This document shows positions 1 through 64,000 of a stretch of 64,000 bases of DNA, in pieces; position 1 is the stretch's first letter; the number at the start of each line of letters is the position of its first letter. This stretch comes from a virus, in IMG/VR virus record IMGVR_UViG_3300042545_000821, positions 36,770 through 100,769 of that record; one strand, 5' to 3'. A program made the translations under genes and the position numbers. Under the pieces are notes generated by a model. That model saw only the letters and a list, made by a program, of their open reading frames with translations, was not told where the DNA came from and searched no databases.

Positions 1-70
1 TTAGGAAAAGAAACTTTGTACGAATTGTACTCAGCGCTAGATTCCCAAGGAAAAAATTTTCTAGGGCCAT
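1..70 (-). CDS. Start of a baseplate-region gene, cut by the window edge
   Basis: The reverse strand opens an ATG at 70 that overlaps the stop of the LysM gene (TAATG junction). It reads MALENFFLGNLALSTIRTKF and stays open to the window edge, so only about 23 residues are visible. The translational coupling and position after the LysM-like gene suggest a further baseplate or tail-hub component. Too little is present to name a family. Confidence 0.6.
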   Translation of the reverse strand, partial: MALENFFLGNLALSTIRTKFLFL

Positions 71-351
71 TACTTAGCATATGGCATCCTTATTACTGTA
101 CCGGGTTCTATGGAAAAAGGGTCAGAAATTAGTTGATTAATCTCTAAAATTTGCCACCAATATTTAGAGTGACCTATGAAGTTTTTAGCAAGCTCTCCTA
201 ACGAGTCTCCGTCTTTCCATACGTAGTCAACATACTTATAGGTAACGTCGTCTGGAAAATTTCTAAATACGGCAATAGTGTATTCTTTTGTGTACTTATG
301 TTTAACCTGGGCAAGAGGTCCATCGTAATACCTAGATACTCTATCAATCAT
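70..351 (-). CDS. LysM-like small baseplate protein
   Basis: A 93-residue protein whose C-terminal half has the pattern of phage baseplate LysM-like domains: a run ending in WKDGDSLGELAKNF, then YWWQILEINQ, then PGTVIRMP. In contractile-tail phages such small proteins sit beside the hub and wedge, as with T4 gp53-type and other tail LysM proteins, and bind the tube-hub junction or peptidoglycan. It overlaps the upstream tail gene by 4 bp (ATGA), and its own stop overlaps the next start. The LysM resemblance is seen by eye; the exact baseplate role is inferred from the family and position. Confidence 0.75.
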   Translation of the reverse strand: MIDRVSRYYDGPLAQVKHKYTKEYTIAVFRNFPDDVTYKYVDYVWKDGDSLGELAKNFIGHSKYWWQILEINQLISDPFSIEPGTVIRMPYAK

Positions 352-2153
352 GGCGTTGTCGTCCCTGTGCTTGCAGTTTTACTTGCGTTTGGATCAACTT
401 CAGGTATTGCAGCATCTTCTTTGTTTTTAGCCTTTAAGAACTCATCAACAGCCGCACCTGATGGGTATCTCAAGAAACTAATGCTGACTACTGAAAGCAT
501 CGGCACCATTTTGTCGGTAAAGACAACGTGGTCTACTGATATGTTTTGTAAAGAGCCATAATATCGCATATTATCGTGAAGAACAAACCAAAGAGGTACG
601 CCGGTTATGTAACCTTTATCTGCAGACTCTCCATCATAGGTAAGCAAAGAGTTACCCTTCATATCTCTATTTCCATTAACAGATCTATATAAAAACTCAA
701 GGTCGTACTCAGTACCGCGCAGTAAAATGCCCTCAACTTCTTCTTTAGATAGCTGTCTAGGGTAGTTTCTTGAGTGTAATGTTGGCGCTGCTTTTAGTGG
801 CATTAACTCAGTCATATCGGCAATTCTATTTAAATACAAAGTAAAATTGACGGCAATATTTCCAGCAATAAGGTTTGCGGGGTCTTGAGTAGATAAGGTC
901 CAGTCAATAGAGGTATTCATAGGAATGCTATAGTTAATGCTTTGAGGGTTGTACATAAATTTAAAGCCAAAAATAGGTACTTTACCCTTTGTTTGAGTGG
1001 CTACGTTTAAAGATTCTGCAGCTCCTTGGCTTTGAAAAATACGGCCAAGGTTATTTCTACTATCTACAAATTGACTAAATACCGAGTTTGCTTTAAAGGT
1101 ATCAATAACAATGCTTTTATTTTCACGCATGGCAGTTTCGTAATCAGCGACACGTATTCCATGGGATATACCCCTAGACACATAATGTGCAGGTGGGTTG
1201 TACGTAATACTATCTGTGCTGGGTATAGTTAATCCACCCTCTGGTGGTTCAGGGGTAGGGGCTACTGGCTCTTCACAGTTTGCAGAATTAGCTTTAAGAA
1301 GCAATTGTTTAGCGTATTTCTCACTAGGTTGTTTTACAGGTGAGCCAACTAATGTTCCGGCCGTGTCAAATCTGTATAAAATCCAACTACTAGCTGTTCC
1401 CGCTGGGTAACCCGCAACCTGCGTAAATAGTATTTTTAAAGCTAACCATTGTTTTTTACACGCATCGTAAACTATGTTATATTGATAATCTGGCACATTA
1501 GGTTTTTCAGAGTAGTCATAGTACGAAGTTCTAGTTCCTGCTAGAGGGGGGCTTGGGACTGCCCACGTAGTTCCAGGAAACATAGCATCAATAATTAATT
1601 TAAAAGGTTTAGTTGGCTTAGTTGCTGCGACAGTAAAGTTAACAGCTGGTACTTTTCCTTTACGGTCATAATTAACGGCATCAGCGGGCAGCGGCGTAGA
1701 TGATCCAACCTTAACACTTATTACTGGCTTAGCAGTAGTCTGTACGTCAGAAGTAACATTAAACCAAAATACTGTGCCAGAACCTCCACCTACGTTTCGT
1801 TCTGGTTCTTGTTTTATTCCAGTTATTTTTCCCTTAAAATTTGCGTTGGCAGTTGCAGTTACGTTAACGCCACCTTCTTCGTTATCGCCAAGAAAATTAA
1901 TAGCCAATTGGTTGCCTTGTTGGGGAGTTCTTTTATAGACCCTAATTCTATATTGAACAGTATTTCGTGTGTTTACCTGTTTTCCATCAGAAGGTATTAA
2001 AACCCACTCATTACTATAATAAAAGTCAACTGTTTCTCGGCCACCAGATGCCGTTGAGTTTGAGCCTGCTGCAGAAACAGAGTAGGTTATAGGACTTATA
2101 TCTGAGTACTCATACGCTTGAACTGTGTAATAAAAGTCAGCTGCTGAAGTCAT
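348..2153 (-). CDS. Large tail/baseplate protein, hub-like
   Basis: A 601-residue protein coupled to the tape measure by a TAATG junction. Residues 1-300 look like beta-rich repeated domains (YTVQAYEY, VQYRIRVYKR, FKGKITGIK). A proline-rich linker (PVAPTPEPPEGG) follows at about 285-300. A C-terminal domain from about residue 395 contains FGFKFMYNPQSINYSIP. That last pattern resembles the N-terminal fold of contractile injection system tube/LysM-carrier proteins, which fits the LysM gene directly downstream. Its position after the tape measure argues for a baseplate hub or tube-initiator component. The exact role is inferred. Confidence 0.6.
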   Translation of the reverse strand: MTSAADFYYTVQAYEYSDISPITYSVSAAGSNSTASGGRETVDFYYSNEWVLIPSDGKQVNTRNTVQYRIRVYKRTPQQGNQLAINFLGDNEEGGVNVTATANANFKGKITGIKQEPERNVGGGSGTVFWFNVTSDVQTTAKPVISVKVGSSTPLPADAVNYDRKGKVPAVNFTVAATKPTKPFKLIIDAMFPGTTWAVPSPPLAGTRTSYYDYSEKPNVPDYQYNIVYDACKKQWLALKILFTQVAGYPAGTASSWILYRFDTAGTLVGSPVKQPSEKYAKQLLLKANSANCEEPVAPTPEPPEGGLTIPSTDSITYNPPAHYVSRGISHGIRVADYETAMRENKSIVIDTFKANSVFSQFVDSRNNLGRIFQSQGAAESLNVATQTKGKVPIFGFKFMYNPQSINYSIPMNTSIDWTLSTQDPANLIAGNIAVNFTLYLNRIADMTELMPLKAAPTLHSRNYPRQLSKEEVEGILLRGTEYDLEFLYRSVNGNRDMKGNSLLTYDGESADKGYITGVPLWFVLHDNMRYYGSLQNISVDHVVFTDKMVPMLSVVSISFLRYPSGAAVDEFLKAKNKEDAAIPEVDPNASKTASTGTTTP

Positions 2154-5100
2154 TAGTATGTCCCTATTCCATTTAAGCGTAGTTCGTCTTCTAGCACTTT
2201 TTTAAATTTCCTAACCATAGCCTCAGCTTCAGCATTACTTGCTTGGGCTATTTGAACATGCATTGTTACGTTTATGTCTTGCTTTGAGGCTGTAGAGAAG
2301 CTAGACGTACTACGTGAGCTGTTAACAGCTTGTGCGCCAGTGGTTGCCCCAAGAGACATAGACTGCGCAGATCCAATATTCTCAGACCCACCAATACCAT
2401 TGTCTGCCCCACCAATACCTGCAGCTTTCTGTGTTGTTGCGGCATCATCTAAGAACTTAGTAAACGTGCCGCTAGTAAAGGTTGTCCAACCTTTCCAATG
2501 CTTTCCTTGGTTACTTTTTTCATAGCCAGCGGCAATATTATACTCTGCATTTTTTAATCTACTGCCGTCACGATAAGGGTCGTTATAAGCTTTCCAATCT
2601 TTTAAAGATCTAATTTGGAAAGCACCGTAGCTAGGGCCCCATTTTTTAGACACTAAATGCTTATCACCAACCGCGTCTGCCCTACCACCAGACTCAGCCA
2701 AAGCAACAGCAAAAGCAGTTTGAAGTGCCGCCCCTCGGAAACCTTGTGCATGAAGCATTCTCATTAACCCTTTGCGGCTTCCCCCGGTCATGCCGGCGCT
2801 ATCTCCTGAAACTGGGTTCTCTTCTGAGTTAAAGATTGCTGTTCCTCGTTTTTTACCTAAACCTACTTTACCGCCGCCCTTATCTAGGTAACTATTAACG
2901 TCGTCCCAACCTACCGGACTTCCAGAACTTATTTTGCTTTTTACTAAGGCGCCTAGCTCAGCGGAGTTTAGGTCAGATATTGAATTAAATGTAAAAGGCC
3001 TTCCGCTTCCCGATACATCTGAGTAAGGTAGCTCTTTATTAAATACCCTATTAATTACGCGCTTACCTATGTTAATTCCGCTAGTAACCATATTTTTAAT
3101 AAATTGAAATGCTTTGCCAAAGAATGATCTAGGGTCTTTTCTTCCTTGAGCACCTACACCACCATGGTCTCTAACCTCAAAGTGAAGGTGGGGACCAGTT
3201 GAGGTTCCTGCTCCTGAAGAGCCTTTAGCTCCACCAGACTTTGCAACTTCTTGCCCGCTAGTAACTTTGTCGCCTTTTTTAACAAGAATTTTACTAAGGT
3301 GAGCGTACATAGTTGACTTGCCGCCAGCATGTTTAATAATTAAATATCGTCCGTATTGACGGTGCATTCCTGTTTCAGAAACTGTTCCATCACCTGCAGC
3401 AGCAATAGATGTTCCTACAGGTACGCCGTAGTCAATACCTGAGTGGTTTGAACTAATTCCTGGGTTTCTTTTAGCTGCATCCGGTCTAGGACCATAAGGA
3501 GAAGTTACTTTTGTTCCAGGAGGAACAGGCATTTGTAGAATATTTCCTTTTGGTTTTACAGCAGTTGACGCAACGCTCCCACTTGTTGGCATTTCTGGGC
3601 CACCCATTCCGTGAGAACAGCCCATTGATCCGTGGGAACAACCTCCGTCCCCACCTCCCATGCCTCCGTCTTTAACGCCACCAGTTGCTAAGTTTCCAAC
3701 TCCACCTGCAGCCATTCCTGCAAATGCTCCCGGAACTCCACCAGCAGCTAATCCCGTAAGTCCGCCTTGACCAATATCAAATGCCATGTTGCCAAGCCAT
3801 TTAGCCCAACCAGGTAACTTATTACCTTTTTTATTTAACCACTGCTGTGCTTTTTCCAGTCCCGTGTAGATACCTGCAGCTAATCCAACACGCCCAAACT
3901 TTGCTGCTTTAGATCCTTTGGCAAGAATGCCAGTAGCTTTAAATTTACCTTTACCGGTAAGCATACTCATTAGACCTGCTCCAAGCCCTGTTGCCCCAGC
4001 AGCACCCGCAGCACCCGCACCACCACCACCAGCTGCAGCTGCAGCAGCGCCTGGCCCAATAATTCCAACACGTTTTGCTAAATTAGCGGCTAATAACATT
4101 TGACCTATGTTGGCTGCGCCGCCGGCTGCCATACCACCAAGATTAGATAGTGTTGCGCCAGTATTACCCGCCCCAGGAAAAGTTTGAAGGGCTCCTTTAA
4201 AAGTCATAAGTGCTTGAGTGACTGAGGGAAGAGCTTCAGCAAGAGAGCTAAATCCATCATTTACAGAGGCAGTAGTTCTAAGGGCTACGTTATAGCCGCC
4301 TACTAAACCAGATTCTGTAGCTTGTAACTTTCTAGCTTCGCTACTATTGTATCTAAACTGTGATCTAATAGGGCTGTCTTTAGCTACACCCATTAAATCT
4401 AATGCTTTATTTGAATTGTTTAGGTCGCCTTTTTTTAATCCCCCACCTTTTGACGCACGAGCAACAATTCCTGCTTGCAATATTCCTAGAAGATTAGGAT
4501 CTCCACCAGCAACAGCCATAAGAGATTGATATCCCTTACTGTTTGGGTTATAGACCATCTGCGCTTGTTCTGCGGTTATTTTCCTACCGCCATATAAAAA
4601 GTTATAGGTATCATTAATAACTTGATTCATTGGTCTTTGATTGCCTTTTGAATCACGAGTTCTTACGCCCATACGTAAGAAACTCATGCCATTCATACCA
4701 GCAATAGCGCCAGCTACTTGCTCGTTTGAGCCTCCGCTTATAGCGCTAAGTCCACCAACTTGACTCATAACGTTTTTAGAGCTTAAACTATTCGCTAAAT
4801 ATCCGCCTTGATACGCAAGAGCTGTGGCAGCCATAGTAGGGCCCATAGCGCTTGTAGCACCGTTTCCTACTTGTTTATTTGCAAGACCAAGAGCTTTACG
4901 TGTAGACATCCCACTTCTACCCGCGTAAGTATCCAACGCCATTCTCTGGGTAACAGCTGCCATAGTATCTGGGGCCATTGAGTACGCCAGACCACCAACA
5001 GCAGCTGTTGCTAAAGCAGCGCCGCCAACAATTTTTTCGGTGCGAGTAAAGCTGCCTAGGCCAAGTTTTTGACTTCCATCATATTTTCCACCAGTAGCGG

Positions 5101-5266
5101 CAGACATAGCTTTAGCGGCTTTTTCAAAATTTTTGGCAAATTTTTCAGACATGTCAACTAACGTCTTCATATCTTTTATAAAGCCTTTACCGGCTTTATC
5201 CATCTTACTTGTGGTGCCCGCAGCCTTTTTTTCGTCGTCAGGGGTCACCAGGTTTTGACCTGCCAT
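2153..5266 (-). CDS. Tape measure protein with M23 peptidase and lysozyme-like domains
   Basis: A 1037-residue protein in the tape-measure position between the tail chaperone and the baseplate genes. The N-terminal half is Ala/Gly-rich with hydrophobic stretches (about residues 75-130 and 370-540). A Cys/His patch, CSHGSMGCSHG, lies near residue 545. Residues about 585-715 form an M23 (LytM-like) endopeptidase: SPYGPRPD, the zinc ligands in NHSGIDYG, and HLHFEV. Residues about 825-940 form a lysozyme/transglycosylase-like domain with ALAESGGRADA and YGAFQIRS. It would set tail length and open the peptidoglycan during DNA entry. The lysozyme-like part resembles the plus-strand protein at 36996-37514. 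Confidence 0.93.
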   Translation of the reverse strand: MAGQNLVTPDDEKKAAGTTSKMDKAGKGFIKDMKTLVDMSEKFAKNFEKAAKAMSAATGGKYDGSQKLGLGSFTRTEKIVGGAALATAAVGGLAYSMAPDTMAAVTQRMALDTYAGRSGMSTRKALGLANKQVGNGATSAMGPTMAATALAYQGGYLANSLSSKNVMSQVGGLSAISGGSNEQVAGAIAGMNGMSFLRMGVRTRDSKGNQRPMNQVINDTYNFLYGGRKITAEQAQMVYNPNSKGYQSLMAVAGGDPNLLGILQAGIVARASKGGGLKKGDLNNSNKALDLMGVAKDSPIRSQFRYNSSEARKLQATESGLVGGYNVALRTTASVNDGFSSLAEALPSVTQALMTFKGALQTFPGAGNTGATLSNLGGMAAGGAANIGQMLLAANLAKRVGIIGPGAAAAAAGGGGAGAAGAAGATGLGAGLMSMLTGKGKFKATGILAKGSKAAKFGRVGLAAGIYTGLEKAQQWLNKKGNKLPGWAKWLGNMAFDIGQGGLTGLAAGGVPGAFAGMAAGGVGNLATGGVKDGGMGGGDGGCSHGSMGCSHGMGGPEMPTSGSVASTAVKPKGNILQMPVPPGTKVTSPYGPRPDAAKRNPGISSNHSGIDYGVPVGTSIAAAGDGTVSETGMHRQYGRYLIIKHAGGKSTMYAHLSKILVKKGDKVTSGQEVAKSGGAKGSSGAGTSTGPHLHFEVRDHGGVGAQGRKDPRSFFGKAFQFIKNMVTSGINIGKRVINRVFNKELPYSDVSGSGRPFTFNSISDLNSAELGALVKSKISSGSPVGWDDVNSYLDKGGGKVGLGKKRGTAIFNSEENPVSGDSAGMTGGSRKGLMRMLHAQGFRGAALQTAFAVALAESGGRADAVGDKHLVSKKWGPSYGAFQIRSLKDWKAYNDPYRDGSRLKNAEYNIAAGYEKSNQGKHWKGWTTFTSGTFTKFLDDAATTQKAAGIGGADNGIGGSENIGSAQSMSLGATTGAQAVNSSRSTSSFSTASKQDINVTMHVQIAQASNAEAEAMVRKFKKVLEDELRLNGIGTY

Positions 5267-5268
5267 AT

Positions 5269-5427
5269 TTATCTCACCGCCTTAGGTTTCATTGCAGCTT
5301 TACTTAACCAAACCATTCTTTCTCTAAAAGAGAGGGAACGAATATCTGTTAACGTCCATCCTGGATAGTGCTGGGATATAAGATCGTAGCTATCTAGTAG
5401 TACGTCGTAACTTGATTCATTCTCGAA
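5269..5427 (-). CDS. Frameshift extension of the tail assembly chaperone
   Basis: A 52-codon open stretch with no usable start codon continues from the end of the 271-aa chaperone gene in the +1 frame and stops at 5269, just before the tape measure start. Its product contains SYDLISQHYPGWTLTDIR followed by SLSFRERMVWLSKAA, a typical pattern for the second part of tail assembly chaperones. At the junction the zero frame reads TTG TTT CGA GAA TGA. tRNA-Phe decoding TTT can re-pair with TTC after slipping +1, with the slow codon CGA waiting in the A site. Tail chaperones of many phages are made by programmed frameshifting. The +1 (or -2) direction here is my reading of the frames. Confidence 0.8.
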   Translation of the reverse strand, partial: FENESSYDVLLDSYDLISQHYPGWTLTDIRSLSFRERMVWLSKAAMKPKAVR

Positions 5428-6232
5428 ACAAATCCGCTAACGTTAGCGGTAGCGACACCTCCTGCTCGCAACTTGAGCATGTTTTTTTAATCTCGCTTAG
5501 TTGTGGGCCAGGGTTGCGATTAGTTATTTCTTCAAGCAATGTTCGTCGATCTTTAATGCTTAAATCACGGATCTGTTGTACGCTCATTACTGGAACCCCA
5601 TTAATAGAAGCTATGCAGCCTTTGAGCAAGATAGTATCTAACTCAGCTGAGTTCTTATTAGTAGCGTTAACTAGTGCTTTTTGGGTTATTCCTGTAGGGA
5701 GGTTTAAGACTATTGTTCCAACCTTACAAGTAACTGTAAACTCTCGGTCTTCTTCATTTAACTTTTTAATTTCAACATCTTTTTCAAGGTCAATTTCAAA
5801 AGTCTTTGCTTCGCCACAACTAGGGCACATTGGGCCAACTTTTACGTCTGGGCCAAATGTAGCAATTCGAATAGCTAACAAAATCATTTCTCGATCTCCC
5901 GCAAGAAGAGAGTCTAAAGTCTCTTTGTCAGCAGGCTTATCGCCAATTTTTACTGTTGCTTTTTCTAGAATAGCTAGGAGCCCTTTACCAGCATCTGTAA
6001 TTCTGGCAAGTTGTTCCTCGTCTGCTCCAGTTAATTCTCTAATCTCTACCGTGGTAGTTAGACCATCAAAAGGGTCAAATAATCCACCTGGTAGTTCTAC
6101 CTGAGTATCAGGAGGTGATGGGATTTCTGTTTTTGACGCAGCTACCACCACCTCCTGCTCAGATAAAGCCTGGTTTACAAGCTTATTAGCAAGGGTTGGG
6201 TCGGATGATGCACTGATAGTTTCTGTAGACAT
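5417..6232 (-). CDS. Tail assembly chaperone, short (zero-frame) form
   Basis: A 271-residue protein located between the tube gene and the tape measure, the standard slot for tail assembly chaperones. It has a Pro-rich N-terminal part, then VELPGGLFDPFDGL and TVEIRELTGADEEQLARI, and two CxxC pairs (CPSC at about residue 138 and CSSC near 255) that could bind zinc. Its stop lies in ATGAATCAAG, where a +1 frameshift would add the 52-residue extension described separately. Such proteins bind the tape measure during tail assembly and are usually absent from the virion. The protein is also comparable to small T4-like baseplate-assembly zinc proteins. Confidence 0.78.
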   Translation of the reverse strand: MSTETISASSDPTLANKLVNQALSEQEVVVAASKTEIPSPPDTQVELPGGLFDPFDGLTTTVEIRELTGADEEQLARITDAGKGLLAILEKATVKIGDKPADKETLDSLLAGDREMILLAIRIATFGPDVKVGPMCPSCGEAKTFEIDLEKDVEIKKLNEEDREFTVTCKVGTIVLNLPTGITQKALVNATNKNSAELDTILLKGCIASINGVPVMSVQQIRDLSIKDRRTLLEEITNRNPGPQLSEIKKTCSSCEQEVSLPLTLADLFRE

Positions 6233-6253
6233 ATAGTTTTCCTATTCCTTTAA

Positions 6254-6889
6254 TTAAGAACCAAAGGTTCCGTTTGCGTTGAATTTCTTAGCTGAACCGC
6301 TTTCTGTGTAGTTTGACGCAAAAGTAACGTCAAACCCTTCATGAACTAGAGTCATTTCTTCAACCATAAGAGTTGAAGATCCTGCGTCTAGGTTGCTGTA
6401 TCCAAGAGAGGTAATCCATGCATTGTGTACACGAAAACGCATAGAAGCATGCTGATCGTATGCTGTTGCTGCTGCTGCAGTACTAGCAGATCCAGCGTAT
6501 GCTGCTGGGTTTGGATGGCTCAATACTGCGATATCAATATCGCAACGGAAGTTAGCACCAATGCCGCTTGTAGCATTTGGTGTTAGTACTGAAAATAGAC
6601 GGCGCATCCACTTAGCGTGAGCATCATTTCCCAACATTACGCCCTTTGAAAGGCTAATTGGTCCAAATGAGCTTTGGCCAGGGATCTGGTGCACGTTTGT
6701 GTTGTAGCCGCCTTCGCGGTATGCGATTGACTCTGTTGTAACGCTTAGGCCGGAGAGTGAAACAAACCCCATTTTTCCAAATGAAGTCCCCCACTTACCG
6801 TCAGCGCTTTCTGGCAGAAACTCAACCACAAACTTAAAATTACGTACTGGATCTGTTGCCAGAGTACTTAAGGGGTTAGTATAACTCAT
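6254..6889 (-). CDS. Tail tube protein (T4 gp19 family)
   Basis: A 211-residue protein directly downstream of the sheath gene. It opens with NPLSTLATDPVRNFKFVVEF and contains GFVSLSGLSV, IAYREGGYNTNVHQIPGQ and ISLSKGVM. These are the hallmarks of the gp19-type tube fold (a tube monomer with the YREGG...iPG...RG pattern). It polymerises into the inner tube inside the contractile sheath. Length and gene order match the family. A good ribosome site (AGGAGATAAAAAG) precedes the ATG. Confidence 0.93.
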   Translation of the reverse strand: MSYTNPLSTLATDPVRNFKFVVEFLPESADGKWGTSFGKMGFVSLSGLSVTTESIAYREGGYNTNVHQIPGQSSFGPISLSKGVMLGNDAHAKWMRRLFSVLTPNATSGIGANFRCDIDIAVLSHPNPAAYAGSASTAAAATAYDQHASMRFRVHNAWITSLGYSNLDAGSSTLMVEEMTLVHEGFDVTFASNYTESGSAKKFNANGTFGS

Positions 6890-6903
6890 TTCTTTTTATC
6901 TCC

Positions 6904-8469
6904 TTACGCCGTAGCGTTTCCTGTTAGCTGACCAAGTTTGATGACAATAAACTCTGCTGGGTACTCTAGGGCTACGCCAATTTCAATATTAACGCGACCT
7001 GAAGTAAGGTCAGAGGCACTGTTTGTTGATGCATCGCATCGTACATAGAAAGCCTTATCTGGGCTTGACCCACGAAGTCCACCCTGTTGCCAGTATGAAC
7101 GTAGGAAAGAGCCAAGAGTTACACGAAGCTGAGACCATAGACGTTCGTCATTGTTCTCAAAAATCGCAAATGAGCTTCTATCTGTCATTTCTTTCTTGAT
7201 GTATATGAGGGAGCGACGTACGTTAATGTAGCGGTCTCCCGGGGTGTTATTCATTGTACGTCCGCCCATTACAACAATTCCGGCACCAGGTACTTGACGG
7301 ATTACGTTAATTGGACGTGATGAGACGTTCAAAGCGTCTAGTTGAGCATTAGTCAATTGACGTTCTGCAGATACTGCAAGAGCTACGCGGTTTGTATAAC
7401 CAGCTGGGGTCTTGAATACTCCACGAGAAGCGTCAGTTGCTAAATACTGGCCTACCATCGCTGCACCAGGTGCTTGATTGCGAGTTGCAGTAGATGAGGC
7501 ACGAAGTGTGTCTGGAATTGCTACCCATGGGTAGTAGACCGCGGCACATCCACCATCAGATGCGGCAATAAATGCTGCAGTTACGTCGTTTGCGTATGTT
7601 TGAGCCTCAGTTGGGTTAAGGCCTGCTGGGGTATCTACAACTGCAAACGCATCTCCACGACCTTCGCAGTAAGCTACAAGATCTGACTGAATGTTAATAG
7701 AGAGTGTTCGCTCAGTAGTAGTTCCTGCAGTATTGTACAGGTAGGCAGCTTCTGGTACGTTAAATATCAGAGGATTTTCAATTGGATCAAATGTCTCAAG
7801 AGCTGTAGAGTACTCAGTTCTTGTTGGTGCAGATCCGTTAAGGCCTGATATAAGAGTTTTTACTCCGTCAACCTTAGGCATATCGTCCGGAGATACAGAA
7901 GCTGAGTTTAGATCAGAAACTATAATAACGCTAGACTGTGAGTTAATTACTGATACGACATAACGTGGGTCAGTAGTAACCATGCTTAAATCTGTATACT
8001 GCTCAAGAATATTAGAGGTTGCGTTTCCACCAATAGTTGGAGCCCCATATACTACAAGAGAGAACCGATTTACCGATCCCGCAGCTTTTATTTCTACAGA
8101 TATAGAATTTCCCCAAGTACCAGCGTTTGCAGCTTTTACTAGAAGGGTGTTTAGGGGGGTAGCCGCACGATCAGTCAAGGTTACTTGAGCTTGTGCAGCA
8201 CCTGTTCCTACTACACGCTTTACGTATAGTTGACGGCCGCCATTAGCAAAAAAGTTATAGGCAGCCCAAGTTGTTGAATAGGCGTCTTCTAAAGCTCCAA
8301 AAGTCTTGGTAAAATCTGTCCAAGAATTTAGAAGAACAGGGTTAACTGAAGGTCCTTTTGATAATGGACCCACAAATGCTCCAATAGCGTTTCCGCTATC
8401 TGCAAGAGTTACTGCCTGTGGAAGTTCAACTTCCTGAATGAAAACGCCAGGTCTACTGTATGTAGCCAT
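6904..8469 (-). CDS. Tail sheath protein
   Basis: A 521-residue protein with the classic sheath start TYSRPGVFIQEVELPQAV. It has an N-terminal domain with FVGPLSKGPS and NFFANGGRQLYVKRVVG. The C-terminal contractile core has MGGRTMN, YINVRRSLIYIKKEM, FAIFENNDERLWSQLR and AEFIVIKLGQ. Sheath monomers form the outer contractile tube that drives the inner tube through the host envelope. This gene establishes the contractile (myovirus-type) tail. It is followed by the tube gene, as usual. Confidence 0.96.
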   Translation of the reverse strand: MATYSRPGVFIQEVELPQAVTLADSGNAIGAFVGPLSKGPSVNPVLLNSWTDFTKTFGALEDAYSTTWAAYNFFANGGRQLYVKRVVGTGAAQAQVTLTDRAATPLNTLLVKAANAGTWGNSISVEIKAAGSVNRFSLVVYGAPTIGGNATSNILEQYTDLSMVTTDPRYVVSVINSQSSVIIVSDLNSASVSPDDMPKVDGVKTLISGLNGSAPTRTEYSTALETFDPIENPLIFNVPEAAYLYNTAGTTTERTLSINIQSDLVAYCEGRGDAFAVVDTPAGLNPTEAQTYANDVTAAFIAASDGGCAAVYYPWVAIPDTLRASSTATRNQAPGAAMVGQYLATDASRGVFKTPAGYTNRVALAVSAERQLTNAQLDALNVSSRPINVIRQVPGAGIVVMGGRTMNNTPGDRYINVRRSLIYIKKEMTDRSSFAIFENNDERLWSQLRVTLGSFLRSYWQQGGLRGSSPDKAFYVRCDASTNSASDLTSGRVNIEIGVALEYPAEFIVIKLGQLTGNATA

Positions 8470-8517
8470 TCGGTTTTACTCCTTAATATGTTAGGTTGTT
8501 TACTGTGGGTTCCGAGT

Positions 8518-9117
8518 TTATTGACTGATTGGTGTGAAATCTGTAAATTGCTCTTGTAGTGTGATGTTTGGTGGTGTTAGCACTTCGTATAGCTGTACAA
8601 GCTGAGCTGGGAGGAACTCCGAGCTAACCTGGACGTTGTAGATATTTTTAAACAAGCGCTTGTCTTGTTCAGTCGTATCTCGTTTTACAAACCCCATCAT
8701 ATCTATCCTGCGTACAGTGCCATCTTCAGGAATTACTAGGAGTCCAAATCTTAACGGTAATCTCGTTGGAGCAAATAAAGCATTTATAATTTGTCGATCA
8801 TGTCTAGGTTGACGAGCATATGTAGTTATTTGATAGTCTAAATTTACTGGTATTGGGTACCAGGTTGCGTAATCTACGTTTGCACTACCACCTTCAGGAG
8901 TATACGGCAAATCTATGTAACCTCTATGAGCCCTGTCTAGCGACTCAGCAATTCCTACAAGATCGATTGTAATATATGGGTAGCTCTGCTGACGGATTTC
9001 ATTATCTGGTTGTCCAAACCACACCCCTACAGGGCGAGTTGCGTTACCAGAGTCAGAAACAGTAATGCCGCTTATTAAAGTTTTTAACGCCTTATCTTCA
9101 TTAATAATATAGGGCAT
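8518..9117 (-). CDS. Neck/tail terminator-like protein
   Basis: A 199-residue protein coupled to the preceding 108-aa gene by TAATG. Motifs are PYITIDLVG, DYQITTYARQPRHDRQ, APTRLPLRFG and a C-terminal TPPNITLQEQF. A short alpha/beta protein with this composition just upstream of the sheath usually caps the tail or joins it to the neck. I place it as a tail terminator or neck protein from gene order. No diagnostic motif proves it. Confidence 0.55.
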   Translation of the reverse strand: MPYIINEDKALKTLISGITVSDSGNATRPVGVWFGQPDNEIRQQSYPYITIDLVGIAESLDRAHRGYIDLPYTPEGGSANVDYATWYPIPVNLDYQITTYARQPRHDRQIINALFAPTRLPLRFGLLVIPEDGTVRRIDMMGFVKRDTTEQDKRLFKNIYNVQVSSEFLPAQLVQLYEVLTPPNITLQEQFTDFTPISQ

Positions 9118-9443
9118 TACATTATCCCCGCTTCCATAAGTTTATCGAACCACTCGTCGCCAAGATCTGGTTCCATTCCACGAATGAAGTCTCTAATAAC
9201 TGGATTTGGGGGAGTAGAGTCAGTACCGTATTCAAGGTCAATTACCTGACCATCTATAGCTTTAGGGTACTTTACAGACCACTTGCCATCGGCTCTATCA
9301 TTAGAAACAGATAGTTGCATGACAACGGCAATAGGCCATCCAGCCTGTTGTGCATATTGTCTAAGGTTAGCGGTTAATACTACTGCTTCTTTAACTGCTG
9401 CTTTTGCGTAAGAATCTAAGAGGACTTTAGTTACTGAGTTCAC
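9117..9443 (-). CDS. Small neck/tail-completion-like protein
   Basis: A 108-residue protein that starts with GTG at 9443 and overlaps the upstream 53-aa gene by 4 bp (GTGA). It contains VKEAVVLTANLRQYAQQAGW and VKYPKAIDGQVIDLEYGTDSTPPNPVIRDF. The 'EYGT...PP.p.IR' pattern is common in small phage neck or tail-completion proteins of the HK97 gp10 type. The role is inferred from this pattern and from its place just before the terminator-like and sheath genes. Confidence 0.55.
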   Translation of the reverse strand: MNSVTKVLLDSYAKAAVKEAVVLTANLRQYAQQAGWPIAVVMQLSVSNDRADGKWSVKYPKAIDGQVIDLEYGTDSTPPNPVIRDFIRGMEPDLGDEWFDKLMEAGIM

Positions 9444-9601
9444 TTCTTCTTAACCGCCGCAGTCAATACATACCCCGCAACAAATCCAGCTAAGAATCTC
9501 TTCTTACCCTTTTTGTCGTCAAAAGCTGTAAGGCCGCGAACGAACTCTACTCGGTCTGCATCAGACTGAGCTTGGTATAGCCGTTTGGCTAGAAGTATCA
9601 T
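9440..9601 (-). CDS. Small basic protein with one hydrophobic segment
   Basis: A 53-residue ORF starting MILLAKRLYQAQSDADRVEF and ending KRFLAGFVAGYVLTAAVKK. The ATG at 9601 has a strong ribosome site (TTGGAGGATTTACT), and its stop overlaps the GTG start of the next gene. The C-terminal FLAGFVAGYVLTAAV could be a short membrane segment. It is the first gene after the intrinsic terminator at 9683-9700. The family is unknown. Confidence 0.7.
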   Translation of the reverse strand: MILLAKRLYQAQSDADRVEFVRGLTAFDDKKGKKRFLAGFVAGYVLTAAVKKK

Positions 9602-9678
9602 AGTAAATCCTCCAATAGAAGGCGCAGGTTAAGCAGCAGGGTTCCGGGTTTCCCCGGCGTCACTTCAAAGGATAAATG

Positions 9679-9700
9679 AAAAAGGCCCCTTTCGGGGCCT
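9679..9700 (-). terminator. Intrinsic terminator with GAAA tetraloop
   Basis: Read on the minus strand, AGGCCCC GAAA GGGGCCT forms a 7-bp GC-rich stem capped by a GNRA tetraloop and is followed by TTTTT. It lies between the Lys-rich cassette (ending 9732) and the neck/sheath genes (starting 9601). A second GC-rich hairpin (CCGGG/CCCGG, about 9646-9659) lies in the following leader. The sheath-tube-chaperone-tape-measure genes therefore probably need read-through or their own promoter. Confidence 0.85.
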
Positions 9701-9731
9701 AAGTCATTATTTTTTTTAATAATTTTGGGGT

Positions 9732-9875
9732 TTACATGCCCTTTTTTCTGACCATATTGGACTTCTTAGCCTTACTTTTAGAGTCCTTCTTTTTGTCATA
9801 TTTTTTATTTGCGGCTTCTATAGTCTTTTGGCCATGCTTATTCTTAGGCATTCCGCAGCCACAAGTAGAGCACAT
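9732..9875 (-). CDS. Lys-rich Cys-motif miniprotein (cassette gene 4)
   Basis: A 47-residue ORF starting MCSTCGCGMPKNKHGQKTIE and ending in a run of Lys/Ser. Its ATG overlaps the previous stop (TAATG). The CxxCxC start could bind a metal or form disulfides. It is the last gene before the terminator. It is very similar in style to the other three miniproteins of the cassette; function unknown. Confidence 0.7.
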   Translation of the reverse strand: MCSTCGCGMPKNKHGQKTIEAANKKYDKKKDSKSKAKKSNMVRKKGM

Positions 9876-10036
9876 TACTTCTTCTTCTTTCGTAGGGCGG
9901 CAAAGTCAGATCCCTCTAGCTTGCCATCTTTGTCCGCGTCAAGCTTCTTCTGCTTAGGGGACATCTTCTTTGCAGACTTCTTTGCAGTCTTTTTGCACTT
10001 ACCTTTACAGCCTGGCTTTCCGCATACTTTACACAT
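9875..10036 (-). CDS. Lys-rich miniprotein with EF-hand-like loop (cassette gene 3)
   Basis: A 53-residue ORF with an N-terminal Cys cluster (MCKVCGKPGCKGKCKK) and, at residues 33-44, the loop DADKDGKLEGSD. That fits a calcium-binding EF-hand loop: Asp at positions 1, 3 and 5, Gly at 6, a hydrophobic residue at 8 and an acidic residue at 12. It is translationally coupled on both sides through TAATG junctions. Calcium or metal binding and, given the charge, nucleic-acid binding are possible. Only the motif is directly visible. Confidence 0.72.
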   Translation of the reverse strand: MCKVCGKPGCKGKCKKTAKKSAKKMSPKQKKLDADKDGKLEGSDFAALRKKKK

Positions 10037-10170
10037 TATTTCTTACCTTTCTTAGGTTTAGCGACTTTGTCTTTTCCTTTACCTTCAGGCACACAGTTTG
10101 GCACCTTCTTACCGTTTTGATTCTTCATACCAACCTGTACGTATCCGTCCCAGCAAGGATTCTTAGCCAT
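10036..10170 (-). CDS. Lys-rich miniprotein (cassette gene 2)
   Basis: A 44-residue ORF starting MAKNPCWDGYVQVGMKNQNG with a C-terminal tail of Lys-rich repeats (GKGKDKVAKPKKGKK). Start and stop both overlap neighbours by TAATG. The NPCWDGYvqvGmK..nGkkVPNCVP pattern occurs in small phage and phage-derived proteins of unknown role. It may be a DNA- or capsid-associated basic protein. Function unknown. Confidence 0.72.
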   Translation of the reverse strand: MAKNPCWDGYVQVGMKNQNGKKVPNCVPEGKGKDKVAKPKKGKK

Positions 10171-10379
10171 TATTTACCTTTCTTATGGGGGTTCTTCTTA
10201 TGCCAGTCTTTGGTGGCCTTAACGCCTTCCTTGACTGTCTTAGCCCCAGCTTTCTTAGTTAGATTAATCTTATCGTACTTTCCAGCCTTAGCGCTAGCTT
10301 CGTGGTCAACAATAATGTCGCCTTTTTTATTCTTCTTTATTGTGTGGCCTGCGCCACCTACTTTAATCTTAGATGGCAT
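10170..10379 (-). CDS. Lys-rich miniprotein (cassette gene 1)
   Basis: A 69-residue protein. I chose the ATG at 10379 (MPSKIKVGGAGHTIKKNKKG) because it has a GGAG site six bases upstream. An in-frame ATG at 10409 has no visible ribosome site and lies inside the previous gene. The product is strongly basic with repeated Lys-Lys and Ala-Lys steps. It overlaps the 191-aa gene by 11 bp and couples to the next miniprotein by TAATG. Function unknown. Confidence 0.7.
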   Translation of the reverse strand: MPSKIKVGGAGHTIKKNKKGDIIVDHEASAKAGKYDKINLTKKAGAKTVKEGVKATKDWHKKNPHKKGK

Positions 10380-10944
10380 CTCTAGCTCCAAACGCGGTGT
10401 AGTTGGCATATTTCTGGAATTGAGGGTCGTTGATCATTTCTTCAGAGTTTACCTGATTACAATCAATACTAAAAATGGTGTAGTCATCTACGATAATTCC
10501 TTTAGCAAATACCTGCTTAGGGGTAAATACCTGATTACGGAATACAATTCTATCTCTTAAATAAGAGTCCGGGTTTGTAGGGAGGTGCTTTAATTTAGGA
10601 ATAATTTGAGAGCCCGGCCCAGATAAACTTGAGCCGTCAATAATGTCCATATTAAGAGTTACCCTTAAAACGTCAGTATTGTAGAAACCTCTATCTCCTT
10701 GGACAGTTACTCCCTGGAATAGGGAGGCATTGACTACGGGGACGCTGTTTGGCCCGTCCCATCTACGCCCACCGCTATTACTTCCTACGTCATATATGGG
10801 ATCTACTACGCTCGTAGAGCTGTTGTAAAACCACCACTCAATGCTGTATCCGACCGTACGCACTACTTCTTTTGAGGTAGCAGAGATAATGGAGCCACGC
10901 TCATGTTCTACGTTAAAACGGCCTACCACTCTCTCCCCGCGCAT
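10369..10944 (-). CDS. Structural protein of unknown role, possibly a neck/head-closure protein
   Basis: A 191-residue beta-rich protein with VEHERGSIISATSKEVVR, YSIEWWFYNSS and VLRVTLNMDII. It is flanked by virion genes and overlaps the Lys-rich cassette. Such proteins in this slot may close the head or join neck to tail, but no recognisable family motif is visible. Virion association is inferred from context. Confidence 0.5.
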   Translation of the reverse strand: MRGERVVGRFNVEHERGSIISATSKEVVRTVGYSIEWWFYNSSTSVVDPIYDVGSNSGGRRWDGPNSVPVVNASLFQGVTVQGDRGFYNTDVLRVTLNMDIIDGSSLSGPGSQIIPKLKHLPTNPDSYLRDRIVFRNQVFTPKQVFAKGIIVDDYTIFSIDCNQVNSEEMINDPQFQKYANYTAFGARDAI

Positions 10945-11153
10945 TAGTCCTCCTGAGGAGCGGTAAAAGTACCGGTCTCTGGATTATAGGTGCTGCTAAT
11001 AAATACCCCATTCTCTATATCGGTTACGTCAACCATTAGAGGCTCGCTTAAAAATATAGCAGCTAGACGGTCATCTGTGTGGATGATGTCTACTACCTCA
11101 TTGTCGATAATAAATGCAACTTTATTTGGGGGCAGATTAGGTGCAGTAGTCAT
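10944..11153 (-). CDS. Small 'VAFIIDN' protein, partner of the zinc-ribbon gene
   Basis: A 69-residue protein starting MTTAPNLPPNKVAFIIDNEV. I chose the ATG at 11153 because it overlaps the stop of the zinc-ribbon gene (TAATG), the coupling style of this genome; an in-frame start 39 bp upstream would lie inside that gene. It ends VFISSTYNPETGTFTAPQED. The same layout (short strand, then 'D....W/YnpeTGtFt') is seen in the C-terminal half of the 143-aa protein at 22270-22701, so the two are likely paralogues. Function unknown. Confidence 0.65.
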   Translation of the reverse strand: MTTAPNLPPNKVAFIIDNEVVDIIHTDDRLAAIFLSEPLMVDVTDIENGVFISSTYNPETGTFTAPQED

Positions 11154-11395
11154 TAGATCTCTTTCTTGTACGATATTTGTATGGCTTCCCACTTATGAAG
11201 TGGACAAGAAGCATTAGGTAGCTTTGTTTTTAATTTCATTATGCATCCACACTCTTTGCATTGCGAAGTAGACTTGATGAACCTATCACATCCGCGGCAT
11301 ATATCTAGACGTGTTTCAGCTATATCTGTTTCTACTCGGCCTATGTTTTTATTGAAAAGGTCCCATGGCCTAGCAGGTCTTGTATTTTCAGTCAT
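11153..11395 (-). CDS. Zinc-ribbon protein (copy B)
   Basis: An 80-residue protein with CRGCDRF, CKECGCIMKLKTKL and a final Cys in ASCPLHKW, that is two CxxC pairs plus further Cys, fitting a zinc ribbon. A near-parallel protein lies at 22021-22266 (CMSCENL, CKLCGCIMPLKTTL, AECPIGKW). The two copies bracket the whole dioxygenase and adhesin island. Related small proteins are common in aquatic phages. The ligand and role are unknown; nucleic-acid or protein binding and electron transfer are all possible. Confidence 0.75.
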   Translation of the reverse strand: MTENTRPARPWDLFNKNIGRVETDIAETRLDICRGCDRFIKSTSQCKECGCIMKLKTKLPNASCPLHKWEAIQISYKKEI

Positions 11396-11403
11396 TGCTC
11401 TCC

Positions 11404-13149
11404 TTAAATTGTTCCTAAGAAATTATCAAGTGTTGATCCTTGAGACCCTGATGATGGGGCCTTAATTATACCTACTGAAGTTCCTTTTGTAGGACTGGTA
11501 GGCGTAATAACTATATTTGAGCCTAGCTGACTTGTCAATCCCGCAGAGGCGTAGGCTTTAGCGGTAATCTGGTTTCCAACAGTAGATACTATCAAAGATC
11601 CTACACTTGTGTAGCCAGAGTTTGTGTTGGTAGCTAAGCGGGTAGCAGATTGAGAAACCACGTTTCCAGACACCGAGCTAACAATAACAAGGTCTGTGTG
11701 GTAAGTAGTATCTCCACCAGAGTAAGATACGCCTGAACAGCAACCAGATGGTGTACATCCTGCCCCTGAACAAGTAGCCTGTCCTCCAGAGCAAGAGCTG
11801 CTAGTCCCTATTTGATTTTGGTTTAATCCTCCACACGCACCGCCGGTATAACAGTTAAACCCTGTGCAAGAAGCAGACCCTGTGCAGCTACTAGTCTGTT
11901 GCGTAGTTCCGCAATAGTATGTTGTTGGGGTGGTTGTAACTTGCGTATGACAATTATAATAATTAACAGATTCTTGGCGCGTACTTTGATTCCAGTTTCC
12001 AATACATTTTCCAGAGGTAACTGTTGAAGTTTCGCAGTTTTCCCAACAAAAAATAGTTTGAGTGCTGCAGTTGCCAACGCAGCTTGTGGTAACACTATCA
12101 CTAGTTCTACAGCAAACAAAAGCCGCGTTTTGAATACACTGGCTGCTAGTTGAGTTAGGTACTACTACGCTACCTGGAGAACAACCATCTCCGCCATATT
12201 GTGGGTTTTCTGCGGGGTAGTAAGAAAATCCGCTACCCGCACTAGTTACTGATCCAGAACATTGTGTACCACATGCAGGAATACTATAAGTAGTGTATTG
12301 CACACTTCCTGAGCACTGTGTTCCGCATTGAGGTATGACATAGCTAGTTGTAGTGCTCGTAGTTTGCTCGCGCAATGTGCCGGGGCAACAATTAGACGAA
12401 GGGGTGCCTGTCCAACCTAAATAAGTGTTTGTATAGTCACAAAAAGAGTTGTCTACAGACGAGGTAGAAGTATACGCAAATGTAGCCCCGCAACCTGAAG
12501 CGCATTGGCTAAGAAGAACACCATTTTGAAAGTTACTGCAGTTTGAGGTTCCTGGTACGGAAGTAACCGGAGAACAGCATCCTGAAGGAAGGCACCCGGT
12601 ACCGCCACCAGCGCAAGGACTAGAACTTCCATAACTTTGACTTCCAGTACAAGCAGACCCAACTTGAGTTGTATTCCAAGTAGAGTAGTAATAACTAAAA
12701 GATTGAGTGGTTGTGCAACTTCCTACAATAGCTGACGTAGACTGAGTATATTGAGGGTATGTGGCCCACCAAGACCCGGAGTCTGTTATCCAAAAAACAG
12801 CACCGGTTCCACCTGAAACATCTGCACTTACAGAAACATCCGTGCTACCTAAATTAGCTGAAGCGATCGGGTAAGAGCTTGCTGCATCATCTGATATTGC
12901 TGAGTTGGACCCACTAATACGCCAGTTTCCACGAAGTGCTGTCCATACTTGTCCGCTGTCCGCGGTGCCTAGGCCAGTAGCAGTTGACGCCCTATTAAAT
13001 GCGTCTTGAACTTTAGAGGCAAACCATTGTCTCCACACTCCGTTAATTTTAATGAATGCCGAAGTAACCGTTTTCCATTGACCGTTTACTTTTACTGAAA
13101 GACCAGATGCGGTCCTCCAGGCACCATTAACCTTGGAATTACCTGGCAT
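11404..13149 (-). CDS. Cys-rich tail adhesin with split lectin-like domain
   Basis: A 581-residue protein. Residues 1-45 carry three short repeats (VNGAWR, VNGQWK, INGVWRQWF) typical of phage minor tail proteins. Residues about 48-125 resemble the first half of a concanavalin/LamG-like beta sandwich (RASTATGLG, NWRISGSNS, GAVFWITDSGSWWA). A long Ser/Thr/Gly/Cys-rich insert with many paired Cys follows (GCCSP, GTQCSGS, CVGNCS, GCTPSGCCSG). The sandwich then resumes (TDLVIVSSVSG to GIIKAPSSGSQGS). It probably binds a host surface glycan or protein. The Cys insert suggests disulfides or metal binding once outside the cell. Confidence 0.72.
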   Translation of the reverse strand: MPGNSKVNGAWRTASGLSVKVNGQWKTVTSAFIKINGVWRQWFASKVQDAFNRASTATGLGTADSGQVWTALRGNWRISGSNSAISDDAASSYPIASANLGSTDVSVSADVSGGTGAVFWITDSGSWWATYPQYTQSTSAIVGSCTTTQSFSYYYSTWNTTQVGSACTGSQSYGSSSPCAGGGTGCLPSGCCSPVTSVPGTSNCSNFQNGVLLSQCASGCGATFAYTSTSSVDNSFCDYTNTYLGWTGTPSSNCCPGTLREQTTSTTTSYVIPQCGTQCSGSVQYTTYSIPACGTQCSGSVTSAGSGFSYYPAENPQYGGDGCSPGSVVVPNSTSSQCIQNAAFVCCRTSDSVTTSCVGNCSTQTIFCWENCETSTVTSGKCIGNWNQSTRQESVNYYNCHTQVTTTPTTYYCGTTQQTSSCTGSASCTGFNCYTGGACGGLNQNQIGTSSSCSGGQATCSGAGCTPSGCCSGVSYSGGDTTYHTDLVIVSSVSGNVVSQSATRLATNTNSGYTSVGSLIVSTVGNQITAKAYASAGLTSQLGSNIVITPTSPTKGTSVGIIKAPSSGSQGSTLDNFLGTI

Positions 13150-13385
13150 TATACGTACTGCACCCAGATATCTCCATCAATGCCTTGACCTGAAGTCGGA
13201 GCATTTGCAGATGAATGAATGTTTCTAACTACTGCCAAAGAAGTAGATGCGGTAGTAACTGCTCCGTTTACAACGTTAACGGCCCCAATAGCTGCAGGAG
13301 TAATGCCTAAACTAGCTGGGTTTAATTGTGGGCTACCAAATGCTTCCCATTGTCCTGTAGATACGTCATAGCGCTTAATAGCCAT
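13149..13385 (-). CDS. Short fibre-associated protein
   Basis: A 78-residue protein starting MAIKRYDVSTGQWEAFGSPQ and ending APTSGQGIDGDIWVQYV. The closing 'GDIWVqY' motif is frequent at the ends of phage fibre proteins and recurs in the next gene as 'DGDIWVDSDP'. Start and stop overlap neighbours, so it is part of the fibre operon. It is likely a small virion appendage protein. Confidence 0.6.
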   Translation of the reverse strand: MAIKRYDVSTGQWEAFGSPQLNPASLGITPAAIGAVNVVNGAVTTASTSLAVVRNIHSSANAPTSGQGIDGDIWVQYV

Positions 13386-13954
13386 TAGTTAACTCCATAC
13401 ACTAGTGCTGTACCACCAGAAAACGTTCCAGTGGATAAAGAGATTGTCATTTTTGTTAGGGCAGTAATTTGAGTGTATGCTTTTGTATCATCTAGCAAGG
13501 TTACTGCGTTAGAGTTATTGGTGTATACGCCCTTTAAATATCCCCAAGAAAAGCTTGCAGGATCTTGGGTATCAACAATATCTACTGTCCAATGGTTTGT
13601 CGTTACCGCTGGCTTAACGTTTGGAATAGTAAATAAAGCGGATCCGGTACTGTAGTTAGTAACGTCATCATTAAGAGTTATACTTACTGTTGCATTAACA
13701 GACGGCTGTACTCCTCGGAATACTACGTACACATCTTTGTACACAGTTAGGATAGATAAGTCAACAAAAGCCCCAGTCAAACTGACGCTAGAAATTAAGT
13801 TTTTACCCGCATTGTTAAACGGGTCAGAGTCAACCCAAATATCTCCGTCTATAGGAGACGCTGGAGTATTAGGGCCTACGAATATTCGTTTACCTTTACG
13901 ATCATCAGTAAATTGCAATGGGCCAAGGTGCTGGCCGTTATTTTGTACCGCCAT
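13385..13954 (-). CDS. Tail fibre/virion appendage protein
   Basis: A 189-residue protein with LGPLQFTDDRKGKRIFVG, PIDGDIWVDSD and a beta-rich remainder (VSITLNDDVTNYSTGS, NHWTVDIVDTQDPASFS). The Ser/Thr-rich, all-beta composition and location in the fibre block support a tail appendage. The family is not recognised beyond that. Confidence 0.6.
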   Translation of the reverse strand: MAVQNNGQHLGPLQFTDDRKGKRIFVGPNTPASPIDGDIWVDSDPFNNAGKNLISSVSLTGAFVDLSILTVYKDVYVVFRGVQPSVNATVSITLNDDVTNYSTGSALFTIPNVKPAVTTNHWTVDIVDTQDPASFSWGYLKGVYTNNSNAVTLLDDTKAYTQITALTKMTISLSTGTFSGGTALVYGVN

Positions 13955-14292
13955 TACGCACCAATTTCAGAGCCGAATGCTTGGAAGCTAAGGTTGGCTG
14001 TAGAAGCTACGACTGTTATTGAGTCGGTAGTTGAAAGGGTTACGCCGAGGGTAAAGGTGGTAGTAGTATTACCGGGGATAACTGCATCGTAAGCAAGATA
14101 CTGCTTATCCGCTAGGGTTGAATTATCTTCACGTATAGCTATACGGTAGGTTGCCGAAGATGAGCCTCGGTTGCATATAGCTATAGTTGAGACCACAGCG
14201 CTTCCTGTAGATCCCACAGCGTATAGCTGAGTTCCTCCGGAAACATTAGCTGCAGGCGCAACTTGGCCAAGAATTTTATATATTGTTGCCAA
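13954..14292 (-). CDS. Small beta-rich virion protein
   Basis: A 112-residue protein with KILGQVAPAANVSGGTQLYA, VVSTIAICNRGSSSATYRI, LAYDAVIPGNTT and ITVVASTANLSFQAFGSEI. This 'TQLYtv...vvst..icNrg' pattern is widespread in small structural proteins of aquatic phages. It is the first gene after the dioxygenase island in transcription order. Confidence 0.65.
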   Translation of the reverse strand: MATIYKILGQVAPAANVSGGTQLYAVGSTGSAVVSTIAICNRGSSSATYRIAIREDNSTLADKQYLAYDAVIPGNTTTTFTLGVTLSTTDSITVVASTANLSFQAFGSEIGA

Positions 14293-14418
14293 GGGATGGC
14301 TCCTTTAAGTAGGACGGGTCAGTTGAGCTAAATTCTACAGCTTTAAGGCCCATATTGTGCTCTTTATCCTATGGGTGATTGGGGGACCTTCTAGGCCTGT
14401 GAGGGGGCTGCTAGATCC

Positions 14419-14934
14419 TCAGCCGTTAGGGCTAAATTTAGTAGATTCATCGCCAAAAACAAAGGTTGTTATTGAGTACCTTTCTCTTTCTAAAACTGGA
14501 AATACTTGATGCTTAAGGTGGGCTTTGTGAATAACCATGCTTCCTTGCCTTGGGGTAACGCTTAGACCAAGAGTTGGGTATATCAACTCTCCCCCAGTAA
14601 AGTCGTCATTTAAATAAATAGCAATACCAAAAACTATTTTTCTTGGGTCATCGGGGTTTCCGCCATCTTCATGCGGCCACATAAACTCTGAATTTCTTAA
14701 CCTTCGTAAATCTCTAGAATAGGTTATTGACTCTATATTAATAAAAAGTGTTTCAATAGTTTCATACACATTGTTCATTTTAAGCAATGACTCATCACTT
14801 ATAGATTTAACTGTATTTCCTACGTGCGTAGTATCCCAATCAATATCTAGTTGAGCCTCAGATACAAGGGTACTTCTCAGCTCTTCATCTAAAAACCCCT
14901 CAATTTCGTACACACCTTCTCCGTGCTTTATCAT
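14419..14934 (-). CDS. 2OG-Fe(II) dioxygenase 1 (prolyl-4-hydroxylase type)
   Basis: A 171-residue double-stranded beta-helix oxygenase. The facial triad is visible as His88/Asp90 in WPHEDGG and His142 in LKHQVFPV, with Arg152 to hold 2-oxoglutarate. The conserved YLNDDFTGGEL strand lies between. The family couples oxidation of 2-oxoglutarate to hydroxylation of a protein, amino acid or small molecule. It is the shortest of seven such genes and closes the island. It lacks the longer N-terminal helical region of the others. The substrate is unknown; see the findings for the virion-protein hypothesis. Confidence 0.9.
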   Translation of the reverse strand: MIKHGEGVYEIEGFLDEELRSTLVSEAQLDIDWDTTHVGNTVKSISDESLLKMNNVYETIETLFINIESITYSRDLRRLRNSEFMWPHEDGGNPDDPRKIVFGIAIYLNDDFTGGELIYPTLGLSVTPRQGSMVIHKAHLKHQVFPVLERERYSITTFVFGDESTKFSPNG

Positions 14935-14936
14935 GA

Positions 14937-15605
14937 TTAGTTATACTTGCTACTGTTGATGTGGCAAATTTCAATTTCATTTATATTAACATGGTTTGGT
15001 AACGACCCTACCCAGTAGATAGCTTCTGCTAAATCCTCTGCAGTTAAGGCGTAGTCTCGTTTTTGCTCTTGGGTATCAATGGTCGCTGGACAAATTTCTG
15101 TAATTTTAATGCCAAATTGAGGAAACTCAAGCCTCATTGTGTCGATTAGGCCGCGCTCACCCCGCTTGGCGTTTGTGTAATTTCCACCGCCACGATAGGG
15201 CACCTTGCCTCCAAAAGAAGTAATAAAGACAATTGTTGGAGAATCTGACTTTTCCATGCAGGGTACAAATAGTTGGGAAAGGTACATAGGCCCAGATACG
15301 TTTATATCGTAGGCGCGTCTAAAGTTATCCATGGTTTCATTAATAATACTAGTTGGGTCAGAGCCACCACCAGCATTGTTAACTAAAAGGTCTAGGGTTA
15401 TGTCTTTGTACTGCTCATAGAAGATCTCTATTGCTTTAGAGTCTGTTACGTCTAAGCTATATACCTCAACGTTATCAGATACAAGCTCAGATACTTTGGA
15501 AAGATTTCTTGAAACAGCAATAACCTTATAGCCATTTTCAGATAGGCGTTTAACTGTTGCTAACCCCACACCTTTGCTTGCTCCAGTTACAATAGCTGTT
15601 TTCAT
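14937..15605 (-). CDS. Short-chain dehydrogenase/reductase
   Basis: A 222-residue Rossmann-fold oxidoreductase with the nucleotide-binding TGASKGVG (residues 7-14), NNAGG (76-80), Ser130 in VFITSFGG and the catalytic Tyr143-x3-Lys147 in YTNAK. All key residues of a classical SDR are present and length is slightly short. The NAG motif is intact. Located two bases from dioxygenase genes on both sides, it may act on a product or co-substrate in the same pathway, but the reaction cannot be read from sequence. Confidence 0.92.
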   Translation of the reverse strand: MKTAIVTGASKGVGLATVKRLSENGYKVIAVSRNLSKVSELVSDNVEVYSLDVTDSKAIEIFYEQYKDITLDLLVNNAGGGSDPTSIINETMDNFRRAYDINVSGPMYLSQLFVPCMEKSDSPTIVFITSFGGKVPYRGGGNYTNAKRGERGLIDTMRLEFPQFGIKITEICPATIDTQEQKRDYALTAEDLAEAIYWVGSLPNHVNINEIEICHINSSKYN

Positions 15606-15606
15606 A

Positions 15607-16233
15607 TTAATGAATCCAGTGTTGGGGCACCATTATCTTTTCGCCACTCTTCACTAGGTGTGCAGTGTGGTGGTATGGTGGAGATGGTGGGAAAACAATA
15701 ATGCTTCCAGCTTTTGGTTTGATAGCAAAAGTATAGCTTTTGTCTTGTGTTGCAATTTCAAAGTCAGGGTTTGGGCTAGCTAGAGTTAGTATTCCTTCTG
15801 GGGAAGCAATAGTAAAAGATAGCTCTCCACCCTCATAGTCGTCATTTAAGTACATAACAAAAGATACTTTAAGACGGCCATCCCCCTCTTGTTGGTCAAA
15901 GTGGGCACCCATATATGTGCCTGCCTTATACTTTTTAATCGGATACATTGGAAATAGTTTAGGCTCATCTGTGATGCCGTGAGCTGCTGCATAATCTTTT
16001 GCTACATCATAAAAAGCTTTTTGTAATGTAGAGTAGATATAAGTCTTCTGGATATCTGACGGGTCTGCAAAAATACTTTTATCTGTTCCATAGACATACG
16101 CTTCCCCACTACACGCCATCCATTCGCCCCAAGGATTTTCGTTGTCCTGGTCAATTGCATCAACAAGCTTCTTTGGGTCTTCAATTACGTTTGTGTAGTA
16201 GTAAACTTTTTCTTCAAGTATTTCTCTGTCCAT
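15607..16233 (-). CDS. 2OG-Fe(II) dioxygenase 2
   Basis: A 208-residue protein. I chose the ATG at 16233 (MDREILEEKVYYYTNVIEDP) because it follows an AAAGGACG site and falls after the upstream gene ends; the longer reading would run into that gene. His111/Asp113 in GAHFDQQ, the strand YLNDDYEGGEL and a distal His192 in TAHLV give the iron triad. Lys199 stands where many relatives have Arg. The C-terminus PQHWIH is His-rich. It is a prolyl-4-hydroxylase-type dioxygenase of unknown substrate. Confidence 0.88.
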   Translation of the reverse strand: MDREILEEKVYYYTNVIEDPKKLVDAIDQDNENPWGEWMACSGEAYVYGTDKSIFADPSDIQKTYIYSTLQKAFYDVAKDYAAAHGITDEPKLFPMYPIKKYKAGTYMGAHFDQQEGDGRLKVSFVMYLNDDYEGGELSFTIASPEGILTLASPNPDFEIATQDKSYTFAIKPKAGSIIVFPPSPPYHHTAHLVKSGEKIMVPQHWIH

Positions 16234-16243
16234 TTTGCGTCCT

Positions 16244-16903
16244 TTAGTACTTATTCTTTTGATAGTGGTCTTTTTCTTTAATGAATCCCACAAGAACATA
16301 TCTTATGGGCCCATCCCCTACATGCTTGACTCCGTGCTCATACTCTTCGTTACCTGGAAAAAATAACATAGTTCCTGGTTTAGGCTTTAACTGGATATCA
16401 AGGTTTGGAAAAAATAATTCGCCGTCTGCATAGTTATCATTAATATATACAATTGTAGCGTATTTTATAGATGGGTCTGTTTTTTGATCCGTATGCGCTT
16501 TTAACTCTACCCCTGGTTGCATCCGCTGAATTGTTGCAAAACCACTTAAAATTAATTCCGGGTCGGCTTTGACTACCATTGAGTTTACAACATCATATAG
16601 GGGCCTTTGAATCTCATGATGCAAAATATTAAAGTTTTTATCTTTCCAATTTTGAGTAATTTCAAACTTACCCTCAGCAACTAAGTTTTCTACATCATCT
16701 CTGCCAAATTTTTCCATGCAAAACCATTTTAAGTTTGCGTGGTACTCTACTTCCCAGTCTTCTTGGGGGGTGCTATGTATAATATCCCAAAAAGTATCTA
16801 TTTGATCTTGTGATAAAAAGTTGTCCACAGAAAATAGTTCTGAGGTAATGTCTGTAACTACGTACCCGCTATCTATTAGCTGTTGTTTAAAAGACTCAAT
16901 CAT
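16244..16903 (-). CDS. 2OG-Fe(II) dioxygenase 3
   Basis: A 219-residue protein. The ATG at 16903 has GAGG nine bases upstream; the in-frame ATG at 16912 sits directly on that site and is less likely. Triad His137/Asp139 (KAHTDQK), His190 (YEHGVKH) and Arg201 are present, with YINDNYADGELFFPNLDI and KPKPGTMLFFPG. It overlaps the previous gene by 8 bp, indicating coupled expression with dioxygenase 4. Confidence 0.9.
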   Translation of the reverse strand: MIESFKQQLIDSGYVVTDITSELFSVDNFLSQDQIDTFWDIIHSTPQEDWEVEYHANLKWFCMEKFGRDDVENLVAEGKFEITQNWKDKNFNILHHEIQRPLYDVVNSMVVKADPELILSGFATIQRMQPGVELKAHTDQKTDPSIKYATIVYINDNYADGELFFPNLDIQLKPKPGTMLFFPGNEEYEHGVKHVGDGPIRYVLVGFIKEKDHYQKNKY

Positions 16904-17651
16904 TTGCAACATCCTCTATTTTGTATTTATTCCCGGCTGCGTCTAGCTTCCAGCCTTGCTTAAGGAGCTCTTGCCACTCTGCTCGTTCAATCTCTTGTTG
17001 CGCTCTAGTGGCCTTCATCTCTTCAGCCCATGCATCTCGCACCTCTTGTGGGTACGCTGACTCTTCTCGGTCATCCCAGAAAGAACCAATGGTGTATCTG
17101 ACACCACCTGTAATAAGAGATACTTCGTGCATATTGTTAAACCCGCCGTCAAATACAGCGAGCAGCCCAACTTCTGGTTTAATCTCTAGGTTTTGTGCTG
17201 GGAACCGTAAAAGTCCACCTTCAAAATCATCGTTTAAGTATAGAAACCCTGCGTAGCGGCTTCTTGTAAACGCACCTGAGTTTCCTTCAGCATCTGTGTT
17301 GTCAGAGTGAATTCTTGCGTATGCTCCTGGCTCCCACTTCTGTGTGTGGTAACCAATTTTACAGATTGTTTTTGGGTCAAGGTCGTGGACTGAAGCAATT
17401 GCTTCAGGCATTGCCTTTTCAATATCTGAAAATATAGTTGGGGATAAACCAGCGTCAATAACTTCTTGGTCGTTGTCTTGTGGCAAAACTGAAGAATATG
17501 ACTCATAAAATGAAATAGGCATCCAAGAAATTGCCCCATTGTCTGCCTGAGCATCTAAGGCCTGGATCATCTTTTTGCAGTCTTCTTTGCCTATAAAATT
17601 TTTATAAACAACTATATCTTTTGTTATTCTTGTTTTGTTTTCCAAGTTCAT
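16896..17651 (-). CDS. 2OG-Fe(II) dioxygenase 4
   Basis: A 251-residue member, the longest of the seven. Triad His115/Asp117 (RIHSDNTD), His175 (NNMHEVS) and Arg185 (GGVRYTIG) are present. The core strand is FLYLNDDFEGGLLRF. An acidic, Gln/Glu-rich C-terminal helix follows (MKATRAQQEIERAEWQELLK). It may recognise a different substrate from its neighbours, given the unusual tail. Confidence 0.9.
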   Translation of the reverse strand: MNLENKTRITKDIVVYKNFIGKEDCKKMIQALDAQADNGAISWMPISFYESYSSVLPQDNDQEVIDAGLSPTIFSDIEKAMPEAIASVHDLDPKTICKIGYHTQKWEPGAYARIHSDNTDAEGNSGAFTRSRYAGFLYLNDDFEGGLLRFPAQNLEIKPEVGLLAVFDGGFNNMHEVSLITGGVRYTIGSFWDDREESAYPQEVRDAWAEEMKATRAQQEIERAEWQELLKQGWKLDAAGNKYKIEDVAND

Positions 17652-17667
17652 TGTGCTTTTACTCCGT

Positions 17668-18441
17668 CTAGTTATTTATAAGGGATTTGTCTCCAGCAAG
17701 AAGTTTTTCTATCTCCTGTTGAACAAGGGCATACTCTTCATCAAACACTTCTGGGGTTCTTCCTTCTCCCATAGCGGCAGGGGTCCCTTTAGCTATTAAA
17801 TCTTCTTTTAGTGTCTTTTCAATATCATAATTTAACACTGTGCACTGAAACCAGTTGGCTACATACCCATCTTTATCAATAAGGTACTTTTCAAAGTTTC
17901 CGCCCTGCATTGCGCCGTTACCAAAAGGCTGATTTAACCAAGGTGACAAATAACCATCTCTGTCTGGAATGCCGAGTTCTCTTTGTTTTTCAGCAAACAC
18001 AAGCATTTGCTCGGCTATTTCTTTGTATAGCTCATGAGTTTCTTTTCGTGGTTGACCTAGGCCGTTTACAGAGCTATCGCCCTTGTGAGGGCTAAGCTCA
18101 GTAGCACTCTCATTTGGGTTTGACGACACCATCTCTGAGAACTTAAACGTGGTTCCGTAGACTTCTTGACCATACTCTTGTGAATCTAAGCCACAGGTAA
18201 TGCCTTCAGACCACTTGCCCTTAGTTACTCCTGGGCCACAATAGTCATTAGTAGGGATAGCAATAACTTGAAAATCATCTCCGCCGTACTTATCTTGAAG
18301 CCATTGAAGAACTTCCATTTGATTAGCGTTACCACAGCCTACGGTTGTATTAGCCAGTAGGGTGACTTTACCCTTAAATTGACTTAAGAAGTCAGGGGAT
18401 CCCTCAGCAGAGTTAAGCGGGATGTCGTAAATTGATTTCAT
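17668..18441 (-). CDS. Glutathione-peroxidase-fold protein with altered active site
   Basis: A 257-residue protein that begins like a glutathione peroxidase (MKSIYDIPLNSAEG, then FKGKVTLLANTTVGCGNANQ) with the peroxidatic Cys36. It ends with NFEKYLIDKDGYVANWF, the family's C-terminal motif. Two other residues of the usual Cys/Gln/Trp/Asn set look changed: the 'PcNQF' motif reads IPTNDYCGPG, and the Trp before NFEK is Gly. It also has a longer middle part (roughly 90-150). The fold is therefore clear but the peroxidase activity uncertain. In this island it could protect the iron enzymes from peroxide or act in thiol exchange. Confidence 0.8.
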   Translation of the reverse strand: MKSIYDIPLNSAEGSPDFLSQFKGKVTLLANTTVGCGNANQMEVLQWLQDKYGGDDFQVIAIPTNDYCGPGVTKGKWSEGITCGLDSQEYGQEVYGTTFKFSEMVSSNPNESATELSPHKGDSSVNGLGQPRKETHELYKEIAEQMLVFAEKQRELGIPDRDGYLSPWLNQPFGNGAMQGGNFEKYLIDKDGYVANWFQCTVLNYDIEKTLKEDLIAKGTPAAMGEGRTPEVFDEEYALVQQEIEKLLAGDKSLINN

Positions 18442-18462
18442 ATGTTTTATTGTACACCGTCA

Positions 18463-19149
18463 TTACGGCTTTCTATCCCCTGTATGCGCCGTAATTTCCC
18501 AAAAGAAGGGGCACGTAAATCTTAGGCCACTCTTGATCTCAGTAACCCCGTGAATGTAGTTTTTGTCGCCGGGGAAGAAGTAGGCGGCGCCCTTTTTAGG
18601 CTTAAACTGCACGCCCTGTAGCGGGAAGTACAGCTCCCCGCCCTCATAGTCGTCGTTTAGATAAAACAAACTTGATAGGTCGTAGTTTGGGAAGTCGTTA
18701 GGTGTTCCGGCGTCAGGGCCCTCGTGAAGCTCTTTATCAGCGTGTGGTTTTTGAAACTGCCCAGGAAGCCATTTAACAATAGTTGTACCAGTTGGTATAA
18801 CCTCTACCTTGTAGAACTCTTCAATAATTGGTCGTAGTCTTTGAAATAGCCCAGCAATTACTGGAGATATTTTTGGGTCATTTTTATCTAAAGTTGGCTG
18901 AGTTGCAACCCTATCTTTCCAATAATCTGAGTCGTAGGTAACGGTCCCATTCTCATTTGTATGGCTTTGCGTTACATCCCAAATTGTTAAAGACTTAGCG
19001 GCTTTCTCTAAAAACTCTATCTCTTCTTGGGTCATAAAGTTCTCTAGCTCAACAATCATGTCTTTGCTGTCCCCAAACCATCCTGAGGGAGTCATAGATG
19101 GCGTTCTTTTTGCTACAGTGTACGAGTCTTTATCTTGTTCCATATTCAT
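18463..19149 (-). CDS. 2OG-Fe(II) dioxygenase 5
   Basis: A 228-residue protein with triad His136/Asp138 (KPHADKE), His200 (NYIHGVTE) and Arg210 (SGLRFTCPFFW), plus FYLNDDYEGGELYFPLQGV and KPKKGAAYFFPGDK. The start at 19149 overlaps the end of the upstream gene (ATGA). It is a textbook prolyl-4-hydroxylase-type core with an N-terminal helical region. The substrate is not known. Confidence 0.92.
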   Translation of the reverse strand: MNMEQDKDSYTVAKRTPSMTPSGWFGDSKDMIVELENFMTQEEIEFLEKAAKSLTIWDVTQSHTNENGTVTYDSDYWKDRVATQPTLDKNDPKISPVIAGLFQRLRPIIEEFYKVEVIPTGTTIVKWLPGQFQKPHADKELHEGPDAGTPNDFPNYDLSSLFYLNDDYEGGELYFPLQGVQFKPKKGAAYFFPGDKNYIHGVTEIKSGLRFTCPFFWEITAHTGDRKP

Positions 19150-19862
19150 AGTATATCTCTTTTCGTTTTATCTATTACTCCTAATTTTAATGTTTTTACT
19201 TCGTGAGAGCCTTGAGATTCTTTTTTCTCATTTACAGCATCTCTATACCAGTCTGTCCATTTTCCAGACGAGTTTATTTCTTGTGCGGCAGATCCATAGG
19301 ACATGTTTGCATTTAGTCTTTTTCTATCTGGATCTTGGTACTCAACAATCTCAATATTTGTCCCATTTAAATTTGACAAAGATATGGGAATAATTGTGGC
19401 AACCGGAGTTCCCGCTTTAATAATTACCCGCTTATTGGCAACCTTTGCCTTAATAGCTAAGGGCAAAGGGTTGTCATAAAAAGAGGTACTAATTAAAGAC
19501 GACATTGTCTCAAATTCGTCACTAAAGTAATTTACTGGGTTAATGGTAAAAATACTAACATCCTGATCTGTTCTAAAAACTAACCCGGTATTTAGGCTTA
19601 TAGAGGACTGACCCCTTCCAGAGTAGGCCCCTTCTGGACTAAATACTTGTACACGATCTGGGGTTTGGTCATTTACCCCATCCCAAATAAACTCAATATC
19701 TTGTAGACAAGACAGGCTCCAGCCAATCACATTTGATTGGGTTACTGGAAAACACCTATAGGCATGGTTCTCTGATGTTGCATCCATCCAATCTCTTTTA
19801 ATCGACATAGGTTGAATGTCAAACAAAGCTCCTTGTGTCTTCTCAACTGAGATATTAAACAT
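19146..19862 (-). CDS. Island protein of unknown function, paralogue of 20528-21295 (DUF6065-like)
   Basis: A 238-residue protein with CFPVTQSNVIGWSLSCLQDI, GLVFRTDQDVSIFTINPVNY and VIIKAGTPVATIIPISLSNL. The second unknown protein of the island shows the same plan: CPAIMDAFTTGYIFKTPCDL, LFMTPMNRFDLPF and LPEGTPYMQVLPFKRENW. Both look beta-rich and resemble a phage-associated domain of unknown function that I recall as DUF6065. Each is tightly coupled to a dioxygenase gene, so a partner or substrate role is plausible but unproven. Confidence 0.65.
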   Translation of the reverse strand: MFNISVEKTQGALFDIQPMSIKRDWMDATSENHAYRCFPVTQSNVIGWSLSCLQDIEFIWDGVNDQTPDRVQVFSPEGAYSGRGQSSISLNTGLVFRTDQDVSIFTINPVNYFSDEFETMSSLISTSFYDNPLPLAIKAKVANKRVIIKAGTPVATIIPISLSNLNGTNIEIVEYQDPDRKRLNANMSYGSAAQEINSSGKWTDWYRDAVNEKKESQGSHEVKTLKLGVIDKTKRDIL

Positions 19863-20518
19863 TAATCTGCGTCTGCGCTATACATTTCTGGAGTATGAAA
19901 CTTTTTGCTGTAATCTAACATTGTAACAATAGAGTATTTAGTTCCAGAAGTTACCGGTAGCGCTTGATGTGGGTACATAAAATTTGATGGAAAAATAAAC
20001 AGGTCCCCAGCATCAGGCTTAACCTTTAAGTTTTGTAGTCTAAAGAAAAGCTCTCCACCCTCATAATCATCGTTTGGATACCCAACTAAAGAGACCGTAC
20101 AGTTATAGGAAAAGCCATGGTCGTGATGTTCCATAAAGTGCTGTCCTGGACCATACTTAATGAAGTTAAATGCTTCCCAGTACTTTAGGTTGTTAATGTT
20201 ATACATCCTTGAGTAGTCTTCAACTGCTGGCAGCTTTACGTCATAAAGATCTTGCCAAAGTGATTGAAGGTTTTGACTAACCTGGCTTTTATCATTTTCA
20301 AGATCAGTTTTCTTAAATTTAAAGTCGTTGCAATCTCTGTACTCTGGCATAAGCTGCTTATACCCAACATATGCAGGTTGCCAAGCGTACCCAGTAGTAT
20401 CCCCTTCTGGCTTAAGGTTTGCTTCAATTCGGCCCATAACATCAATGTCTTTATTGATTACGCCCTTATAGCAAAAAATGCCGCTGCCTAAATCAACTTT
20501 TTCTGTCCATGTCTGCAT
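19862..20518 (-). CDS. 2OG-Fe(II) dioxygenase 6 (Lys-type)
   Basis: A 218-residue protein with His131/Asp133 in MEHHDHGF, the core strand NDDYEGGELFFRL and distal His184 in MYPHQALPV. The 2-oxoglutarate-binding position is Lys194 (SGTKYSIV) instead of Arg, as in animal collagen prolyl hydroxylases. It is a close relative of dioxygenase 7: both share SGTKY, EAFNF and FPSN. Coupled by TAATG with the gene at 19146-19862. Confidence 0.9.
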   Translation of the reverse strand: MQTWTEKVDLGSGIFCYKGVINKDIDVMGRIEANLKPEGDTTGYAWQPAYVGYKQLMPEYRDCNDFKFKKTDLENDKSQVSQNLQSLWQDLYDVKLPAVEDYSRMYNINNLKYWEAFNFIKYGPGQHFMEHHDHGFSYNCTVSLVGYPNDDYEGGELFFRLQNLKVKPDAGDLFIFPSNFMYPHQALPVTSGTKYSIVTMLDYSKKFHTPEMYSADAD

Positions 20519-20527
20519 TACATTCTC

Positions 20528-21295
20528 CTATTTGTATTCTCGTCTTGACCAAACACTATTTTGGTATACCCCGCCATCAGGCTGGCGATAAAACTGCATG
20601 TTATTAACTAGTTTATCATACATAGTAGATTGATCTGGGATCTCTATTTTATGTTCCCAGTTTTCTCTTTTAAACGGAAGAACCTGCATATACGGGGTTC
20701 CTTCCGGTAAGGTGCCTTCCCAGCCTTCTGGAAGAAAAAATGGAAAAGTTCCAAGTAAGTGAAGTTTATCTGAGTCCACAACGCCAGTAGTATTTAAAAA
20801 TGGTAAGTCAAACCTATTCATTGGTGTCATAAACAGTGCACTATACCCTTCTGGAAGCTCTAATCCCCAAGGAGAACTCCAGGCAAAGTGGGTTTGATAA
20901 TATCCTTTTGGGTGTTCAAACTGTGGCATTGGGGGCCTTTGTGTACAAAAATCTTGGTACTTAGGGTTATCAATTTTTACATCTATGACTCCCTGATCAT
21001 TTTTATAAAAAACTAGGTCGCATGGTGTTTTAAAAATGTACCCGGTTGTAAAGGCATCCATAATAGCGGGGCACGCTTTCCATGTCGGAATCTTTCCATA
21101 ATCATCAGTTGTGCCCTCTTTAGGAAACGGACAAACTTCTTTTGGCGCTTTGTAGTATTCCCCGTTTGGCATCTTTGCAAATCTGTCTGCATCTTTATAC
21201 CAGGCAGGAATTTGTGTTTGTGTTGGTACGGGAACAGAGATATGCTTTTTATCTATCCACGGCCTAAATGATCTAAATATGGCTACTAAAGACAT
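20528..21295 (-). CDS. Island protein of unknown function, paralogue of 19146-19862 (DUF6065-like)
   Basis: A 255-residue protein starting MSLVAIFRSFRPWIDKKHIS, with QIPAWYKDADRFAKM, CPAIMDAFTTGYIFKTPCDL, ALFMTPMNRFDLPF and TPYMQVLPFKRENW. It is beta-rich and Trp/Pro-rich. It sits between dioxygenases 6 and 7 and shares a TAATG junction with the latter. The two paralogues alternate with dioxygenase genes, suggesting paired function. No catalytic motif is visible. Confidence 0.65.
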   Translation of the reverse strand: MSLVAIFRSFRPWIDKKHISVPVPTQTQIPAWYKDADRFAKMPNGEYYKAPKEVCPFPKEGTTDDYGKIPTWKACPAIMDAFTTGYIFKTPCDLVFYKNDQGVIDVKIDNPKYQDFCTQRPPMPQFEHPKGYYQTHFAWSSPWGLELPEGYSALFMTPMNRFDLPFLNTTGVVDSDKLHLLGTFPFFLPEGWEGTLPEGTPYMQVLPFKRENWEHKIEIPDQSTMYDKLVNNMQFYRQPDGGVYQNSVWSRREYK

Positions 21296-22002
21296 TACTT
21301 GTGCCCCAATTCATTGATATCTGTCATAACAACCACGCAATATTTTGTCCCTGAAACCATTGGCAGGGATGCATGCTCATAGATATAGTTTGATGGGAAC
21401 ACCGCGATGTCCCCTACTTTTGGTTTATAAACTAGATTATCAAGTCTTGGGAACTTAAGGTCTCCACCCTCATAATCATCGTTAATATAAATAACCGCAG
21501 ATACTGTGCAGTTGTATGCAGGGCCGTGGTCTGCGTGAATGTTGAAGTGAGTCCCTGCCCCCTCATACTTTACAAAGTTAAAAGCTTCGTAATATACGAC
21601 GTTAATGCCCCAATACCTAGCATAGTCGTCTATACAGTACTTAAGCTTTTGGTATATCTCCTCATGCAAGTCTATAAGTTCAGCGTTTGACTCATCTTTT
21701 GGCCCAAGGTTTTCCTGCTTATACTTAAAATCTACACAGTCTCTTGCCCGCTTAACTGGGACATCAGACTGCGTAACTTGCGCCTCTGACCACTTGTATT
21801 TGTTGCCTGGTGATAGGTTGGATTCAAGAGTGTTAATGTATCTTGCAGCATCTTCACTGGAAAAAGTGTTTTGGTAAACGTGTAGTCCCAAACCTAAATT
21901 TTTAACACTTACTTTATCGTCTAGAGCTCTTTCAGGAACTCTATTTGATGCAGTCTCTGACCTATCTTTTGTAAACCAGATGTTTTCATTTTCATTGTGC
22001 AT
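21295..22002 (-). CDS. 2OG-Fe(II) dioxygenase 7 (Lys-type)
   Basis: A 235-residue protein with His156/Asp158 in NIHADHG, strand YINDDYEGGDLKF, His210 in IYEHASLP and Lys220 in SGTKYCVVV. It is the first dioxygenase in transcription order and most similar to dioxygenase 6. The N-terminal 130 residues are helical and acidic. All active-site residues are intact, so it should be catalytic. The substrate is unknown. Confidence 0.92.
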   Translation of the reverse strand: MHNENENIWFTKDRSETASNRVPERALDDKVSVKNLGLGLHVYQNTFSSEDAARYINTLESNLSPGNKYKWSEAQVTQSDVPVKRARDCVDFKYKQENLGPKDESNAELIDLHEEIYQKLKYCIDDYARYWGINVVYYEAFNFVKYEGAGTHFNIHADHGPAYNCTVSAVIYINDDYEGGDLKFPRLDNLVYKPKVGDIAVFPSNYIYEHASLPMVSGTKYCVVVMTDINELGHK

Positions 22003-22020
22003 TTTTTGCCCTCCTATAAT

Positions 22021-22266
22021 CTAATTAAGTGGCTGTCTTTTCCATTTTCCAATAGGACACTCTGCATCCGCAAGCGTTGTTTTTAACGGCATAATGCATC
22101 CGCATAGCTTACAGCTTTTTGTAACCTTAATAAGGTTTTCACAAGACATGCATTCATCAAGTCTTTTTTTAATAATTTCCTGGTCATCAATTCTTTTGCC
22201 AGAATCAATTAAGTGCCAAGGCCTTGAGTCTCCAAGAGCCTCTTTCCATTCACTCCATTTAGACAT
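22021..22266 (-). CDS. Zinc-ribbon protein (copy A)
   Basis: An 81-residue protein with CMSCENL, CKLCGCIMPLKTTL and AECPIGKW. It matches copy B at 11153-11395 in Cys spacing and in the CGCIM.LKT core. Its N-terminus (MSKWSEWKEALGDSRPWHLI) also parallels copy B's RPWDLFN. It lies directly upstream of the dioxygenase island. A zinc ribbon is likely; role unknown. Confidence 0.75.
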   Translation of the reverse strand: MSKWSEWKEALGDSRPWHLIDSGKRIDDQEIIKKRLDECMSCENLIKVTKSCKLCGCIMPLKTTLADAECPIGKWKRQPLN

Positions 22267-22269
22267 AGG

Positions 22270-22701
22270 TTACTCTGGAGACGTAAAGGTTGTGCCGTCC
22301 CAGATAGAGCCACGATTAACTGTTTGGCCTTCTGGTACCTTAATGACAATAACTTCTTGAGCAAAAGCAGCGGCGTTCATTAAATCTGTGTGACCACCTT
22401 TTGGAGATACCGTAGTTAAGAACACGGTGTTGTCCACTAGGAAAGAGTATCTTCCCCAATCAGGGGTATCGTTGAACCTTTCAGGTATTTCTCCTCCCGT
22501 AAAAGATTCACCGTCCCAAACTGATCCAGGATAGACATTTGGGATATCTGTTGTAACCAGTGTTGTTATTGGCAGGCCGCTATTTAGCGCATTATCAATT
22601 CGCTGAATTAAAATGTCTGCTTGAGGGCTCTCAAGGTGTAGCATATTAAAAACTTCGTAAGAGTTTTCAGATACTTTTGTTGCATACGCATACGTACTCA
22701 T
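22270..22701 (-). CDS. Two-domain 'Y-x-FLVDN' protein
   Basis: A 143-residue protein made of two related halves: YAYATKVSENSYEVFNM...GSVWDGESF and YSFLVDNTVFLTTVSPKGG...GSIWDGTTFTSPE. The repeated 'GS.WDG..F' end is common in short phage fibre-region proteins. The second half resembles the 69-aa protein at 10944-11153. Together with the zinc ribbons these form mirrored pairs at both ends of the island. Function unknown. Confidence 0.6.
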   Translation of the reverse strand: MSTYAYATKVSENSYEVFNMLHLESPQADILIQRIDNALNSGLPITTLVTTDIPNVYPGSVWDGESFTGGEIPERFNDTPDWGRYSFLVDNTVFLTTVSPKGGHTDLMNAAAFAQEVIVIKVPEGQTVNRGSIWDGTTFTSPE

Positions 22702-22742
22702 TAAGTTCTCCTTTTGTAATTACTTAATAAATATACCATATC

Positions 22743-23681
22743 TTAGTAAGCGCACTGACAACCGCACCCTGCGCCAAAGTCATACGCACAGAAGTAGCAA
22801 GCTGATCCACAGCCACCAAAGGATGGGAAGCTAGGTGGGAAGAAAGGAGGGAAGAACGGAGGGAAGAACGGGAAGAACGGTGGAAAGAATGGTGGAAAGA
22901 ACGGGAAGAATGGGAAGAATGGCGGGAAAAATGGTGGGAAGAAGGGAAAGAATGGCGGGAAAAATGGTGGGAAGAAAGGAAAGAATGGAAAGAATGGTGG
23001 GAAGAAAGGAGGAAAGAATGGGAAAAATGGTGGAAAGAATGGTGGGAAGAAAGGAAAAAACGGTGGGAAGAATGGCGGGAAGAATGGGGATAACGTAGTA
23101 ATAGAGCCAGACGCAGCAGAAGCAACACTTGTTCCATTAGCGTTAGTTGCGGTGACTGTGTATGTCTGTGACGTTCCACCAGTATCAGCGATAGTAATTG
23201 GGGAAGTCGCACCTGTTCCAGTAGTGGCATCGGAGCCTGTTACGGTAAAGCCAGTAATTGCGCTACCACCAGTTGCTGGTGCTGTAAAAGCAATAGAGTT
23301 TTGATTAACTCCAGCAGTTGGGGTTGGGGCAGACATAGTTGCAGGAACTGTTGTTGCGGTAATAGAAGATGATGCTGCAGATGCCTGAGAGGTTCCCGCA
23401 GCGTTAGTAGCTGTTACAGTAAATGTGTAGGCTGTGTCAGACTGAAGTCCAGCTACCGTAATTGGGGAAGATGATCCAGTTCCAGTATATCCGCCAGGCG
23501 ATGAGGTTACAGTAAACGATGTAGCAGCAGGGGACAGCGCAGGCAAAGAAAATGTAACTGTAGCTGCGCCATTGTTAAACGCTCTTCCTGTTCCAACATT
23601 TGTAGCAGATACGCTTGTTGGAGCTAATGGCTCTAAAAAGTCATTTGAAGCCTGTGACTTTTTTCCAACTCTTTTACCCAT
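22743..23681 (-). CDS. Fibronectin-III-like adhesin with Phe/Pro repeat tail
   Basis: A 312-residue protein. After a basic start (MGKRVGKKSQAS) come two fibronectin-III-like domains, about residues 16-105 (TVTFSLPALSPAATSFTV, AYTFTVTATNAAGTS) and 108-195 (AITGFTVTGSDATTGTG, TYTVTATNANGTS). Residues about 198-285 are almost purely Phe and Pro in FFPP and FFPF units. The end is Cys-rich (GGCGSACYFCAYDFGAGCGC). Fn3 domains are common on phage surfaces. The Phe/Pro tail is extreme and could bind a hydrophobic surface or serve as a proline-hydroxylation substrate. Confidence 0.7.
   Translation of the reverse strand: MGKRVGKKSQASNDFLEPLAPTSVSATNVGTGRAFNNGAATVTFSLPALSPAATSFTVTSSPGGYTGTGSSSPITVAGLQSDTAYTFTVTATNAAGTSQASAASSSITATTVPATMSAPTPTAGVNQNSIAFTAPATGGSAITGFTVTGSDATTGTGATSPITIADTGGTSQTYTVTATNANGTSVASAASGSITTLSPFFPPFFPPFFPFFPPFFPPFFPFFPPFFPPFFPFFPFFPPFFPPFFPFFPPFFPPFFPFFPFFPPFFPPFFPFFPPFFPPFFPPSFPSFGGCGSACYFCAYDFGAGCGCQCAY
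22830..23091 (-). repeat. Degenerate tandem repeat coding FFPP/FFPF
   Basis: About 260 bp of 12- to 15-base degenerate repeats, read on the plus strand as GGGAAGAAnGGnGGnAAGAA and on the coding strand as TTCTTCCCnCC. It encodes the Phe/Pro tail of the adhesin and is very purine-biased on the plus strand. Such a tract can expand or contract by slippage. Confidence 0.85.
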
Positions 23682-23702
23682 TTAATTCTCCTGTATATTT
23701 TC

Positions 23703-25352
23703 TTAAGCTGTCAAGTCGCCGAAGACAACCCAGGTATTTTCTGCTCTTTTGAAAAGGGTGCATGAAGACCATTGGGTTCTCAGTTTTAATCCTGGTGTTG
23801 CGTTTACTGTTACTCCAGCAGCTCCAGCGATTGTTACCTGCCCTGTAGAAGTTTGAAGAATATCAATTGATGTTCCTACTGGGAAGGCTACTGCCGAGTT
23901 TAAAGGTATTGTGAGCGTCATGGCGGATGATGAAGCCATTTCAATTAAATCATCTCTTTCAGTCAATGCTGAAAGTGTGTAAGAGGCTGTCTTTTGAATA
24001 ATAGGGGTACGTGATGGGACGCCTTCAAGGGCCTGTGTTCCATCTGAAAAGACAATTCCTGCAGCAGGAAGAGTTACAGTGCCAGTAAATGTGGGAGAAG
24101 CAAGCGGGGCTTTTAATCCAAGATTAGTTGTTACTGTTGATGCAAAGTTTGCATCGTCACCAAGTGCTGCTGCAAGCTCGTCAAGTGTGTTTAAAGCTGC
24201 TGGTGCTCCTGAAAGCAATGCATTTACTTGTGATGTTGCGTCTGCAATTGCTTCTGATTTAGCAGTTGCAATTGCTGAAGCCTGCGCTGTTGATACCGGC
24301 TTTGCTGAATCTGCTGTGTCGTCAACGTTTCCAAGACCAACCATAGACTTGGTAATGCCAGAAACGGTTCCTGTAAATGTAGGGCCTGAAAGGTTGGCTT
24401 TTAAATCAAGAGCGGTCTGTTGCGCTGTTGATACCGGCTTACTTGCGTCTGCTGTGTTATCTACGTTACCTAGCCCTACGTGAGATTTAGTTACGCCTGA
24501 GACTGTTCCTGTGAAAGTTGGGTTAGCCAAGGGTGCATATGTAGAAGCCGCTGTTGCAGAGGCAAGTTTTAAATCAAGTGCTGTTTGTGTTGCTGTGGAA
24601 ATTGGCTTGTTAGCATCTGTTGTATTATCTACACTGCCTAGGCCTACATCTGATTTAACTAGTCCAGATGGAGTGGTAATTGTTTTATTTGTAAGGGTCT
24701 GAGTTCCAGTAGTTGTTACAAGAAGGCTAGTGTCTGTAATTCCATGAACATTTAATGTATCTGCTTCGTGAGTACCCAGTGACGTAGAGACTGCGTTAGA
24801 GGCTGCTGTATCAGCGTATGCTTTAGTTGCAAGTTCTGCTGTATCTGCAATCCCATGTACGGCCGTTGTGTCTGAGCTATGTGTGCTTACAGCCGTGTCT
24901 GCGTATGACTTTGTTGCAAGATCGGCGGTATCGGCTATTCCATGAACAGAGGTTGTATCTGAGCTATGTGTTCCTATCGCATTTGTTGCATATTCTTGAG
25001 TAGCAATTGTTCCTGTTGAATCTGGAAGAGTTAATGTTCTGTCTGCTGTAGGGTCTGCTACTGCAAAGGTAGTCTCAAAAGCATTTGCAGTTGTGCCCTC
25101 AAATACAAGGCTGGCACCAGTGTCAAGAGATACTGTGCCAGTAAAAGTCGGGGAAGCAATTGGTGCGTAAAGGCTGGCTGCAGCTGCTGGAGTTAGGGTG
25201 ATATAAGGTAGCGAAGCCCAAACTGTAAGTCCGTCTCCAACTTTAAGTTTCTTAGTGTCAGTCTCTACACCAACTTCACCTTCAAGAAGAATTGGGTTTG
25301 AGGCGGTCCACTCAGCCGCAGTTCCCCTGCGTAGTAGAATATTAACTGCCAT
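23703..25352 (-). CDS. Long tail fibre protein
   Basis: A 549-residue fibre protein. The start NILLRRGTAAEWTASNPILL and VGVETDTKKLKVGDGLTVW form the typical phage-fibre virion-anchoring domain. Repeats of 'PTFTGTVS' with 'KSHVGLGNVDNTADASKPVS' recur about five times through the shaft, and 'HSSDTTSVHGIADTA' repeats recur in between. The C-terminal AAGVTVNATPGLKLRTQWSS is beta-rich. Trimeric fibres with such repeats recognise host receptors. Confidence 0.88.
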   Translation of the reverse strand: MAVNILLRRGTAAEWTASNPILLEGEVGVETDTKKLKVGDGLTVWASLPYITLTPAAAASLYAPIASPTFTGTVSLDTGASLVFEGTTANAFETTFAVADPTADRTLTLPDSTGTIATQEYATNAIGTHSSDTTSVHGIADTADLATKSYADTAVSTHSSDTTAVHGIADTAELATKAYADTAASNAVSTSLGTHEADTLNVHGITDTSLLVTTTGTQTLTNKTITTPSGLVKSDVGLGSVDNTTDANKPISTATQTALDLKLASATAASTYAPLANPTFTGTVSGVTKSHVGLGNVDNTADASKPVSTAQQTALDLKANLSGPTFTGTVSGITKSMVGLGNVDDTADSAKPVSTAQASAIATAKSEAIADATSQVNALLSGAPAALNTLDELAAALGDDANFASTVTTNLGLKAPLASPTFTGTVTLPAAGIVFSDGTQALEGVPSRTPIIQKTASYTLSALTERDDLIEMASSSAMTLTIPLNSAVAFPVGTSIDILQTSTGQVTIAGAAGVTVNATPGLKLRTQWSSCTLFKRAENTWVVFGDLTA

Positions 25353-25636
25353 TACGAAACTCCTCCGTCATAAGACCCTGTGTAAGACCCTGCAAATGTG
25401 GATGATGAGACTCCGCCGTCTACATTTGGAGTTCCACCGTAGAAAGAGGCTGGTCTTCCACCATCTACGTTAAGTTGACCAGAGCCACCAGTACCGACAA
25501 TGTCAATCCAAAGTGTGCCATCGTATATTCTTAATTTTAATGTTGTAGTATCAAAGTATAAGTCACCCGCCCGTTGGCCAACAGGCTCGCTGCTTTTAGC
25601 CAGTACGTTTAGAGGTACTAGTGCTTTTGTACTCAT
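25352..25636 (-). CDS. Short fibre-tip or connector protein
   Basis: A 94-residue protein with RAGDLYFDTTTLKLRIYDGT in its first half, the 'GDlyfdt..k.rvydGt.W' pattern shared with the neighbouring fibres. The Gly/Ser-rich end has three 'VDGG' units (LNVDGGRPASFYGG, NVDGGVSSS, YDGGVS). It overlaps the next gene start. It is probably a small fibre component. Confidence 0.65.
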   Translation of the reverse strand: MSTKALVPLNVLAKSSEPVGQRAGDLYFDTTTLKLRIYDGTLWIDIVGTGGSGQLNVDGGRPASFYGGTPNVDGGVSSSTFAGSYTGSYDGGVS

Positions 25637-25641
25637 TTATA

Positions 25642-27006
25642 TTATCCGATTACCACTACTCTGTAGGCATTAGATGTCGGTGCGGACGCAAAACCAAGTG
25701 TTACAGTGGATGTTGACGCACGTATGTTATCTACAATAACTTCTTCTCCCGTGGCCACTTCATAAACTTGAACGTGAACGTCTAGTGTTCCTAGGTTGTG
25801 AGTTACTGTATACGAGGTAGCTGATGTAGAGAGTGTTGTTGAATACTTTCTAGCTACTACTGTTGCATCAACAGAGATGGTATTGGTTCCAACAACGATA
25901 CCGTTGCCGGCACCAATTGCAAAACCGTTAGCGTCTGTAGCGGCACCAGAGTTAGTAGCAAGCTTGATAGATCCGCCACCCGCAGCTGTCTGCAAACCAC
26001 CTGTGGAAAGTGGGGCAAATGTGAAGTTAGTTCCTGTAAGAAGAACGCCGTTAGAGGCTGTGTATGTTCCAGCACCTGAGAACTGTGCAAAAGTAAGGGC
26101 AGTAGTTCCTAGTGTAATAGGGTTGTCAGTTGTTAATACCCAGCCGCTATTTCCGTTTATAGTTCCTTGTTCTACAAATGTAAACATTCCCGAAGTAACG
26201 TCTGCATTAGAGTTTGCGTCCAAAGCACGGTCTGGAGCTCCAGAGGCCTTAACTACGTAAATACCGTTTTCAGAACCATCTGCCTGATGCTTAACAAGAA
26301 TGCGGTCACCAGTAGCAAGAGTTACTCCATCAAGAGTATCTCCATTCTCAAGGTCTGTAGCTAAAGTTACTGCGGCAGTAGTTGCTGCACGAACAGAGGC
26401 TTTGACATCAAGGCCTTGTGCAACAGAGTCTACATAGTTTTTAGTTGCAGCATCCTGTGCGCTTACTGGGTCTGCTACGTTTGTGATTAGCTGGCTGTTC
26501 ATTGAGAACGAGCTGGTTGGTGCTGTTAAATCTGTTACCTTATTTGTAGTAAGGATTACTGTTCCGCTAGCATCGGGGAGAGTGATTGCGCGGTCAGCGG
26601 TTGGGTCAGTTGCAGTAAGTGTGGTTTCGTTACCGTCTGCTGTAGAGCCTTCAAATACGATTGTGGAGTCTAGCGAAACCGTACCTGTAAAGGTCGGGTT
26701 AGCAAGAGGGGCCTTTAGGTCAAGTTGACCTTGAATACCTGAGGTAACTCCGTCAACGTAGTTAAGCTCTGTGGTAGTAAGCGTTGCTCCGTCAAGAATG
26801 TTGATTTCTGCAGCATCTGCAGTTACGCCATTGAGTCCAACAGCTTCCCAGATCGTGCCATTATAAACACGCATTTCATTAGAAGCAGTGTTGTAGTAAA
26901 TCTGACCTGTTACAGGGCTCGCCGGGTCAGTGGCTAAGTTTTGAATACGGGCATTTTGTAATTCTAATTTGCCTAAATCAATTGGGGTTAAAAATTTACG
27001 TGCCAT
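25642..27006 (-). CDS. Tail fibre protein
   Basis: A 454-residue fibre. It starts with the anchoring pattern PASPVTGQIYYNTASNEMRV. It has one 'PTFTGTVS' shaft repeat, ITLPDASGTVIL and SAQDAATKNYVDSVAQGLDV, then a domain often found in phage appendages (GDRILVKHQADGSENGIYVV). The closing domain YTVTHNLGTLDVHVQVYE ends VVVIG. It shares the shaft repeats with the 549-aa fibre, so the two may assemble together. Confidence 0.88.
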   Translation of the reverse strand: MARKFLTPIDLGKLELQNARIQNLATDPASPVTGQIYYNTASNEMRVYNGTIWEAVGLNGVTADAAEINILDGATLTTTELNYVDGVTSGIQGQLDLKAPLANPTFTGTVSLDSTIVFEGSTADGNETTLTATDPTADRAITLPDASGTVILTTNKVTDLTAPTSSFSMNSQLITNVADPVSAQDAATKNYVDSVAQGLDVKASVRAATTAAVTLATDLENGDTLDGVTLATGDRILVKHQADGSENGIYVVKASGAPDRALDANSNADVTSGMFTFVEQGTINGNSGWVLTTDNPITLGTTALTFAQFSGAGTYTASNGVLLTGTNFTFAPLSTGGLQTAAGGGSIKLATNSGAATDANGFAIGAGNGIVVGTNTISVDATVVARKYSTTLSTSATSYTVTHNLGTLDVHVQVYEVATGEEVIVDNIRASTSTVTLGFASAPTSNAYRVVVIG

Positions 27007-27017
27007 TTACTATCTCC

Positions 27018-27305
27018 TTATGATAGGTAAGCTTTTCCGCTAAAGCCAGACCTAAACGTTAGCAGTACTGTAGTAGGGGTTGGATAAGAAATCTCTCCTT
27101 CAACAACACTACCCCCAGAGTCTACTACGGTAACATTTGGGTGAAAGGTTAAATTGTGAGAGATGGTCCAAGTATCGGAGGGGGTATTTTGGGCATAAAC
27201 GAATCCCAGTTGCGGTACGCCCATACTAAGGTCTGAAAGTACTATGTCTGGTGAATTTATAATGCCAATTATGTCTGGAGGGTGATCATGCCAAAGTGGG
27301 GTCAA
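27018..27305 (-). CDS. Small fibre/adaptor-associated protein
   Basis: A 95-residue protein with WTISHNLTFHPNVTVVDSGG and VLLTFRSGFSGKAYLS. This 'W.I.HNL...P.V.vvdsgG...F....sGkAYl' pattern is common in short phage appendage proteins and is related to the closing domain of the next fibre gene. It overlaps the adaptor gene by 4 bp. Confidence 0.7.
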   Translation of the reverse strand: MTPLWHDHPPDIIGIINSPDIVLSDLSMGVPQLGFVYAQNTPSDTWTISHNLTFHPNVTVVDSGGSVVEGEISYPTPTTVLLTFRSGFSGKAYLS

Positions 27306-28375
27306 GTTGTCACCTGTTTTTCTGTAAAGACCTTTCCTTTGGCATACGTTTTAATGTTTCCAGAAGAATCAGTCATTTGAATGTCGTAATAGGATGTTTT
27401 TGGTAGGTTAGCAGTAGTAGCTGCGGGAAGTGTGATAATCAACCCATCTACGACACTGTTGTTGTTTACAGAGTATTTTGTAATAACAAAGTCTGCAAGT
27501 AATATGGGGCCAATCTGTGCGAAGCCTCCTTGGGTATACAGACGAATCTGTCCCTTAGGGGTAAAGCCAGTAAGATCAAAGCCAAACTGGTATCGCATAG
27601 AAAAGTCATCTCCAGAGTACATTGAGATGTCTCGTGAAAGAATTGTTGATGGGGGGGTAATATCCCCATAGTCTGGCATAGGTAGGTAAACTCTTTGTGG
27701 CAAAGAGTGGTCATCAATCTCTTGTGGGCGATAAATAGGTACGTAATGGTTAGTACGTCGGCTGATCTTGCGAAGCGTAAAGACTTCAATTCGGTGCATA
27801 CCTAAGCCAAGCAAAACACACAGTTCTCTGTATTGCTCTTTACGAGTAGTTACTATCTCCATTAGCTGCCTAAAGCGCTCAGATCGTGGAATGGATACGC
27901 CATCTGGGGAGATAATGTCAATGTCAAAAGCTGAGTCAGTAGCTAGAGTGTATAAAGCCATGCTGGCAGCTAATAGTACCAGAGGGTACTCATCAATAAC
28001 AGGAAGTGTGAGTAATGTAGCCCGACTACCATTTGAATCTGTAGTGCTTCGAGCATGCTCCACAAAGGCAGTATTTATGTAATATTGAATTTCTGTGTCG
28101 GTAAAGTATTTAAATGTAGTTCCTGAAACAGTTATTACTGCCCCATTTGATGGAGCAACAGCTAGCTGTATCATCCCGGTAACTTCTTCTATTATTGCGG
28201 TAGAGGCTACGCTAGTGCTGCCAACATTAATTGTTAAATTTGTCCCCTTTATTGGGGCGTAGGTAAGTTGAAAACGTTTATTAGAACCGTCTCCTGTAAA
28301 GGTCTCTACGAAAGAACGACCCATGTCTCCGATTTCGGCACGAAGTCTATCTGAAAGAGCTGAAAGCGTTGCCAC
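27302..28375 (-). CDS. Head-tail adaptor fused to a beta-sandwich domain
   Basis: A 357-residue protein. The N-terminal part (LSALSDRLRAEIGDMGRS, EIQYYINTAFVEHARST, LVLLAASMALYTLATDS) resembles helical head-tail connector proteins that dock under the portal. The C-terminal part from about residue 235 (ISMYSGDDFSMRYQF, SYYDIQMTDSSGNIKTYAKG) is a beta-sandwich like those of baseplate or neck appendage proteins. The fusion suggests a neck protein that also carries an appendage. Confidence 0.68.
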   Translation of the reverse strand: MATLSALSDRLRAEIGDMGRSFVETFTGDGSNKRFQLTYAPIKGTNLTINVGSTSVASTAIIEEVTGMIQLAVAPSNGAVITVSGTTFKYFTDTEIQYYINTAFVEHARSTTDSNGSRATLLTLPVIDEYPLVLLAASMALYTLATDSAFDIDIISPDGVSIPRSERFRQLMEIVTTRKEQYRELCVLLGLGMHRIEVFTLRKISRRTNHYVPIYRPQEIDDHSLPQRVYLPMPDYGDITPPSTILSRDISMYSGDDFSMRYQFGFDLTGFTPKGQIRLYTQGGFAQIGPILLADFVITKYSVNNNSVVDGLIITLPAATTANLPKTSYYDIQMTDSSGNIKTYAKGKVFTEKQVTT

Positions 28376-28446
28376 TAATCCTCCGACTTATCTGTAAATC
28401 TAATCATCCAATAATTTTAGATGTTAGTCAGGGTAAACAATAAGAA

Positions 28447-28482
28447 GCCCACTCTGACAGGAGGGCGTTAGTCAGAGTGGGC
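28447..28482 (-). terminator. Hairpin terminator candidate
   Basis: A perfect 12-bp stem, GCCCACTCTGAC/GTCAGAGTGGGC, with a 12-base loop. On the minus strand it is followed by TTCTTATTGTTT, a weak U-rich tract. It lies after the capsid-linked 121-aa gene and before the adaptor gene. It may be a partial terminator setting the high capsid to lower adaptor ratio. Confidence 0.65.
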
Positions 28483-28496
28483 AACCTAGTGGAGGC

Positions 28497-28862
28497 TTAG
28501 AGCCTGTCGTAAAGGTAGCCTTTTTCCTGAAGGTGTTGGGCCACTGCCTTAGACACTTTGTACTTCTGACCGGATTTAAAAGAGTAATGATTACCCACAC
28601 CGATAGTTACAAAGTCCAAATCTTCCGCTACTCGAATAACTGTTGAGTCGTCAGCTGAGGTAACCCCAACATTTTCAACTTCATCAATAACAGTAGGTTC
28701 GCCCGGAACTGTCAAATCGACAACTTCTGTCTCCATGCGTACTGCATCAATTGCAGTTGCAATGGACATCTCTTCTGATCTCTTTGCTAGAGCTTCAGCA
28801 TTTTGCTTAATTAGCTCTTCGCGTTGACGTCCTGTGACGTCTGTTACTTTTGCTTTTGCCAC
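28497..28862 (-). CDS. Small head-associated protein
   Basis: A 121-residue protein with a helical, charged N-terminal part (EELIKQNAEALAKRSEEM). Its end, HYSFKSGQKYKVSKAVAQHL, is the pattern of proteins frequently encoded just after major capsid genes (a 'f..G..ykVp..va..L.ekGyl' module). Location two genes before the adaptor supports a head-completion or decoration role. The exact function is unknown. Confidence 0.65.
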   Translation of the reverse strand: MAKAKVTDVTGRQREELIKQNAEALAKRSEEMSIATAIDAVRMETEVVDLTVPGEPTVIDEVENVGVTSADDSTVIRVAEDLDFVTIGVGNHYSFKSGQKYKVSKAVAQHLQEKGYLYDRL

Positions 28863-28890
28863 GATTATTATTCTCCTGTAAGTTTGTGTT

Positions 28891-28916
28891 GGGGGCGGAT
28901 TTTAAGGCCCGCCCCC
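28891..28916 (-). terminator. GC-rich hairpin after the capsid gene
   Basis: An 8-bp stem, GGGGGCGG/CCGCCCCC, with a 10-base loop, 13 bases after the capsid stop. It has no U tract. On the minus strand it is immediately followed by AACACAAACTT, one copy of the CAACACAAAC word. It may be an mRNA-stabilising or partial-termination hairpin that raises capsid mRNA levels. Confidence 0.5.
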
Positions 28917-28928
28917 TAACGGGTTAAA

Positions 28929-30005
28929 TTAGTTGGTTTCTGCTAGAACTACAGACTGATCTGTGATTAGACCTAGACCGTAGATTGCGTACCAAGCAAG
29001 TGCATGCTCACGACCGAAGTCAAGGATACCGCCATCGCGGAGCTCAACTGGTAGAGAGATTGCGTGACCAAATGCATTGTCACCAATAAAGATAGCTGTG
29101 TAGCGATCCTTATTACCGTTACCGGTCTTTGTGACTGGTGTAGTGTAACCTCCACCAGTTGGGTATGCAATGCTGCCAGCAGCAACTGCGGTGTCAGCAG
29201 AGTATCCTGAACCTGCACCGTTTGTTACCTTCTGGATCTGTGTGGTCTCGATAAATACTGTGTCGTATAGACGACCAATTTCACCAAGCATGAAGTTACC
29301 TGGAGCTGCGTACTTTGTTACTTCGATAAACTCTGGGTTGTCACGAAGCTTGCGGCTCTGGTGTGGGTGAATGAATGCAACATATGTCTCACCTAGGCGA
29401 GGAATGTTCTTTGTTGCAAGTGTCTCTACTGCGTCCTTAACAACACCTGTAGTGAGGTCAAATGCGCCAGTTAGAGATGCACGGTTTGTACCAGCGGTAC
29501 CTGTTCCGTACCAGTCATTTGCAGCTGTAAGACCTGTGCGGTCATAGCCGTAGATAACTGAAGATGCGGCCATGAGTGTGTCACGAGCCTGACCATCAAG
29601 GTATAGGGCCATGTTACGGCCAAGTAGACGTGAAGCTGAAGCCATTACGTCATCGAATGATGCGTTAAGTAGGAGTTCAGAAACAGCAATCGCATAACCG
29701 TGTTCAGCAACTGTAATTGAGAATTGCTGAGCTGTTAGTGCCTTAGTTTCCATACGAACGCCTTCAACAAGCGTACCGGCAAAGCCGAGGTTGTTGTAAC
29801 GCATAAAGTTGATCTGAAGACCTGGTGCAACTCCTAGTTCTGTCTTCTTAACAGCGAACTGTTCGAAGCGAAGAATAGGCATTGACTGGAAAAGAATTTC
29901 CTTTGACCAGATGGTCTGAATTGCTTGTGTAAGCTGGCTGTTAGCGCCAGAATACGCTGTTGGGGCAGCGGCTAGATTGCCGGTACCAGTTACGGCTGAT
30001 GCCAT
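28929..30005 (-). CDS. Major capsid protein (N4-gp56 family)
   Basis: A 358-residue HK97-fold capsid protein of the N4-gp56 type. Motifs are IQTIWSKEILFQSMPILRFE, INFMRYNNLGFAGTLVEGVR, EHGYAIAVSELLLNASFDDV, FIHPHQSRKLRDNPEFIE and PGNFMLGEIGRLYDTVFIET. Order (portal, scaffold, capsid) and length fit. The ATG at 30005 has an AAGGAGT site. The gene shows ordered, C-rich codons relative to its neighbours, consistent with high expression. Confidence 0.94.
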   Translation of the reverse strand: MASAVTGTGNLAAAPTAYSGANSQLTQAIQTIWSKEILFQSMPILRFEQFAVKKTELGVAPGLQINFMRYNNLGFAGTLVEGVRMETKALTAQQFSITVAEHGYAIAVSELLLNASFDDVMASASRLLGRNMALYLDGQARDTLMAASSVIYGYDRTGLTAANDWYGTGTAGTNRASLTGAFDLTTGVVKDAVETLATKNIPRLGETYVAFIHPHQSRKLRDNPEFIEVTKYAAPGNFMLGEIGRLYDTVFIETTQIQKVTNGAGSGYSADTAVAAGSIAYPTGGGYTTPVTKTGNGNKDRYTAIFIGDNAFGHAISLPVELRDGGILDFGREHALAWYAIYGLGLITDQSVVLAETN

Positions 30006-30023
30006 GTCGGTGTTACTCCTTAG

Positions 30024-30041
30024 TTAATTAATTAATTAATT
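30024..30041. repeat. TTAA tetranucleotide repeat in the capsid leader
   Basis: Eighteen bases of uninterrupted TTAA units lie just upstream of the capsid ribosome site (on the minus strand AATTAATTAACTAAGGAG). An unstructured AT-rich leader commonly improves ribosome access. It may also help open a promoter. Confidence 0.7.
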
Positions 30042-30061
30042 GGTAGGTAATGTCTTTAGAA

Positions 30062-30835
30062 CTACCCGAATATTCCCTTGCCACGATCAGTTGCTGCTTG
30101 TCCTAACAACTTACCGCGATATTTTGCGTATTCAGTAACCGACATAGCGGCAATTTGATCCGCTGTGAACTGTTGTTGATCCGAATTAGTGTCGAGGGGT
30201 CCGGTTGGCGGCGCGGTTACCCGGCTGCCTGTCATTTCTTTACGAGCAGACTGCATAGCCTGCTGTGCAGATTCAAGGATACGGGATGACCGATCCTTTA
30301 GTCCCGTGATGCTCTCCTCAATTTCTTCCTTACTGTTTCCAGCAATTAGGTCGAGAAGTTCCGGGATTATTTCATTTTCTTCTTGACGTAGGCGGCTAGT
30401 GCGGTACTCATTGAGTTCCGTATACTCGCGCTCGCGTTCTAGAAGTTTAAAAGCTCTTTCACGTTCATTGCGCTCCTGCTCAAGACTTTTTGCCCATTCT
30501 TGTTCTTTTGTTTCCAAAAGTTGACGGACATCCATCTCAGCCTCTGCCTTTTTACGGGTATCAGCTTCCTGTTCTGCACGAAGCTTTTCAGCTTCTGCTT
30601 GACGCTCTTCGCGCTCCTTCTTCAGAATATTAAGTTCTTCTTTCAAAGAATCTATCTGAGGATAGAGTTTGGACTTTTCCTGCTCTCTAACCCGACGAAG
30701 ATCTTCTTCGGAGTAGGACTTATCAGGAGTCTGAGATTGCATTGGTGTTACTAAAGCTTCTGTTGCTACTGGCACGTCTTGGAAGAATGCTTCCTGGGCT
30801 GCCGGTGTATCAACAATATTTGTTGTTTCTGACAT
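30062..30835 (-). CDS. Scaffold-like protein
   Basis: A 257-residue protein between portal and capsid. Residues about 45-155 are a long charged coiled coil (LRRVREQEKSKLYPQIDSLK, LNILKKEREERQAEAEKL). A helical part follows, with a Pro/Gln-rich linker and an end with DQIAAMSVTEYAKYRGKLLG. This matches the acidic/basic helical design of phage scaffolds, whose C-terminal end binds the capsid protein. No protease domain is visible. Confidence 0.78.
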   Translation of the reverse strand: MSETTNIVDTPAAQEAFFQDVPVATEALVTPMQSQTPDKSYSEEDLRRVREQEKSKLYPQIDSLKEELNILKKEREERQAEAEKLRAEQEADTRKKAEAEMDVRQLLETKEQEWAKSLEQERNERERAFKLLEREREYTELNEYRTSRLRQEENEIIPELLDLIAGNSKEEIEESITGLKDRSSRILESAQQAMQSARKEMTGSRVTAPPTGPLDTNSDQQQFTADQIAAMSVTEYAKYRGKLLGQAATDRGKGIFG

Positions 30836-30911
30836 ATTTATTCCTTAGGTTTAAGAGGTCGTTGTCCGAATAAGTGCCACGATGACCTGCGGATATCGTT
30901 TGGAGTAGGTT

Positions 30912-30945
30912 GACAAATTTCTTAGGTTTTGTCAGCCTAAACTTT
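30912..30945 (-). other. Imperfect inverted repeat between portal and scaffold genes
   Basis: The minus strand reads TAGGCTGACAAA then, nine bases later, ATTTGTCAACCTA, giving a 7-bp core stem plus four flanking pairs around one mismatch. There is no U tract. It could be a processing or weak regulatory hairpin in the 108-bp spacer. Confidence 0.4.
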
Positions 30946-32650
30946 ATTCTTCTCCGTATGTCGAGTCGCTTTTAGGTCCTCGACGTTGTGGGAGCTTAGT
31001 ACCGTATGCTTTTGTTACTAAGTCTGTTTGCATCTGCTCAATTGTTTGAGCTTCAAATGGGGTAACTATTCCTGGTTGACCAGCAGGTCCAGGCCCAACG
31101 CCCGCTCCAGCCTCTTGTCCAGGGGCTAATTCGCCCTGTCCTTCAGGTAGTATTCCAGTAAGTGATGCAATAGCTGAGTTGATCTGTGACTTGATGAGGT
31201 TCAAGGCCCCATCGGCCTTGGCGTCTTCTATAAGCTCTGAACGGATTTCTTCTAGCTTCTCGTCTGGGAAGTCTTCGCCTAGGGTACGTAATGCCCCTTC
31301 TCGGCTTTCTAAGTTCATACTCATTTTTGTTTGAATTTCATTCAAAAGAATTAGCTTGTCTAGTGGGAGAGGCTGTGGGAAGTGCACAGTAGTCTCATAC
31401 GTTAGTGGATCATTAGGGTCGCATACCTGTAGTTGATCCGCTTTAATTGGGCCGTTAAAGTCGGGATTATACATAAACATCTCTGGTTCTTTAACTGCAA
31501 GAGTTAAAAGAATAAGCTCATTAATTCTTTTTAAACCTTCGCTGTATTGAACAATCTTTTGGTTGTATCGGTTCATAAGTGGCTGATACTGGATAGCCAA
31601 AGCAACGCCGGAAGTATTAGAAATTTGCTGTACTTGACCAAGAGCAGACTCAGGAACACCAATCATCTCGTGCATGGATGTCTTAATAATCTTTAGGTAC
31701 TCCATAGCACCTACAAGACCTTGTCCGCCACCTTCGAGGTTAAATACTTGAGCGTCTTTTGGTAGCCCGCCCCAGACCTTTTTAGGTCCCTTTTCTAGGG
31801 ACGAGGCCTTAGCACCTGTAATAACAGTAACTGGTGCCGCATGGTAGTTAACAATATCTGAGATATCAGTAGCAATTTCGTTGTAGCTACGGTTTAAAAC
31901 AATAATGTCGTGGCCATCTGAAAGGCCCCAGGGAGAACCAGAAACACGTACGTTAGGTATATGAATAACCGGAACAGTTCCTAGTGGGTTTGGTCGTGAA
32001 TCAATAAGCTCATCATTAATATATTCTTCAATACGGTCATCTGTAAGGATTTCAGTGTATGTGTATACCTGACGTGTTCCTTCAAGGGAAGTACCCCAGA
32101 ATCGATACTTAAGCTTAAATCGTATTAAACGTGAACGATCGTGTGGGTGAAACTCTGGAAAACAAAATGAGGAGTTAAGCGGAAGTATTCGCACACGTCC
32201 TGGATGATTGCGGCCTACACTATCCGTAAAAGCTTCTTCATAGGCGACCTTTACAAAACAGTCCCCAGAAACTCCGCCTTGTTGGCCCATTTCCCACATA
32301 ACGCCATGCTTATCGTTATCTGTTTCCCACACTCTTTTTAAGACATCGGGGATGATTGCTTCTGTTGAGTAAGGGCTACGGAATGAGGCTCCGCGACCAA
32401 AACTAAAATTTACTATGTAATCTGTAAAAGCTCTATAATAGTTAAATACCATTTGTGCTTCGCCAATTTCACGGCGGTAAGCCCAATGGTGCCCAAGGTA
32501 CATTGCCCAGTTAAGAGAGTATCTATTTAAGCGTGGGCCGTGTACTTCAAACTCTTCATCAGCAAGTTCTACAAGACCTAGTGGTGAAATGGAAATCGTT
32601 AAGTCAGATGAGGCTGCCCTATAACTAGGTGGGCTAAAGTCAATGCTCAC
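30944..32650 (-). CDS. Portal protein
   Basis: A 568-residue portal-type protein. It contains YLGHHWAYRREIGEAQMVFN, WEMGQQGGVSGDCFVKVAYE, LNRSYNEIATDISDIVNYHA, EMIGVPESALGQVQQISNTS and LIQYQPLM-like helical segments. The order terminase, portal, scaffold, capsid supports the call. The Gly/Pro-rich C-terminus (GQGELAPGQEAGAGVG) is typical. It forms the dodecameric DNA gate at one capsid vertex. Confidence 0.9.
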   Translation of the reverse strand: MSIDFSPPSYRAASSDLTISISPLGLVELADEEFEVHGPRLNRYSLNWAMYLGHHWAYRREIGEAQMVFNYYRAFTDYIVNFSFGRGASFRSPYSTEAIIPDVLKRVWETDNDKHGVMWEMGQQGGVSGDCFVKVAYEEAFTDSVGRNHPGRVRILPLNSSFCFPEFHPHDRSRLIRFKLKYRFWGTSLEGTRQVYTYTEILTDDRIEEYINDELIDSRPNPLGTVPVIHIPNVRVSGSPWGLSDGHDIIVLNRSYNEIATDISDIVNYHAAPVTVITGAKASSLEKGPKKVWGGLPKDAQVFNLEGGGQGLVGAMEYLKIIKTSMHEMIGVPESALGQVQQISNTSGVALAIQYQPLMNRYNQKIVQYSEGLKRINELILLTLAVKEPEMFMYNPDFNGPIKADQLQVCDPNDPLTYETTVHFPQPLPLDKLILLNEIQTKMSMNLESREGALRTLGEDFPDEKLEEIRSELIEDAKADGALNLIKSQINSAIASLTGILPEGQGELAPGQEAGAGVGPGPAGQPGIVTPFEAQTIEQMQTDLVTKAYGTKLPQRRGPKSDSTYGEE

Positions 32651-32692
32651 TTGCCGTCACTCTCCATAAATCTATGTCGCCCTTTCATTTGA

Positions 32693-32962
32693 TTACAGTA
32701 TGTTCCGCTCTTTTTTCTCTTTTTTAATCCTTGAAATTTTTGCTTTTTTCTTATCTTCTAATTCTTTTTTAGGATCTCGTAATTTTGGATCTACTTCTCG
32801 TATAGAGCTTACCCAATCGCCGCCTTGTCTAGCGTACTCTTGACTAGCCCATTTATTAGCTGCCCTGTTAGTGCCAGCACCTGGACGTTTTGTTGGATAC
32901 TTAGCTTTCGCTTGTCGCATCAAGCTATTCCATAGCTTTTGATTCGCTGCTACTTTAGCCAT
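32693..32962 (-). CDS. Small basic protein before the portal
   Basis: An 89-residue Lys/Arg-rich protein. It contains LWNSLMRQAKAKYPTKRPGA, NKWASQEYARQGGDWVSSIR and a tail of Lys-rich repeats (KKKAKISRIKKEKKERN). It lies between the two head genes at 33039-33443 and 30944-32650. It could bind DNA. Function unknown. Confidence 0.65.
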   Translation of the reverse strand: MAKVAANQKLWNSLMRQAKAKYPTKRPGAGTNRAANKWASQEYARQGGDWVSSIREVDPKLRDPKKELEDKKKAKISRIKKEKKERNIL

Positions 32963-32980
32963 TTATCTCCTAAATAATTA

Positions 32981-33023
32981 CAGGTGCCCGACTTCGGAGA
33001 AAGAGTACGAAGCCGGGTACCTG
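32981..33023 (-). terminator. 16-bp hairpin, possible weak terminator
   Basis: CAGGTGCCCGACTTCG and CGAAGCCGGGTACCTG pair over 16 bp with two G-T wobbles and an 11-base loop. On the minus strand it is followed by TAATTATTTAGG, only weakly U-rich. It separates the 134-aa gene from the basic 89-aa gene. Confidence 0.55.
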
Positions 33024-33038
33024 TAAAGTATATCTTAT

Positions 33039-33443
33039 TTAGTCTGTAACAGCTGCAGGGTTCATGCGTCCATAGCGTGATCCTGAGCGAATTACTTCTT
33101 CGATCTTAATTTCTGCATAGTCACCGAAAGTTCCGCTTGAGAACTCCCCAACATATGTAGGTGCCTCTACCCAAGCAGCAGATCCAACGTGAGCGCGAGC
33201 TCGCATGGTCTCTTCTGGGTATTTTTCCATAACATTAACGTTATGGTTTGGGCGACCAGCTGGTGTGTCGTAACCTTGGTTAAGACCGAGCTGGAAGTCA
33301 TTTGGAACGTCTGTATCAGTAGCTACGCCTTCTTCAAAACGAAGTGGACCACGAAGTCCTGCCTGTGCTGCTGACATTTTACGCTCATAGACTGTTCCCA
33401 CGCGCTCTGGGAACGATGGAACTGGCGCAATGTTTTCTGCCAT
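33039..33443 (-). CDS. Virion-region protein of unknown function
   Basis: A 134-residue protein with VPSFPERVGTVYERKMSAAQ, GLRGPLRFEEGVATDTDVPN and ARAHVGSAAWVEAPTYVGEF. Several 'G..YDTPAGRPNHN' type turns are present. It sits directly after the terminase and shows the more GC-rich, ordered codons of structural genes. It may be a head decoration or completion protein. No motif identifies it. Confidence 0.6.
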   Translation of the reverse strand: MAENIAPVPSFPERVGTVYERKMSAAQAGLRGPLRFEEGVATDTDVPNDFQLGLNQGYDTPAGRPNHNVNVMEKYPEETMRARAHVGSAAWVEAPTYVGEFSSGTFGDYAEIKIEEVIRSGSRYGRMNPAAVTD

Positions 33444-33528
33444 TTATATTTTCTCCTATAGGTTTAAGGATCCTTAAGTAAGAGTTTGGTACTAATACTT
33501 AAACTTTTCTGCCTAAACTCAAAAATCT

Positions 33529-35184
33529 TTACTTAAAGAAAGGAGATGCACTTACCTCTACGGTAGGCATAACCATCTCTTGAGTTAAAGAACAAGCTAG
33601 GGCCAATGCGTCCACAAAGTCATCGTGAGCATGCGCCTCTTCAGGAGCCGCCACTAAGAAGTTAGGACCCTTATATTGTACTTCCGCATCGGTCATTTGT
33701 TGGTAGAAACGCTTCCACATACGTAATCTTCTAGTTTTGGCGTGAGCTGGCCAAGATATCATCTGGCGTTGAATTAGGGCTTGAAGGTGCTTCCAACGCT
33801 TTGACTGCTCGGTAGGGCTAGAAAGGGAAGAAATTACTTGCGCCCTGGGTAGCAAAATCTTTAGTCTTTGAGCTACGGCATCTCCTACTCCGTTAGAGTC
33901 CACCGCAACAGCCATGACGTCATAATTACCTAAAAAGTTTACTATTTGAAAATACTGCTCTTCCCAGTCATCTCCCTGGATTTCCATCCAGTTTAAGATG
34001 CGATGATCGTAGTAGCCAAACTCATCTGGACGATCCCAGTCAACCCAAACAACTGTAACGACTGTAGAGTCCATTTTTCTAGCCGGGTCGATACCAACTA
34101 CTACAGGAGATCTATGCCAGCTTTTTACAACTTCTTGAGAAGTATCGCCAAGATCATCCATAACAGAGGAAGTAACGAACATTCCACGTTCTAATAGCCA
34201 TTTGCAGTTATAAGATAGTTGAAACTCATCAGAGTCTTCGCCAATACGTAGCATCTCTTTTCTAATGAACTTCTCATAATTAGGGTTAAATTTAGCTACA
34301 TCTTTCCAGTCCCATTGAAAATGGTTTTGTCTGGAGGATCTACCGGTCTGCCTACGCTTGTTTAATTGAATAGACCTATAAAAGTTATTTTTATGCGTGG
34401 TGGGTGTCCCTGTCTTAACCATAGTTGCGTTGTAGTACGCACCCATAGGAGCAATAGACTTAGAAACAATAAAGTCATCTGCTTCTTGACACTCATCAAT
34501 AACCATCAAATGAAAAGACTTAGACTCAATCTTTGCACGTGGGTTAGCGGTCATCATCATAAGAGATGACCCCGAGTTCTTTAATTTGATATTTCTTGTT
34601 ACTCCTGGAGTTTTGACGGTCATGTCATCAATTTCAGCGTCCCCTAGGACTTCTAGCGCACGCTCACTTGTTAGACGAGACACGGTTCTAGAAAACAAAG
34701 TTTCTGCTTGAGCTTGAATAGGAGCAAACATTCCCACCCATATACCGTCTGCAAACTTACTTAATAGTTCTGGATACATTTTTGCTAAACGGGGCAGCAA
34801 AACCATCAGGGTAGCAACAGTATCAGCTACAGTTTCTGACTTACCTGACTGACGTGAGGCTAAAGCGGTTACTTCTTCGCCATCGTTAACAATTACAGAT
34901 TCAATAATGCGTCTAGCTAAAGGTTTTTGATATGGGTGTAGATCATGTCCTACTAATATGACCATAAAATCCATAATTTTATTTACAAGTAGGTCGACAA
35001 ACTCTTTAGATAATTCATCAAGCTCGTCTTCTTTATGAAGTTTTTCAAATTCTTCTACATCGTCATAATCATAATCTTCATTAGGCGCGTGGTCTATTAC
35101 ATCTAAATCGTCAAGTTCACTTTCGTCGTCTTCAAATTCTTCTTCGTCTTCCTCAAGGTCTTCAAAATCAAAATCTTCTTTCAT
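33529..35184 (-). CDS. terL: Terminase large subunit
   Basis: A 551-residue packaging motor. A 60-residue N-terminal segment is extremely acidic (EDLEEDEEEFEDDESELDDL). The ATPase domain has ALASRQSGKSETVAD (Walker A, about residue 111) and LMVIDECQEAD (Walker B, about 228). The RNase-H-like nuclease domain has VVGIDPARKMDSTVV (about 363), VAVDSNGVGDAVAQRL and HDDFVDALALA. All catalytic acids are visible. It cuts and pumps DNA into the prohead. The acidic N-terminus is unusually long and might mimic DNA. Confidence 0.95.
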   Translation of the reverse strand: MKEDFDFEDLEEDEEEFEDDESELDDLDVIDHAPNEDYDYDDVEEFEKLHKEDELDELSKEFVDLLVNKIMDFMVILVGHDLHPYQKPLARRIIESVIVNDGEEVTALASRQSGKSETVADTVATLMVLLPRLAKMYPELLSKFADGIWVGMFAPIQAQAETLFSRTVSRLTSERALEVLGDAEIDDMTVKTPGVTRNIKLKNSGSSLMMMTANPRAKIESKSFHLMVIDECQEADDFIVSKSIAPMGAYYNATMVKTGTPTTHKNNFYRSIQLNKRRQTGRSSRQNHFQWDWKDVAKFNPNYEKFIRKEMLRIGEDSDEFQLSYNCKWLLERGMFVTSSVMDDLGDTSQEVVKSWHRSPVVVGIDPARKMDSTVVTVVWVDWDRPDEFGYYDHRILNWMEIQGDDWEEQYFQIVNFLGNYDVMAVAVDSNGVGDAVAQRLKILLPRAQVISSLSSPTEQSKRWKHLQALIQRQMISWPAHAKTRRLRMWKRFYQQMTDAEVQYKGPNFLVAAPEEAHAHDDFVDALALACSLTQEMVMPTVEVSASPFFK

Positions 35185-35408
35185 TGGGACCTTTCACGTA
35201 GGGTATCAACTATAGCTTTAAGGGCTTCTATACCCACGTTTGCTTCTTCTAGATAAAAAGTGTCCCCACTTTTTTGCCAAGTGGCTAAGTTACGACTAAC
35301 TGAATAGAGCGCGTTTTCTGACCAACCTACTAGTTCAGCACTAGGTAAGCTAGCAACTCTCTTTTCAAGCTTTGTTTTCTCTCTTTGTTCTTTCTTCTTT
35401 TTGAACAT
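35181..35408 (-). CDS. Small helical protein upstream of terminase
   Basis: A 75-residue protein with a Lys/Arg-rich start (MFKKKKEQREKTKLEKRVAS) and a helical remainder (LVGWSENALYSVSRNLATWQ, GIEALKAIVDTLRERSQ). Its stop overlaps the terminase start (ATGA). The size and position could fit a small terminase-type subunit, but no HTH motif is visible. Function unknown. Confidence 0.6.
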   Translation of the reverse strand: MFKKKKEQREKTKLEKRVASLPSAELVGWSENALYSVSRNLATWQKSGDTFYLEEANVGIEALKAIVDTLRERSQ

Positions 35409-35700
35409 TTAGTTCGTTCTCCAAATCCATAGACCTAATAAAATCCCAATCAACCTCATCTTTTTTCAAACCCCTACCATTTATAGCGTAGGTTAGCGCT
35501 TGATTTTCTGAGTAACCAGTTTCTTTCCAGTGCCCTATAACTATAGCTTTACAGGTAAAGGGTACCCTAATTGCTAACCCATGGCCTCTTCTGAATGGCT
35601 CGTCAATTTCTTGCGTATCTGCGGGTTCCCATAAACCTTTAGGCTTATACGGATAAGTAAGGTTGTGCCAGTAAAAATTACCAAAGTCTCGTGTTCTCAT
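35365..35700 (-). CDS. Unknown protein in the packaging operon
   Basis: A 111-residue protein with FGNFYWHNLTYPYKPKGLWE, EIDEPFRRGHGLAIRVPFTC and VIGHWKETGYSENQALTYAI. It overlaps both neighbours (44 bp downstream, 4 bp upstream). This 'w.....fRrG.g...R.p.t' style protein recurs in phage packaging operons. No function is known to me. Confidence 0.6.
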   Translation of the reverse strand: MRTRDFGNFYWHNLTYPYKPKGLWEPADTQEIDEPFRRGHGLAIRVPFTCKAIVIGHWKETGYSENQALTYAINGRGLKKDEVDWDFIRSMDLENELNVQKEERTKRENKA

Positions 35701-36317
35701 GTGTTCTTCTTTATTTGAAGGGCTCTTGCGCCTCTATAGGCTAGATACCGTAGTTTAGGTGGTAGGTCTGAAGTACTTGCGGGACCTCTAGGTTTAAAGT
35801 TTAAGTGGTCTGATATATACGCCCACTTAGTGGTTAAACGTTTGAAATCTCTCCATTCGTCAATACTAACATCGTAATAGTTATAAATTGTTGAGTCCCT
35901 AAATACAAGCGTTAAGACAGATCTTTCTGGCGAGTAAGATGCCGCAACAGTTCGTGGCCTATCAATTTGGCTAGTTTGTGTTGGGACCTCTGTAAACTCC
36001 TCATCATCAAAAGGTGCGGGGCCATAGGCGGGGTCGTCTTCTGGATAGATGGCAAGAGCATCATCACCAGATCTATACGGACCAGTCTGGTCAATATTAT
36101 ACCCAGCGCCTCTAACGTCAATGTCTTTGTCTATATCTGACCCAAAGGTTTCTAAAACCTCTGTAAAGTCATATCGACCTTTTTCGTAAGCACTACGAAC
36201 ATTTGCTGGCAAGCCCTCTAAATACTTTTGCTGGTCTACTTGATTTCTTACGCTACCAATTGCAGACCTTGCTTTTCTGGCAGCTATTTGCGCTGGAGTT
36301 AGTTTTCTTTCTGCCAC
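35697..36317 (-). CDS. KTSC-like domain protein
   Basis: A 206-residue protein with an N-terminal charged helix (LTPAQIAARKARSAIGSVRN). A domain near residues 125-180 reads ASYSPERSVLTLVFRDSTIY, then YYDVSIDEWRDFKR. That is the KTSC-type pattern ('i.a..Yd...~L.V.F..g..Y.Y..Vp...w..f'). The KTSC domain is a small beta fold that may bind nucleic acid or protein. It precedes the terminase genes. Confidence 0.7.
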   Translation of the reverse strand: MAERKLTPAQIAARKARSAIGSVRNQVDQQKYLEGLPANVRSAYEKGRYDFTEVLETFGSDIDKDIDVRGAGYNIDQTGPYRSGDDALAIYPEDDPAYGPAPFDDEEFTEVPTQTSQIDRPRTVAASYSPERSVLTLVFRDSTIYNYYDVSIDEWRDFKRLTTKWAYISDHLNFKPRGPASTSDLPPKLRYLAYRGARALQIKKNT

Positions 36318-36321
36318 TTAG

Positions 36322-36585
36322 TTACTCCTCGCAAATATGTGTTTCAGTTTGAGAATCAGCTATTACTAGGTCACAAGAGTTACAACTAAACCATTTTGAC
36401 TCTTTAAAGTTATTTTGTGCAGTTCCTTCAACGGGGAGATCTTCTTCCCCACTATCTGACTGACGACCATATTCATATATGATTTTTGGTTCAGCTAATA
36501 GCTCCGGTGGAAAAGGGCCCCTAGGTTCAGTTACCCTACCGGGTACTGGGTGCCCTTGACGAGTTATGATCCGTTCAATTCTCAT
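36322..36585 (-). CDS. Small zinc-finger-like protein
   Basis: An 87-residue protein with RGPFPPELLAEPKIIYEYGR and a C-terminal WFSCNSCDLVIADSQTETHI...CEE. The Cys-x2-Cys plus later His/Cys could hold zinc. Together with the next two genes it forms the start of the late minus-strand operon. Function unknown. Confidence 0.65.
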   Translation of the reverse strand: MRIERIITRQGHPVPGRVTEPRGPFPPELLAEPKIIYEYGRQSDSGEEDLPVEGTAQNNFKESKWFSCNSCDLVIADSQTETHICEE

Positions 36586-36764
36586 TCAGCTGATGGTGCT
36601 TCAGGCTCTGCCGGTGCTTTTTTCTTTACTGGCTTAGCTTCTTCTTCTTTTACTTCCTCTTTAATTGCTTCTTCAATTGAAGGCGCTGGAGGTGGTGTAA
36701 CTACCGGTAGCTCGCTAACGGCATCAGTAATAGAGTTTTTATACTCTTCCCAAGATAATTTCAT
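36582..36764 (-). CDS. Short acidic/basic first gene of the late operon
   Basis: A 60-residue protein with MKLSWEEYKNSITDAVSELP, PVVTPPPAPS and a highly charged tail (EEAIKEEVKEEEAKPVKKKA). The ATG has an AAGGAGCTACAT site. It is the first gene of the long minus-strand virion operon. Function unknown. Confidence 0.65.
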   Translation of the reverse strand: MKLSWEEYKNSITDAVSELPVVTPPPAPSIEEAIKEEVKEEEAKPVKKKAPAEPEAPSAE

Positions 36765-36995
36765 ATGTAGCTCCTTTTCGACCCTAGTTTACACGTAGTC
36801 TATGTTTTTTATCACACTCAACGGTTGCGTGACCCCTGTATTTACTGCTACGGTATATCCATGGCCTGGGCAACTGGGCCATCACTAACTACGTAACAAA
36901 AGGGTTGCAGTACGAACTTAACAGACAGACGTTGAGTTGCCTCATGTGAGTGACACACATAGGGTCAGAACTGGCCTTCTAGCCTAGGAGATAGT
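36765..36995. promoter_or_regulatory. Divergent intergenic region between late operon and lysozyme gene
   Basis: This 231-bp spacer separates the first minus-strand virion gene from the plus-strand lysozyme-like gene, so promoters for both directions are expected here. I see TTGAGT boxes on both strands (minus strand CCGTTGAGTGTG; plus strand ACGTTGAGTTGC), but no convincing -10 box at 16-18 bp for either. No ORF of note lies within it. Confidence 0.5.
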
Positions 36996-37514
36996 GTGCA
37001 AGGTAATGCTAAACAGAAAATTGGAATACTCGTACTATGTGCCGCACTTCCGTGGATACCTCCAGCTCTAGCAGCTGAAGAAGAACCTACTGTAACTGTG
37101 GCCGTGCCAGTAAAAACTGGCCTAGACCTATACAGAGACGCTACCGAGCTCTCAGACCAAAACCTTAAAGACCTTCTCATTCAGGTAGGTTTTAAAGGAC
37201 AAGCCCTCAGGATTGCCTGGGCGGTTGCCAAGAAAGAATCTAACGGTCGTCCAAAAGCCCATAACGGAGACACAAGCACTGGAGATAATTCCTATGGAAT
37301 TTTCCAGATAAACATGCTTGGTAGCCTAGGGGAAGCTAGGCGGGAGAAATTCAACCTAGAAAGTGACAAGGATCTATTTGATCCAGTTAAGAACGCTCAA
37401 ATTGCTTACCACATGACAAATGGTGGCAAAGACTGGTCTTCTTGGAAGATATACCCAGGACAACGTAACGGAGAACGATACGAGGACTTTTTACAAAAGT
37501 TCCCTCAGAAGTAA
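36996..37514 (+). CDS. Secreted lysozyme/transglycosylase-like protein
   Basis: A 172-residue protein that starts with GTG after a TAGGAG site. Residues 1-27 are a signal peptide (KIGILVLCAALPWIPPALAA). The catalytic domain has LIQVGFKGQALRIAWAVAKK, the acid Glu81 in ESNGRPKA and NSYGIFQINM, matching lysozyme/transglycosylase-like muramidases. It is a paralogue in pattern of the lysozyme-like domain in the tape measure. It stands alone on the plus strand inside a minus-strand late region and has its own terminator. It would degrade host peptidoglycan from outside the membrane. Confidence 0.88.
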   Translation: MQGNAKQKIGILVLCAALPWIPPALAAEEEPTVTVAVPVKTGLDLYRDATELSDQNLKDLLIQVGFKGQALRIAWAVAKKESNGRPKAHNGDTSTGDNSYGIFQINMLGSLGEARREKFNLESDKDLFDPVKNAQIAYHMTNGGKDWSSWKIYPGQRNGERYEDFLQKFPQK

Positions 37515-37515
37515 T

Positions 37516-37548
37516 AAAAAACCCCCGGTTATTAGCCGGGGGTTTTTT
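37516..37548. terminator. Bidirectional intrinsic terminator
   Basis: ACCCCCGG TTATTAG CCGGGGGT followed by TTTTT on the plus strand, with a matching A run on the other side. It ends the lysozyme-like gene and, in reverse, the JmjC-like gene whose stop is at 37550. The 8-bp GC stem and U tracts on both strands are textbook. Confidence 0.92.
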
Positions 37549-37549
37549 A

Positions 37550-38131
37550 CTATACGTTACTATTTAGATTATCTATTAAGAGTCCTGCTCTAGGACCATC
37601 GCACCAAACTTCATGTGAATTTTCAAGGGGTAGGTAAAGCATATCCCCGGGGTTTAACGTATGGGTAATGTCCCCATCTATTTTCCAAAAAGATGTTCCT
37701 AGTATTTGCCAATAGAATATGTCATGTGGGTCGTGGTGATCTGAAACAAGCCTATTAGAAAGAGATACTCGTATACCTTGAAAATGCCAATCAAGGTCGC
37801 AAGTATGTGACATGGTTTTATAGTAGCCGCACGAAGTGTCCTCTTGCCCGTTGTTTAAACCGGATAGAAGTTCTGATACCCCTTTAAACTCTTTGAATAT
37901 GTCAGACGTTTGAGGGGCAAGCCAAAACTTGCTTTGTATTTGTACATTACCGATTGATATAAAGTCATCATTACCGTGTTCTTTTACTCTTTTTGCTAAC
38001 TCATGGTTCGTAGTAGTTGACTCTTTGTATAAAAAGTTTAAAACTTCTTCCCAAGTAATGTTTGGGGTTTGGTAGTTTTCAAATACAATGCCGTGGCTAT
38101 TTTGCTTAGCTTCTTTAATTTTATCTAACAT
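37550..38131 (-). CDS. JmjC/cupin-like 2OG dioxygenase candidate
   Basis: A 193-residue protein whose core resembles bacterial JmjC/cupin oxygenases: VSDHHDPHDIFYWQI (His132/133 and Asp134 as iron ligands), GTSFWKIDGDITHTL, PGDMLYLPLE and distal His173 in NSHEVW. This 'H.D.HD.f..Q..G.k.W...pGD.LylP...~H.V' pattern is that of JmjC-type protein hydroxylases (RoxA/Mina-like). It shares its terminator with the lysozyme-like gene and lies next to the lysis genes. It may be an eighth oxygenase of the same protein-modifying programme. Confidence 0.75.
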   Translation of the reverse strand: MLDKIKEAKQNSHGIVFENYQTPNITWEEVLNFLYKESTTTNHELAKRVKEHGNDDFISIGNVQIQSKFWLAPQTSDIFKEFKGVSELLSGLNNGQEDTSCGYYKTMSHTCDLDWHFQGIRVSLSNRLVSDHHDPHDIFYWQILGTSFWKIDGDITHTLNPGDMLYLPLENSHEVWCDGPRAGLLIDNLNSNV

Positions 38132-38138
38132 CGATCAA

Positions 38139-38687
38139 TTACTTACCGCAAGTTGGGCACTTAGCTGCTGGAGCTGCCGACCCCGCTGCTTTAAACTTTG
38201 GGCGACCAAAGCCTACAATTGAAATCATTTCACCGGCCTTGTTCTTCTTGAAAGCACGAAGTTTCTTAGATACTTGACCGCCATTGCGTTGTGAGCCCTT
38301 TTTATCTGGACTAGTGTTTCCTTCGATACACCAAACAGTTCCGTCTTCATTGTCCTTAATAACAATGCCTACGTGAGAAATCCTATCTACGCCATCTGAG
38401 GGAAAATCAAAATAGGCAATATCCCCTGGTTCTGGATCCGCAATGTCACCATCAATCCATGAGCCAGCTTTTTTAAACGCCTGTGCTCCACCTGGAGTGT
38501 AAACAGTATTAGGGATCTTTACCCCAGCCTCGTTTCCACACCAGTTAACGAAGCTTCCGCACCATGGTTGGAAGTTAGCTTTTGTATAAGCTCCGTACTT
38601 TGTTTCGTTGTCCTTAGGACCTTCGATAGTACCTAGCTCTGCTGTAGCAACTTCAATAAGACGAGCCGCTGTTCCTTGATCTGCCAT
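38139..38687 (-). CDS. CHAP-domain endolysin
   Basis: A 182-residue protein with a CHAP (NlpC/P60-like) domain. Cys43 is in WCGSFVNWC, and PEPGDIAYFDF, the catalytic His in RISHVGIVI and VWCIEGNTS follow. The C-terminal end has a CPTCGK tail (CPTC) that may bind zinc. CHAP enzymes cut peptidoglycan peptide bonds. Located in a cassette with a holin-like protein and coupled to it, it is the best candidate for the lysis enzyme. Confidence 0.88.
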   Translation of the reverse strand: MADQGTAARLIEVATAELGTIEGPKDNETKYGAYTKANFQPWCGSFVNWCGNEAGVKIPNTVYTPGGAQAFKKAGSWIDGDIADPEPGDIAYFDFPSDGVDRISHVGIVIKDNEDGTVWCIEGNTSPDKKGSQRNGGQVSKKLRAFKKNKAGEMISIVGFGRPKFKAAGSAAPAAKCPTCGK

Positions 38688-39097
38688 TATTCTTTATCCC
38701 AATCTGTATCAACTGGCTGTGCCTCTGGCATTGCGCCATCTGGCTTTGCTGCCAAACGTGCTGCTGTAGCATCAATCTCTGCTTCAAGTTTCTTGTCAGC
38801 TTGTGTGTTTTTTGCGTCCATCTCTTTATTTGACAACTGTGCTGCCATAACATCTTTAGCACCAGACTGTCCAATTAGAATACCTGCAAGCGTTCCTGTA
38901 ATAAAAGTAGCAATGCTTCCTAGAACATTGAAGAACATCTTGTCATTCTCTGACTGTGCTCCAATAGGCTGTGTTACAAACAAAAGGCCGTATAGGATTC
39001 CTAGAGATGTGCACAAAAGAATAGTTCCTAAGGTGATACCTAGAATAAATTTTAATCTAGCATCTAGATCTTGTGGTGTTAGCTTTTCTTTAAACAT
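38687..39097 (-). CDS. Holin-like two-TM protein
   Basis: A 136-residue protein with two membrane segments, ILGITLGTILLCTSLGILYG (about residues 17-36) and LGSIATFITGTLAGILI (about 52-68), and a long charged C-terminal helix (NKEMDAKNTQADKKLEAEI). Size, membrane layout and coupling to the endolysin are typical of actinophage holins. The hole-forming role is inferred. Confidence 0.78.
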   Translation of the reverse strand: MFKEKLTPQDLDARLKFILGITLGTILLCTSLGILYGLLFVTQPIGAQSENDKMFFNVLGSIATFITGTLAGILIGQSGAKDVMAAQLSNKEMDAKNTQADKKLEAEIDATAARLAAKPDGAMPEAQPVDTDWDKE

Positions 39098-39290
39098 TTG
39101 GTGTTCCTTCTGGTTGCGGGGTTTTAACTAAGTCTACAGGACAAGTCTGTGTAGCAGTACAGATAGGCGGCTTACATTCTGGTGTTTCCCAGTTTTTTGG
39201 GTCTTGGCAAGGATATCTAAAAAAGCCGTTATACCCACAGCTAGTTAACGATAGAGCTAAAAGTAAAGCTAATAAACCTCTTTTAATCAT
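39090..39290 (-). CDS. Small predicted lipoprotein
   Basis: A 66-residue protein with a lipoprotein signal (GLLALLLALSLTSCGYNG; Cys after LTS). The mature part is Cys/Pro-rich (YPCQDPKNWETPECKPPICT). It overlaps the holin-like gene and the next gene. Such small lipoproteins in lysis cassettes may act with the holin or exclude superinfecting phage. The role is inferred. Confidence 0.75.
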   Translation of the reverse strand: MIKRGLLALLLALSLTSCGYNGFFRYPCQDPKNWETPECKPPICTATQTCPVDLVKTPQPEGTPNV

Positions 39291-39457
39291 TCGTCATCCT
39301 TTGGGTTACGTAATGGGTAAGTCACCGCCCACGCAAATAGTGTTCCTACAATCGCATAGCCTACAATGGTTTTAGCTGACCCGTCTAGAACAACCCAGGC
39401 AATAAACATGCCTAGTAGTGTCCATAGCTGGTCGATCATATCTCTTAGTATTCTCAC
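39287..39457 (-). CDS. Small two-TM membrane protein
   Basis: A 56-residue ORF with GTG start at 39457 (site TAGGAGAAAACC) and stop overlapping the lipoprotein start (ATGA). The sequence has two hydrophobic stretches: [14 protein letters not shown] and [17 protein letters not shown]. It ends RNPKDDE. It is probably a second holin/antiholin-like component of the lysis cassette. Confidence 0.75.
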
Positions 39458-41322
39458 GGTTTTCTCCTATATCCTGATGGGCCAGAAGCGCCTCCGCCTC
39501 CAGTACTTCCTCCTGTTGAGCCACTTGCAGCACCTGCAGCAGCACCAACAGCATTTATTGCAGCACCTGCCGCAATAACTGTTGCAACAACAGCTTTTGT
39601 TGATTCTTCGCGCTCTTCAGTAGACATATCAGCACCAATACTTGCAAATGCTTGTAGTGCCTCACCTGGGTCGCTAAATATTGCGCCAATTAATTCGGAT
39701 GGATTCTCTAGTAAAACTAGAGCCGCAGCTACGTCTGCTGTAATTATAACTTCATTACCTTCTTCATCCTGCCTAACCTCAACAGGGGTCTCTTCAGGAA
39801 GGTCCTTATACTCAATACCAGCATCTTGAATTTGCTCTTTTGTAAGAGTTTCTCCAGGGGCTACTGATTCAATAAGCGCTTCCGCAACTAATTCTTTTTC
39901 AGCGGTAGTTAGCTTTCCATCTTCAGATAAAGCTTCAGATAGGGCAGACACTTCTGCAGCAGTAACTTCTCCGTCTGCGGTTAAAGCATCCATAACGGCT
40001 TCAGAATCAGCGGCAGAAAGAGTGCCGTCAGATAAAACATCTTCTACAGCACTGGCGACTTCTTCAGCTTCTGTGGTAGGATCTGGTTCAGGTTCTACTA
40101 TAGGAGGTTCAGGTGCAGGCTCAGGTGCAGGCTCAGGCTGTGGCTCAGGTTCAGGCTCAGGCTCAACGGGTGGCTCAGGCTTTGGCTCAGGCTCAGGACT
40201 TGGTTCAGGTTCGAGCTCAGGAACAGGTTCAGGCTCTGGGGCTGGCTCTGGCTCAGGTTGAGGCCCTGGCTCAGGCTCTGGGAGAGGCTCTGGGAGAGGC
40301 TCAGGCCCTGGCTCAGGCTCAACGGGTGGCTCAGGAATGGGATCTACAGGGACAGGCTCGACCGGCGGCTCAGAAGGCTGTTCGGGAGTTATTGGAGGAA
40401 TACCAGGCTCGGGTTCTGGAATCGCCGGAGTCGGCTCAGGAGTTGGCTCAGGTTGAGGAACAGGTTGAGGTTCTGGAACCGTGGGAGAGACCACAGGTGG
40501 TTCGGGAATTGGAATTGGGGTAGGTTCTGGTGTTGGTTCTGGTGTTGGGGTTGGTGTCGGTGTTGGTTCCACTGCTGGTGGGATTGTTGGTATGGGCGTT
40601 GGTTCAACGGGAACAGGAGTAGGCGATGGAGTTGGTTCTGGTGTTTGTGGGGTTGTTGATGGGGTCGGTTCTGGGCTACTGGTCGGTGTTGCTTCGGGTG
40701 TGGCGCTTGGAGAAGGAGTTGGCTCAGGCGTTACTACAGGTGTCGGAGTTGGAGTCGGTTCCGGAGTTGAAACCGGAGTGGGTGTGGGTTCAGAAGTCGG
40801 AGTGGGAGTCGGTGAAGGTAAGGCAGTCGGACTTGGAGATGGCGTTGGACTCGGCTCGGGCGAAACTGATGATTCGGGAGTAGGTGTTGGGCTAGGGGTT
40901 GGATCTACTGTTGCTGTTGGTGTATCTGATGGCGAAGGGCTTGGAGTCGGAGTTGTTGCAGTAGATGTATCAGAAGGTGTTGGTGAAGGTGTTGGAGTAG
41001 GCGTTGGTTCAATCGGTGTTGGAACTACTCCGTTGTAATAGCGAAGAGGCCCATCAGGAACAGTTGTTGAAACAAAAATTGGAAACCCGTTAGAAAACCC
41101 GCCTGTGCAGAAAAGCGCAGCAATATCACCTTTACCATTAAAAAAGGCTTGTGAATTATCCCAACCAACATTAAAAACTTTTTGAGTGCCGTCATCTTTG
41201 GCGCAGGTAATTGTTGTTCCTGCAGGGGTCATCTCTGCATAAGCAGGGTTTGGGAATAATAAGGGAAAGAAGGCTCCGGATGTTAAAACGAATAGTGCTG
41301 CGAATAGGCGCAAGCGCTTCAT
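39454..41322 (-). CDS. Secreted giant Pro/Glu-rich repeat protein
   Basis: A 622-residue protein with an N-terminal signal peptide ([20 protein letters not shown], ending about AYA). A short folded part carries [17 protein letters not shown] roughly 320-residue low-complexity stretch of PTPTPSP and PEPEPEP units follows (residues about 95-420). Then come three acidic helix repeats ([47 protein letters not shown]) and a Gly/Ala-rich tail. It overlaps the small membrane protein by GTGA. It may span the cell wall during lysis or attachment. The proline content makes it an obvious potential substrate for the phage's prolyl hydroxylases. Confidence 0.8.
40090..41030. repeat. Pro/Glu/Thr codon repeat tract
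   Basis: About 940 bp of repeats, read on the plus strand as GGCTCAGGn and GGTGTTGGn triplet patterns, encode the PEP and PTP units. The strong strand bias makes long spurious ORFs in other frames. It is a hot spot for slippage and length variation. Confidence 0.85.
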
Positions 41323-41350
41323 AGGTAAAACTAATATATCATTTTAAAAT

Positions 41351-41377
41351 GCAAAAAGCCCGCCAAACTGGCGGGCC
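41351..41377 (-). terminator. Intrinsic terminator
   Basis: GCCCGCCA/TGGCGGGC (8 bp) with loop AAC. On the minus strand it is followed by TTTTTGC. It ends the 351-aa gene's transcript and precedes the Pro-rich protein. The word CAACACAAACA (41381-41391) lies just upstream on the same strand. Confidence 0.88.
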
Positions 41378-41394
41378 TTTTGTTTGTGTTGAGT

Positions 41395-42450
41395 TTATGA
41401 AAGTGTTGCGTGAGGTGTAATTGTGATTGTAGCTGTTGAGGCAACTGAAGCTGCTCCTGCTGCAACTGACTGAGTCTTGATTGTTCCAGCAACACCTGAA
41501 AGACCAGCAACAGAAAGACCTGTTGTTGATAGCGCTCCTGTAGTTGTGGTTGTGTAAGAAACAGTGTTTGTAGCAACTGCTGTAACTGTAAATGTACCGT
41601 TAAGCGCTGTATCTGGTGCTACAAGTGACGCAACAGTGATCTTTGTGCCTACTGGGTACTTAGCGCCAGCACCTGCTGAGGTGATTGTTGCTGTTGTACC
41701 TGTGCGTGATACTGCTGTGATTGTTGAGACTGCGTTTGTAGCTGCTGTAGCTGTAGTGATGTTAGCTGCTTCGTAACCAGCATCCTTAAGGGTATCAAGG
41801 GCTACCGCTGTGGTGTTACCAAGTACGCTAGGTACTACGATGTAACCAATTCCAGCACCATCAGATGCAGAAAGGGCAGTTGTTGATTCTACCTTGCCGT
41901 ACCACTGTCCTGTAATTTCACCAGCGTTAGCTGCGTTAGTTACTGTGAACTGTAGCTTGTTAGCTGTAGCAACTGTTGCTGCTGAAAGATTGTAAGCTGA
42001 AGCTGTAAGACCTGTAATGTTTACAACGTCTCCTGGTTGAAGTTGGTTTAGTGAGGTGTAAGTAACTGTTGTTCCGTTGCCTGAAGCTGCTGTAACCTTG
42101 TAGTTACCTGCGCTAGGAATAAATCCTGGAAAACCTGACCACTCAGCTTCAATGTCTGAGTGATTTCCAAGTGCTGGATTTAGGCGTGCACTAGGAACTG
42201 TAGTTGTAGTTGTCCACTGTGCATTTTGCGCATCTCCGTATGCAACTGTTGCTGCTGGAGTTCCATCAGCACGCTCATCATTTGGTAGAGGTGGGCGGGA
42301 TCCCCATACAAAGTCAATCTGTAGGTTTCCTGCTGAGTCTGTAAGATTACCATTGTTGTTAAGCGTAGCTGCAGTTGCTGCAATAGCTACGGATTCTGCT
42401 CCTGTAGCGTTGTCAGACCCAACTGCTGCGGGTGAATTATAACTTGACAT
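41395..42450 (-). CDS. Beta-rich virion-like protein with PASTA-like motif
   Basis: A 351-residue protein of Thr/Ala/Val-rich beta repeats. Near residues 205-245 the segment GYIVVPSVLGNTTAVALDTL followed by KDAGY matches the 'VP.v.G....~A...L..aG' PASTA signature. Residues about 110-160 (VTYTSLNQLQPGDVVNITGL) and 270-310 (GTKITVASLVAPDTALNG) look like repeated Ig-like units. No membrane segment is present. It is probably a capsid decoration or fibre protein that contacts the cell wall. Confidence 0.65.
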   Translation of the reverse strand: MSSYNSPAAVGSDNATGAESVAIAATAATLNNNGNLTDSAGNLQIDFVWGSRPPLPNDERADGTPAATVAYGDAQNAQWTTTTTVPSARLNPALGNHSDIEAEWSGFPGFIPSAGNYKVTAASGNGTTVTYTSLNQLQPGDVVNITGLTASAYNLSAATVATANKLQFTVTNAANAGEITGQWYGKVESTTALSASDGAGIGYIVVPSVLGNTTAVALDTLKDAGYEAANITTATAATNAVSTITAVSRTGTTATITSAGAGAKYPVGTKITVASLVAPDTALNGTFTVTAVATNTVSYTTTTTGALSTTGLSVAGLSGVAGTIKTQSVAAGAASVASTATITITPHATLS

Positions 42451-42512
42451 TATGTCCTTTTTCTCTAGAGGGATTTACAGCGCCTGATCGGGGCACCTAG
42501 ATTAAGTATCTC

Positions 42513-42776
42513 TTAGCAATCCCAGGCTCGTCTGGCTTTATTCAAACGACTATTTGGATCTTTAGCTGCCTTAGGAAACATTTTAGCTTGGCCTGCAGAT
42601 CGAGCACAGTATGACTTACGACGTGCGGCAGACTTCTTTGACTTGGCAGCTTCAGCTTTCTTTACAGGAGGCTTTAGATTGTGGCCTTCTTTTTTAGCTG
42701 AGGCGCGTCCTTTGGCGTTTAGTCCGCCATTAGGATTTTGGCCTTCTTTTCTAGTCCATGCTGGTGACTTAGGCAT
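42513..42776 (-). CDS. Basic 'PAWTRKEGQNP' protein
   Basis: An 87-residue, Lys/Arg-rich protein with the conserved start PKSPAWTRKEGQNPNGGLNA, then KARASAKKEGHNL-like repeats and MFPKAAKDPNSRLNKARRAW. Such 'PaWqRkEGkNp.GGLN.kGr..y' proteins are found in many phages and some bacteria and are thought to be DNA- or capsid-associated. The domain number I recall (DUF6321) is not verified. Function unknown. Confidence 0.78.
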   Translation of the reverse strand: MPKSPAWTRKEGQNPNGGLNAKGRASAKKEGHNLKPPVKKAEAAKSKKSAARRKSYCARSAGQAKMFPKAAKDPNSRLNKARRAWDC

Positions 42777-42924
42777 AAGGGTCTATGTCCTCTTGTTTCT
42801 CTATTTTTTTCTTACTTTTCTTTAACTCTTTTCTTGCAAGAGCTTCAAAAGAAGACCAGTCTATTTTACCGTTTTTTTGAGGCAAATTGTCTAAATTATC
42901 AAACTGACCTGGCTCTGTCTTCAT
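42769..42924 (-). CDS. Small Lys-rich protein
   Basis: A 51-residue ORF starting MKTEPGQFDNLDNLPQKNGK and ending in a Lys-rich helix (LARKELKKSKKKIEK). Its ATG overlaps the preceding stop (ATGA) and its stop lies 8 bases inside the next gene. The charge and coupling match the genome's other small basic proteins. Function unknown. Confidence 0.65.
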   Translation of the reverse strand: MKTEPGQFDNLDNLPQKNGKIDWSSFEALARKELKKSKKKIEKQEDIDPYA

Positions 42925-43238
42925 TTGTTACCTAAACCTGTTCTTAGTTCCCCTGCTCGACTTGCTAAACCACGCACAGCGCTTCTTCCTCTCCGCGCAA
43001 CTTTTCCACCAACTTCTTTAGCCTTAGCTTGTACTTTTGGATCTTTAGCGGTATCTATTCCTTTTTGCACAACTTTGGAAACACCTTTTTTAATAAGAGG
43101 TGCGGCTAAAGTTCCGGCAATAGGGTGTGCGGCAATAGCGGCACCTGCAGCAACAGCTCCTGCTTTATCAGCTGGGTTATCTGATTTAGCTACATCAGAA
43201 ACAATACTGGCAACCCTAGCTATTTTGCCTGGTTTCAT
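42921..43238 (-). CDS. Ala/Lys-rich protein with hydrophobic centre
   Basis: A 105-residue protein with a central Ala/Gly/Ile stretch (AGAVAAGAAIAAHPIAGTLA) flanked by basic helices (VSKVVQKGIDTAKDPKVQAK, GRSAVRGLASRAGELRTG). It may associate with the membrane or capsid interior. Coupled by ATGA to both neighbours. Function unknown. Confidence 0.6.
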   Translation of the reverse strand: MKPGKIARVASIVSDVAKSDNPADKAGAVAAGAAIAAHPIAGTLAAPLIKKGVSKVVQKGIDTAKDPKVQAKAKEVGGKVARRGRSAVRGLASRAGELRTGLGNK

Positions 43239-43519
43239 TTGCTCTTCTTTCCGGCTCTGCGCTTGTTCTCTTTGCCTACGTTCTTGCTGTGAGACATAGC
43301 GCGTAGGTTACCCTTTGAGTCATTCTTCTTATTATTATCTTTATGGTCAACGTCAGTATTTCGAGGTAGCTTTCCGTTTTTTGATTCATAATCAGCACGG
43401 GCTTTGTTCTTAGATGTAGTAACCCACTTACCGCCTACCTTTTTCTTGTAGACGTAGATAGGGCGACCGCCATTAGCGTCAGAGCCCTTGTATGGGCCAA
43501 ACTTCTTTGTCTCAGCCAT
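43235..43519 (-). CDS. HNH endonuclease
   Basis: A 94-residue protein with a compact HNH core: DVDHKDNNKKNDSKGNLRAM, the 'vDHkD....ND...NLR' pattern with the catalytic His and metal-binding Asn. Basic N- and C-terminal ends (SKNKARADYESKNGK, GKENKRRAGKKSK) would bind DNA. Small HNH nucleases near packaging genes often help terminase cut DNA or act as homing enzymes. Here it is far from the terminase. Confidence 0.85.
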   Translation of the reverse strand: MAETKKFGPYKGSDANGGRPIYVYKKKVGGKWVTTSKNKARADYESKNGKLPRNTDVDHKDNNKKNDSKGNLRAMSHSKNVGKENKRRAGKKSK

Positions 43520-43776
43520 TAGAAGAGTAGCCCCTGTTCACCGTGGTTATGTTTGCCATCTTTACGCGCTACGTTACATCCAGGACCATCGCAGGATATG
43601 CGATCTTCTGGATGCAAAATATTTTTTCTAATTAAAGCGTTTTCGTACTGCTGTACATCAGCCATGCTTTTAAACCCCCGAATGCCGTAAGTTTGCCCAG
43701 CAACAAGCACACTGTGCTCATTCCATGGGCGAGCTTCTTTAGACTCTCTAGGTATATTAGCTGGATCTGGATACAT
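43519..43776 (-). CDS. Small Cys/His protein
   Basis: An 85-residue protein. I start it at 43776 (MYPDPANIPRESKEARPWNE), two bases from the upstream stop (TAACATG), because the longer reading would overlap the 611-aa gene by about 75 bp. It has EHSVLVAGQTYGIRGFKSMA and a C-terminal DGPGCNVARKDGKHNH with possible metal ligands. Function unknown. Confidence 0.6.
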   Translation of the reverse strand: MYPDPANIPRESKEARPWNEHSVLVAGQTYGIRGFKSMADVQQYENALIRKNILHPEDRISCDGPGCNVARKDGKHNHGEQGLLF

Positions 43777-43777
43777 G

Positions 43778-45613
43778 TTATGTGGGCCTACGTGGGGACC
43801 TAACAGAAGTAAATCCTGCTTTTTTGTATACCGTTGGTGTTGTGCCTGCATTTTCAGCTATTGCAACAGAGCCACCGCTTCCCTTAGGAGGAACAAAGCC
43901 TTTAGGCTTTGCTTGAGGTTTTGAAACTCTTTGAGCTTTTCCAGCAACTTTCTTGTAATCAAAAGTTTCTCCTTGAGGAGTATGAACTGTAACAGCTCCG
44001 TGAGTCATCACATCCGAAAGTATTGAGTCGGTAATTGGATGAGAGCCACGTTTACGAGAAGTACTCTTTTGAGTTGGGCTTTCCTCAGAGTAGTTAGTAA
44101 TTTGTAGTTTTTCGTAATCGTGATGGGCAAGACTTCCTGCAGGACCTCCTGTAGGGGTTGTCACATCAACTGTTCTATTTTCAAGCCCCTTACGGCGCCG
44201 TGCGCGAACAGTTCCGCTTTTACGTGATGTTGAGGGCGCATACGGACGCTTAGGATCTCCAGTAGGTGTCCAGTGAGTAAGTTTACCTTCACCACGAATA
44301 TTAGAAATAATTTTATCTCTATACTCTTTCATGCCGCCAGGTACTCTATCTCTTACATATCTTTGAATTACTGATGCTGGATGACCTAAGTGATTAGATA
44401 ATTCATGCGCCATAGCTAAATCGCTACCTACGTACTTATCAGTAGTAGGCACTAAACGATCTGCAGCATAATCAGCACTAATGTGCATCGCATCAGTTTC
44501 TGTAATATGGCCAGCTTTTAATGCAGCCTCTGTGTCTTCCTTAGAACCCTGTATACCAAGATTAATAGGATTCTGAACTTTAACTCTAGAACCTCTTAGC
44601 AAATCTTCAGCTTCAGCTTTCTTTATTTTTTTAGACTTTAGCGCTGCTGCAACATCTTCTGGTTTAGCAGCTTTACTAGTAGTAGTTCCTGCTCTTTTCA
44701 TTGCTTCTGCAATTTGTCGGCTTTGTATGTTAGAAGATACGTTTTGCACGTCAGACTCACGAGCTTTCATTGCGTAATAAATATGTCGTTCAGATGCAGT
44801 TGTTGGAACTACTGAATCAGGGTTAGCAGTTTTATTATCGCCTTGATATGCGCCGTCAGCTCTTTCTTGAGCAGTAGGTATCTGCGCTGAAGTTAACTTA
44901 TTAAACTTAGCTGCGCCACGTCTACGAGTGTTTGTAGTACCTGAAGTTGATTTAAGTGCTGCAGAGGACACAGCACGACGGTCACCACTTCTTGATCTTC
45001 CTGGTTTTACTGCAGGACTTCGACCCTTAGCAGCTCTACGGTCAGCTGATATTTCCGCACGGTCACGGATCTCAATCATATCTCCAGATCCTGCTGAATC
45101 TGGCGCTCCTACTGAGCCTCTGCCTTTTCTTGTGCGCCGTACGTTTACTAATTTACCGGGCGCAGTAGATACTACGGGTGATGGTGCAGATCCTGCACCT
45201 GTTCCTGAAACAGGGACACTTGCCTCAGCAACTCCGGCAGCTAATGCTCCGGGAGTAGAAGGTTGACGCATAACAACAGTCTGCCCTGCAGGAAGTTCTG
45301 CCATTTGCGCTGCTCGCTTTTTGCGGGTAGCTAAACGTCCTTGAGTTTGCTGAGCAGTTTCTTCAGTAACAACTGTCTTTTTTCCACGAGTGGTTTTAGT
45401 AACGCGAGGAATTGGGCCAATTTCATCTGTTTGCTGAGCAGCAAAAGCATCTTGTGCAAGAGCACGTGCTTCATCTACTGCTTTAGTAGAAGAAGGCTTA
45501 GACGCGCCGCCCACATTAACCATACGCACTCCGCCTTTATTAGTTTTGCGGTCAGCTTTTACAGCTACGCGATTAGGCTTAGCAGCAACTTTACGACTTT
45601 TAGTCTTTGCCAT
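43778..45613 (-). CDS. Large basic protein of unknown function
   Basis: A 611-residue, Lys/Arg/Ala/Thr-rich protein with a strongly basic start (MAKTKSRKVAAKPNRVAVKA). A middle part (residues about 240-430) is more folded: ASERHIYYAMKARESDVQNV, AMKRAGTTTSKAAKPEDVAA, MAHELSNHLGHPASVIQRYV. The Ser/Arg-rich end contains VHTPQGETFDYKKVAGK. 'HEL' with 'NHLGH' is not a clear zinc protease motif. It may be an internal DNA-binding virion protein. Function unknown. Confidence 0.6.
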   Translation of the reverse strand: MAKTKSRKVAAKPNRVAVKADRKTNKGGVRMVNVGGASKPSSTKAVDEARALAQDAFAAQQTDEIGPIPRVTKTTRGKKTVVTEETAQQTQGRLATRKKRAAQMAELPAGQTVVMRQPSTPGALAAGVAEASVPVSGTGAGSAPSPVVSTAPGKLVNVRRTRKGRGSVGAPDSAGSGDMIEIRDRAEISADRRAAKGRSPAVKPGRSRSGDRRAVSSAALKSTSGTTNTRRRGAAKFNKLTSAQIPTAQERADGAYQGDNKTANPDSVVPTTASERHIYYAMKARESDVQNVSSNIQSRQIAEAMKRAGTTTSKAAKPEDVAAALKSKKIKKAEAEDLLRGSRVKVQNPINLGIQGSKEDTEAALKAGHITETDAMHISADYAADRLVPTTDKYVGSDLAMAHELSNHLGHPASVIQRYVRDRVPGGMKEYRDKIISNIRGEGKLTHWTPTGDPKRPYAPSTSRKSGTVRARRRKGLENRTVDVTTPTGGPAGSLAHHDYEKLQITNYSEESPTQKSTSRKRGSHPITDSILSDVMTHGAVTVHTPQGETFDYKKVAGKAQRVSKPQAKPKGFVPPKGSGGSVAIAENAGTTPTVYKKAGFTSVRSPRRPT

Positions 45614-46392
45614 TATTTCTTATTTCCGTTTCCTTTGGGGGCAGTAAAAAATACTCCCTGAGCAGCTTTTGCTAAATCTGGATCTTCTTTACTTGGGTCT
45701 GCTTTTTTGCGCCTCGTTCCAGTTGCAGCTGGTTTTGCAGCTGTTGGTTTTGCAGTTTGTGTTGCAGCACCGCCACCGCCTGGAGGTGGAGGAGGTGGAT
45801 CATTTGGCTTATCTGGTTTTGTACGTTTGCGTCTACCGCTTGGCGTAAATTGATTTAAATATGATTCTTGATTTCCACCTGCAGTTACGTGCGCACCAAA
45901 GTCTGCGCCTAGTTTAGGACTAATGCCTGCTTCGGTACCAAACTCGCCGCCAGTTGCTTGTTCAAAGTCAATGTTTCCAGACTTAACTGCGCTAACAGTT
46001 GCTGCAATACTTCCACCCTTAGTACGCTTGCCTGTTCCTTTTGGTTTTTTTGGTGGTGTTCCAGGAGTATCTCCGGTTGGGGTTGGTGTTGGCTTGTACC
46101 CAGACGTGTAACGAACACCAAAAGCTTGTTCTATTCCTTCACCATCTCGACGGCGCCTCTGTAAATCATTTAAAGTCTCTGTTTGGAATTCACGCGTATT
46201 ATCTTTACGTGTTTTATCTCCAGCAGAACGAATAATTTCTCGCTGGTATTCCATTGATAATTGGTTTTGACTTCTTAAAGTTTGAGTGAAAGCACCAGAA
46301 ACCATAGCACCTAGTTTATCTAGAAATCCGCTACCACCGCGTGTAGCTTGCGGTACATTGCGACCTTGTCCTTGTGGTTGATCAAGATTCAT
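45613..46392 (-). CDS. Gln/Pro/Lys-rich accessory protein
   Basis: A 259-residue low-complexity protein. It contains FLDKLGAMVSGAFTQTLRSQ, a Pro/Thr/Lys-rich centre (TPTPTGDTPGTPPKKPKGTG), a PPPPPPGGGG run and a basic end (RRKKADPSKEDPDLAKAAQG). It is coupled by TAATG to the 611-aa basic protein and probably works with it. Function unknown. Confidence 0.6.
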   Translation of the reverse strand: MNLDQPQGQGRNVPQATRGGSGFLDKLGAMVSGAFTQTLRSQNQLSMEYQREIIRSAGDKTRKDNTREFQTETLNDLQRRRRDGEGIEQAFGVRYTSGYKPTPTPTGDTPGTPPKKPKGTGKRTKGGSIAATVSAVKSGNIDFEQATGGEFGTEAGISPKLGADFGAHVTAGGNQESYLNQFTPSGRRKRTKPDKPNDPPPPPPGGGGAATQTAKPTAAKPAATGTRRKKADPSKEDPDLAKAAQGVFFTAPKGNGNKK

Positions 46393-46396
46393 AATA

Positions 46397-46606
46397 TTAT
46401 ATTCCTATCTCGACTAGGGGAGTTGATACTGCGCCCTTGTCGTTTAGTGCCTTAGAAAGTTTATTGTAGTGATGCAAGCAGAAATATAAAGTGCCAAAGC
46501 CAAAAGAAGATTGGAATAAAGCTCTTACTCCGCAGGAATCACACAATTGCCCCTGCTGAGGCGTCTCCTCCAGCTGCTGCTTCTCCGGTGCCTGTACCTG
46601 CGTCAT
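46397..46606 (-). CDS. Small zinc-finger-like protein (DUF7455-like)
   Basis: A 69-residue protein. I chose the ATG at 46606 because of the AAAGGATAC site; the longer reading would extend further into the previous gene. The core LCDSCGVRALFQSSFGFGTL and FCLHHYNKLSKAL give a CxxC...CxxH zinc site. This pattern, which I recall as DUF7455, is common in actinobacterial phages. It overlaps the upstream gene. Function unknown. Confidence 0.75.
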   Translation of the reverse strand: MTQVQAPEKQQLEETPQQGQLCDSCGVRALFQSSFGFGTLYFCLHHYNKLSKALNDKGAVSTPLVEIGI

Positions 46607-46793
46607 CCGTATCCTTTCCAAAATCATTCTGGGCAGTTTGGTTTTGTCCGCCTGGAGTTCCGTAAGGGGCCATCATGCTGCCTCCGCCGTACCACAAATA
46701 ATAGTAGGGTAAAACATATGAGGGGAGGTTAACACCACTTGCCGCATAGTTGCGCGGTCCTGGAGCAGCCAGTTGATGTTTCTTTTTATGCAT
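46539..46793 (-). CDS. Gly-rich small protein
   Basis: An 84-residue protein with GVNLPSYVLPYYYLWYGGGS and MMAPYGTPGGQNQTAQNDFG, ending in Gly/Ala-rich sequence (TGTGEAAAGGDASAGAIV). The Tyr-rich segment could be a membrane or capsid contact. Overlaps the zinc-finger gene. Function unknown. Confidence 0.6.
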   Translation of the reverse strand: MHKKKHQLAAPGPRNYAASGVNLPSYVLPYYYLWYGGGSMMAPYGTPGGQNQTAQNDFGKDTDDAGTGTGEAAAGGDASAGAIV

Positions 46794-46853
46794 GACTAAT
46801 ACTCTCAGAATATGAAATATTAATACTAGTCAAAACCGGCGGGAATTTTGTAA

Positions 46854-47420
46854 TTACGCCTCTTGTATATATGTGTGAATTTCTCCGCCTGAATAGATGT
46901 CGTGCTTTATAGCTATTTCAATTGCACGCTGCAAAGCCTTTTCGGCGGCCTGGGGTGTACTGATCTTTGAATAGTTGAGAGCCTCGAGGGCTCCAAGTGC
47001 AATGTCTCCACCACTACCAGCGTAGTAGACTCGACGGGCTTCTCTATCCCAAGAGTAATCATTAAAGATCGGGTAGATAGTTCCTCTTATAGATACGATG
47101 AGGTTAGAGTCTTGGAACGCTGCATCACCATCTTCTTTACCTTCATAGCCTGCTTCTTGAAAAGCTTTACGCATACTAGGTATGAAGCGCTTAGTCATAA
47201 AGATATCTAGATCTTCTGCGCTACGAGGCTTAGGTGGCTTCCAACCAAACTGAGTAATGTTTCCACCACGAGATGCTCCGGATACTGCAATGAGTACTCC
47301 GTTGTTGTTGACAACCTTTGATGTAGCAAGTTCCATGTAACGTCCGTCTTCATCGGATGCACGAGAGTCGCAACCAATTACTGACCAACCGTCTCCTTGT
47401 ATTGCTACAAGTGTTGTCAT
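46854..47420 (-). CDS. Proteasome-beta-like Ntn hydrolase
   Basis: A 188-residue protein with MTTLVAIQGDGWSVIGCDSR, the start of proteasome beta/HslV subunits. Removing Met exposes Thr as nucleophile; the Asp in CDSRA and the Lys in TSKVV sit at roughly the expected spacing (about 17 and 33 residues). VLIAVSGASRGG, VYYAGSGGDIALGALEALNY and a helical end follow. Actinobacteria possess a 20S proteasome, but a single phage-encoded beta-like subunit is unusual. It could be a self-standing protease ring. Substrate unknown. Confidence 0.82.
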   Translation of the reverse strand: MTTLVAIQGDGWSVIGCDSRASDEDGRYMELATSKVVNNNGVLIAVSGASRGGNITQFGWKPPKPRSAEDLDIFMTKRFIPSMRKAFQEAGYEGKEDGDAAFQDSNLIVSIRGTIYPIFNDYSWDREARRVYYAGSGGDIALGALEALNYSKISTPQAAEKALQRAIEIAIKHDIYSGGEIHTYIQEA

Positions 47421-47602
47421 TGAAACCCTCTCTTAGATCTATACTTTAGTAGAATAAAATTAAGTACCTTACGAAATACTCCGACTTCAAACATATAGTC
47501 ATGAGTATGAGAGTCATCATGCTTATGATGCTCTTTATGTGCACTAATACCGTTATTAATAAAGTAAGGACCACCATGTCTTGAGAAGTGATTTCTTCCC
47601 AT
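47417..47602 (-). CDS. Small His-rich protein
   Basis: A 61-residue protein with a striking His/Asp cluster (AHKEHHKHDDSHTHDY) and a basic end (FILLKYRSKRGFQ). It overlaps the Ntn hydrolase start by ATGA. The His cluster suggests metal binding. It may be a cofactor or adaptor for the protease. Function unknown. Confidence 0.65.
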   Translation of the reverse strand: MGRNHFSRHGGPYFINNGISAHKEHHKHDDSHTHDYMFEVGVFRKVLNFILLKYRSKRGFQ

Positions 47603-47725
47603 TTAAGAAACTCCCTTTAAAGTTATAGATGCCCGTCGCGTACTGCTGCCCAAGAGACTAACAGAAGGACTTATTAGCAAGTACCACGGGCTTTCAGCAT
47701 ATCCCATGCTGAAGTAAGACTTAGT

Positions 47726-48274
47726 CTACCGTAGATCTTCCTTTATTTTAGTACGTTTGATGATTGGTTCGTCCCATTGTTCATGAGGACGTTTCCAGTC
47801 TTTATCAATCTGCTTCTTGAGAGGTAATGTAGGTGTATCGCCCTTAATCGTGATCTTCTTGACCCTCTGCTCCTCAGGAAGCTCCCTGGAGAGTGATACC
47901 GTCAAGATACCGTCTTTGAACGATGCTCCGTCCACAACCACATACTCTGCTAATGCGAAGTTCTGTTTGAACGCCCGTCCACCGATTCCTCGATGTAGGA
48001 ACTCATTATTGGACTCTTCTCCACGATTACCCTCGATTACCAGGGTTGATGGTGGTTGGACCTCGACTGTTATGTCTTTTAGTGTAAATCCAGCTAGAGC
48101 GACCTCAATTTTAAACTTATCTTCATTTACCTTGATAATGTTATATGGAGGATAGCTAGTAGATCTTCCGCTCATATTCTCGAGCATTTCCATTTGTCGA
48201 TCAAAACCGACCATCCACGCCCTAAATGGGAATAGATCCTTGTTATTACCTGTATTTGCGGCATAGGCCATCAT
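47726..48274 (-). CDS. Hsp20/alpha-crystallin small heat-shock protein
   Basis: A 182-residue chaperone. The ATG at 48274 has an AAGGAG site and gives the usual N-terminal helix (LFPFRAWMVGFDRQMEMLEN). The alpha-crystallin domain has YPPYNIIKVNEDKFKIEVAL, TLVIEGNRGEE, RAFKQNFALAEYV and a GILTVSL strand. The C-terminal IxI-type tail is KKITIKG. T4-like cyanophages carry similar Hsp20 proteins. It may help capsid or tail assembly under stress, next to the protease gene. Confidence 0.9.
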   Translation of the reverse strand: MMAYAANTGNNKDLFPFRAWMVGFDRQMEMLENMSGRSTSYPPYNIIKVNEDKFKIEVALAGFTLKDITVEVQPPSTLVIEGNRGEESNNEFLHRGIGGRAFKQNFALAEYVVVDGASFKDGILTVSLSRELPEEQRVKKITIKGDTPTLPLKKQIDKDWKRPHEQWDEPIIKRTKIKEDLR

Positions 48275-48402
48275 TGTACTTCTCCTTAGTTTCAGCGAGT
48301 TAAAAGCACTCCCAATCGGCAAGTGCACCCAAAGTGTAGCAGCCACTGCCAAAGATTTTATAATCTAAGTATTCCCCGATTTTTCCTCCCAAAATAACAA
48401 AT

Positions 48403-48420
48403 TGTGACATGCATGACACA
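48403..48420. promoter_or_regulatory. Operator-like 18-base dyad
   Basis: TGTGACATGCATGACACA is palindromic except for two symmetric positions, with a perfect CATGCATG centre. It lies in the divergent spacer where a regulator (for example the BldD-like or WhiB-like protein) could bind. No second copy was noticed nearby. Confidence 0.4.
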
Positions 48421-48588
48421 GGCCGGGCCACTGCCTAGCTCAATATGGTCTTGGTAGTCAATCTCACCTGGCGGCCAACTGAGGCGAAAAGGCTTAAAGG
48501 TGCGGGGGGGTCGAAAGAAGCACTGAACTGAAATTAGTTAGAATTAAGGTGAGAGCGAGTGCTCGTGGCACTCGTAAGAAATGAGTAG

Positions 48589-48627
48589 GGCGGTAGCCTG
48601 TCTGTTAGACAGTCTATCGCCTTTTTT
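48589..48627 (+). terminator. Intrinsic terminator in the early leader
   Basis: GGCGGTAG...CTATCGCC stem (one G-T wobble) with an inner CTGTC/GACAG hairpin, followed by TTTTTT. It points rightward and lies 110 bp upstream of the first early gene. It could release a short RNA or attenuate early transcription. Confidence 0.8.
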
Positions 48628-48739
48628 CGTGCCTTCCTTGTGATGTGGATAGGGCGGGGTCAAACCCGCCCTATTCGCCATGCCCATAACAATGGGCAGT
48701 CGGTAGATACCTGTCTGCCGTGTAACAAAGGAGCAATAA

Positions 48740-49288
48740 ATGACTACTCAGTCAATGTTCGACCAGTCCGTAGTGGCTGCTGCCAATGTCCGTGGTGCTC
48801 GTGGTGAAGAGCGTGAGTTAGAGCGCCTCACCACAGAGGCTATTGCCAATGGGTGGGATGCCCCTATCCCTGCCAGTATCTACAGTGATCTTGCTGTAGT
48901 TGCCAAGAAGGACGGCACTGAAGCGGTAGAAGTAACACCGCTTCAGTTTGCCCACTCCTTCTACTTGGTTCGTACCTACGGGTACAAGCCTCGTGATGCC
49001 CGCCGTATCGCCAAGCGATTCGGTATGGAGTTGGATGGTGTGTATACATCCGACACAGCACAAGTGGTACTTCGTATCACCGCTATGGAAGAGCAATTCG
49101 TTGACGATAAGGAAGCCGTCCTTATCCCAACCAGCATTGCTGCTATCAAGTCCCGTGTCGCTGTCCTCAAGAAGCGTATGAAAGACGGGGCTGTATCAGA
49201 TGCCGACCTTCAGCAGTTGGCATCTCTAAGCGAAGAGATCCGTGATCTCTCCGTTGCCACCACCCCATCACTGGTGGTAAGCGCGTAA
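48740..49288 (+). CDS. First early gene, unknown helical protein
   Basis: A 182-residue protein with a charged N-terminal helix (ARGEERELERLTTEAIANGW), then LQFAHSFYLVRTYGYKPRDA and RRIAKRFGMELDGVYTSDTA. The second half looks helical (IAAIKSRVAVLKKRMKDGAV). The 'Y.prdArriAkrfGme' part could be a short helix-turn-helix, but I do not see a clear family. The ribosome site is AAAGGAG. It is the first gene of the plus-strand region. Confidence 0.7.
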   Translation: MTTQSMFDQSVVAAANVRGARGEERELERLTTEAIANGWDAPIPASIYSDLAVVAKKDGTEAVEVTPLQFAHSFYLVRTYGYKPRDARRIAKRFGMELDGVYTSDTAQVVLRITAMEEQFVDDKEAVLIPTSIAAIKSRVAVLKKRMKDGAVSDADLQQLASLSEEIRDLSVATTPSLVVSA

Positions 49289-49289
49289 T

Positions 49290-49760
49290 ACTCTAGGCTA
49301 CTGCCTCCCTAGCCGTATCGCCTGCGTCAGTCCGACCAGGTTATCGGCTAGGGGGTAGGGCTGTTATCAGGGTATTAGGGGAAGTCAAGGGCTAAGCCAA
49401 TAGTCCTTGGCCTCTCAACTCTACACGGTGCTACCTTCCCCGTACCGTGTAGGGCTGAGGGGTTCATACCCCTTACATCAGAGGATACGGCGATACCTGT
49501 GGGAATCAGGAGACTGTTAGGCAATCCCGAAGTACACCCTAACCGCTAATGGCACGAAGATAACTACTCTGTTCTGCCTTCCACAATGGGGGGTGGGTAT
49601 GCCTATGTGTTTCGACACAAACCGTATGCCCGCCCCCCATTTCTCCACCCAGTTAGGTGGTGGAAGGTACATAGGTCGTGTAGAGCACCAACAGCAGAAC
49701 ACATAAAAGCATTCCTATGTGCCTCTCACTCTCTACCTGAGAGTATCTACCAAGGAGGTT
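49290..49760 (+). ncRNA. Large structured RNA candidate A
   Basis: A 470-base gene-free stretch full of nested inverted repeats. CCCTAGCCG (49307-49315) pairs with CGGCTAGGG (49345-49353). CCTCTCA and CTACACGGT (49411-49417, 49421-49429) pair with ACCGTGTAG and TGAGGGG (49444-49452, 49456-49462). TGTTCTGC and CTTCCAC (49570-49584) pair with GTGGAAG and GCAGAACA (49660-49666, 49694-49701). Inside that last helix lie a 15-bp GGGGGG...CCCCCC hairpin with a TTCG loop (49588-49638) and a CCACC/GGTGG hairpin. A short hairpin at 49728-49744 ends just before the next ribosome site. It may be a free RNA or a long leader. Confidence 0.65.
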
Positions 49761-49763
49761 GCT

Positions 49764-49961
49764 ATGTCCCACATAGTTTCAGACGATACAACAGCCCGCC
49801 TTATTCCGGGCACAATCGGTACGAAGACAGTCACCATTCCTACCGAAACTTTCTACGAGGTAGTCAATGCTCTCCGCGATGGTTGCGGATGTGCTAAGTG
49901 CTTGGACAATGCCAACACTCTCCTTGTCCACGGCTATACACCTAGAAGGGAGATGCTATGA
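49764..49961 (+). CDS. Small Cys-containing protein
   Basis: A 65-residue protein. I start it at 49764 (MSHIVSDDTTARLIPGTIGT) because of the strong AAGGAGG site; upstream in-frame codons lie in the structured RNA. The middle is VTIPTETFYEVVNALRDGCG and the end carries CGCAKCLDNANTLLVHG. Such 'DG..C..C' pairs may hold a metal. Function unknown. Confidence 0.7.
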   Translation: MSHIVSDDTTARLIPGTIGTKTVTIPTETFYEVVNALRDGCGCAKCLDNANTLLVHGYTPRREML

Positions 49962-50194
49962 GGACTGTGTATGTCGTCAAAGAGCTAGACGCAGATACAA
50001 GCAATGTATCTGTTACTTGCGTGTATGCCTCCAAGAAAGAGGCACGCAAGGCAATAAGAGAAGAGAACCGCAGTAACTATTGTTTCTACTGCGGTGTTAA
50101 TAAGTGTACGCGTTTCGGAGATTGTGAAGACAATCGTATGGGGCATGTACCTGCCTATGAGTACTGGTATCAGCCAGTACCTATGCTCCCTTAG
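49958..50194 (+). CDS. Small Cys-rich early protein
   Basis: A 78-residue protein overlapping the previous stop (ATGA). It has TVYVVKELDADTSNVSVTCV, SKKEARKAIREENRSN and then YCFYCGVNKCTRFGDCED, four clustered Cys like a zinc site, followed by YEYWYQPVPML. Function unknown. Confidence 0.7.
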   Translation: MRTVYVVKELDADTSNVSVTCVYASKKEARKAIREENRSNYCFYCGVNKCTRFGDCEDNRMGHVPAYEYWYQPVPMLP

Positions 50195-50206
50195 AAAGGA
50201 GATGCT

Positions 50207-50410
50207 ATGAACTGCACCGTCTGCGGTACCCCCGTTTTACCTGAGAGGTGGGAGATAGGTAAACATACCTGCCCACCTTGTGGAAGTAACATAGCAAACG
50301 AAGAAGTTGCCAGAGACTTCAGGCTTGTTCTTAATCCCAAGCAAGGCTTTGGCATTGTATACAAAGACTCCCCCGATCTTTTGAATGGCAAGTCATCAGG
50401 TAGACAGTGA
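50207..50410 (+). CDS. Small zinc-ribbon protein
   Basis: A 67-residue protein with NCTVCGTPVLPERWEIGKHT and CPPCGSNIANEEVARD, a paired CxxC zinc ribbon. The ribosome site is AAAGGAG. Early phage regions often encode such ribbons as regulators of host transcription. The role is inferred only. Confidence 0.72.
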   Translation: MNCTVCGTPVLPERWEIGKHTCPPCGSNIANEEVARDFRLVLNPKQGFGIVYKDSPDLLNGKSSGRQ

Positions 50411-50411
50411 A

Positions 50412-50490
50412 AGGCGCACCTGTCCTATGAGGAGGGTCTTCATAGTATTGAGTGCTAAGCAGGTGCGCCTCTCACCCTCTATCTGAGGGT
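50412..50490 (+). promoter_or_regulatory. Two leader hairpins before the 54-aa gene
   Basis: AGGCGCACCTG (50412-50422) pairs with CAGGTGCGCCT (50460-50470) over 11 bp and encloses CTATGA/TCATAG (50425-50445). Next comes ACCCTC TATCT GAGGGT (50474-50490), 11 bases before the AGGAGG site. The last hairpin matches ACTCTC TACCT GAGAGT at 49728-49744 with a compensatory pair change. The conserved hairpin-then-ribosome-site layout suggests mRNA processing or stabilisation. Confidence 0.7.
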
Positions 50491-50509
50491 AATAACTAGG
50501 AGGAATGAA

Positions 50510-50674
50510 ATGCAAAAAGAATGTGCAGTAGTTCATTGCACCAATACCGATCTCGTGTACAGCGGTACTGATGCTCTTCAATTAGGCGGTATCCCCACCG
50601 AAACTTATTGCCGCCGTTGTGCGATTGCTTACACAGTAATCAAGCAAGAGCAGAAAGAACGCTTCGGTGTTTAA
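50510..50674 (+). CDS. Small zinc-ribbon-like early protein
   Basis: A 54-residue ORF beginning MQKECAVVHCTNTDLVYSGT and ending with TETYCRRCAIAYTVIKQEQK. The two Cys pairs (C-x4-C and CxxC) fit a small zinc finger. It follows an AGGAGG site and ends eight bases inside the next gene. Function unknown. Confidence 0.65.
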   Translation: MQKECAVVHCTNTDLVYSGTDALQLGGIPTETYCRRCAIAYTVIKQEQKERFGV

Positions 50675-50984
50675 CAACACCAAGCCTGCCAACACAAACA
50701 CCGCCACCACCTATGCCAACATCTGCGCTCGACTGCGCTATGTACGGCAACTCAAGGGGTGGACACTTGATGAGGCAGCAGCTAAATCCAATGGCAAGCA
50801 CAAAGCCAATGTAATCGGTTCTTATGAACGCGGACAGCGGTCAATCTCAGTGAAGAAACTCATTGAGTTGGCCCGCCTGTACGATGTGCCTATTACCGAA
50901 TTCTTTGGCATCCCCGATCAAAATGATAAGTCACAGGCACTCATTGACCTGTTGATTGACCGCCTACACGCACAGAAGGGATAA
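50667..50984 (+). CDS. BldD-like HTH regulator
   Basis: A 105-residue protein with GTG start. Its DNA-binding domain resembles that of the actinobacterial regulator BldD: YANICARLRYVRQLKGWTLD, then KANVIGSYERGQRSISVKKL, then IELARLYDVPITEFF. The phrase GSYERG.R..(V/S)V..L.ELA..Y.VP is characteristic. The C-terminal c-di-GMP-binding part of BldD is missing or replaced by a short helix (LIDLLIDRLHAQKG). It may repress host developmental or phage early genes. Confidence 0.85.
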   Translation: MFNNTKPANTNTATTYANICARLRYVRQLKGWTLDEAAAKSNGKHKANVIGSYERGQRSISVKKLIELARLYDVPITEFFGIPDQNDKSQALIDLLIDRLHAQKG

Positions 50985-50986
50985 CA

Positions 50987-51370
50987 ATGGACAGACCAGT
51001 ACAGATTGGCAGAGATCAAGTCAATCATTACAACATCTCCACCATATTTCTAGGTGAAGAGTACAAACCACGCCCATACGAGACTATGGTCTTTGAGAAT
51101 GACGAGGCTATCTATGAAGCCCGCTATGAACTTGAATGGGAAGCAAAGATTGGGCACATGCACGCTATACATCTAGCGCGTAATGACAAGTTCCCTCCCC
51201 GCGAATCGCGTGAGATATTCGGCTGGCATATTGAGGACGGAGTTATCTGTCCTAAGTGTGGCGAGTCCGAAACAGAGAAAGAGGAAGCAGATGTCGACGG
51301 GTATCCCGACGGCTATACCTGCCTACTCTGCGGAGATACCGTAGGTGCTGAGAATTACAAGGGTGAGTAA
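50987..51370 (+). CDS. Zinc-ribbon protein of unknown role
   Basis: A 127-residue protein starting MDRPVQIGRDQVNHYNISTI, with helical EARYELEWEAKIGHMHAIHL. A zinc ribbon near the end has CPKCGESETEKEEADVDG and CLLCGDTV. It starts two bases after the BldD-like gene. Function unknown. Confidence 0.68.
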   Translation: MDRPVQIGRDQVNHYNISTIFLGEEYKPRPYETMVFENDEAIYEARYELEWEAKIGHMHAIHLARNDKFPPRESREIFGWHIEDGVICPKCGESETEKEEADVDGYPDGYTCLLCGDTVGAENYKGE

Positions 51371-51657
51371 TGACTGAACGACAGTTTTAAATGGACAGAG
51401 GAAGGCAGAGATAGGGTCTGAACATCACTACCTAGTTCTGCAAGCTGCGTTCTGGGTTCTCCGCCGCGTATGTAATCAATTGGAGAGTGAGCCCTGTGGG
51501 TAAATGTTAGAGAGAATGTGCCTACTTGCGTGTGTGACTCCTTGAGAAGGTTACTGCAATGCATTGCGGTCTACTTCTTTGATGCGTGAAACCGATTCGT
51601 TACAGCCTATCTCTGTCTTCCCCTGCCCATTTGGACAGGACAACAAAGGAGGGTAAA
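51371..51657 (+). other. Gene-free leader region
   Basis: About 290 bp between two small genes. It contains a 12-base perfect palindrome GCAATGCATTGC (51556-51567), a possible TTCTCC/GGAGAG pairing (about 51467-51495) and a CTGTC/GACAG pairing (about 51607-51633) before the AAAGGAGGG site. No tRNA or ORF of note was found. The structures are weaker than in the other long spacers. Confidence 0.5.
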
Positions 51658-51885
51658 ATGACAACAGAAACCTTAACGATTACCATCGCTAAGACTGTTT
51701 TCTACAAGCATGAGGATACTCATGTAAAAACAGATGGCAAGTATAGTTGGATTCGATTCAGCGATACATCTAGCTGCCCATTCTGTATCGCAAAGGCAAT
51801 CCCAATGATTGAGGATAAGAATGACACTCTCTCATTGGCCCACTACATCAGTGCTAATGCAAAAGCATTAGTCGCTGCTAACTAA
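51658..51885 (+). CDS. Small early protein
   Basis: A 75-residue protein. The ATG at 51658 (MTTETLTITIAKTVFYKHED) follows an AAAGGAGGG site; the longer in-frame reading would pass into the leader. It has RFSDTSSCPFCIAKAIPMIE, one CPFC pair, and a helical end (LAHYISANAKALVAAN). It might be thioredoxin- or zinc-like. Function unknown. Confidence 0.68.
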   Translation: MTTETLTITIAKTVFYKHEDTHVKTDGKYSWIRFSDTSSCPFCIAKAIPMIEDKNDTLSLAHYISANAKALVAAN

Positions 51886-51896
51886 GGAGGCAAATC

Positions 51897-52157
51897 ATGG
51901 AAGGTGAGATCATTTTCTACAACGGGTTCAACCTATTGGTTGACCTTATCATCGCGGGTGCTGTGTTCTACTTCACCCGTCGCTTTATGTACCGAGCAGG
52001 TTGGCACGATGGATACACCGATGGCTTGTCTGATGTTCAAGACGGCCTTGTATACCTGGAAGAACGAGATGGTGTGCTTGAATGGATACCAAACATCGCA
52101 CCAACACAAACAACCCCCGACCGCCCCGCTTTATTCGTAGTGCCTGAGGCTAACTAA
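51897..52157 (+). CDS. Small membrane-anchored protein
   Basis: An 86-residue protein with one N-terminal membrane helix (NLLVDLIIAGAVFYFTRRFM) and a soluble tail containing EERDGVLEWIPNIAPTQTTP. It precedes two small genes coupled by TAATG/ATGA. It might modify the host membrane early in infection. Function unknown. Confidence 0.62.
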   Translation: MEGEIIFYNGFNLLVDLIIAGAVFYFTRRFMYRAGWHDGYTDGLSDVQDGLVYLEERDGVLEWIPNIAPTQTTPDRPALFVVPEAN

Positions 52158-52399
52158 TGATTAGCAAGAATGGCATACCAGATGACGAGCTCTATGTCAT
52201 CAAAGTGTATGAAGACGGTACCAACGGCAAGGCAGGCTATTTCGAGTATAACAATGCTCTAGATGCAGTCAATGCGTTCAATAAGTTCGTTGATCTTGGC
52301 GATGCCCTAGAGACACGGGCTGTGTATTTAATCGAGCCCAATGAAAAGATTCACACACGAATGTTCATGCGTGGTGAGAAAGGAGTCCTAAAATCATGA
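52157..52399 (+). CDS. Small early protein of unknown function
   Basis: An 80-residue protein starting MISKNGIPDDELYVIKVYED. It is alpha/beta in pattern (GYFEYNNALDAVNAFNKFVD, AVYLIEPNEKIHTRMFMRGE). It is coupled to its neighbours. The 'Y.I.VY.dg..gk....~fn..~dA..~~..f.d' pattern is shared with other phage orphans. Function unknown. Confidence 0.65.
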   Translation: MISKNGIPDDELYVIKVYEDGTNGKAGYFEYNNALDAVNAFNKFVDLGDALETRAVYLIEPNEKIHTRMFMRGEKGVLKS

Positions 52400-52530
52400 T
52401 ACTTGAAACTACAGACATCATAGCCATCATTATTGCACTAGCAAGTGCGTGCTTTGTAATGATTTGGTCAATACAAGACAATCGCAACCTGCGTAAATAC
52501 ATCGCAAAACTAAAGCAAGAGAGGAAGTAA
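52396..52530 (+). CDS. Single-TM miniprotein
   Basis: A 44-residue ORF overlapping the previous stop (ATGA). A membrane helix (TTDIIAIIIALASACFVMIW) is followed by a basic tail (DNRNLRKYIAKLKQERK). Function unknown. The helix-plus-basic-tail layout resembles small phage membrane modulators. Confidence 0.65.
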   Translation: MILETTDIIAIIIALASACFVMIWSIQDNRNLRKYIAKLKQERK

Positions 52531-52534
52531 TGTT

Positions 52535-52774
52535 ATGTTAAAGCGTAAAACTATACTCGTATCAATCTATTACTACAATGACGAACCAAAGTTAGAACTA
52601 GAAGACGATTGGCATCCCGATTGGTTGTTTCTCAATGACGGCATTGAAAGCCTACTCACCGAGCACAATCCAAATACAGAAATCTTTGATGTCTGTATTG
52701 ATCAAACAAAGCCTTGGTTATTCCGTCATAGCAAATGGTGGACTAAATGGCTATTTAAGTTACTAAGAGCATAA
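52535..52774 (+). CDS. Small early protein
   Basis: A 79-residue protein with KTILVSIYYYNDEPKLELED, DWHPDWLFLNDGIESLLTEH and an aromatic basic end (WLFRHSKWWTKWLFKLL). The stop overlaps the next start (TAATG). Function unknown. Confidence 0.62.
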   Translation: MLKRKTILVSIYYYNDEPKLELEDDWHPDWLFLNDGIESLLTEHNPNTEIFDVCIDQTKPWLFRHSKWWTKWLFKLLRA

Positions 52775-53028
52775 TGACTATGCAACGCATCGGTCGTTAT
52801 GAATTTAACGACAAAGGCACAGCAGTGTGGGTAGAGACAGATATAGATGTACCAGAGGGGCAAATCATTGTATTTGATCAATTCCCAACAGGTGCTTGGG
52901 CTGACCCTAAGTTCTTATCTAACATACTAGACATAATGAACAAAGCGGTAGATGAAAACAAAGACGATATAAAAGACATTCTTATGGATGTAGAATTAGA
53001 AAAACTTATCTACGATACCAAGAACTAG
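52774..53028 (+). CDS. Small acidic early protein
   Basis: An 84-residue protein with GRYEFNDKGTAVWVETDIDV and a C-terminal acidic helix (NKAVDENKDDIKDILMDVEL). It ends five bases before the tRNA. Function unknown. Confidence 0.62.
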   Translation: MTMQRIGRYEFNDKGTAVWVETDIDVPEGQIIVFDQFPTGAWADPKFLSNILDIMNKAVDENKDDIKDILMDVELEKLIYDTKN

Positions 53029-53033
53029 GTAAG

Positions 53034-53107
53034 GCGCTGTTAGCTCAGTTGGTTAGAGCCCCGAACTCATAATTCGGTCGTCGTAGGTTCAAGTCCTACA
53101 CAGCGCA
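53034..53107 (+). tRNA. tRNA with CAT anticodon (Met, or Ile2)
   Basis: A complete cloverleaf is visible. The acceptor stem is GCGCTGT/ACAGCGC, the D arm is GCTC/GAGC, the anticodon stem is CCGAA/TTCGG with loop CTCATAA (anticodon CAT), and the T arm is GTAGG TTCAAGT CCTAC. CCA is not encoded. CAT can mean Met or, if lysidine-modified, Ile for ATA codons, which are common in this AT-rich phage. It lies between two early genes. Confidence 0.93.
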
Positions 53108-53224
53108 CGACACACTTCAAGAGGAGGGAGTGTCTTTGGTCTGACAAGACCTAAGGTAAAACATGGCCCGTGAGCAACGGGGTATACCTGCTACCTGTCC
53201 TGAGCACGACAAGGATAAACTGCT

Positions 53225-53235
53225 CAACACAAACA
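53225..53235 (+). repeat. CAACACAAACA word, intergenic copy 1
   Basis: A copy of the recurrent word in the leader of the 165-aa gene, 25 bases before its ATG. The same word recurs in several other intergenic sites and in genes, always on the transcribed sense strand (see findings). Candidate RNA- or DNA-binding site. Confidence 0.5.
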
Positions 53236-53259
53236 AACCCGCACACAGAAAGGCAAACC

Positions 53260-53757
53260 ATGGGAGCAAAAACAAACCCTCTCAAAATCAGGCGACTTGA
53301 CCTCCTTGAAACACTTGAGGAACGCTATGCCGCGTTGACAAAACAAAAAGATGAGTATGAAAAGTTAGACAAAGAGTATAACCTCGCAGCTACTAAATAC
53401 GACAAAGATATGAAAGCATACGAAAAGCGAAAGGATGACTTCTTACGCGGCTGTTCAGTAGGTGGAGAAGTTAACTGGTCTGCAAGCAGTCGTAGATGGG
53501 GTCCTGACGAGTATTACTACAGAGTAGTTTCTGAGGTGCATGTTCTCCACAAAGATGTGGTTAAAGCTATTGGGCCTGAACCTGAACGTCCAACAAGCAT
53601 ACCGACTCCTTACTTTCTACGATCACGCATGGGTAGAGGCTATTCACCAGAGCCTTCACTCTATGAGTCTGTTTACCAAGCAATCCAGTTGCTACATATG
53701 TCAGATGATGAGACCGTCGGAGCATCTATGTACCAATTAGCATTAGAGGTACTCTAA
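53260..53757 (+). CDS. Coiled-coil early protein
   Basis: A 165-residue protein. I start it at 53260 (MGAKTNPLKIRRLDLLETLE), after an AGAAAGGC site; the longer reading runs through hairpins and the repeated word. It begins with a charged coiled coil (LEERYAALTKQKDEYEKLDK, KYDKDMKAYEKRKDDFL) and continues with DEYYYRVVSEVHVLHKDVVK. Coupled by TAATG to the next gene. Function unknown. Confidence 0.68.
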   Translation: MGAKTNPLKIRRLDLLETLEERYAALTKQKDEYEKLDKEYNLAATKYDKDMKAYEKRKDDFLRGCSVGGEVNWSASSRRWGPDEYYYRVVSEVHVLHKDVVKAIGPEPERPTSIPTPYFLRSRMGRGYSPEPSLYESVYQAIQLLHMSDDETVGASMYQLALEVL

Positions 53758-54299
53758 TGGAGATCAGCATAGACAGCATGCATACTTACTCAACCTTAAA
53801 CCTTAAACTAAGGTTCAAGAAGTGGGTAATAGTAGGCAAGCACAAGGGAGAAGACAGGCCATTTAGAGTAGACACTCTAGATGTTCACTTCAGTCCCAAT
53901 CAAGACCTAGCATACATACCAGATCGATTGAGCATAACTGGTGTGTGGGCACAGAAAGGCGGATACAAGTGGGGAACACGCGGAAGTTATTTTCCAGGGT
54001 GGTACCACGGAGGCAATGCAGAGTCTTTAACGTTTGAGACTCTACCACCAAGCATCAAGATATTTATTTATGACACAGTCATAAAAGAAACCTTAAGTTT
54101 TGCAGGAAATCTGGCACAACAACTAACAGAACTAACTTGCAACAAGCAGTTTGTACTAAAGCCAGATGCTAATCAAGAAGCTATAGATGGTGGTGGGGCA
54201 TTTCTCCCATCTGTAAATCAAACATCACTAACAACACCATCAAAGTGGGAGAATATGGATGTATCTAGATGGTCTGTAGCACGAAAAGAAATAAAGTAA
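53757..54299 (+). CDS. Unknown early protein
   Basis: A 180-residue protein with YSTLNLKLRFKKWVIVGKHK, FSPNQDLAYIPDRLSITGVW and YFPGWYHGGNAESLTFETLP. The composition is alpha/beta and aromatic-rich. It is coupled to the coiled-coil gene. Function unknown. Confidence 0.65.
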   Translation: MEISIDSMHTYSTLNLKLRFKKWVIVGKHKGEDRPFRVDTLDVHFSPNQDLAYIPDRLSITGVWAQKGGYKWGTRGSYFPGWYHGGNAESLTFETLPPSIKIFIYDTVIKETLSFAGNLAQQLTELTCNKQFVLKPDANQEAIDGGGAFLPSVNQTSLTTPSKWENMDVSRWSVARKEIK

Positions 54300-54760
54300 T
54301 TCCCCCTCCGTTGAATACGACGGGGATACCCAAAGTTCATATGTGATTGGCCGGTGGGGCCTTTATACAGGTCCGGTAACGGAGCATGCTGTACGAGTAT
54401 GCCTTGAGAAACGTAGCGCATATGAACATGCCTGTGGAAGGACCAGGAGTTACACGATAGGTATACTGTTCGACGAACTATGCAACTTATCCTCGTAATT
54501 CTGGAGGGTGCAAATCCCTTCACAGGCGCGTTGGGGCAGAAGCATAATGATTAGCCAATCTGCGTAGGTATCCCATGGGGAAACTATTCCTACTGAGTAA
54601 CTAATCAAAACTATTGAACCAGATCCAACTTCTTGAATCGGTACTGCTGGTGTTGCAGCGCTCCACAAGAGCTAAGTCGGAGACGGATTCGTACAGCATG
54701 ACTGTGCATCCAATGTCAAAGAGAGATTCTAACTACAGGTGCGGTGATGTAGGCGCTTCT
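54300..54760 (+). ncRNA. Large structured RNA candidate B
   Basis: Nearly 500 gene-free bases with many nested pairings. GGGATACC (54323-54330) with GGTATCCC (54567-54574) can enclose two modules: GTTCATATG/CATATGAAC (54335-54343, 54419-54427) and GCCTGTG/CACAGGC (54430-54436, 54521-54527). The second module contains a long arm closed by CCAG/CTGG and a T-arm-like hairpin AGGG TGCAAAT CCCT. TGATTAG/CTAATCA (54548-54554, 54601-54607) crosses the outer helix like a pseudoknot. Small hairpins (GCTG/CAGC, GCTC/GAGC, ACAG/CTGT) fill 54646-54705. Giant phage RNAs such as GOLLD or ROOL are comparable in setting, but identity is unproven. Confidence 0.6.
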
Positions 54761-54764
54761 GTCT

Positions 54765-54775
54765 CAACACAAACA
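54765..54775 (+). repeat. CAACACAAACA word, intergenic copy 2
   Basis: The word lies in the leader of the WhiB-like gene, 25 bases before its ATG and directly after the structured RNA, in the context CTCAACACAAACAAAC, nearly identical to the copy at 53225. Confidence 0.5.
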
Positions 54776-54799
54776 AACTAAATCAACATAGGAGGTTAT

Positions 54800-55093
54800 A
54801 TGCCAGTACCAGCAGCGTTACCTAAACCAATCATGGATAACTGGAAATGGCAAGAGGAAGGCCTGTGTCGCTTTGAAAGCCCTGACCTTTTCTTTTACGA
54901 TGACAATGAGCGTGGAGAAACACGTTCGTCACGAGACCAAGAAGCAGTAGCTGTATGTAATAAATGTCCAGTAATTGCTACCTGTCTTGAACACGCAATC
55001 ACAGTGCCAGAAAGACACGGCATCTGGGGCGGTAAGACACAGAACGAACTAGAGATATTGATTCGTAAGCGGAAACGTTCAGCGAATCGATAG
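54800..55093 (+). CDS. WhiB-family iron-sulfur regulator
   Basis: A 97-residue protein with the four iron-sulfur cysteines Cys23, Cys53, Cys56 and Cys62 (GLCRFESPDLFF, then VCNKCPVIATCLEHA) and the G(V/I)WGG turn (GIWGGKT). A basic C-terminal tail follows (LIRKRKRSANR). WhiB-like proteins exist only in Actinobacteria and their phages and bind the sigma factor. It strongly supports an actinobacterial host and may redirect or repress host transcription. The site is AGGAGG. Confidence 0.95.
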   Translation: MPVPAALPKPIMDNWKWQEEGLCRFESPDLFFYDDNERGETRSSRDQEAVAVCNKCPVIATCLEHAITVPERHGIWGGKTQNELEILIRKRKRSANR

Positions 55094-55496
55094 TAAACAC
55101 GGGAGTGGGATGACCTATGCGTCAGAAAAGTCCCCTCGTTTGCTTGAGGCACGGCAGAACGCAGTAGGTTTATTATTTGACCGCTATATTGCTGTAACTT
55201 AATAGAAAAAGTATTATCACTGTGCGTTATGTGATCTTCTTGTTCAGAGTTATATAAGTAAAACGAAAGTGCACGCTAGCGTAAGCCAAAAAACGTTTTA
55301 AGTATATATACACCTGTCCGAAGATGGACGACAATACCACATAAGAAATTTTGAGGGTCCTAGATGTATATCGATGTGCATCGACGCGTATATGTCCTAT
55401 TCAATAAATAACTGTGTTCTGTTCTCAATCCCTCAAGCCATAGCATGTCAGACTAACGGTGCTATGGCTTGAGGGCTCATAACTATAGGAGGAACA
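55094..55496 (+). other. AT-rich, dyad-rich spacer
   Basis: About 400 bp with no credible ORF. From about 55160 it is strongly AT-rich with several dyads: ACGCTAGCGT (about 55275), AAAACGTTTT (about 55296), GTCC/GGAC (about 55317-55331) and CGATG/CATCG (about 55365-55376). A poor promoter-like TTGACC (55177) with TAATAG (55200) is present. It could be a promoter cluster, operator array or origin. The 16-bp hairpin at 55430 follows. Confidence 0.45.
55430..55475 (+). promoter_or_regulatory. Perfect 16-bp leader hairpin
   Basis: CCCTCAAGCCATAGCA pairs perfectly with TGCTATGGCTTGAGGG, with a 14-base loop. It ends 13 bases before the AGGAGG site of the 63-aa gene. There is no U tract, so it is unlikely to be a terminator. 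It fits the recurring hairpin-before-ribosome-site pattern and could be an RNase III site or an mRNA 5' protector. Confidence 0.75.
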
Positions 55497-55688
55497 ATGG
55501 CTGATCCATTTGAAGAAGCAGAGAAAATAAAGTACATTGAAGAACAATGTGACGCAGCAAAGCAAGTGATTGAAGCAGCATCAGAAGACACAGTGCTGTA
55601 CGAATTAATATCAGAGTGGACTAAAGCAAAGATAACTTCATACGAGATGACTGTTATAGCACGTAATAACTATCTAGACGACGATTGA
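55497..55688 (+). CDS. Small acidic helical protein
   Basis: A 63-residue protein (MADPFEEAEKIKYIEEQCDA...LYELISEWTKAKITSYEMTV). It appears to be helical and acidic. It precedes the tRNA-like element and the ATPase/VWA module and may be a partner of them. Function unknown. Confidence 0.65.
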   Translation: MADPFEEAEKIKYIEEQCDAAKQVIEAASEDTVLYELISEWTKAKITSYEMTVIARNNYLDDD

Positions 55689-55696
55689 CCTTCCCA

Positions 55697-55737
55697 GCGT
55701 GAGTGGCACACATTGAGGTTCGAGTCCTCTACACGCA
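55697..55737 (+). other. tRNA-like minihelix
   Basis: GCGTGAG, then GAGG TTCGAGT CCTC with a canonical T-loop, then TACACGC. Five acceptor pairs (GCGTG/CACGC) and a T arm can form, but the D and anticodon arms are absent. It may be a deletion remnant of a tRNA, or a recognition minihelix. A 9-bp hairpin GGCGACTAC/GTAGTTGCC (55744-55766) follows before the ATPase gene. Confidence 0.55.
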
Positions 55738-55795
55738 CGGCGGGCGACTACATCGGGTAGTTGCCTTAGCTATAAAGAAAGTGGAAGGACAGATT

Positions 55796-57205
55796 ATGAA
55801 AATAGCTGTTTTCGTAGAAACGTATACGCCGACTATGGGAGCTGATCATCGTCAAGTAATGATGATTCCTCATAACGATACAGTACGTGTCTTTACTCGT
55901 TTAAGCGATGGCAATAAAGGTTATGGCAATCGCTGGGATGAATCAGACATCGAAACTGTAGTCAATGCTATGGACGCAAGTGAATCCATCACGTGTATTC
56001 CATCAGGTGTTCGACTCACTGCTAAGGACATTGAGGCGCTTGACCTTAAAGGTTATGCTCCGGTACTAATGACCAAAGCAGTCAACGCACATCTAAAAGC
56101 GCTACCGTTTAATGAAGAGACAGACGCTGCAGAGCGTATCTGTGCTCTTTATCAAGACGTATCTGTTCAGAGTTCTAGCCTCGAAGATCTAATCATTGAC
56201 CTTCGTAGCCAGGCTCCGGCATCACCGTTCCTTCCGCAGTCTGCTCCAACACAAACATCCACGGCCAATAACCTTGATGAACTACCTCGCGTAGCACTCG
56301 CAAGTATCCCCCCAATGGATCGCGCAAAAGCCTATATCAGTCGTGACATCGTAGGTATTCAAGACCTAGAAGTGTACGACAAGGCTCGCGCTAACAAGTT
56401 TGATGTTCTTATCTATGGTCCAACCGGTCCAGGTAAGACATCATCCGTAGTTGCATGGGCTGCATCACGGAAGCTACGTATGGCAACTGTATCTGGTAAC
56501 GCTGCACTCGAACCAAGCCAGCTCATCGGTAAGTATATTCCCGATGGCAAAGGTGGCTTTGTATGGATTGACGGCCCAGTAACAGATGTTGTACGTAATG
56601 GCGGTGTTCTATGTCTTGATGAGGTTAACTTCATCAGCCCTAAAATCTATACCGTCCTGTATTCGTTGCTTGATGACCGCCGTTGTTTAATTCTACTCGA
56701 CCATATGGGCGAGACTGTAGAGGCTCATCCAGACCTCACAATCTTTGCAACCATGAATCCAAACTACATTGGCACTACGCCTTTGAACTTTGCATTCCGC
56801 AATCGCTATGTCGTACAAATCCCTTGGGACTATGACGATAAGGTCGAGGACAAGCTTGTGAAGTCTCAAGCACTCAAGGTTCTAAAGAACCAGTTGCGTG
56901 CTGAAGCTAACAAGGGTGAGTTCGAGACACCAATCTCAACTAACATGCTGATGGAGTTTGAAAAGCTCGTCAAGGTGTTCAGCTTTGAGTTTGCCGTTGA
57001 GAACTTCATTGCTCACTTTGAGCTAGAAGAACAAGACAAGGTGCGACTTGTATTCACTACACATGAATACAATCTGAAGTCTGATTTTGATCTAGTTGAA
57101 GTACTTGATCAAGATAAGGGTGAAGACAGTGAAGGTCTCGGAGAGAAAATTGCAACCGAGGCTGAGAACTGGCTATCATCAAACAACACTCCAACTAATC
57201 CATAA
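55796..57205 (+). CDS. MoxR/CobS-type AAA ATPase
   Basis: A 469-residue protein. I start it at 55796 (MKIAVFVETYTPTMGADHRQ) after a GGAAGGAC site, because the longer GTG reading begins in the tRNA-like element. The N-terminal 190 residues are a variable domain. The AAA core has YGPTGPGKTSS (Walker A, about residue 207), VLCLDEVNF (Walker B, about 271), TIFATMNPNYIGT (sensor 1) and FRNRYVV (Arg finger region). It resembles MoxR/CobS/dynein-type AAA proteins that remodel partner proteins together with VWA proteins, matching the next gene. Confidence 0.9.
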   Translation: MKIAVFVETYTPTMGADHRQVMMIPHNDTVRVFTRLSDGNKGYGNRWDESDIETVVNAMDASESITCIPSGVRLTAKDIEALDLKGYAPVLMTKAVNAHLKALPFNEETDAAERICALYQDVSVQSSSLEDLIIDLRSQAPASPFLPQSAPTQTSTANNLDELPRVALASIPPMDRAKAYISRDIVGIQDLEVYDKARANKFDVLIYGPTGPGKTSSVVAWAASRKLRMATVSGNAALEPSQLIGKYIPDGKGGFVWIDGPVTDVVRNGGVLCLDEVNFISPKIYTVLYSLLDDRRCLILLDHMGETVEAHPDLTIFATMNPNYIGTTPLNFAFRNRYVVQIPWDYDDKVEDKLVKSQALKVLKNQLRAEANKGEFETPISTNMLMEFEKLVKVFSFEFAVENFIAHFELEEQDKVRLVFTTHEYNLKSDFDLVEVLDQDKGEDSEGLGEKIATEAENWLSSNNTPTNP

Positions 57206-57214
57206 GGAGTAATC

Positions 57215-59179
57215 ATGGGATACCACGATAGTATAGATAATGGGTATCACAGTGAGGCTCGTACAGAAGAGAAACAAAAGCGTGCTCTACGTCTAGGCAC
57301 ACTCGCAAGAGTGTATCAAGGCGCAGACCGCATTCTTACTGGCGACCCACTAGTGGTAAACATAGTTGACAGCGGACCAGCACCTGCTTGGTCTGACGGC
57401 GCATCCATAACTCTCAATGCTGAATACATCAATGAGATGGACTTGGAAACGCTAGTACAAATTAACGGCCTCAATTACCATGAGCTAGCCCATCATTTGT
57501 ACACACCACGCAAAGGTACTCCGCTAGTACAGTGGGTTATCGAGAATGATCTATTCCAAGCATTCAATATCTTGGAGGATCAACGCATCGATACTCTGCT
57601 GTGTGCACGTTATCCATCAATCATGCCATTCTTGGAAGCTACAGTCTTACGGTATCTAGCCGATAAGCCTGAAGAAGCCATTGGTAATTACTTGGTGGTG
57701 CGTGGTCGTAAGTATCTACCAGTTGAGGTACGGCAAGGCTTTAGAGATATATTTATAAGGCCTGATCTAATACCAGCCATCTGCAGAATAGTTGATGAGT
57801 ACAGAGTTCTCGCATTCCCTAGGGACTATGCGCGAGCGCAAGAACTTATCAAGCAACTCTATGATGAAGTGTTAGTTCACTTGCCTATACCTTGCTCTGG
57901 TGGCGTATCACAATGTGGTCATAGGTCTCCAATTCAAAAAGGCAGACCAGAACCTGGCAAGATGCAGGAGTATGACTCAAAGCGAGCTAAGGGAATGGGT
58001 GTTGATGAAGCACCTTATGTACCTATGACCGCTGAAGAAAAGCAAGCAGCTGACGAGATGCTAGATAGCATAGACAGAATGTCTAATGCTCCTGGCAATG
58101 TTAATGATGGTGAAGAAGAGGAATCAAAACCACTTGGTGAAGATCCATTGGCTGATCTACTAGATCAGATCCAATCTTCTGAACAAGCATTAGCAAAGCG
58201 TGAGCAAAGCATATACACAACACCATCTGTTGGACAAGGCCATGTAGATAGTGTGGGAGGAATCCCAGATGATCTACAAATTACGTTGAACAATGCCCTG
58301 AACAAGGTGCATGAACGTAAGGATGTATTGGCTGATGTTAAGCGCAAGCAAAGCATCGTTATTGGTGGTGATGATAAGAACGCTGAAACAGGCAGAGCTG
58401 GCAAGTTTGACAAGGCCGATGTGCCTAGTGCAGCAATGGTTGCCTATCGTAAGTTCGCACACGAGCTTCAAAAGCTTCGTGATGACGCAGAACCATTCTG
58501 GGTTAAAGAGATGCCTTCCGGCAAACTCAATGTACCTAGACTGATGCGTGGCGAAGTTGAGATAGACAAAGCGTTCGACCGCTGGACAGAACAAGACGAC
58601 AGCACAGATATCGAAGCAATCATCTGCGTTGACCGCTCAGGTTCTATGGGCAGTGGTAACAACGATCAGATGGCATCTATTGCATGCTGGACTATTAAAC
58701 GTGCTCTCGAGCATATCAATTGTCCAGTCACAGTGTATGCCTTCGACGACAAGACTGAGGTTGCCTACACTCGAACAGAGAAAGCAGACAAAACTCAGTT
58801 CAAATTCATCTACGGCAACGGTGGTACTGAGCCATACGAATCACTAATCCTAGCGGAGAAGACTCTTATGGCATCCACTCGTAGCAATAAGATGTTGTTC
58901 ATCATTACAGATGGTGTGTTCAACACAAACAAAAATGATGAAGTCATAGCACGTATGGCAAAACGAGGAATCTTAACCTCTCTTGTACTAATTATGAGAA
59001 CTAAAGACTACTTAGATGCTAAACGATCTAACGAAGAGGCCATTAAAGAAGGTAGGTCAGCACGTTGGGAGCTAAGACATGGGGCGGAAATATTCGGCAA
59101 TGTTAATAGTGCTGCTGACTTAGTTCCCCTAGCCCGTGCAATCGTAACCGGAGCAATCCGCAAGAAATCAAGGAGGTAG
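57215..59179 (+). CDS. Zincin-like plus VWA protein (CobT-like partner)
   Basis: A 654-residue protein with two parts. Residues about 30-200 carry NYHELAHHLYTPR, an HExxH zinc-protease-like motif near residue 88, with WVIENDLFQAFNILEDQRID after it, where Glu/Asp could be the third ligand. A charged middle region follows. The C-terminal VWA domain (from about 468) has CVDRSGSMGSG (MIDAS), YGNGGTEPYESL and FIITDGVF. VWA proteins paired with MoxR-like ATPases act in metal insertion, maturation or remodelling complexes. Here a protease-like domain is fused. The substrate is unknown. Confidence 0.88.
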   Translation: MGYHDSIDNGYHSEARTEEKQKRALRLGTLARVYQGADRILTGDPLVVNIVDSGPAPAWSDGASITLNAEYINEMDLETLVQINGLNYHELAHHLYTPRKGTPLVQWVIENDLFQAFNILEDQRIDTLLCARYPSIMPFLEATVLRYLADKPEEAIGNYLVVRGRKYLPVEVRQGFRDIFIRPDLIPAICRIVDEYRVLAFPRDYARAQELIKQLYDEVLVHLPIPCSGGVSQCGHRSPIQKGRPEPGKMQEYDSKRAKGMGVDEAPYVPMTAEEKQAADEMLDSIDRMSNAPGNVNDGEEEESKPLGEDPLADLLDQIQSSEQALAKREQSIYTTPSVGQGHVDSVGGIPDDLQITLNNALNKVHERKDVLADVKRKQSIVIGGDDKNAETGRAGKFDKADVPSAAMVAYRKFAHELQKLRDDAEPFWVKEMPSGKLNVPRLMRGEVEIDKAFDRWTEQDDSTDIEAIICVDRSGSMGSGNNDQMASIACWTIKRALEHINCPVTVYAFDDKTEVAYTRTEKADKTQFKFIYGNGGTEPYESLILAEKTLMASTRSNKMLFIITDGVFNTNKNDEVIARMAKRGILTSLVLIMRTKDYLDAKRSNEEAIKEGRSARWELRHGAEIFGNVNSAADLVPLARAIVTGAIRKKSRR

Positions 59180-59183
59180 AATC

Positions 59184-59642
59184 ATGACATACTCTAAACT
59201 CATACTGGATGCGTTAGTTCAGAATCCAGACGATAAAGACGTATCACGCATGGTAGTGATTATAAACGAGAGCGCTGTCTATCAAGACTTCGCTGACTTT
59301 CATAAGCACGATCCAGAATGGTGGGAAGCCCTTGCTAACAAAGTGTATGAGACATCTGCATACCCAAAGATGGCGTTAGCCCCACTTACAATAGCCGCAA
59401 GTCAATACCTCTGTGATCCAGAGAACGACCTTGAGGATAAAATTGTTCCCCTAATCTCAAAAGCAATGGCAATAAACGACGATCATCAACCAACTCAACG
59501 TCTTGCCAAAATCACTCTCGCACTCAAAATGGGTGGAATGGAACGACCAGATGTCACTCAAATTCGTGACAGCGTTCTACCTAAAGTTCTCTCCCTAGTT
59601 AAGCAACTAGACGAAAAGTTAGCACTAGCTAAGGAGGAATAA
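59184..59642 (+). CDS. Small helical partner of the ATPase module
   Basis: A 152-residue helical protein (LILDALVQNPDDKDVSRMVV, WWEALANKVYETSAYPKMAL, LTIAASQYLCDPENDLEDKI). It weakly resembles DUF4192-like actinobacterial proteins. It lies just after the VWA protein with four bases spacing and ends by TAATG into the next gene. It may be the third component of the ATPase module. Confidence 0.6.
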   Translation: MTYSKLILDALVQNPDDKDVSRMVVIINESAVYQDFADFHKHDPEWWEALANKVYETSAYPKMALAPLTIAASQYLCDPENDLEDKIVPLISKAMAINDDHQPTQRLAKITLALKMGGMERPDVTQIRDSVLPKVLSLVKQLDEKLALAKEE

Positions 59643-60367
59643 TGATAGAGTGGCGAGAACCGTCAGTACTCTATCGTCGATGGGCCCGTGTTCGTAACTG
59701 GCAAGAAGCAACGAAGTGGATAGGGGGCGGTCGAAGTACTGAACACCGCCCCTTGTACCATCACTCGTTAAGCGTAGCTTATGCAGTTCCAGGCGACTAC
59801 GACTCAGACATAGTAATAAACTGGCGATACAAACATATAAATCCAGCCTATAAAGACCTCAATAGATACATAGTCAGATTCACCAAAGATGGAAGAACAT
59901 TCATCAGCGGTGATGGTGGCTATGGCAGGTCAGGCAGACGGGTAATGGAAGAATACGCAAATCTGGTTAGCATTAGATGGGACTACTACAGTAAGTCTTT
60001 AATCATACGACAGCCAGACGACAAGATATCCAGCAAAAAAGGCTTACAAAAATGCCGTAGATGTGCTGGAGCCAAGAAAGAAATCTATACCTGCAGTCAA
60101 GGGTACTGGTCTAGACCAGCACATATACGAGCATCGTATAACCAATCCTTTGAGTGTACGCATTACGAACTAGGTGATCTACGACGTGATGCCCCACACC
60201 TCACTACAGCAGACTGCCAACGCTGTGAAGGTAACGGCCAAACAATACCTCTATCAAGAATACAAAGCTTTAAGTGGCGTAGGAATGAATTAGGAAACTT
60301 TGATCCTATAGAGGTAAACCCATTAACCAGTAAACTACTAGTACCGGAGGAATTATGTACGTTGTAA
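59642..60367 (+). CDS. Zinc-binding protein with CxxC pairs
   Basis: A 241-residue protein with a basic N-terminal part (VLYRRWARVRNWQEATKWIG), a beta-rich middle (YIVRFTKDGRTFISGDGGYG) and two DnaJ-like CxxC pairs (QKCRRCAGAKKEIYTC and DCQRCEGNGQTI). The spacing suggests a zinc centre. It may bind nucleic acid or be a chaperone adaptor. Function unknown. Confidence 0.62.
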   Translation: MIEWREPSVLYRRWARVRNWQEATKWIGGGRSTEHRPLYHHSLSVAYAVPGDYDSDIVINWRYKHINPAYKDLNRYIVRFTKDGRTFISGDGGYGRSGRRVMEEYANLVSIRWDYYSKSLIIRQPDDKISSKKGLQKCRRCAGAKKEIYTCSQGYWSRPAHIRASYNQSFECTHYELGDLRRDAPHLTTADCQRCEGNGQTIPLSRIQSFKWRRNELGNFDPIEVNPLTSKLLVPEELCTL

Positions 60368-60561
60368 AAGATGTCATAACAGAGACATTGATCGGACCGT
60401 TTGATACAGAACAAGATGCGGTTGACTTCCAACTGCATGCTTCTGACTTACTGTCCGATGTAGATGCAGGCTCTGAGTTAGAAATCCACGAGCTATTCAC
60501 TGCACAAGACTGGGCATTCCAGAACCTTGATGAAGAGGTAGCTTCTACCGTATCAATCTAG
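60355..60561 (+). CDS. Small acidic protein
   Basis: A 68-residue protein with VVKDVITETLIGPFDTEQDA and acidic AGSELEIHELFTAQDWAFQN. The ATG overlaps the end of the previous gene and follows a GGAGGAATT site. The 'G.f.t...A..f' pattern is typical of short phage orphans. Function unknown. Confidence 0.62.
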   Translation: MYVVKDVITETLIGPFDTEQDAVDFQLHASDLLSDVDAGSELEIHELFTAQDWAFQNLDEEVASTVSI

Positions 60562-60569
60562 GAGGAATC

Positions 60570-61115
60570 ATGGGTCTAGACAATATACCCAGAGTATTGC
60601 CCTGCAAAAAAGCAGGAACAGCGATACTAACAATATCACAAAACCCAGCTAAGACAGATAGGGTTGACTGTGATGCTACACAAGAAGCAGATCGATGCCC
60701 GTATGTAACAGAGCGCAGGAAAGCTATTGTTAACACGGGAGTCACAGGCATAATGGGTACCGACTGTTGGTACAGAGGTAAGTATGGAAACTATCTTCTG
60801 GAACAACTAGGCCTCGACACAAACACCTGGCACTTCTACGGAGATCTAGATGATGATGAGGGTCTAAGCGAAGACTACTGTCGTAATCTAGCCTCTCGCA
60901 TACGTGAAGAGCTAAACAAAATGAATAGAGTAAAAACCTACAAAGATAATGCCCCTAAGACTCTTGCGGAACCATTCTCTGGTGCTGTAGGGTGGCCAGG
61001 AGCATATGAGCCGCAAGAGGAGCAGAAGAAAGAGTTCGAGGAAGACCTCGAATATGCTGCTTGGTGGCTTGACTTTGTAGCAGATAACGCAGATGGATCG
61101 TCCGTCTGGTATTAA
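60570..61115 (+). CDS. Conserved phage protein 'MGLDNIPRVLPC'
   Basis: A 181-residue protein starting GLDNIPRVLPCKKAGTAILT, with DATQEADRCPYVTERRKAIV, GIMGTDCWYRGKYGNYLLEQ and an acidic end (DLEYAAWWLDFVADNADGSS). Several Cys could bind metal. Related 'MGLDNIP.~yPC' proteins recur in phages of Actinobacteria and others. Function unknown. Confidence 0.65.
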   Translation: MGLDNIPRVLPCKKAGTAILTISQNPAKTDRVDCDATQEADRCPYVTERRKAIVNTGVTGIMGTDCWYRGKYGNYLLEQLGLDTNTWHFYGDLDDDEGLSEDYCRNLASRIREELNKMNRVKTYKDNAPKTLAEPFSGAVGWPGAYEPQEEQKKEFEEDLEYAAWWLDFVADNADGSSVWY

Positions 61116-61126
61116 GGGAGGCAATC

Positions 61127-61753
61127 ATGGCAAAAGTATGTAGAAACGTAGTAACTATGTACTCGTCTGTTGAAAGAATAAACGAAATCTTAGACTCAAT
61201 TAAAACTGATGACAAGGTTGTTTCTTTCAACAAGTTTCTACCGACTCCTCCAGAGTTGGTTGAGGCATCTAAAACATTAACCCTAACACCATCGTTAGTT
61301 GAACGATTTGGTGCTATGGATGTAGGTACCTGGCGCTTGAAGAAGTGGGGTTGCCCTATAGACACACTAAAGTCTGAGATCGTAGACGAAGCAGAGCTTG
61401 ACTTTGCTTCTAAACTTCCTCAGGAAATGTTTGATAAGTTGACGCCTGAAGAAAAGGCAGAAGCAAAATCATTCGAGAAAGCTGTTGCGGTAGCATTTGA
61501 AACAACAGAAACTCCAAATGCTTTCGTTATGGCCCTGTCAGAAAAGTTTCCGGACATGCGTATGCACTACTCGTACGATAGTGAACCGGAAGATGTCTCG
61601 GGATGGCTCGTCGCCTCAAACGGCGAAGTGCATAGTCACGAGCATTACAATAATTGCCTTGCGGCAATTAAGCTACACATCGAGCCATTTAGAGAAGGTC
61701 ACAGCAGCCTGCTGTCATCAGTTCTAGGTGGGGAAGATGAAGACTCAAACTAG
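61127..61753 (+). CDS. YubB/Api92-like ferredoxin-fold protein
   Basis: A 208-residue protein with MDVGTWRLKKWGCPIDTLKS, then FETTETPNAFVMALSEKFPD, YSYDSEPEDVSGWLVASNGE. This matches the 'W...~WGtKw~...f.T.w.pP...~~.ls..fP...~~~.y.E.g..f.G' pattern of plasmid/phage YubB or Api92 proteins. They are thought to be small alpha/beta proteins of unknown use. The site is AGGGAGG. Confidence 0.7.
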   Translation: MAKVCRNVVTMYSSVERINEILDSIKTDDKVVSFNKFLPTPPELVEASKTLTLTPSLVERFGAMDVGTWRLKKWGCPIDTLKSEIVDEAELDFASKLPQEMFDKLTPEEKAEAKSFEKAVAVAFETTETPNAFVMALSEKFPDMRMHYSYDSEPEDVSGWLVASNGEVHSHEHYNNCLAAIKLHIEPFREGHSSLLSSVLGGEDEDSN

Positions 61754-61773
61754 TAGAAGGGGAAGTACAACCA

Positions 61774-61977
61774 ATGTCACAGCAAGACCCTTTCATCTCA
61801 ATCCAGGTAACGTTCGAATGTCGCCTGTATCACGGCAGATTAAAAACTCCACTAAGCCTGGAGAATAACTTCCTGCTATACATACGCGACCAATTCACTA
61901 CAGGCTGGCTTGACAGAAACCAATTGCGACCCGGGGAAGATATTTGTATCATTGATGCAAAAATTATTTCCGAATAG
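61774..61977 (+). CDS. Small protein of unknown function
   Basis: A 67-residue protein with DPFISIQVTFECRLYHGRLK and NNFLLYIRDQFTTGWLDRNQ, then GEDICIIDAKIISE. It has a mixed alpha/beta pattern. Function unknown. Confidence 0.6.
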   Translation: MSQQDPFISIQVTFECRLYHGRLKTPLSLENNFLLYIRDQFTTGWLDRNQLRPGEDICIIDAKIISE

Positions 61978-61994
61978 TTTGACATATTGACGGG

Positions 61995-62031
61995 CCCCTA
62001 GGCAATGCAGCCGTGCCGTATTGCCTAGGGG
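61995..62031 (+). promoter_or_regulatory. Perfect 12-bp leader hairpin
   Basis: CCCCTAGGCAAT/ATTGCCTAGGGG with a 13-base loop, 45 bases before the glycosylase-like gene. No U tract follows. It is upstream of a start in the same style as the other leader hairpins. A TTGACA (61979-61984) overlaps its left flank but no -10 box is clear. Confidence 0.65.
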
Positions 62032-62075
62032 ACTTAAGAACCCTAGTAGAGGAAGGAGTTCAAGGAAAGTATATC

Positions 62076-62597
62076 ATGGTGAATACATTCCTGCCTTACG
62101 CCGACGAAATAAAGACGGCTAGGGCATTAGACGATAAACGCCTAGGTAAGCAACGTGTAGAAAGCCTACAAATATTAAAAGCTAATCTAGGTATGACACT
62201 TGGATGGAGAAACCATCCAGCAGCTGTAATGTGGAGAGGACACGAAGGTCTTCTCTGCGTATACAATCTTCGTATATGCGAAGAATGGAAAGATCGTGGC
62301 TATCAAGACACGGTCTCAACACAAACACAGGACATCATGAACACCTTAGAACCAACCGCATTCAAGCGACCTTGGTGGTGGGGTAATATTGATTTCCACA
62401 GGAGTCATCAATCAAACCTGAACAGAAAAGATCCTCATCACTACAACTTTGATGTTCCGGATGACTTGCCATATCTATGGCCAAAAGAACAAGGAATACT
62501 ACTAACAAAGGAAGAATCAAATGCGATCAAAGCTCAATTACTCATTCAAGCTCGCAAAAAATCAAGAGAAGAGCGGAGCTTGGCTGGCAACAGTTGA
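62076..62597 (+). CDS. Pyrimidine-dimer glycosylase-like protein
   Basis: A 173-residue protein. I start it at 62076 (MVNTFLPYADEIKTARALDD) after AAGGAAAG, because the longer reading includes the leader hairpin. It matches the MSMEG_6728-type family annotated as pyrimidine-dimer DNA glycosylase: TFLPYADEIKTARALDDKRL, GWRNHPAAVMWRGHEGLL, EEWKDRGYQDT and a WWWGN/HRSHQSNL segment. It would remove UV-damaged bases. The T4 enzyme's sequence is quite different, so DNA-repair activity is not certain. The glycosylase nucleophile is not evident to me. Confidence 0.72.
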   Translation: MVNTFLPYADEIKTARALDDKRLGKQRVESLQILKANLGMTLGWRNHPAAVMWRGHEGLLCVYNLRICEEWKDRGYQDTVSTQTQDIMNTLEPTAFKRPWWWGNIDFHRSHQSNLNRKDPHHYNFDVPDDLPYLWPKEQGILLTKEESNAIKAQLLIQARKKSREERSLAGNS

Positions 62598-62769
62598 GAT
62601 AACTGGAGACTCAGATGCAGTCCCTGAGGAATCAGTTATTCATTCTGCCTGGACAAGCGTTGCGCCAGCAAAGCGTTGGTGTGCTCAAATGGTTAACCGT
62701 AAATCTATCCGCTGGACAGCTGATGAAGAAAGCAAAGTCTTTACAGCTACCGTAGAGGTAAAACTATGA
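62521..62769 (+). CDS. Small protein overlapping the glycosylase gene
   Basis: An 82-residue protein with SKLNYSFKLAKNQEKSGAWL and SVAPAKRWCAQMVNRKSIRW. It starts at an ATG with AAGGAAGA upstream, 77 bases inside the previous gene in a different frame. It ends by ATGA into the next gene. It appears beta-rich. Function unknown. Confidence 0.6.
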   Translation: MRSKLNYSFKLAKNQEKSGAWLATVEITGDSDAVPEESVIHSAWTSVAPAKRWCAQMVNRKSIRWTADEESKVFTATVEVKL

Positions 62770-62900
62770 AAAACGTTTGGGAGTCATCAATAACTACAGA
62801 GATGGTCAAAGATCTTAACCCTAACGAAGTAGAGGTCTTGATAGCTGACCTAGACGATGCGGTAATGCTTGTATGCCAGGACTTCGGTATAGAAGGTTAA
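62766..62900 (+). CDS. Acidic miniprotein
   Basis: A 44-residue ORF starting MKNVWESSITTEMVKDLNPN and ending with acidic IADLDDAVMLVCQDFGIEG. The start overlaps the previous stop (ATGA). The stop is directly followed by the next ATG. Function unknown. Confidence 0.6.
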   Translation: MKNVWESSITTEMVKDLNPNEVEVLIADLDDAVMLVCQDFGIEG

Positions 62901-63068
62901 ATGTCCACAAGCAAAGATGCAATACAGAAACAAGCAGAAGAATCTATCGATCGAATAAAGCAAATAGTAACAATAGAGAAGGAGTATATGCATGAGTTCT
63001 ATCGAGAGGGAGATTCTTATACAGAGTCAGATCTTGGAGCACATGAACTTGACTATCTCAAAGATTAA
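62901..63068 (+). CDS. Miniprotein overlapping the zinc-finger gene
   Basis: A 55-residue ORF starting immediately after the previous TAA. The sequence is MSTSKDAIQKQAEESIDRIK, then IEKEYMHEFYREGDSYTESD. The site AGAAGG is weak. It shares 77 bases with the 73-aa gene in another frame. Real translation is uncertain. Confidence 0.5.
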   Translation: MSTSKDAIQKQAEESIDRIKQIVTIEKEYMHEFYREGDSYTESDLGAHELDYLKD

Positions 63069-63213
63069 TCAGCACTTTGCTGAGTATCTAGAGCGCCAAA
63101 CAAAGATAACCGAATGCACCTTATGTTATGGTCAGGGAGTTATTTACTACGGCAATGAGGAGGACTATACACTTGAGTCCTGCCCCGACTGCAACTACAA
63201 AGAAAAAGAATAA
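62992..63213 (+). CDS. Zinc-finger-like early protein
   Basis: A 73-residue protein with a helical start (SSIEREILIQSQILEHMNLT) and CTLCYGQGVIYYGNEEDYTL then CPDCNYKE, a CxxCxGxG...CxxC DnaJ-like pattern. The ATG is preceded by GAAGGAG. It closes the plus-strand block. Function unknown. Confidence 0.68.
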   Translation: MSSIEREILIQSQILEHMNLTISKINQHFAEYLERQTKITECTLCYGQGVIYYGNEEDYTLESCPDCNYKEKE

Positions 63214-63217
63214 AAGA

Positions 63218-63265
63218 CAAATCCCAAGTTAGAGACCTATTGGCTGGTTTCTAACTTGGGATTTG
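63218..63265. terminator. Long bidirectional hairpin between convergent genes
   Basis: CAAATCCCAAGTTAGA and TCTAACTTGGGATTTG form a perfect 16-bp stem with a 16-base loop. Plus-strand follow-on is TTTGTGTT; minus-strand follow-on is TCTTTTATT. It separates the plus-strand early block from the minus-strand genes at the right end. The word CAACACAAACA overlaps its right side on the minus strand (63264-63274). Confidence 0.85.
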
Positions 63266-63297
63266 TTTGTGTTGGGACCGGGACCGGTGACGTGTGA

Positions 63298-63477
63298 TTA
63301 GATGCAGTCGCAGTCTTGACCATCACAGTCGCAGGGGGTATCCCCCATACCGTCATCTATGTCCTCGTCTTCTAGCAAATAGTCTTCCAATTCTTCAAAA
63401 TCTTCATCGTCTAACTCTTCCAATATAGCGTCCTCAATATCGTCTATATCTTCTTCTACGAACTTCTCTTCTGTCAT
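63298..63477 (-). CDS. Very acidic miniprotein with Asp-Cys tail
   Basis: A 59-residue ORF with about half Asp/Glu (EEDIDDIEDAILEELDDEDF, EELEDYLLEDEDIDDG) and a tail CDCDGQDCDC. The ATG is preceded by GAGAGGAA. Such acidic phage proteins can mimic DNA or bind metals. The Cys/Asp tail suggests metal binding. Function unknown. It lies just downstream of the ribonucleotide reductase. Confidence 0.65.
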   Translation of the reverse strand: MTEEKFVEEDIDDIEDAILEELDDEDFEELEDYLLEDEDIDDGMGDTPCDCDGQDCDCI

Positions 63478-63503
63478 ATGTATTCCTCTCTTTAGGTTAA
63501 TTT

Positions 63504-64000
63504 TTAAGCAAACTTGATTTCACATATATCAGTTGTACAGTATTCCTCACCAACAGCATCTAAAGCATTTCCGTTGTAGATAGGCGATAGGTCTATTGGC
63601 TTAAGTTTACCGACGTAATTATTATACTCTGCTTCGCTAATTTCAGTGTATGGTTGCTGAGGATATACGTCGTTACCCTTTGGTAAGAATGAGACGGTCT
63701 TCAGACGTCCTTCGTACATGTGTAGGATCGTACCTATATGCTGTGACTCCGTATCGGTATTAAACGAAAGAGTAACTGAGACTGAATTATCCGCCCAGTA
63801 TGCTTGGGCTAAAGCTGCCAAGTTAGCCTTCTCAAAAATAGATACAGATTGCTCTGGGCGTACCGGAACCGATTTAATTGGGAAGTAAACGACTGAAGTG
63901 TTGTTTGGATCCGTGACAGAGTCCTCGACTAGGTACTTTGCCTTTGTAAAGAGTTTTAACATTGGGTCAGACTTAGCGAATCTAATTGAGCGTAGGATGT
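63504..64000 (-). CDS. nrdJ: Class II ribonucleotide reductase, C-terminal part (cut by window edge)
   Basis: The frame stays open past the first in-frame ATG at 63962 to the right edge, reading ILRSIRFAKSDPMLKLFTKA upstream, so this is the C-terminal part of a larger gene. Motifs match adenosylcobalamin-dependent (class II, RTPR-type) reductases: QAYWADNSVSVTLSFNTDTE, RLKTVSFLPKGNDVYPQQPY and the redox-active C-x4-C pair in EEYCTTDICEIKFA. The enzyme makes deoxyribonucleoside triphosphates for phage DNA. The missing N-terminal catalytic part lies beyond this window. Confidence 0.88.
   Translation of the reverse strand, partial: ILRSIRFAKSDPMLKLFTKAKYLVEDSVTDPNNTSVVYFPIKSVPVRPEQSVSIFEKANLAALAQAYWADNSVSVTLSFNTDTESQHIGTILHMYEGRLKTVSFLPKGNDVYPQQPYTEISEAEYNNYVGKLKPIDLSPIYNGNALDAVGEEYCTTDICEIKFA

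Follow-up and report, generated by a model that had tools for sequence, protein, structure and literature searches.

A large structured RNA with an exchangeable tRNA-like domain, possibly a modular leader, in uncultured phages

The window analysed here, a 64,000-nucleotide stretch of a 100,769-base IMG/VR virus record, carries a structured, noncoding RNA in which exchangeable modules, one of them tRNA-like, are set on a fixed core of helices (P1, P4, P5 and P6) whose 3' end lies some 20-40 nt ahead of a start codon in all 15 records that carry it. It represents a new and well-supported family of structured RNAs in uncultured phages, and we tentatively read it, with a little less than even confidence, as a modular 5'-leader (intercistronic) RNA of contractile-tailed actinophages whose tRNA-like domain would act in cis on expression. 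The window's phage is most likely a contractile-tailed actinophage: its genes encode a tail sheath, a portal and a terminase as well as the WhiB-like protein, and its AAA protein is 43-47% identical, over about 60% of its length, to the AAA proteins of phages of Gordonia and Brevibacterium. The coordinates of the features are collected in Table 1.

Table 1. Features of the structured RNA and its surroundings, in window positions
Feature	Positions	Strand	Details
Whole structured RNA, P1 to P5, noncoding	54302-54764	+	Covariation in 15 records; loop indels; fold z
P1 hairpin CTCCGT/ACGGGG	54306-54325	+	7 distinct strand pairs; double changes in 6/6 columns
GGGATACC, partner of GGTATCCC (54567-54574)	54323-54330	+	Possible tertiary contact; no covariation
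Optional P3 module, closing stem GTTCATATGTG/CGCATATGAAC	54335-54427	+	Present only in window, L078 and L079; alone in L093
tRNA-like domain (arm P4)	54430-54528	+	Geometry scan, shuffles; same geometry in L080 4537-4617, L081 7358-7430
Acceptor GCCTGTG/CACAGGC	54430-54436/54521-54527	+	7 bp
D-like linker GAAGGA	GG at 54440-54441	+	Inside tRNA-like domain
Long arm of tRNA-like domain	about 54446-54503	+	
T-arm GAGGG [TGCAAAT] CCCTT	54504-54520	+	Acceptor 3' strand directly next, as in tRNA
Discriminator G of tRNA-like domain	54528	+	
P5 5' strand GGGCAGAAGC	54534-54543	+	Partner 54755-54764; 96% paired across 15 records
P6 hairpin	54548-54607	+	P6a 54548-54554/54601-54607; P6b 54564-54568/54589-54593; P6c 54572-54574/54578-54580, loop ATG
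Exchangeable 3' domain inside P5	54612-54754	+	Kept in L009 (=L078), swapped in L008 (=L079)
P5 3' strand GCTTCTGTCT	54755-54764	+	Partner 54534-54543
Tail CAACACAAACAAAC separating RNA from ribosome-binding site	54765-54778	+	After P5 in most relatives
WhiB-like gene	54800-55093	+	PF02467, E = 6e-20; start 35 nt past P5
tRNA-Met (CAT), leader site 1	53034-53108	+	ARAGORN; Rfam RF00005, 69.2 bits
Mini-tRNA-like element, AAA ATPase leader (site 3)	55697-55737	+	GCGTG, AGTGGCACACAT, T-arm loop TTCGAGT, CACGC, A

The RNA lies between the end of an upstream ORF at 54299 and the start of the WhiB-like gene at 54800, about 500 bases that no coding explanation fits. A first, sequence-only reading had described a large structured RNA with a T-arm module at 54300-54760, just before a WhiB-like gene and close to a real tRNA; every string it quoted was found where it had been placed, its bounds were nearly exact (the RNA ends at 54764), covariation and geometry agree with the overall description, Pfam PF02467 confirmed WhiB, and both ARAGORN and Rfam identified a tRNA-Met at 53034-53108. 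The folding z-score was -1.6 for 54300-54760 and -2.85 when the closing helix was covered in full (54302-54766), and the unconstrained minimum-energy fold of this second segment already shows P1, P3, P5 and P6. In the two closest relatives, L078 (also numbered L009) and L079 (L008), the core over 54300-54611 is 93% identical, while the gene upstream of the RNA is 71% identical as protein and mostly 58-78% as DNA. The close copies differ in one loop, with lengths off by 2 and 3 nt, and in scattered substitutions, and two pairs in P6 show compensatory substitutions. A loop that differs by 2 and 3 nt keeps no reading frame, and on this comparison the RNA is conserved as a structure and not as a protein. 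An antisense ORF at 54218-54523 was considered as coding and ruled out, since the loop varies by 2-3 nt and the changes track base pairing.

Homologues were sought with a covariance model (R1) from three copies together with 80 kin loci reached through the neighbouring VWA protein. Clear homologues were found upstream of AAA/VWA genes, and two pattern scans added three more, giving 15 carriers: the window, L078, L079, L080, L081, L083, L085, L086, L087, L088, L105, L108, L188, L196 and L202 (L084 and L109, whose matches were identical, were left out). The RNA was thus strongly conserved in the comparison of related phages that the sequence-only reading had proposed. With a second model (R2), 30 records were searched whole and 14 of them had one good copy each, as had the locus L202; the few, very weak extra matches (E 0.03-0.96) were regarded as chance. 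A search of 50,697 named phages returned no match for the RNA, and none was found within 13-15 kb around the AAA/VWA gene pair that Gordonia phages GMA6, Chidiebere and DalanDe and Brevibacterium phage Cantare have in common with the window. The sole match in a VWA profile search of genome contigs was one distant MAG contig, titled Thiotrichales.

Across the 15 records, P1, P4, P5, P6a and P6b covary, with helix strands placed by hand and then checked for order in every record. Pairing in P1 was 98%, against 53% with the 3' strands shuffled; the corresponding values were 100% and 84% for P4 (8 strand pairs), 86% and 73% for P6a, and 97% and 78% for P6b, controls that, like the slid ones below, do not fully remove shared ancestry. 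P6c alone was weaker (92% vs 73%, equalled in 69 of 1000 shuffles). For the whole of P6 in a MAFFT alignment, 94.6% of cells were paired and both sides had changed in 10 of 16 pairs; 0 of 500 shuffles did as well, and slid controls reached 33-58%. The long-range helix P5, missing from the sequence-only reading, closes the 3' half and was found in all 15 records, with a consensus of GGGCAGAGRC after P4 and GYCTCTGYCC at the 3' end and with changes among records that include AAGC/GCTT, GAGAC/GTCTC, GAGGC/GCCTC and GGGG/CCCC.

A different long-range helix, GGGATACC/GGTATCCC, had been proposed before. Its 8 bp exist, but it was not upheld as the main closing helix and can at most be a tertiary contact: GGTATCCC also sits within the covarying hairpin P6b/P6c, and GGATACC, found on the 5' side in the window, L078 and L079, lies in the 3' domain in L079 and in most sister-group records. 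Of the 15 records, 11 have GGATACC, the complement of GGTATCC in P6, on the 5' or the 3' side or on both, and L083 and L085 have it slightly altered; the pairing may be a real tertiary contact, though one that does not covary. A pseudoknot-like crossing, read as GCAGA/TCTGC, was rejected because GGCAGAAGC belongs to P5 and the TC pairs within P6, which a compensatory change in L008 supports.

In the window, arm P4 holds the tRNA-like domain, whose acceptor-like stem and T-arm-like hairpin had been noticed from the outset. A strict scan of both strands of the 64 kb (7-bp acceptor, 5-bp T-stem, T[TG]C[AG]A loop) returned exactly two sites, the tRNA-Met and the module at 54430-54528, against a mean of 0.02 sites in 100 dinucleotide shuffles. 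What defines a tRNA-like structure is present, a 5-bp T-arm with the T-loop motif and, immediately next to it, a 7-bp acceptor; by this measure the module has true tRNA-like geometry. ARAGORN called only the tRNA-Met; at 54430-54528 it made no tRNA or tmRNA call, and neither it nor RF00005 matched a cloverleaf with D-arm and anticodon arm there. At the same place L080 has GTGCATA...GAGGG[TTCAATT]CCCTC TATGCAC and L081 has GCCAACG...ATAGG[TTCGATT]CCTAT TGTTGGC; their stem letters are unrelated to those of the window, but acceptor (7 bp), T-stem (5 bp), loop (7 nt) and the place of the GG (linker positions 4-5) agree. The T-arm rests on comparison and not on folding energy, because nearest-neighbour energies, in models that leave out T-loop tertiary contacts, favour an extended acceptor without a T-arm by 2.2-2.8 kcal/mol. 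Across 12 T-armed elements, found with no part played by the linker, GG stands at linker positions 4-5 or 5-6 in ten, which 0 of 200,000 linker shuffles reach; a D-loop-like GG is on offer to the T-loop in these ten, and the contact itself is a prediction. In the tRNA-like elements of L110 (3325-3395), L080 (4537-4617) and L081 (7358-7430), the arm on the anticodon side has a pyrimidine-rich loop, and the loop of L081, CTCCTTTCT, resembles the 3' end of 16S rRNA.

It is highly improbable that this domain is a decayed, functionless tRNA gene caught in an ordinary intergenic region. Partial, non-canonical tRNA genes do occur in prokaryote genomes (PMC9897764), but here the domain and the core RNA are far more conserved than the flanking gene, the geometry is kept with unrelated letters, and the covariation seen in the alignments already disfavours decay.

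P4 is tRNA-like in five of the 15 records (window, L078, L079, L080 and L081) and a plain hairpin in the other ten, so that the two forms replace each other on one conserved scaffold. The five tRNA-like arms represent three independent sequence variants, and their carriers group together by VWA identity alone (at least 63%, vs 53-58% for the others). Because most relatives are without it, the tRNA-like arm is not needed for the function of the core. Other modules are exchanged as well. L093 carries the P3 module alone, with its stem re-paired as GCATACATAC/GTATGTGTGC; this lone module (1666-1810) retains the conserved GCCTTGAGAAAC and lies about 25 nt ahead of the start codon of another gene. 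L079 combines a core almost the same as the window's with a 3' domain of the sister-group type. Most sister-group 3' domains form an H-type pseudoknot, GCACAC/GTGTGC crossing CTCGG/CGAGG, for which L188 and L202 have the strands GCGTTG/CAACGC.

In all 15 records the 3' strand of P5 marks the end of the RNA and the start codon that follows is on the same strand; distances were computed for 12, the ATG of a small ORF about 27 nt past P5 was read directly in L188 and L202, and the distance in L196 was taken from its near-identity to these two. In the window, L078-L081 and L086 a WhiB-like gene comes next, in six records another small gene and in three a third small ORF, which argues for a gene-independent leader and not a riboswitch of one gene. 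This position in every relative likewise points to a leader, not to a free-standing giant RNA. Between the RNA and the gene we found no terminator-like sites, and promoter matches were not above chance. The motif CAACACAAACAA(A/C) occurs in the window at 41378, 52102, 53225, 54765, 58921 and 63261 (6 copies vs 0.07 expected), and the copies at 53225 and 54765 end structured leaders.

These data bear on the alternative that the RNA stands free and acts in trans, as a large phage RNA comparable to GOLLD and ROOL (though of another family) that is transcribed with the operon and uses the tRNA-like domain as a peripheral docking module, which we consider unlikely. Its size, the long-range closing helix, the H-type pseudoknot of the sister group, the nearby tRNA and the single good copy per record fit such an RNA, and GOLLD and ROOL are likewise encoded near phage tRNAs (PMC12286853). 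An RNA of 300-465 nt with long-range closing helices is also bigger than a simple translation enhancer needs, which speaks against the leader reading. However, a leader position without a terminator argues weakly against a free RNA, and so does the lack of an Rfam match. At the gathering threshold the sole Rfam match was the tRNA-Met, and E <= 10 over 53000-56000 added only chance matches. The covariance models of GOLLD (cmscan at gathering; E <= 10 on 53000-56000), ROOL, tmRNA, group I introns and the yjdF riboswitch gave no match at gathering or at E <= 10, and therefore the RNA is not GOLLD, ROOL, tmRNA or an intron. The kinship to giant phage RNAs suggested by the sequence-only reading was not borne out, whereas its main proposal stood, as the Rfam search it had recommended returned no intron and no known family for the RNA, and neither a coding match nor an absence of conservation came to light.

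T-armed elements recur in neighbouring leaders. Directly before the AAA gene (site 3), mini-tRNA-like elements are found in the window and seven relatives, namely L078, L079, L080 (5565-5605), L081 (8520-8560), L097 (8500-8543), L099 (2642-2683) and L113 (8419-8461), the window's element being conserved in L078 through L081. They have an acceptor of 5-6 bp and a T-arm, a GG linker except in L080, and no D- or anticodon arm, and are followed by a hairpin and then the ribosome-binding site. In general the mini-tRNAs of these phages are 40-45 nt long and consist of acceptor, GG loop and T-arm only. At site 1, L080 (3294-3337) and L081 (6141-6185) have mini-tRNAs of 44-45 nt that seem to stand where the window has its tRNA-Met; they are followed by the long-range helices GGGTAGGCAAG/CTTGCCTACCC and GGGAGGTAGG/CCTATCTCCC. 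Further examples of about 38-45 nt lie in L106 (3069-3111) and on the minus strand of L089, and in a strict scan of 3.26 Mb of DNA nearly all such elements fell within this phage group. Two other regions of the window drew attention. Directly 3' of the tRNA-Met, 53109-53240 is 94-100% identical in both relatives (the next gene is 50-70% in one), ends in the CAACACAAACAAAC tail also found at 54765, and is probably another structured leader RNA. The intergenic region after WhiB, 55094-55496, has a fold z of -4.7 vs shuffles, is 82-100% conserved and contains the long hairpin CCCTCAAGCCATAGCA...TGCTATGGCTTGAGGG.

The smallest established substrate of RNase P is an acceptor stem stacked on a T-arm, and the mini-tRNAs hold exactly these parts; a C commonly comes after the discriminator base. 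Both kinds of module, tRNA-like and mini-tRNA, might then be processing signals at which host RNase P (and RNase Z) sets mRNA 5' ends, like tRNA punctuation. We think this distinctly unlikely for the present RNA: CCA is not encoded, the sister-group RNAs retain the core without a cleavable tRNA-like arm, and a cut at 54430 would split the RNA in two. Such processing and a role in trans are nonetheless the main rivals of the leader reading. It is improbable that the RNA serves as a decoy, drawing off tRNA-modifying factors or the host's tRNA-attacking defence enzymes; anticodon-free tRNA mimics would fit, and tRNA-targeting defences exist (PMC12851939), but the leader position would be left unexplained.

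For the leader reading, we infer that acceptor and T-arm would form a tRNA elbow, with the GG of the D-like linker docked into the T-loop, and that the leader would act in cis on whichever gene follows, favouring translation. The analogy comes from work in which translation rose 2- to 6.3-fold in vitro with grafted tRNAs or the tRNA-like yjdF aptamer in the mRNA leader, and fell to near background when the GG of yjdF that corresponds to the D-loop was mutated (PMC9142559). The T-loop here, TGCAAAT, is unlike the usual TTC form of tRNA, which counts against this reading. Because full tRNAs or mini-tRNAs also occupy two or more further leaders, this phage group seems to use elbow-bearing leaders repeatedly, and tRNA look-alikes before several genes probably control their expression. 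A broader proposal, possible though well short of evenly balanced, is that tRNA elbows are interchangeable leader parts controlling successive genes in the form of full tRNAs, anticodon-less domains and mini-tRNAs. If so, phage leaders would contain a new class of cis element, the elbow-only mini-tRNA. The recurring mini-tRNAs could rank among the smallest natural tRNA mimics. The conserved pair of GG and T-loop makes it testable whether tRNA elbows drive expression or recruit RNase P.

Several known systems offer parallels. GOLLD and ROOL are likewise large, multi-domain and found in phages near tRNA genes, whereas the present RNA is shorter, has a leader position and a different conserved core, and matches neither covariance model. 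In the Y RNA-like YrlA and in viral 3' tRNA-like structures, a tRNA-like module is fused to other RNA domains; the phage RNA, in contrast, precedes genes and is not at a 3' end, and has no Rfam match. The VWA protein beside it matched only VWA/CobT models in Pfam, and no adjacent Ro60 gene was identified. With the tRNA-like domain of tmRNA it shares the 7-bp acceptor, stemless D-like loop, one long arm and 5-bp T-arm, and a pseudoknot, here in the sister group, but the phage domain is 98 nt long, encloses a single hairpin arm and comes with no tag ORF. The G3-U70 pair of alanine identity in tmRNA is absent, the third acceptor pair being C-G in the window and L081 and G-C in L080. Although much larger, with its P5 and P6 domains, varied downstream genes and no Rfam match, the phage RNA resembles the yjdF riboswitch (PMC9142559) in its tRNA-like fold, its predicted D-loop/T-loop elbow and its place as a leader just before a gene.
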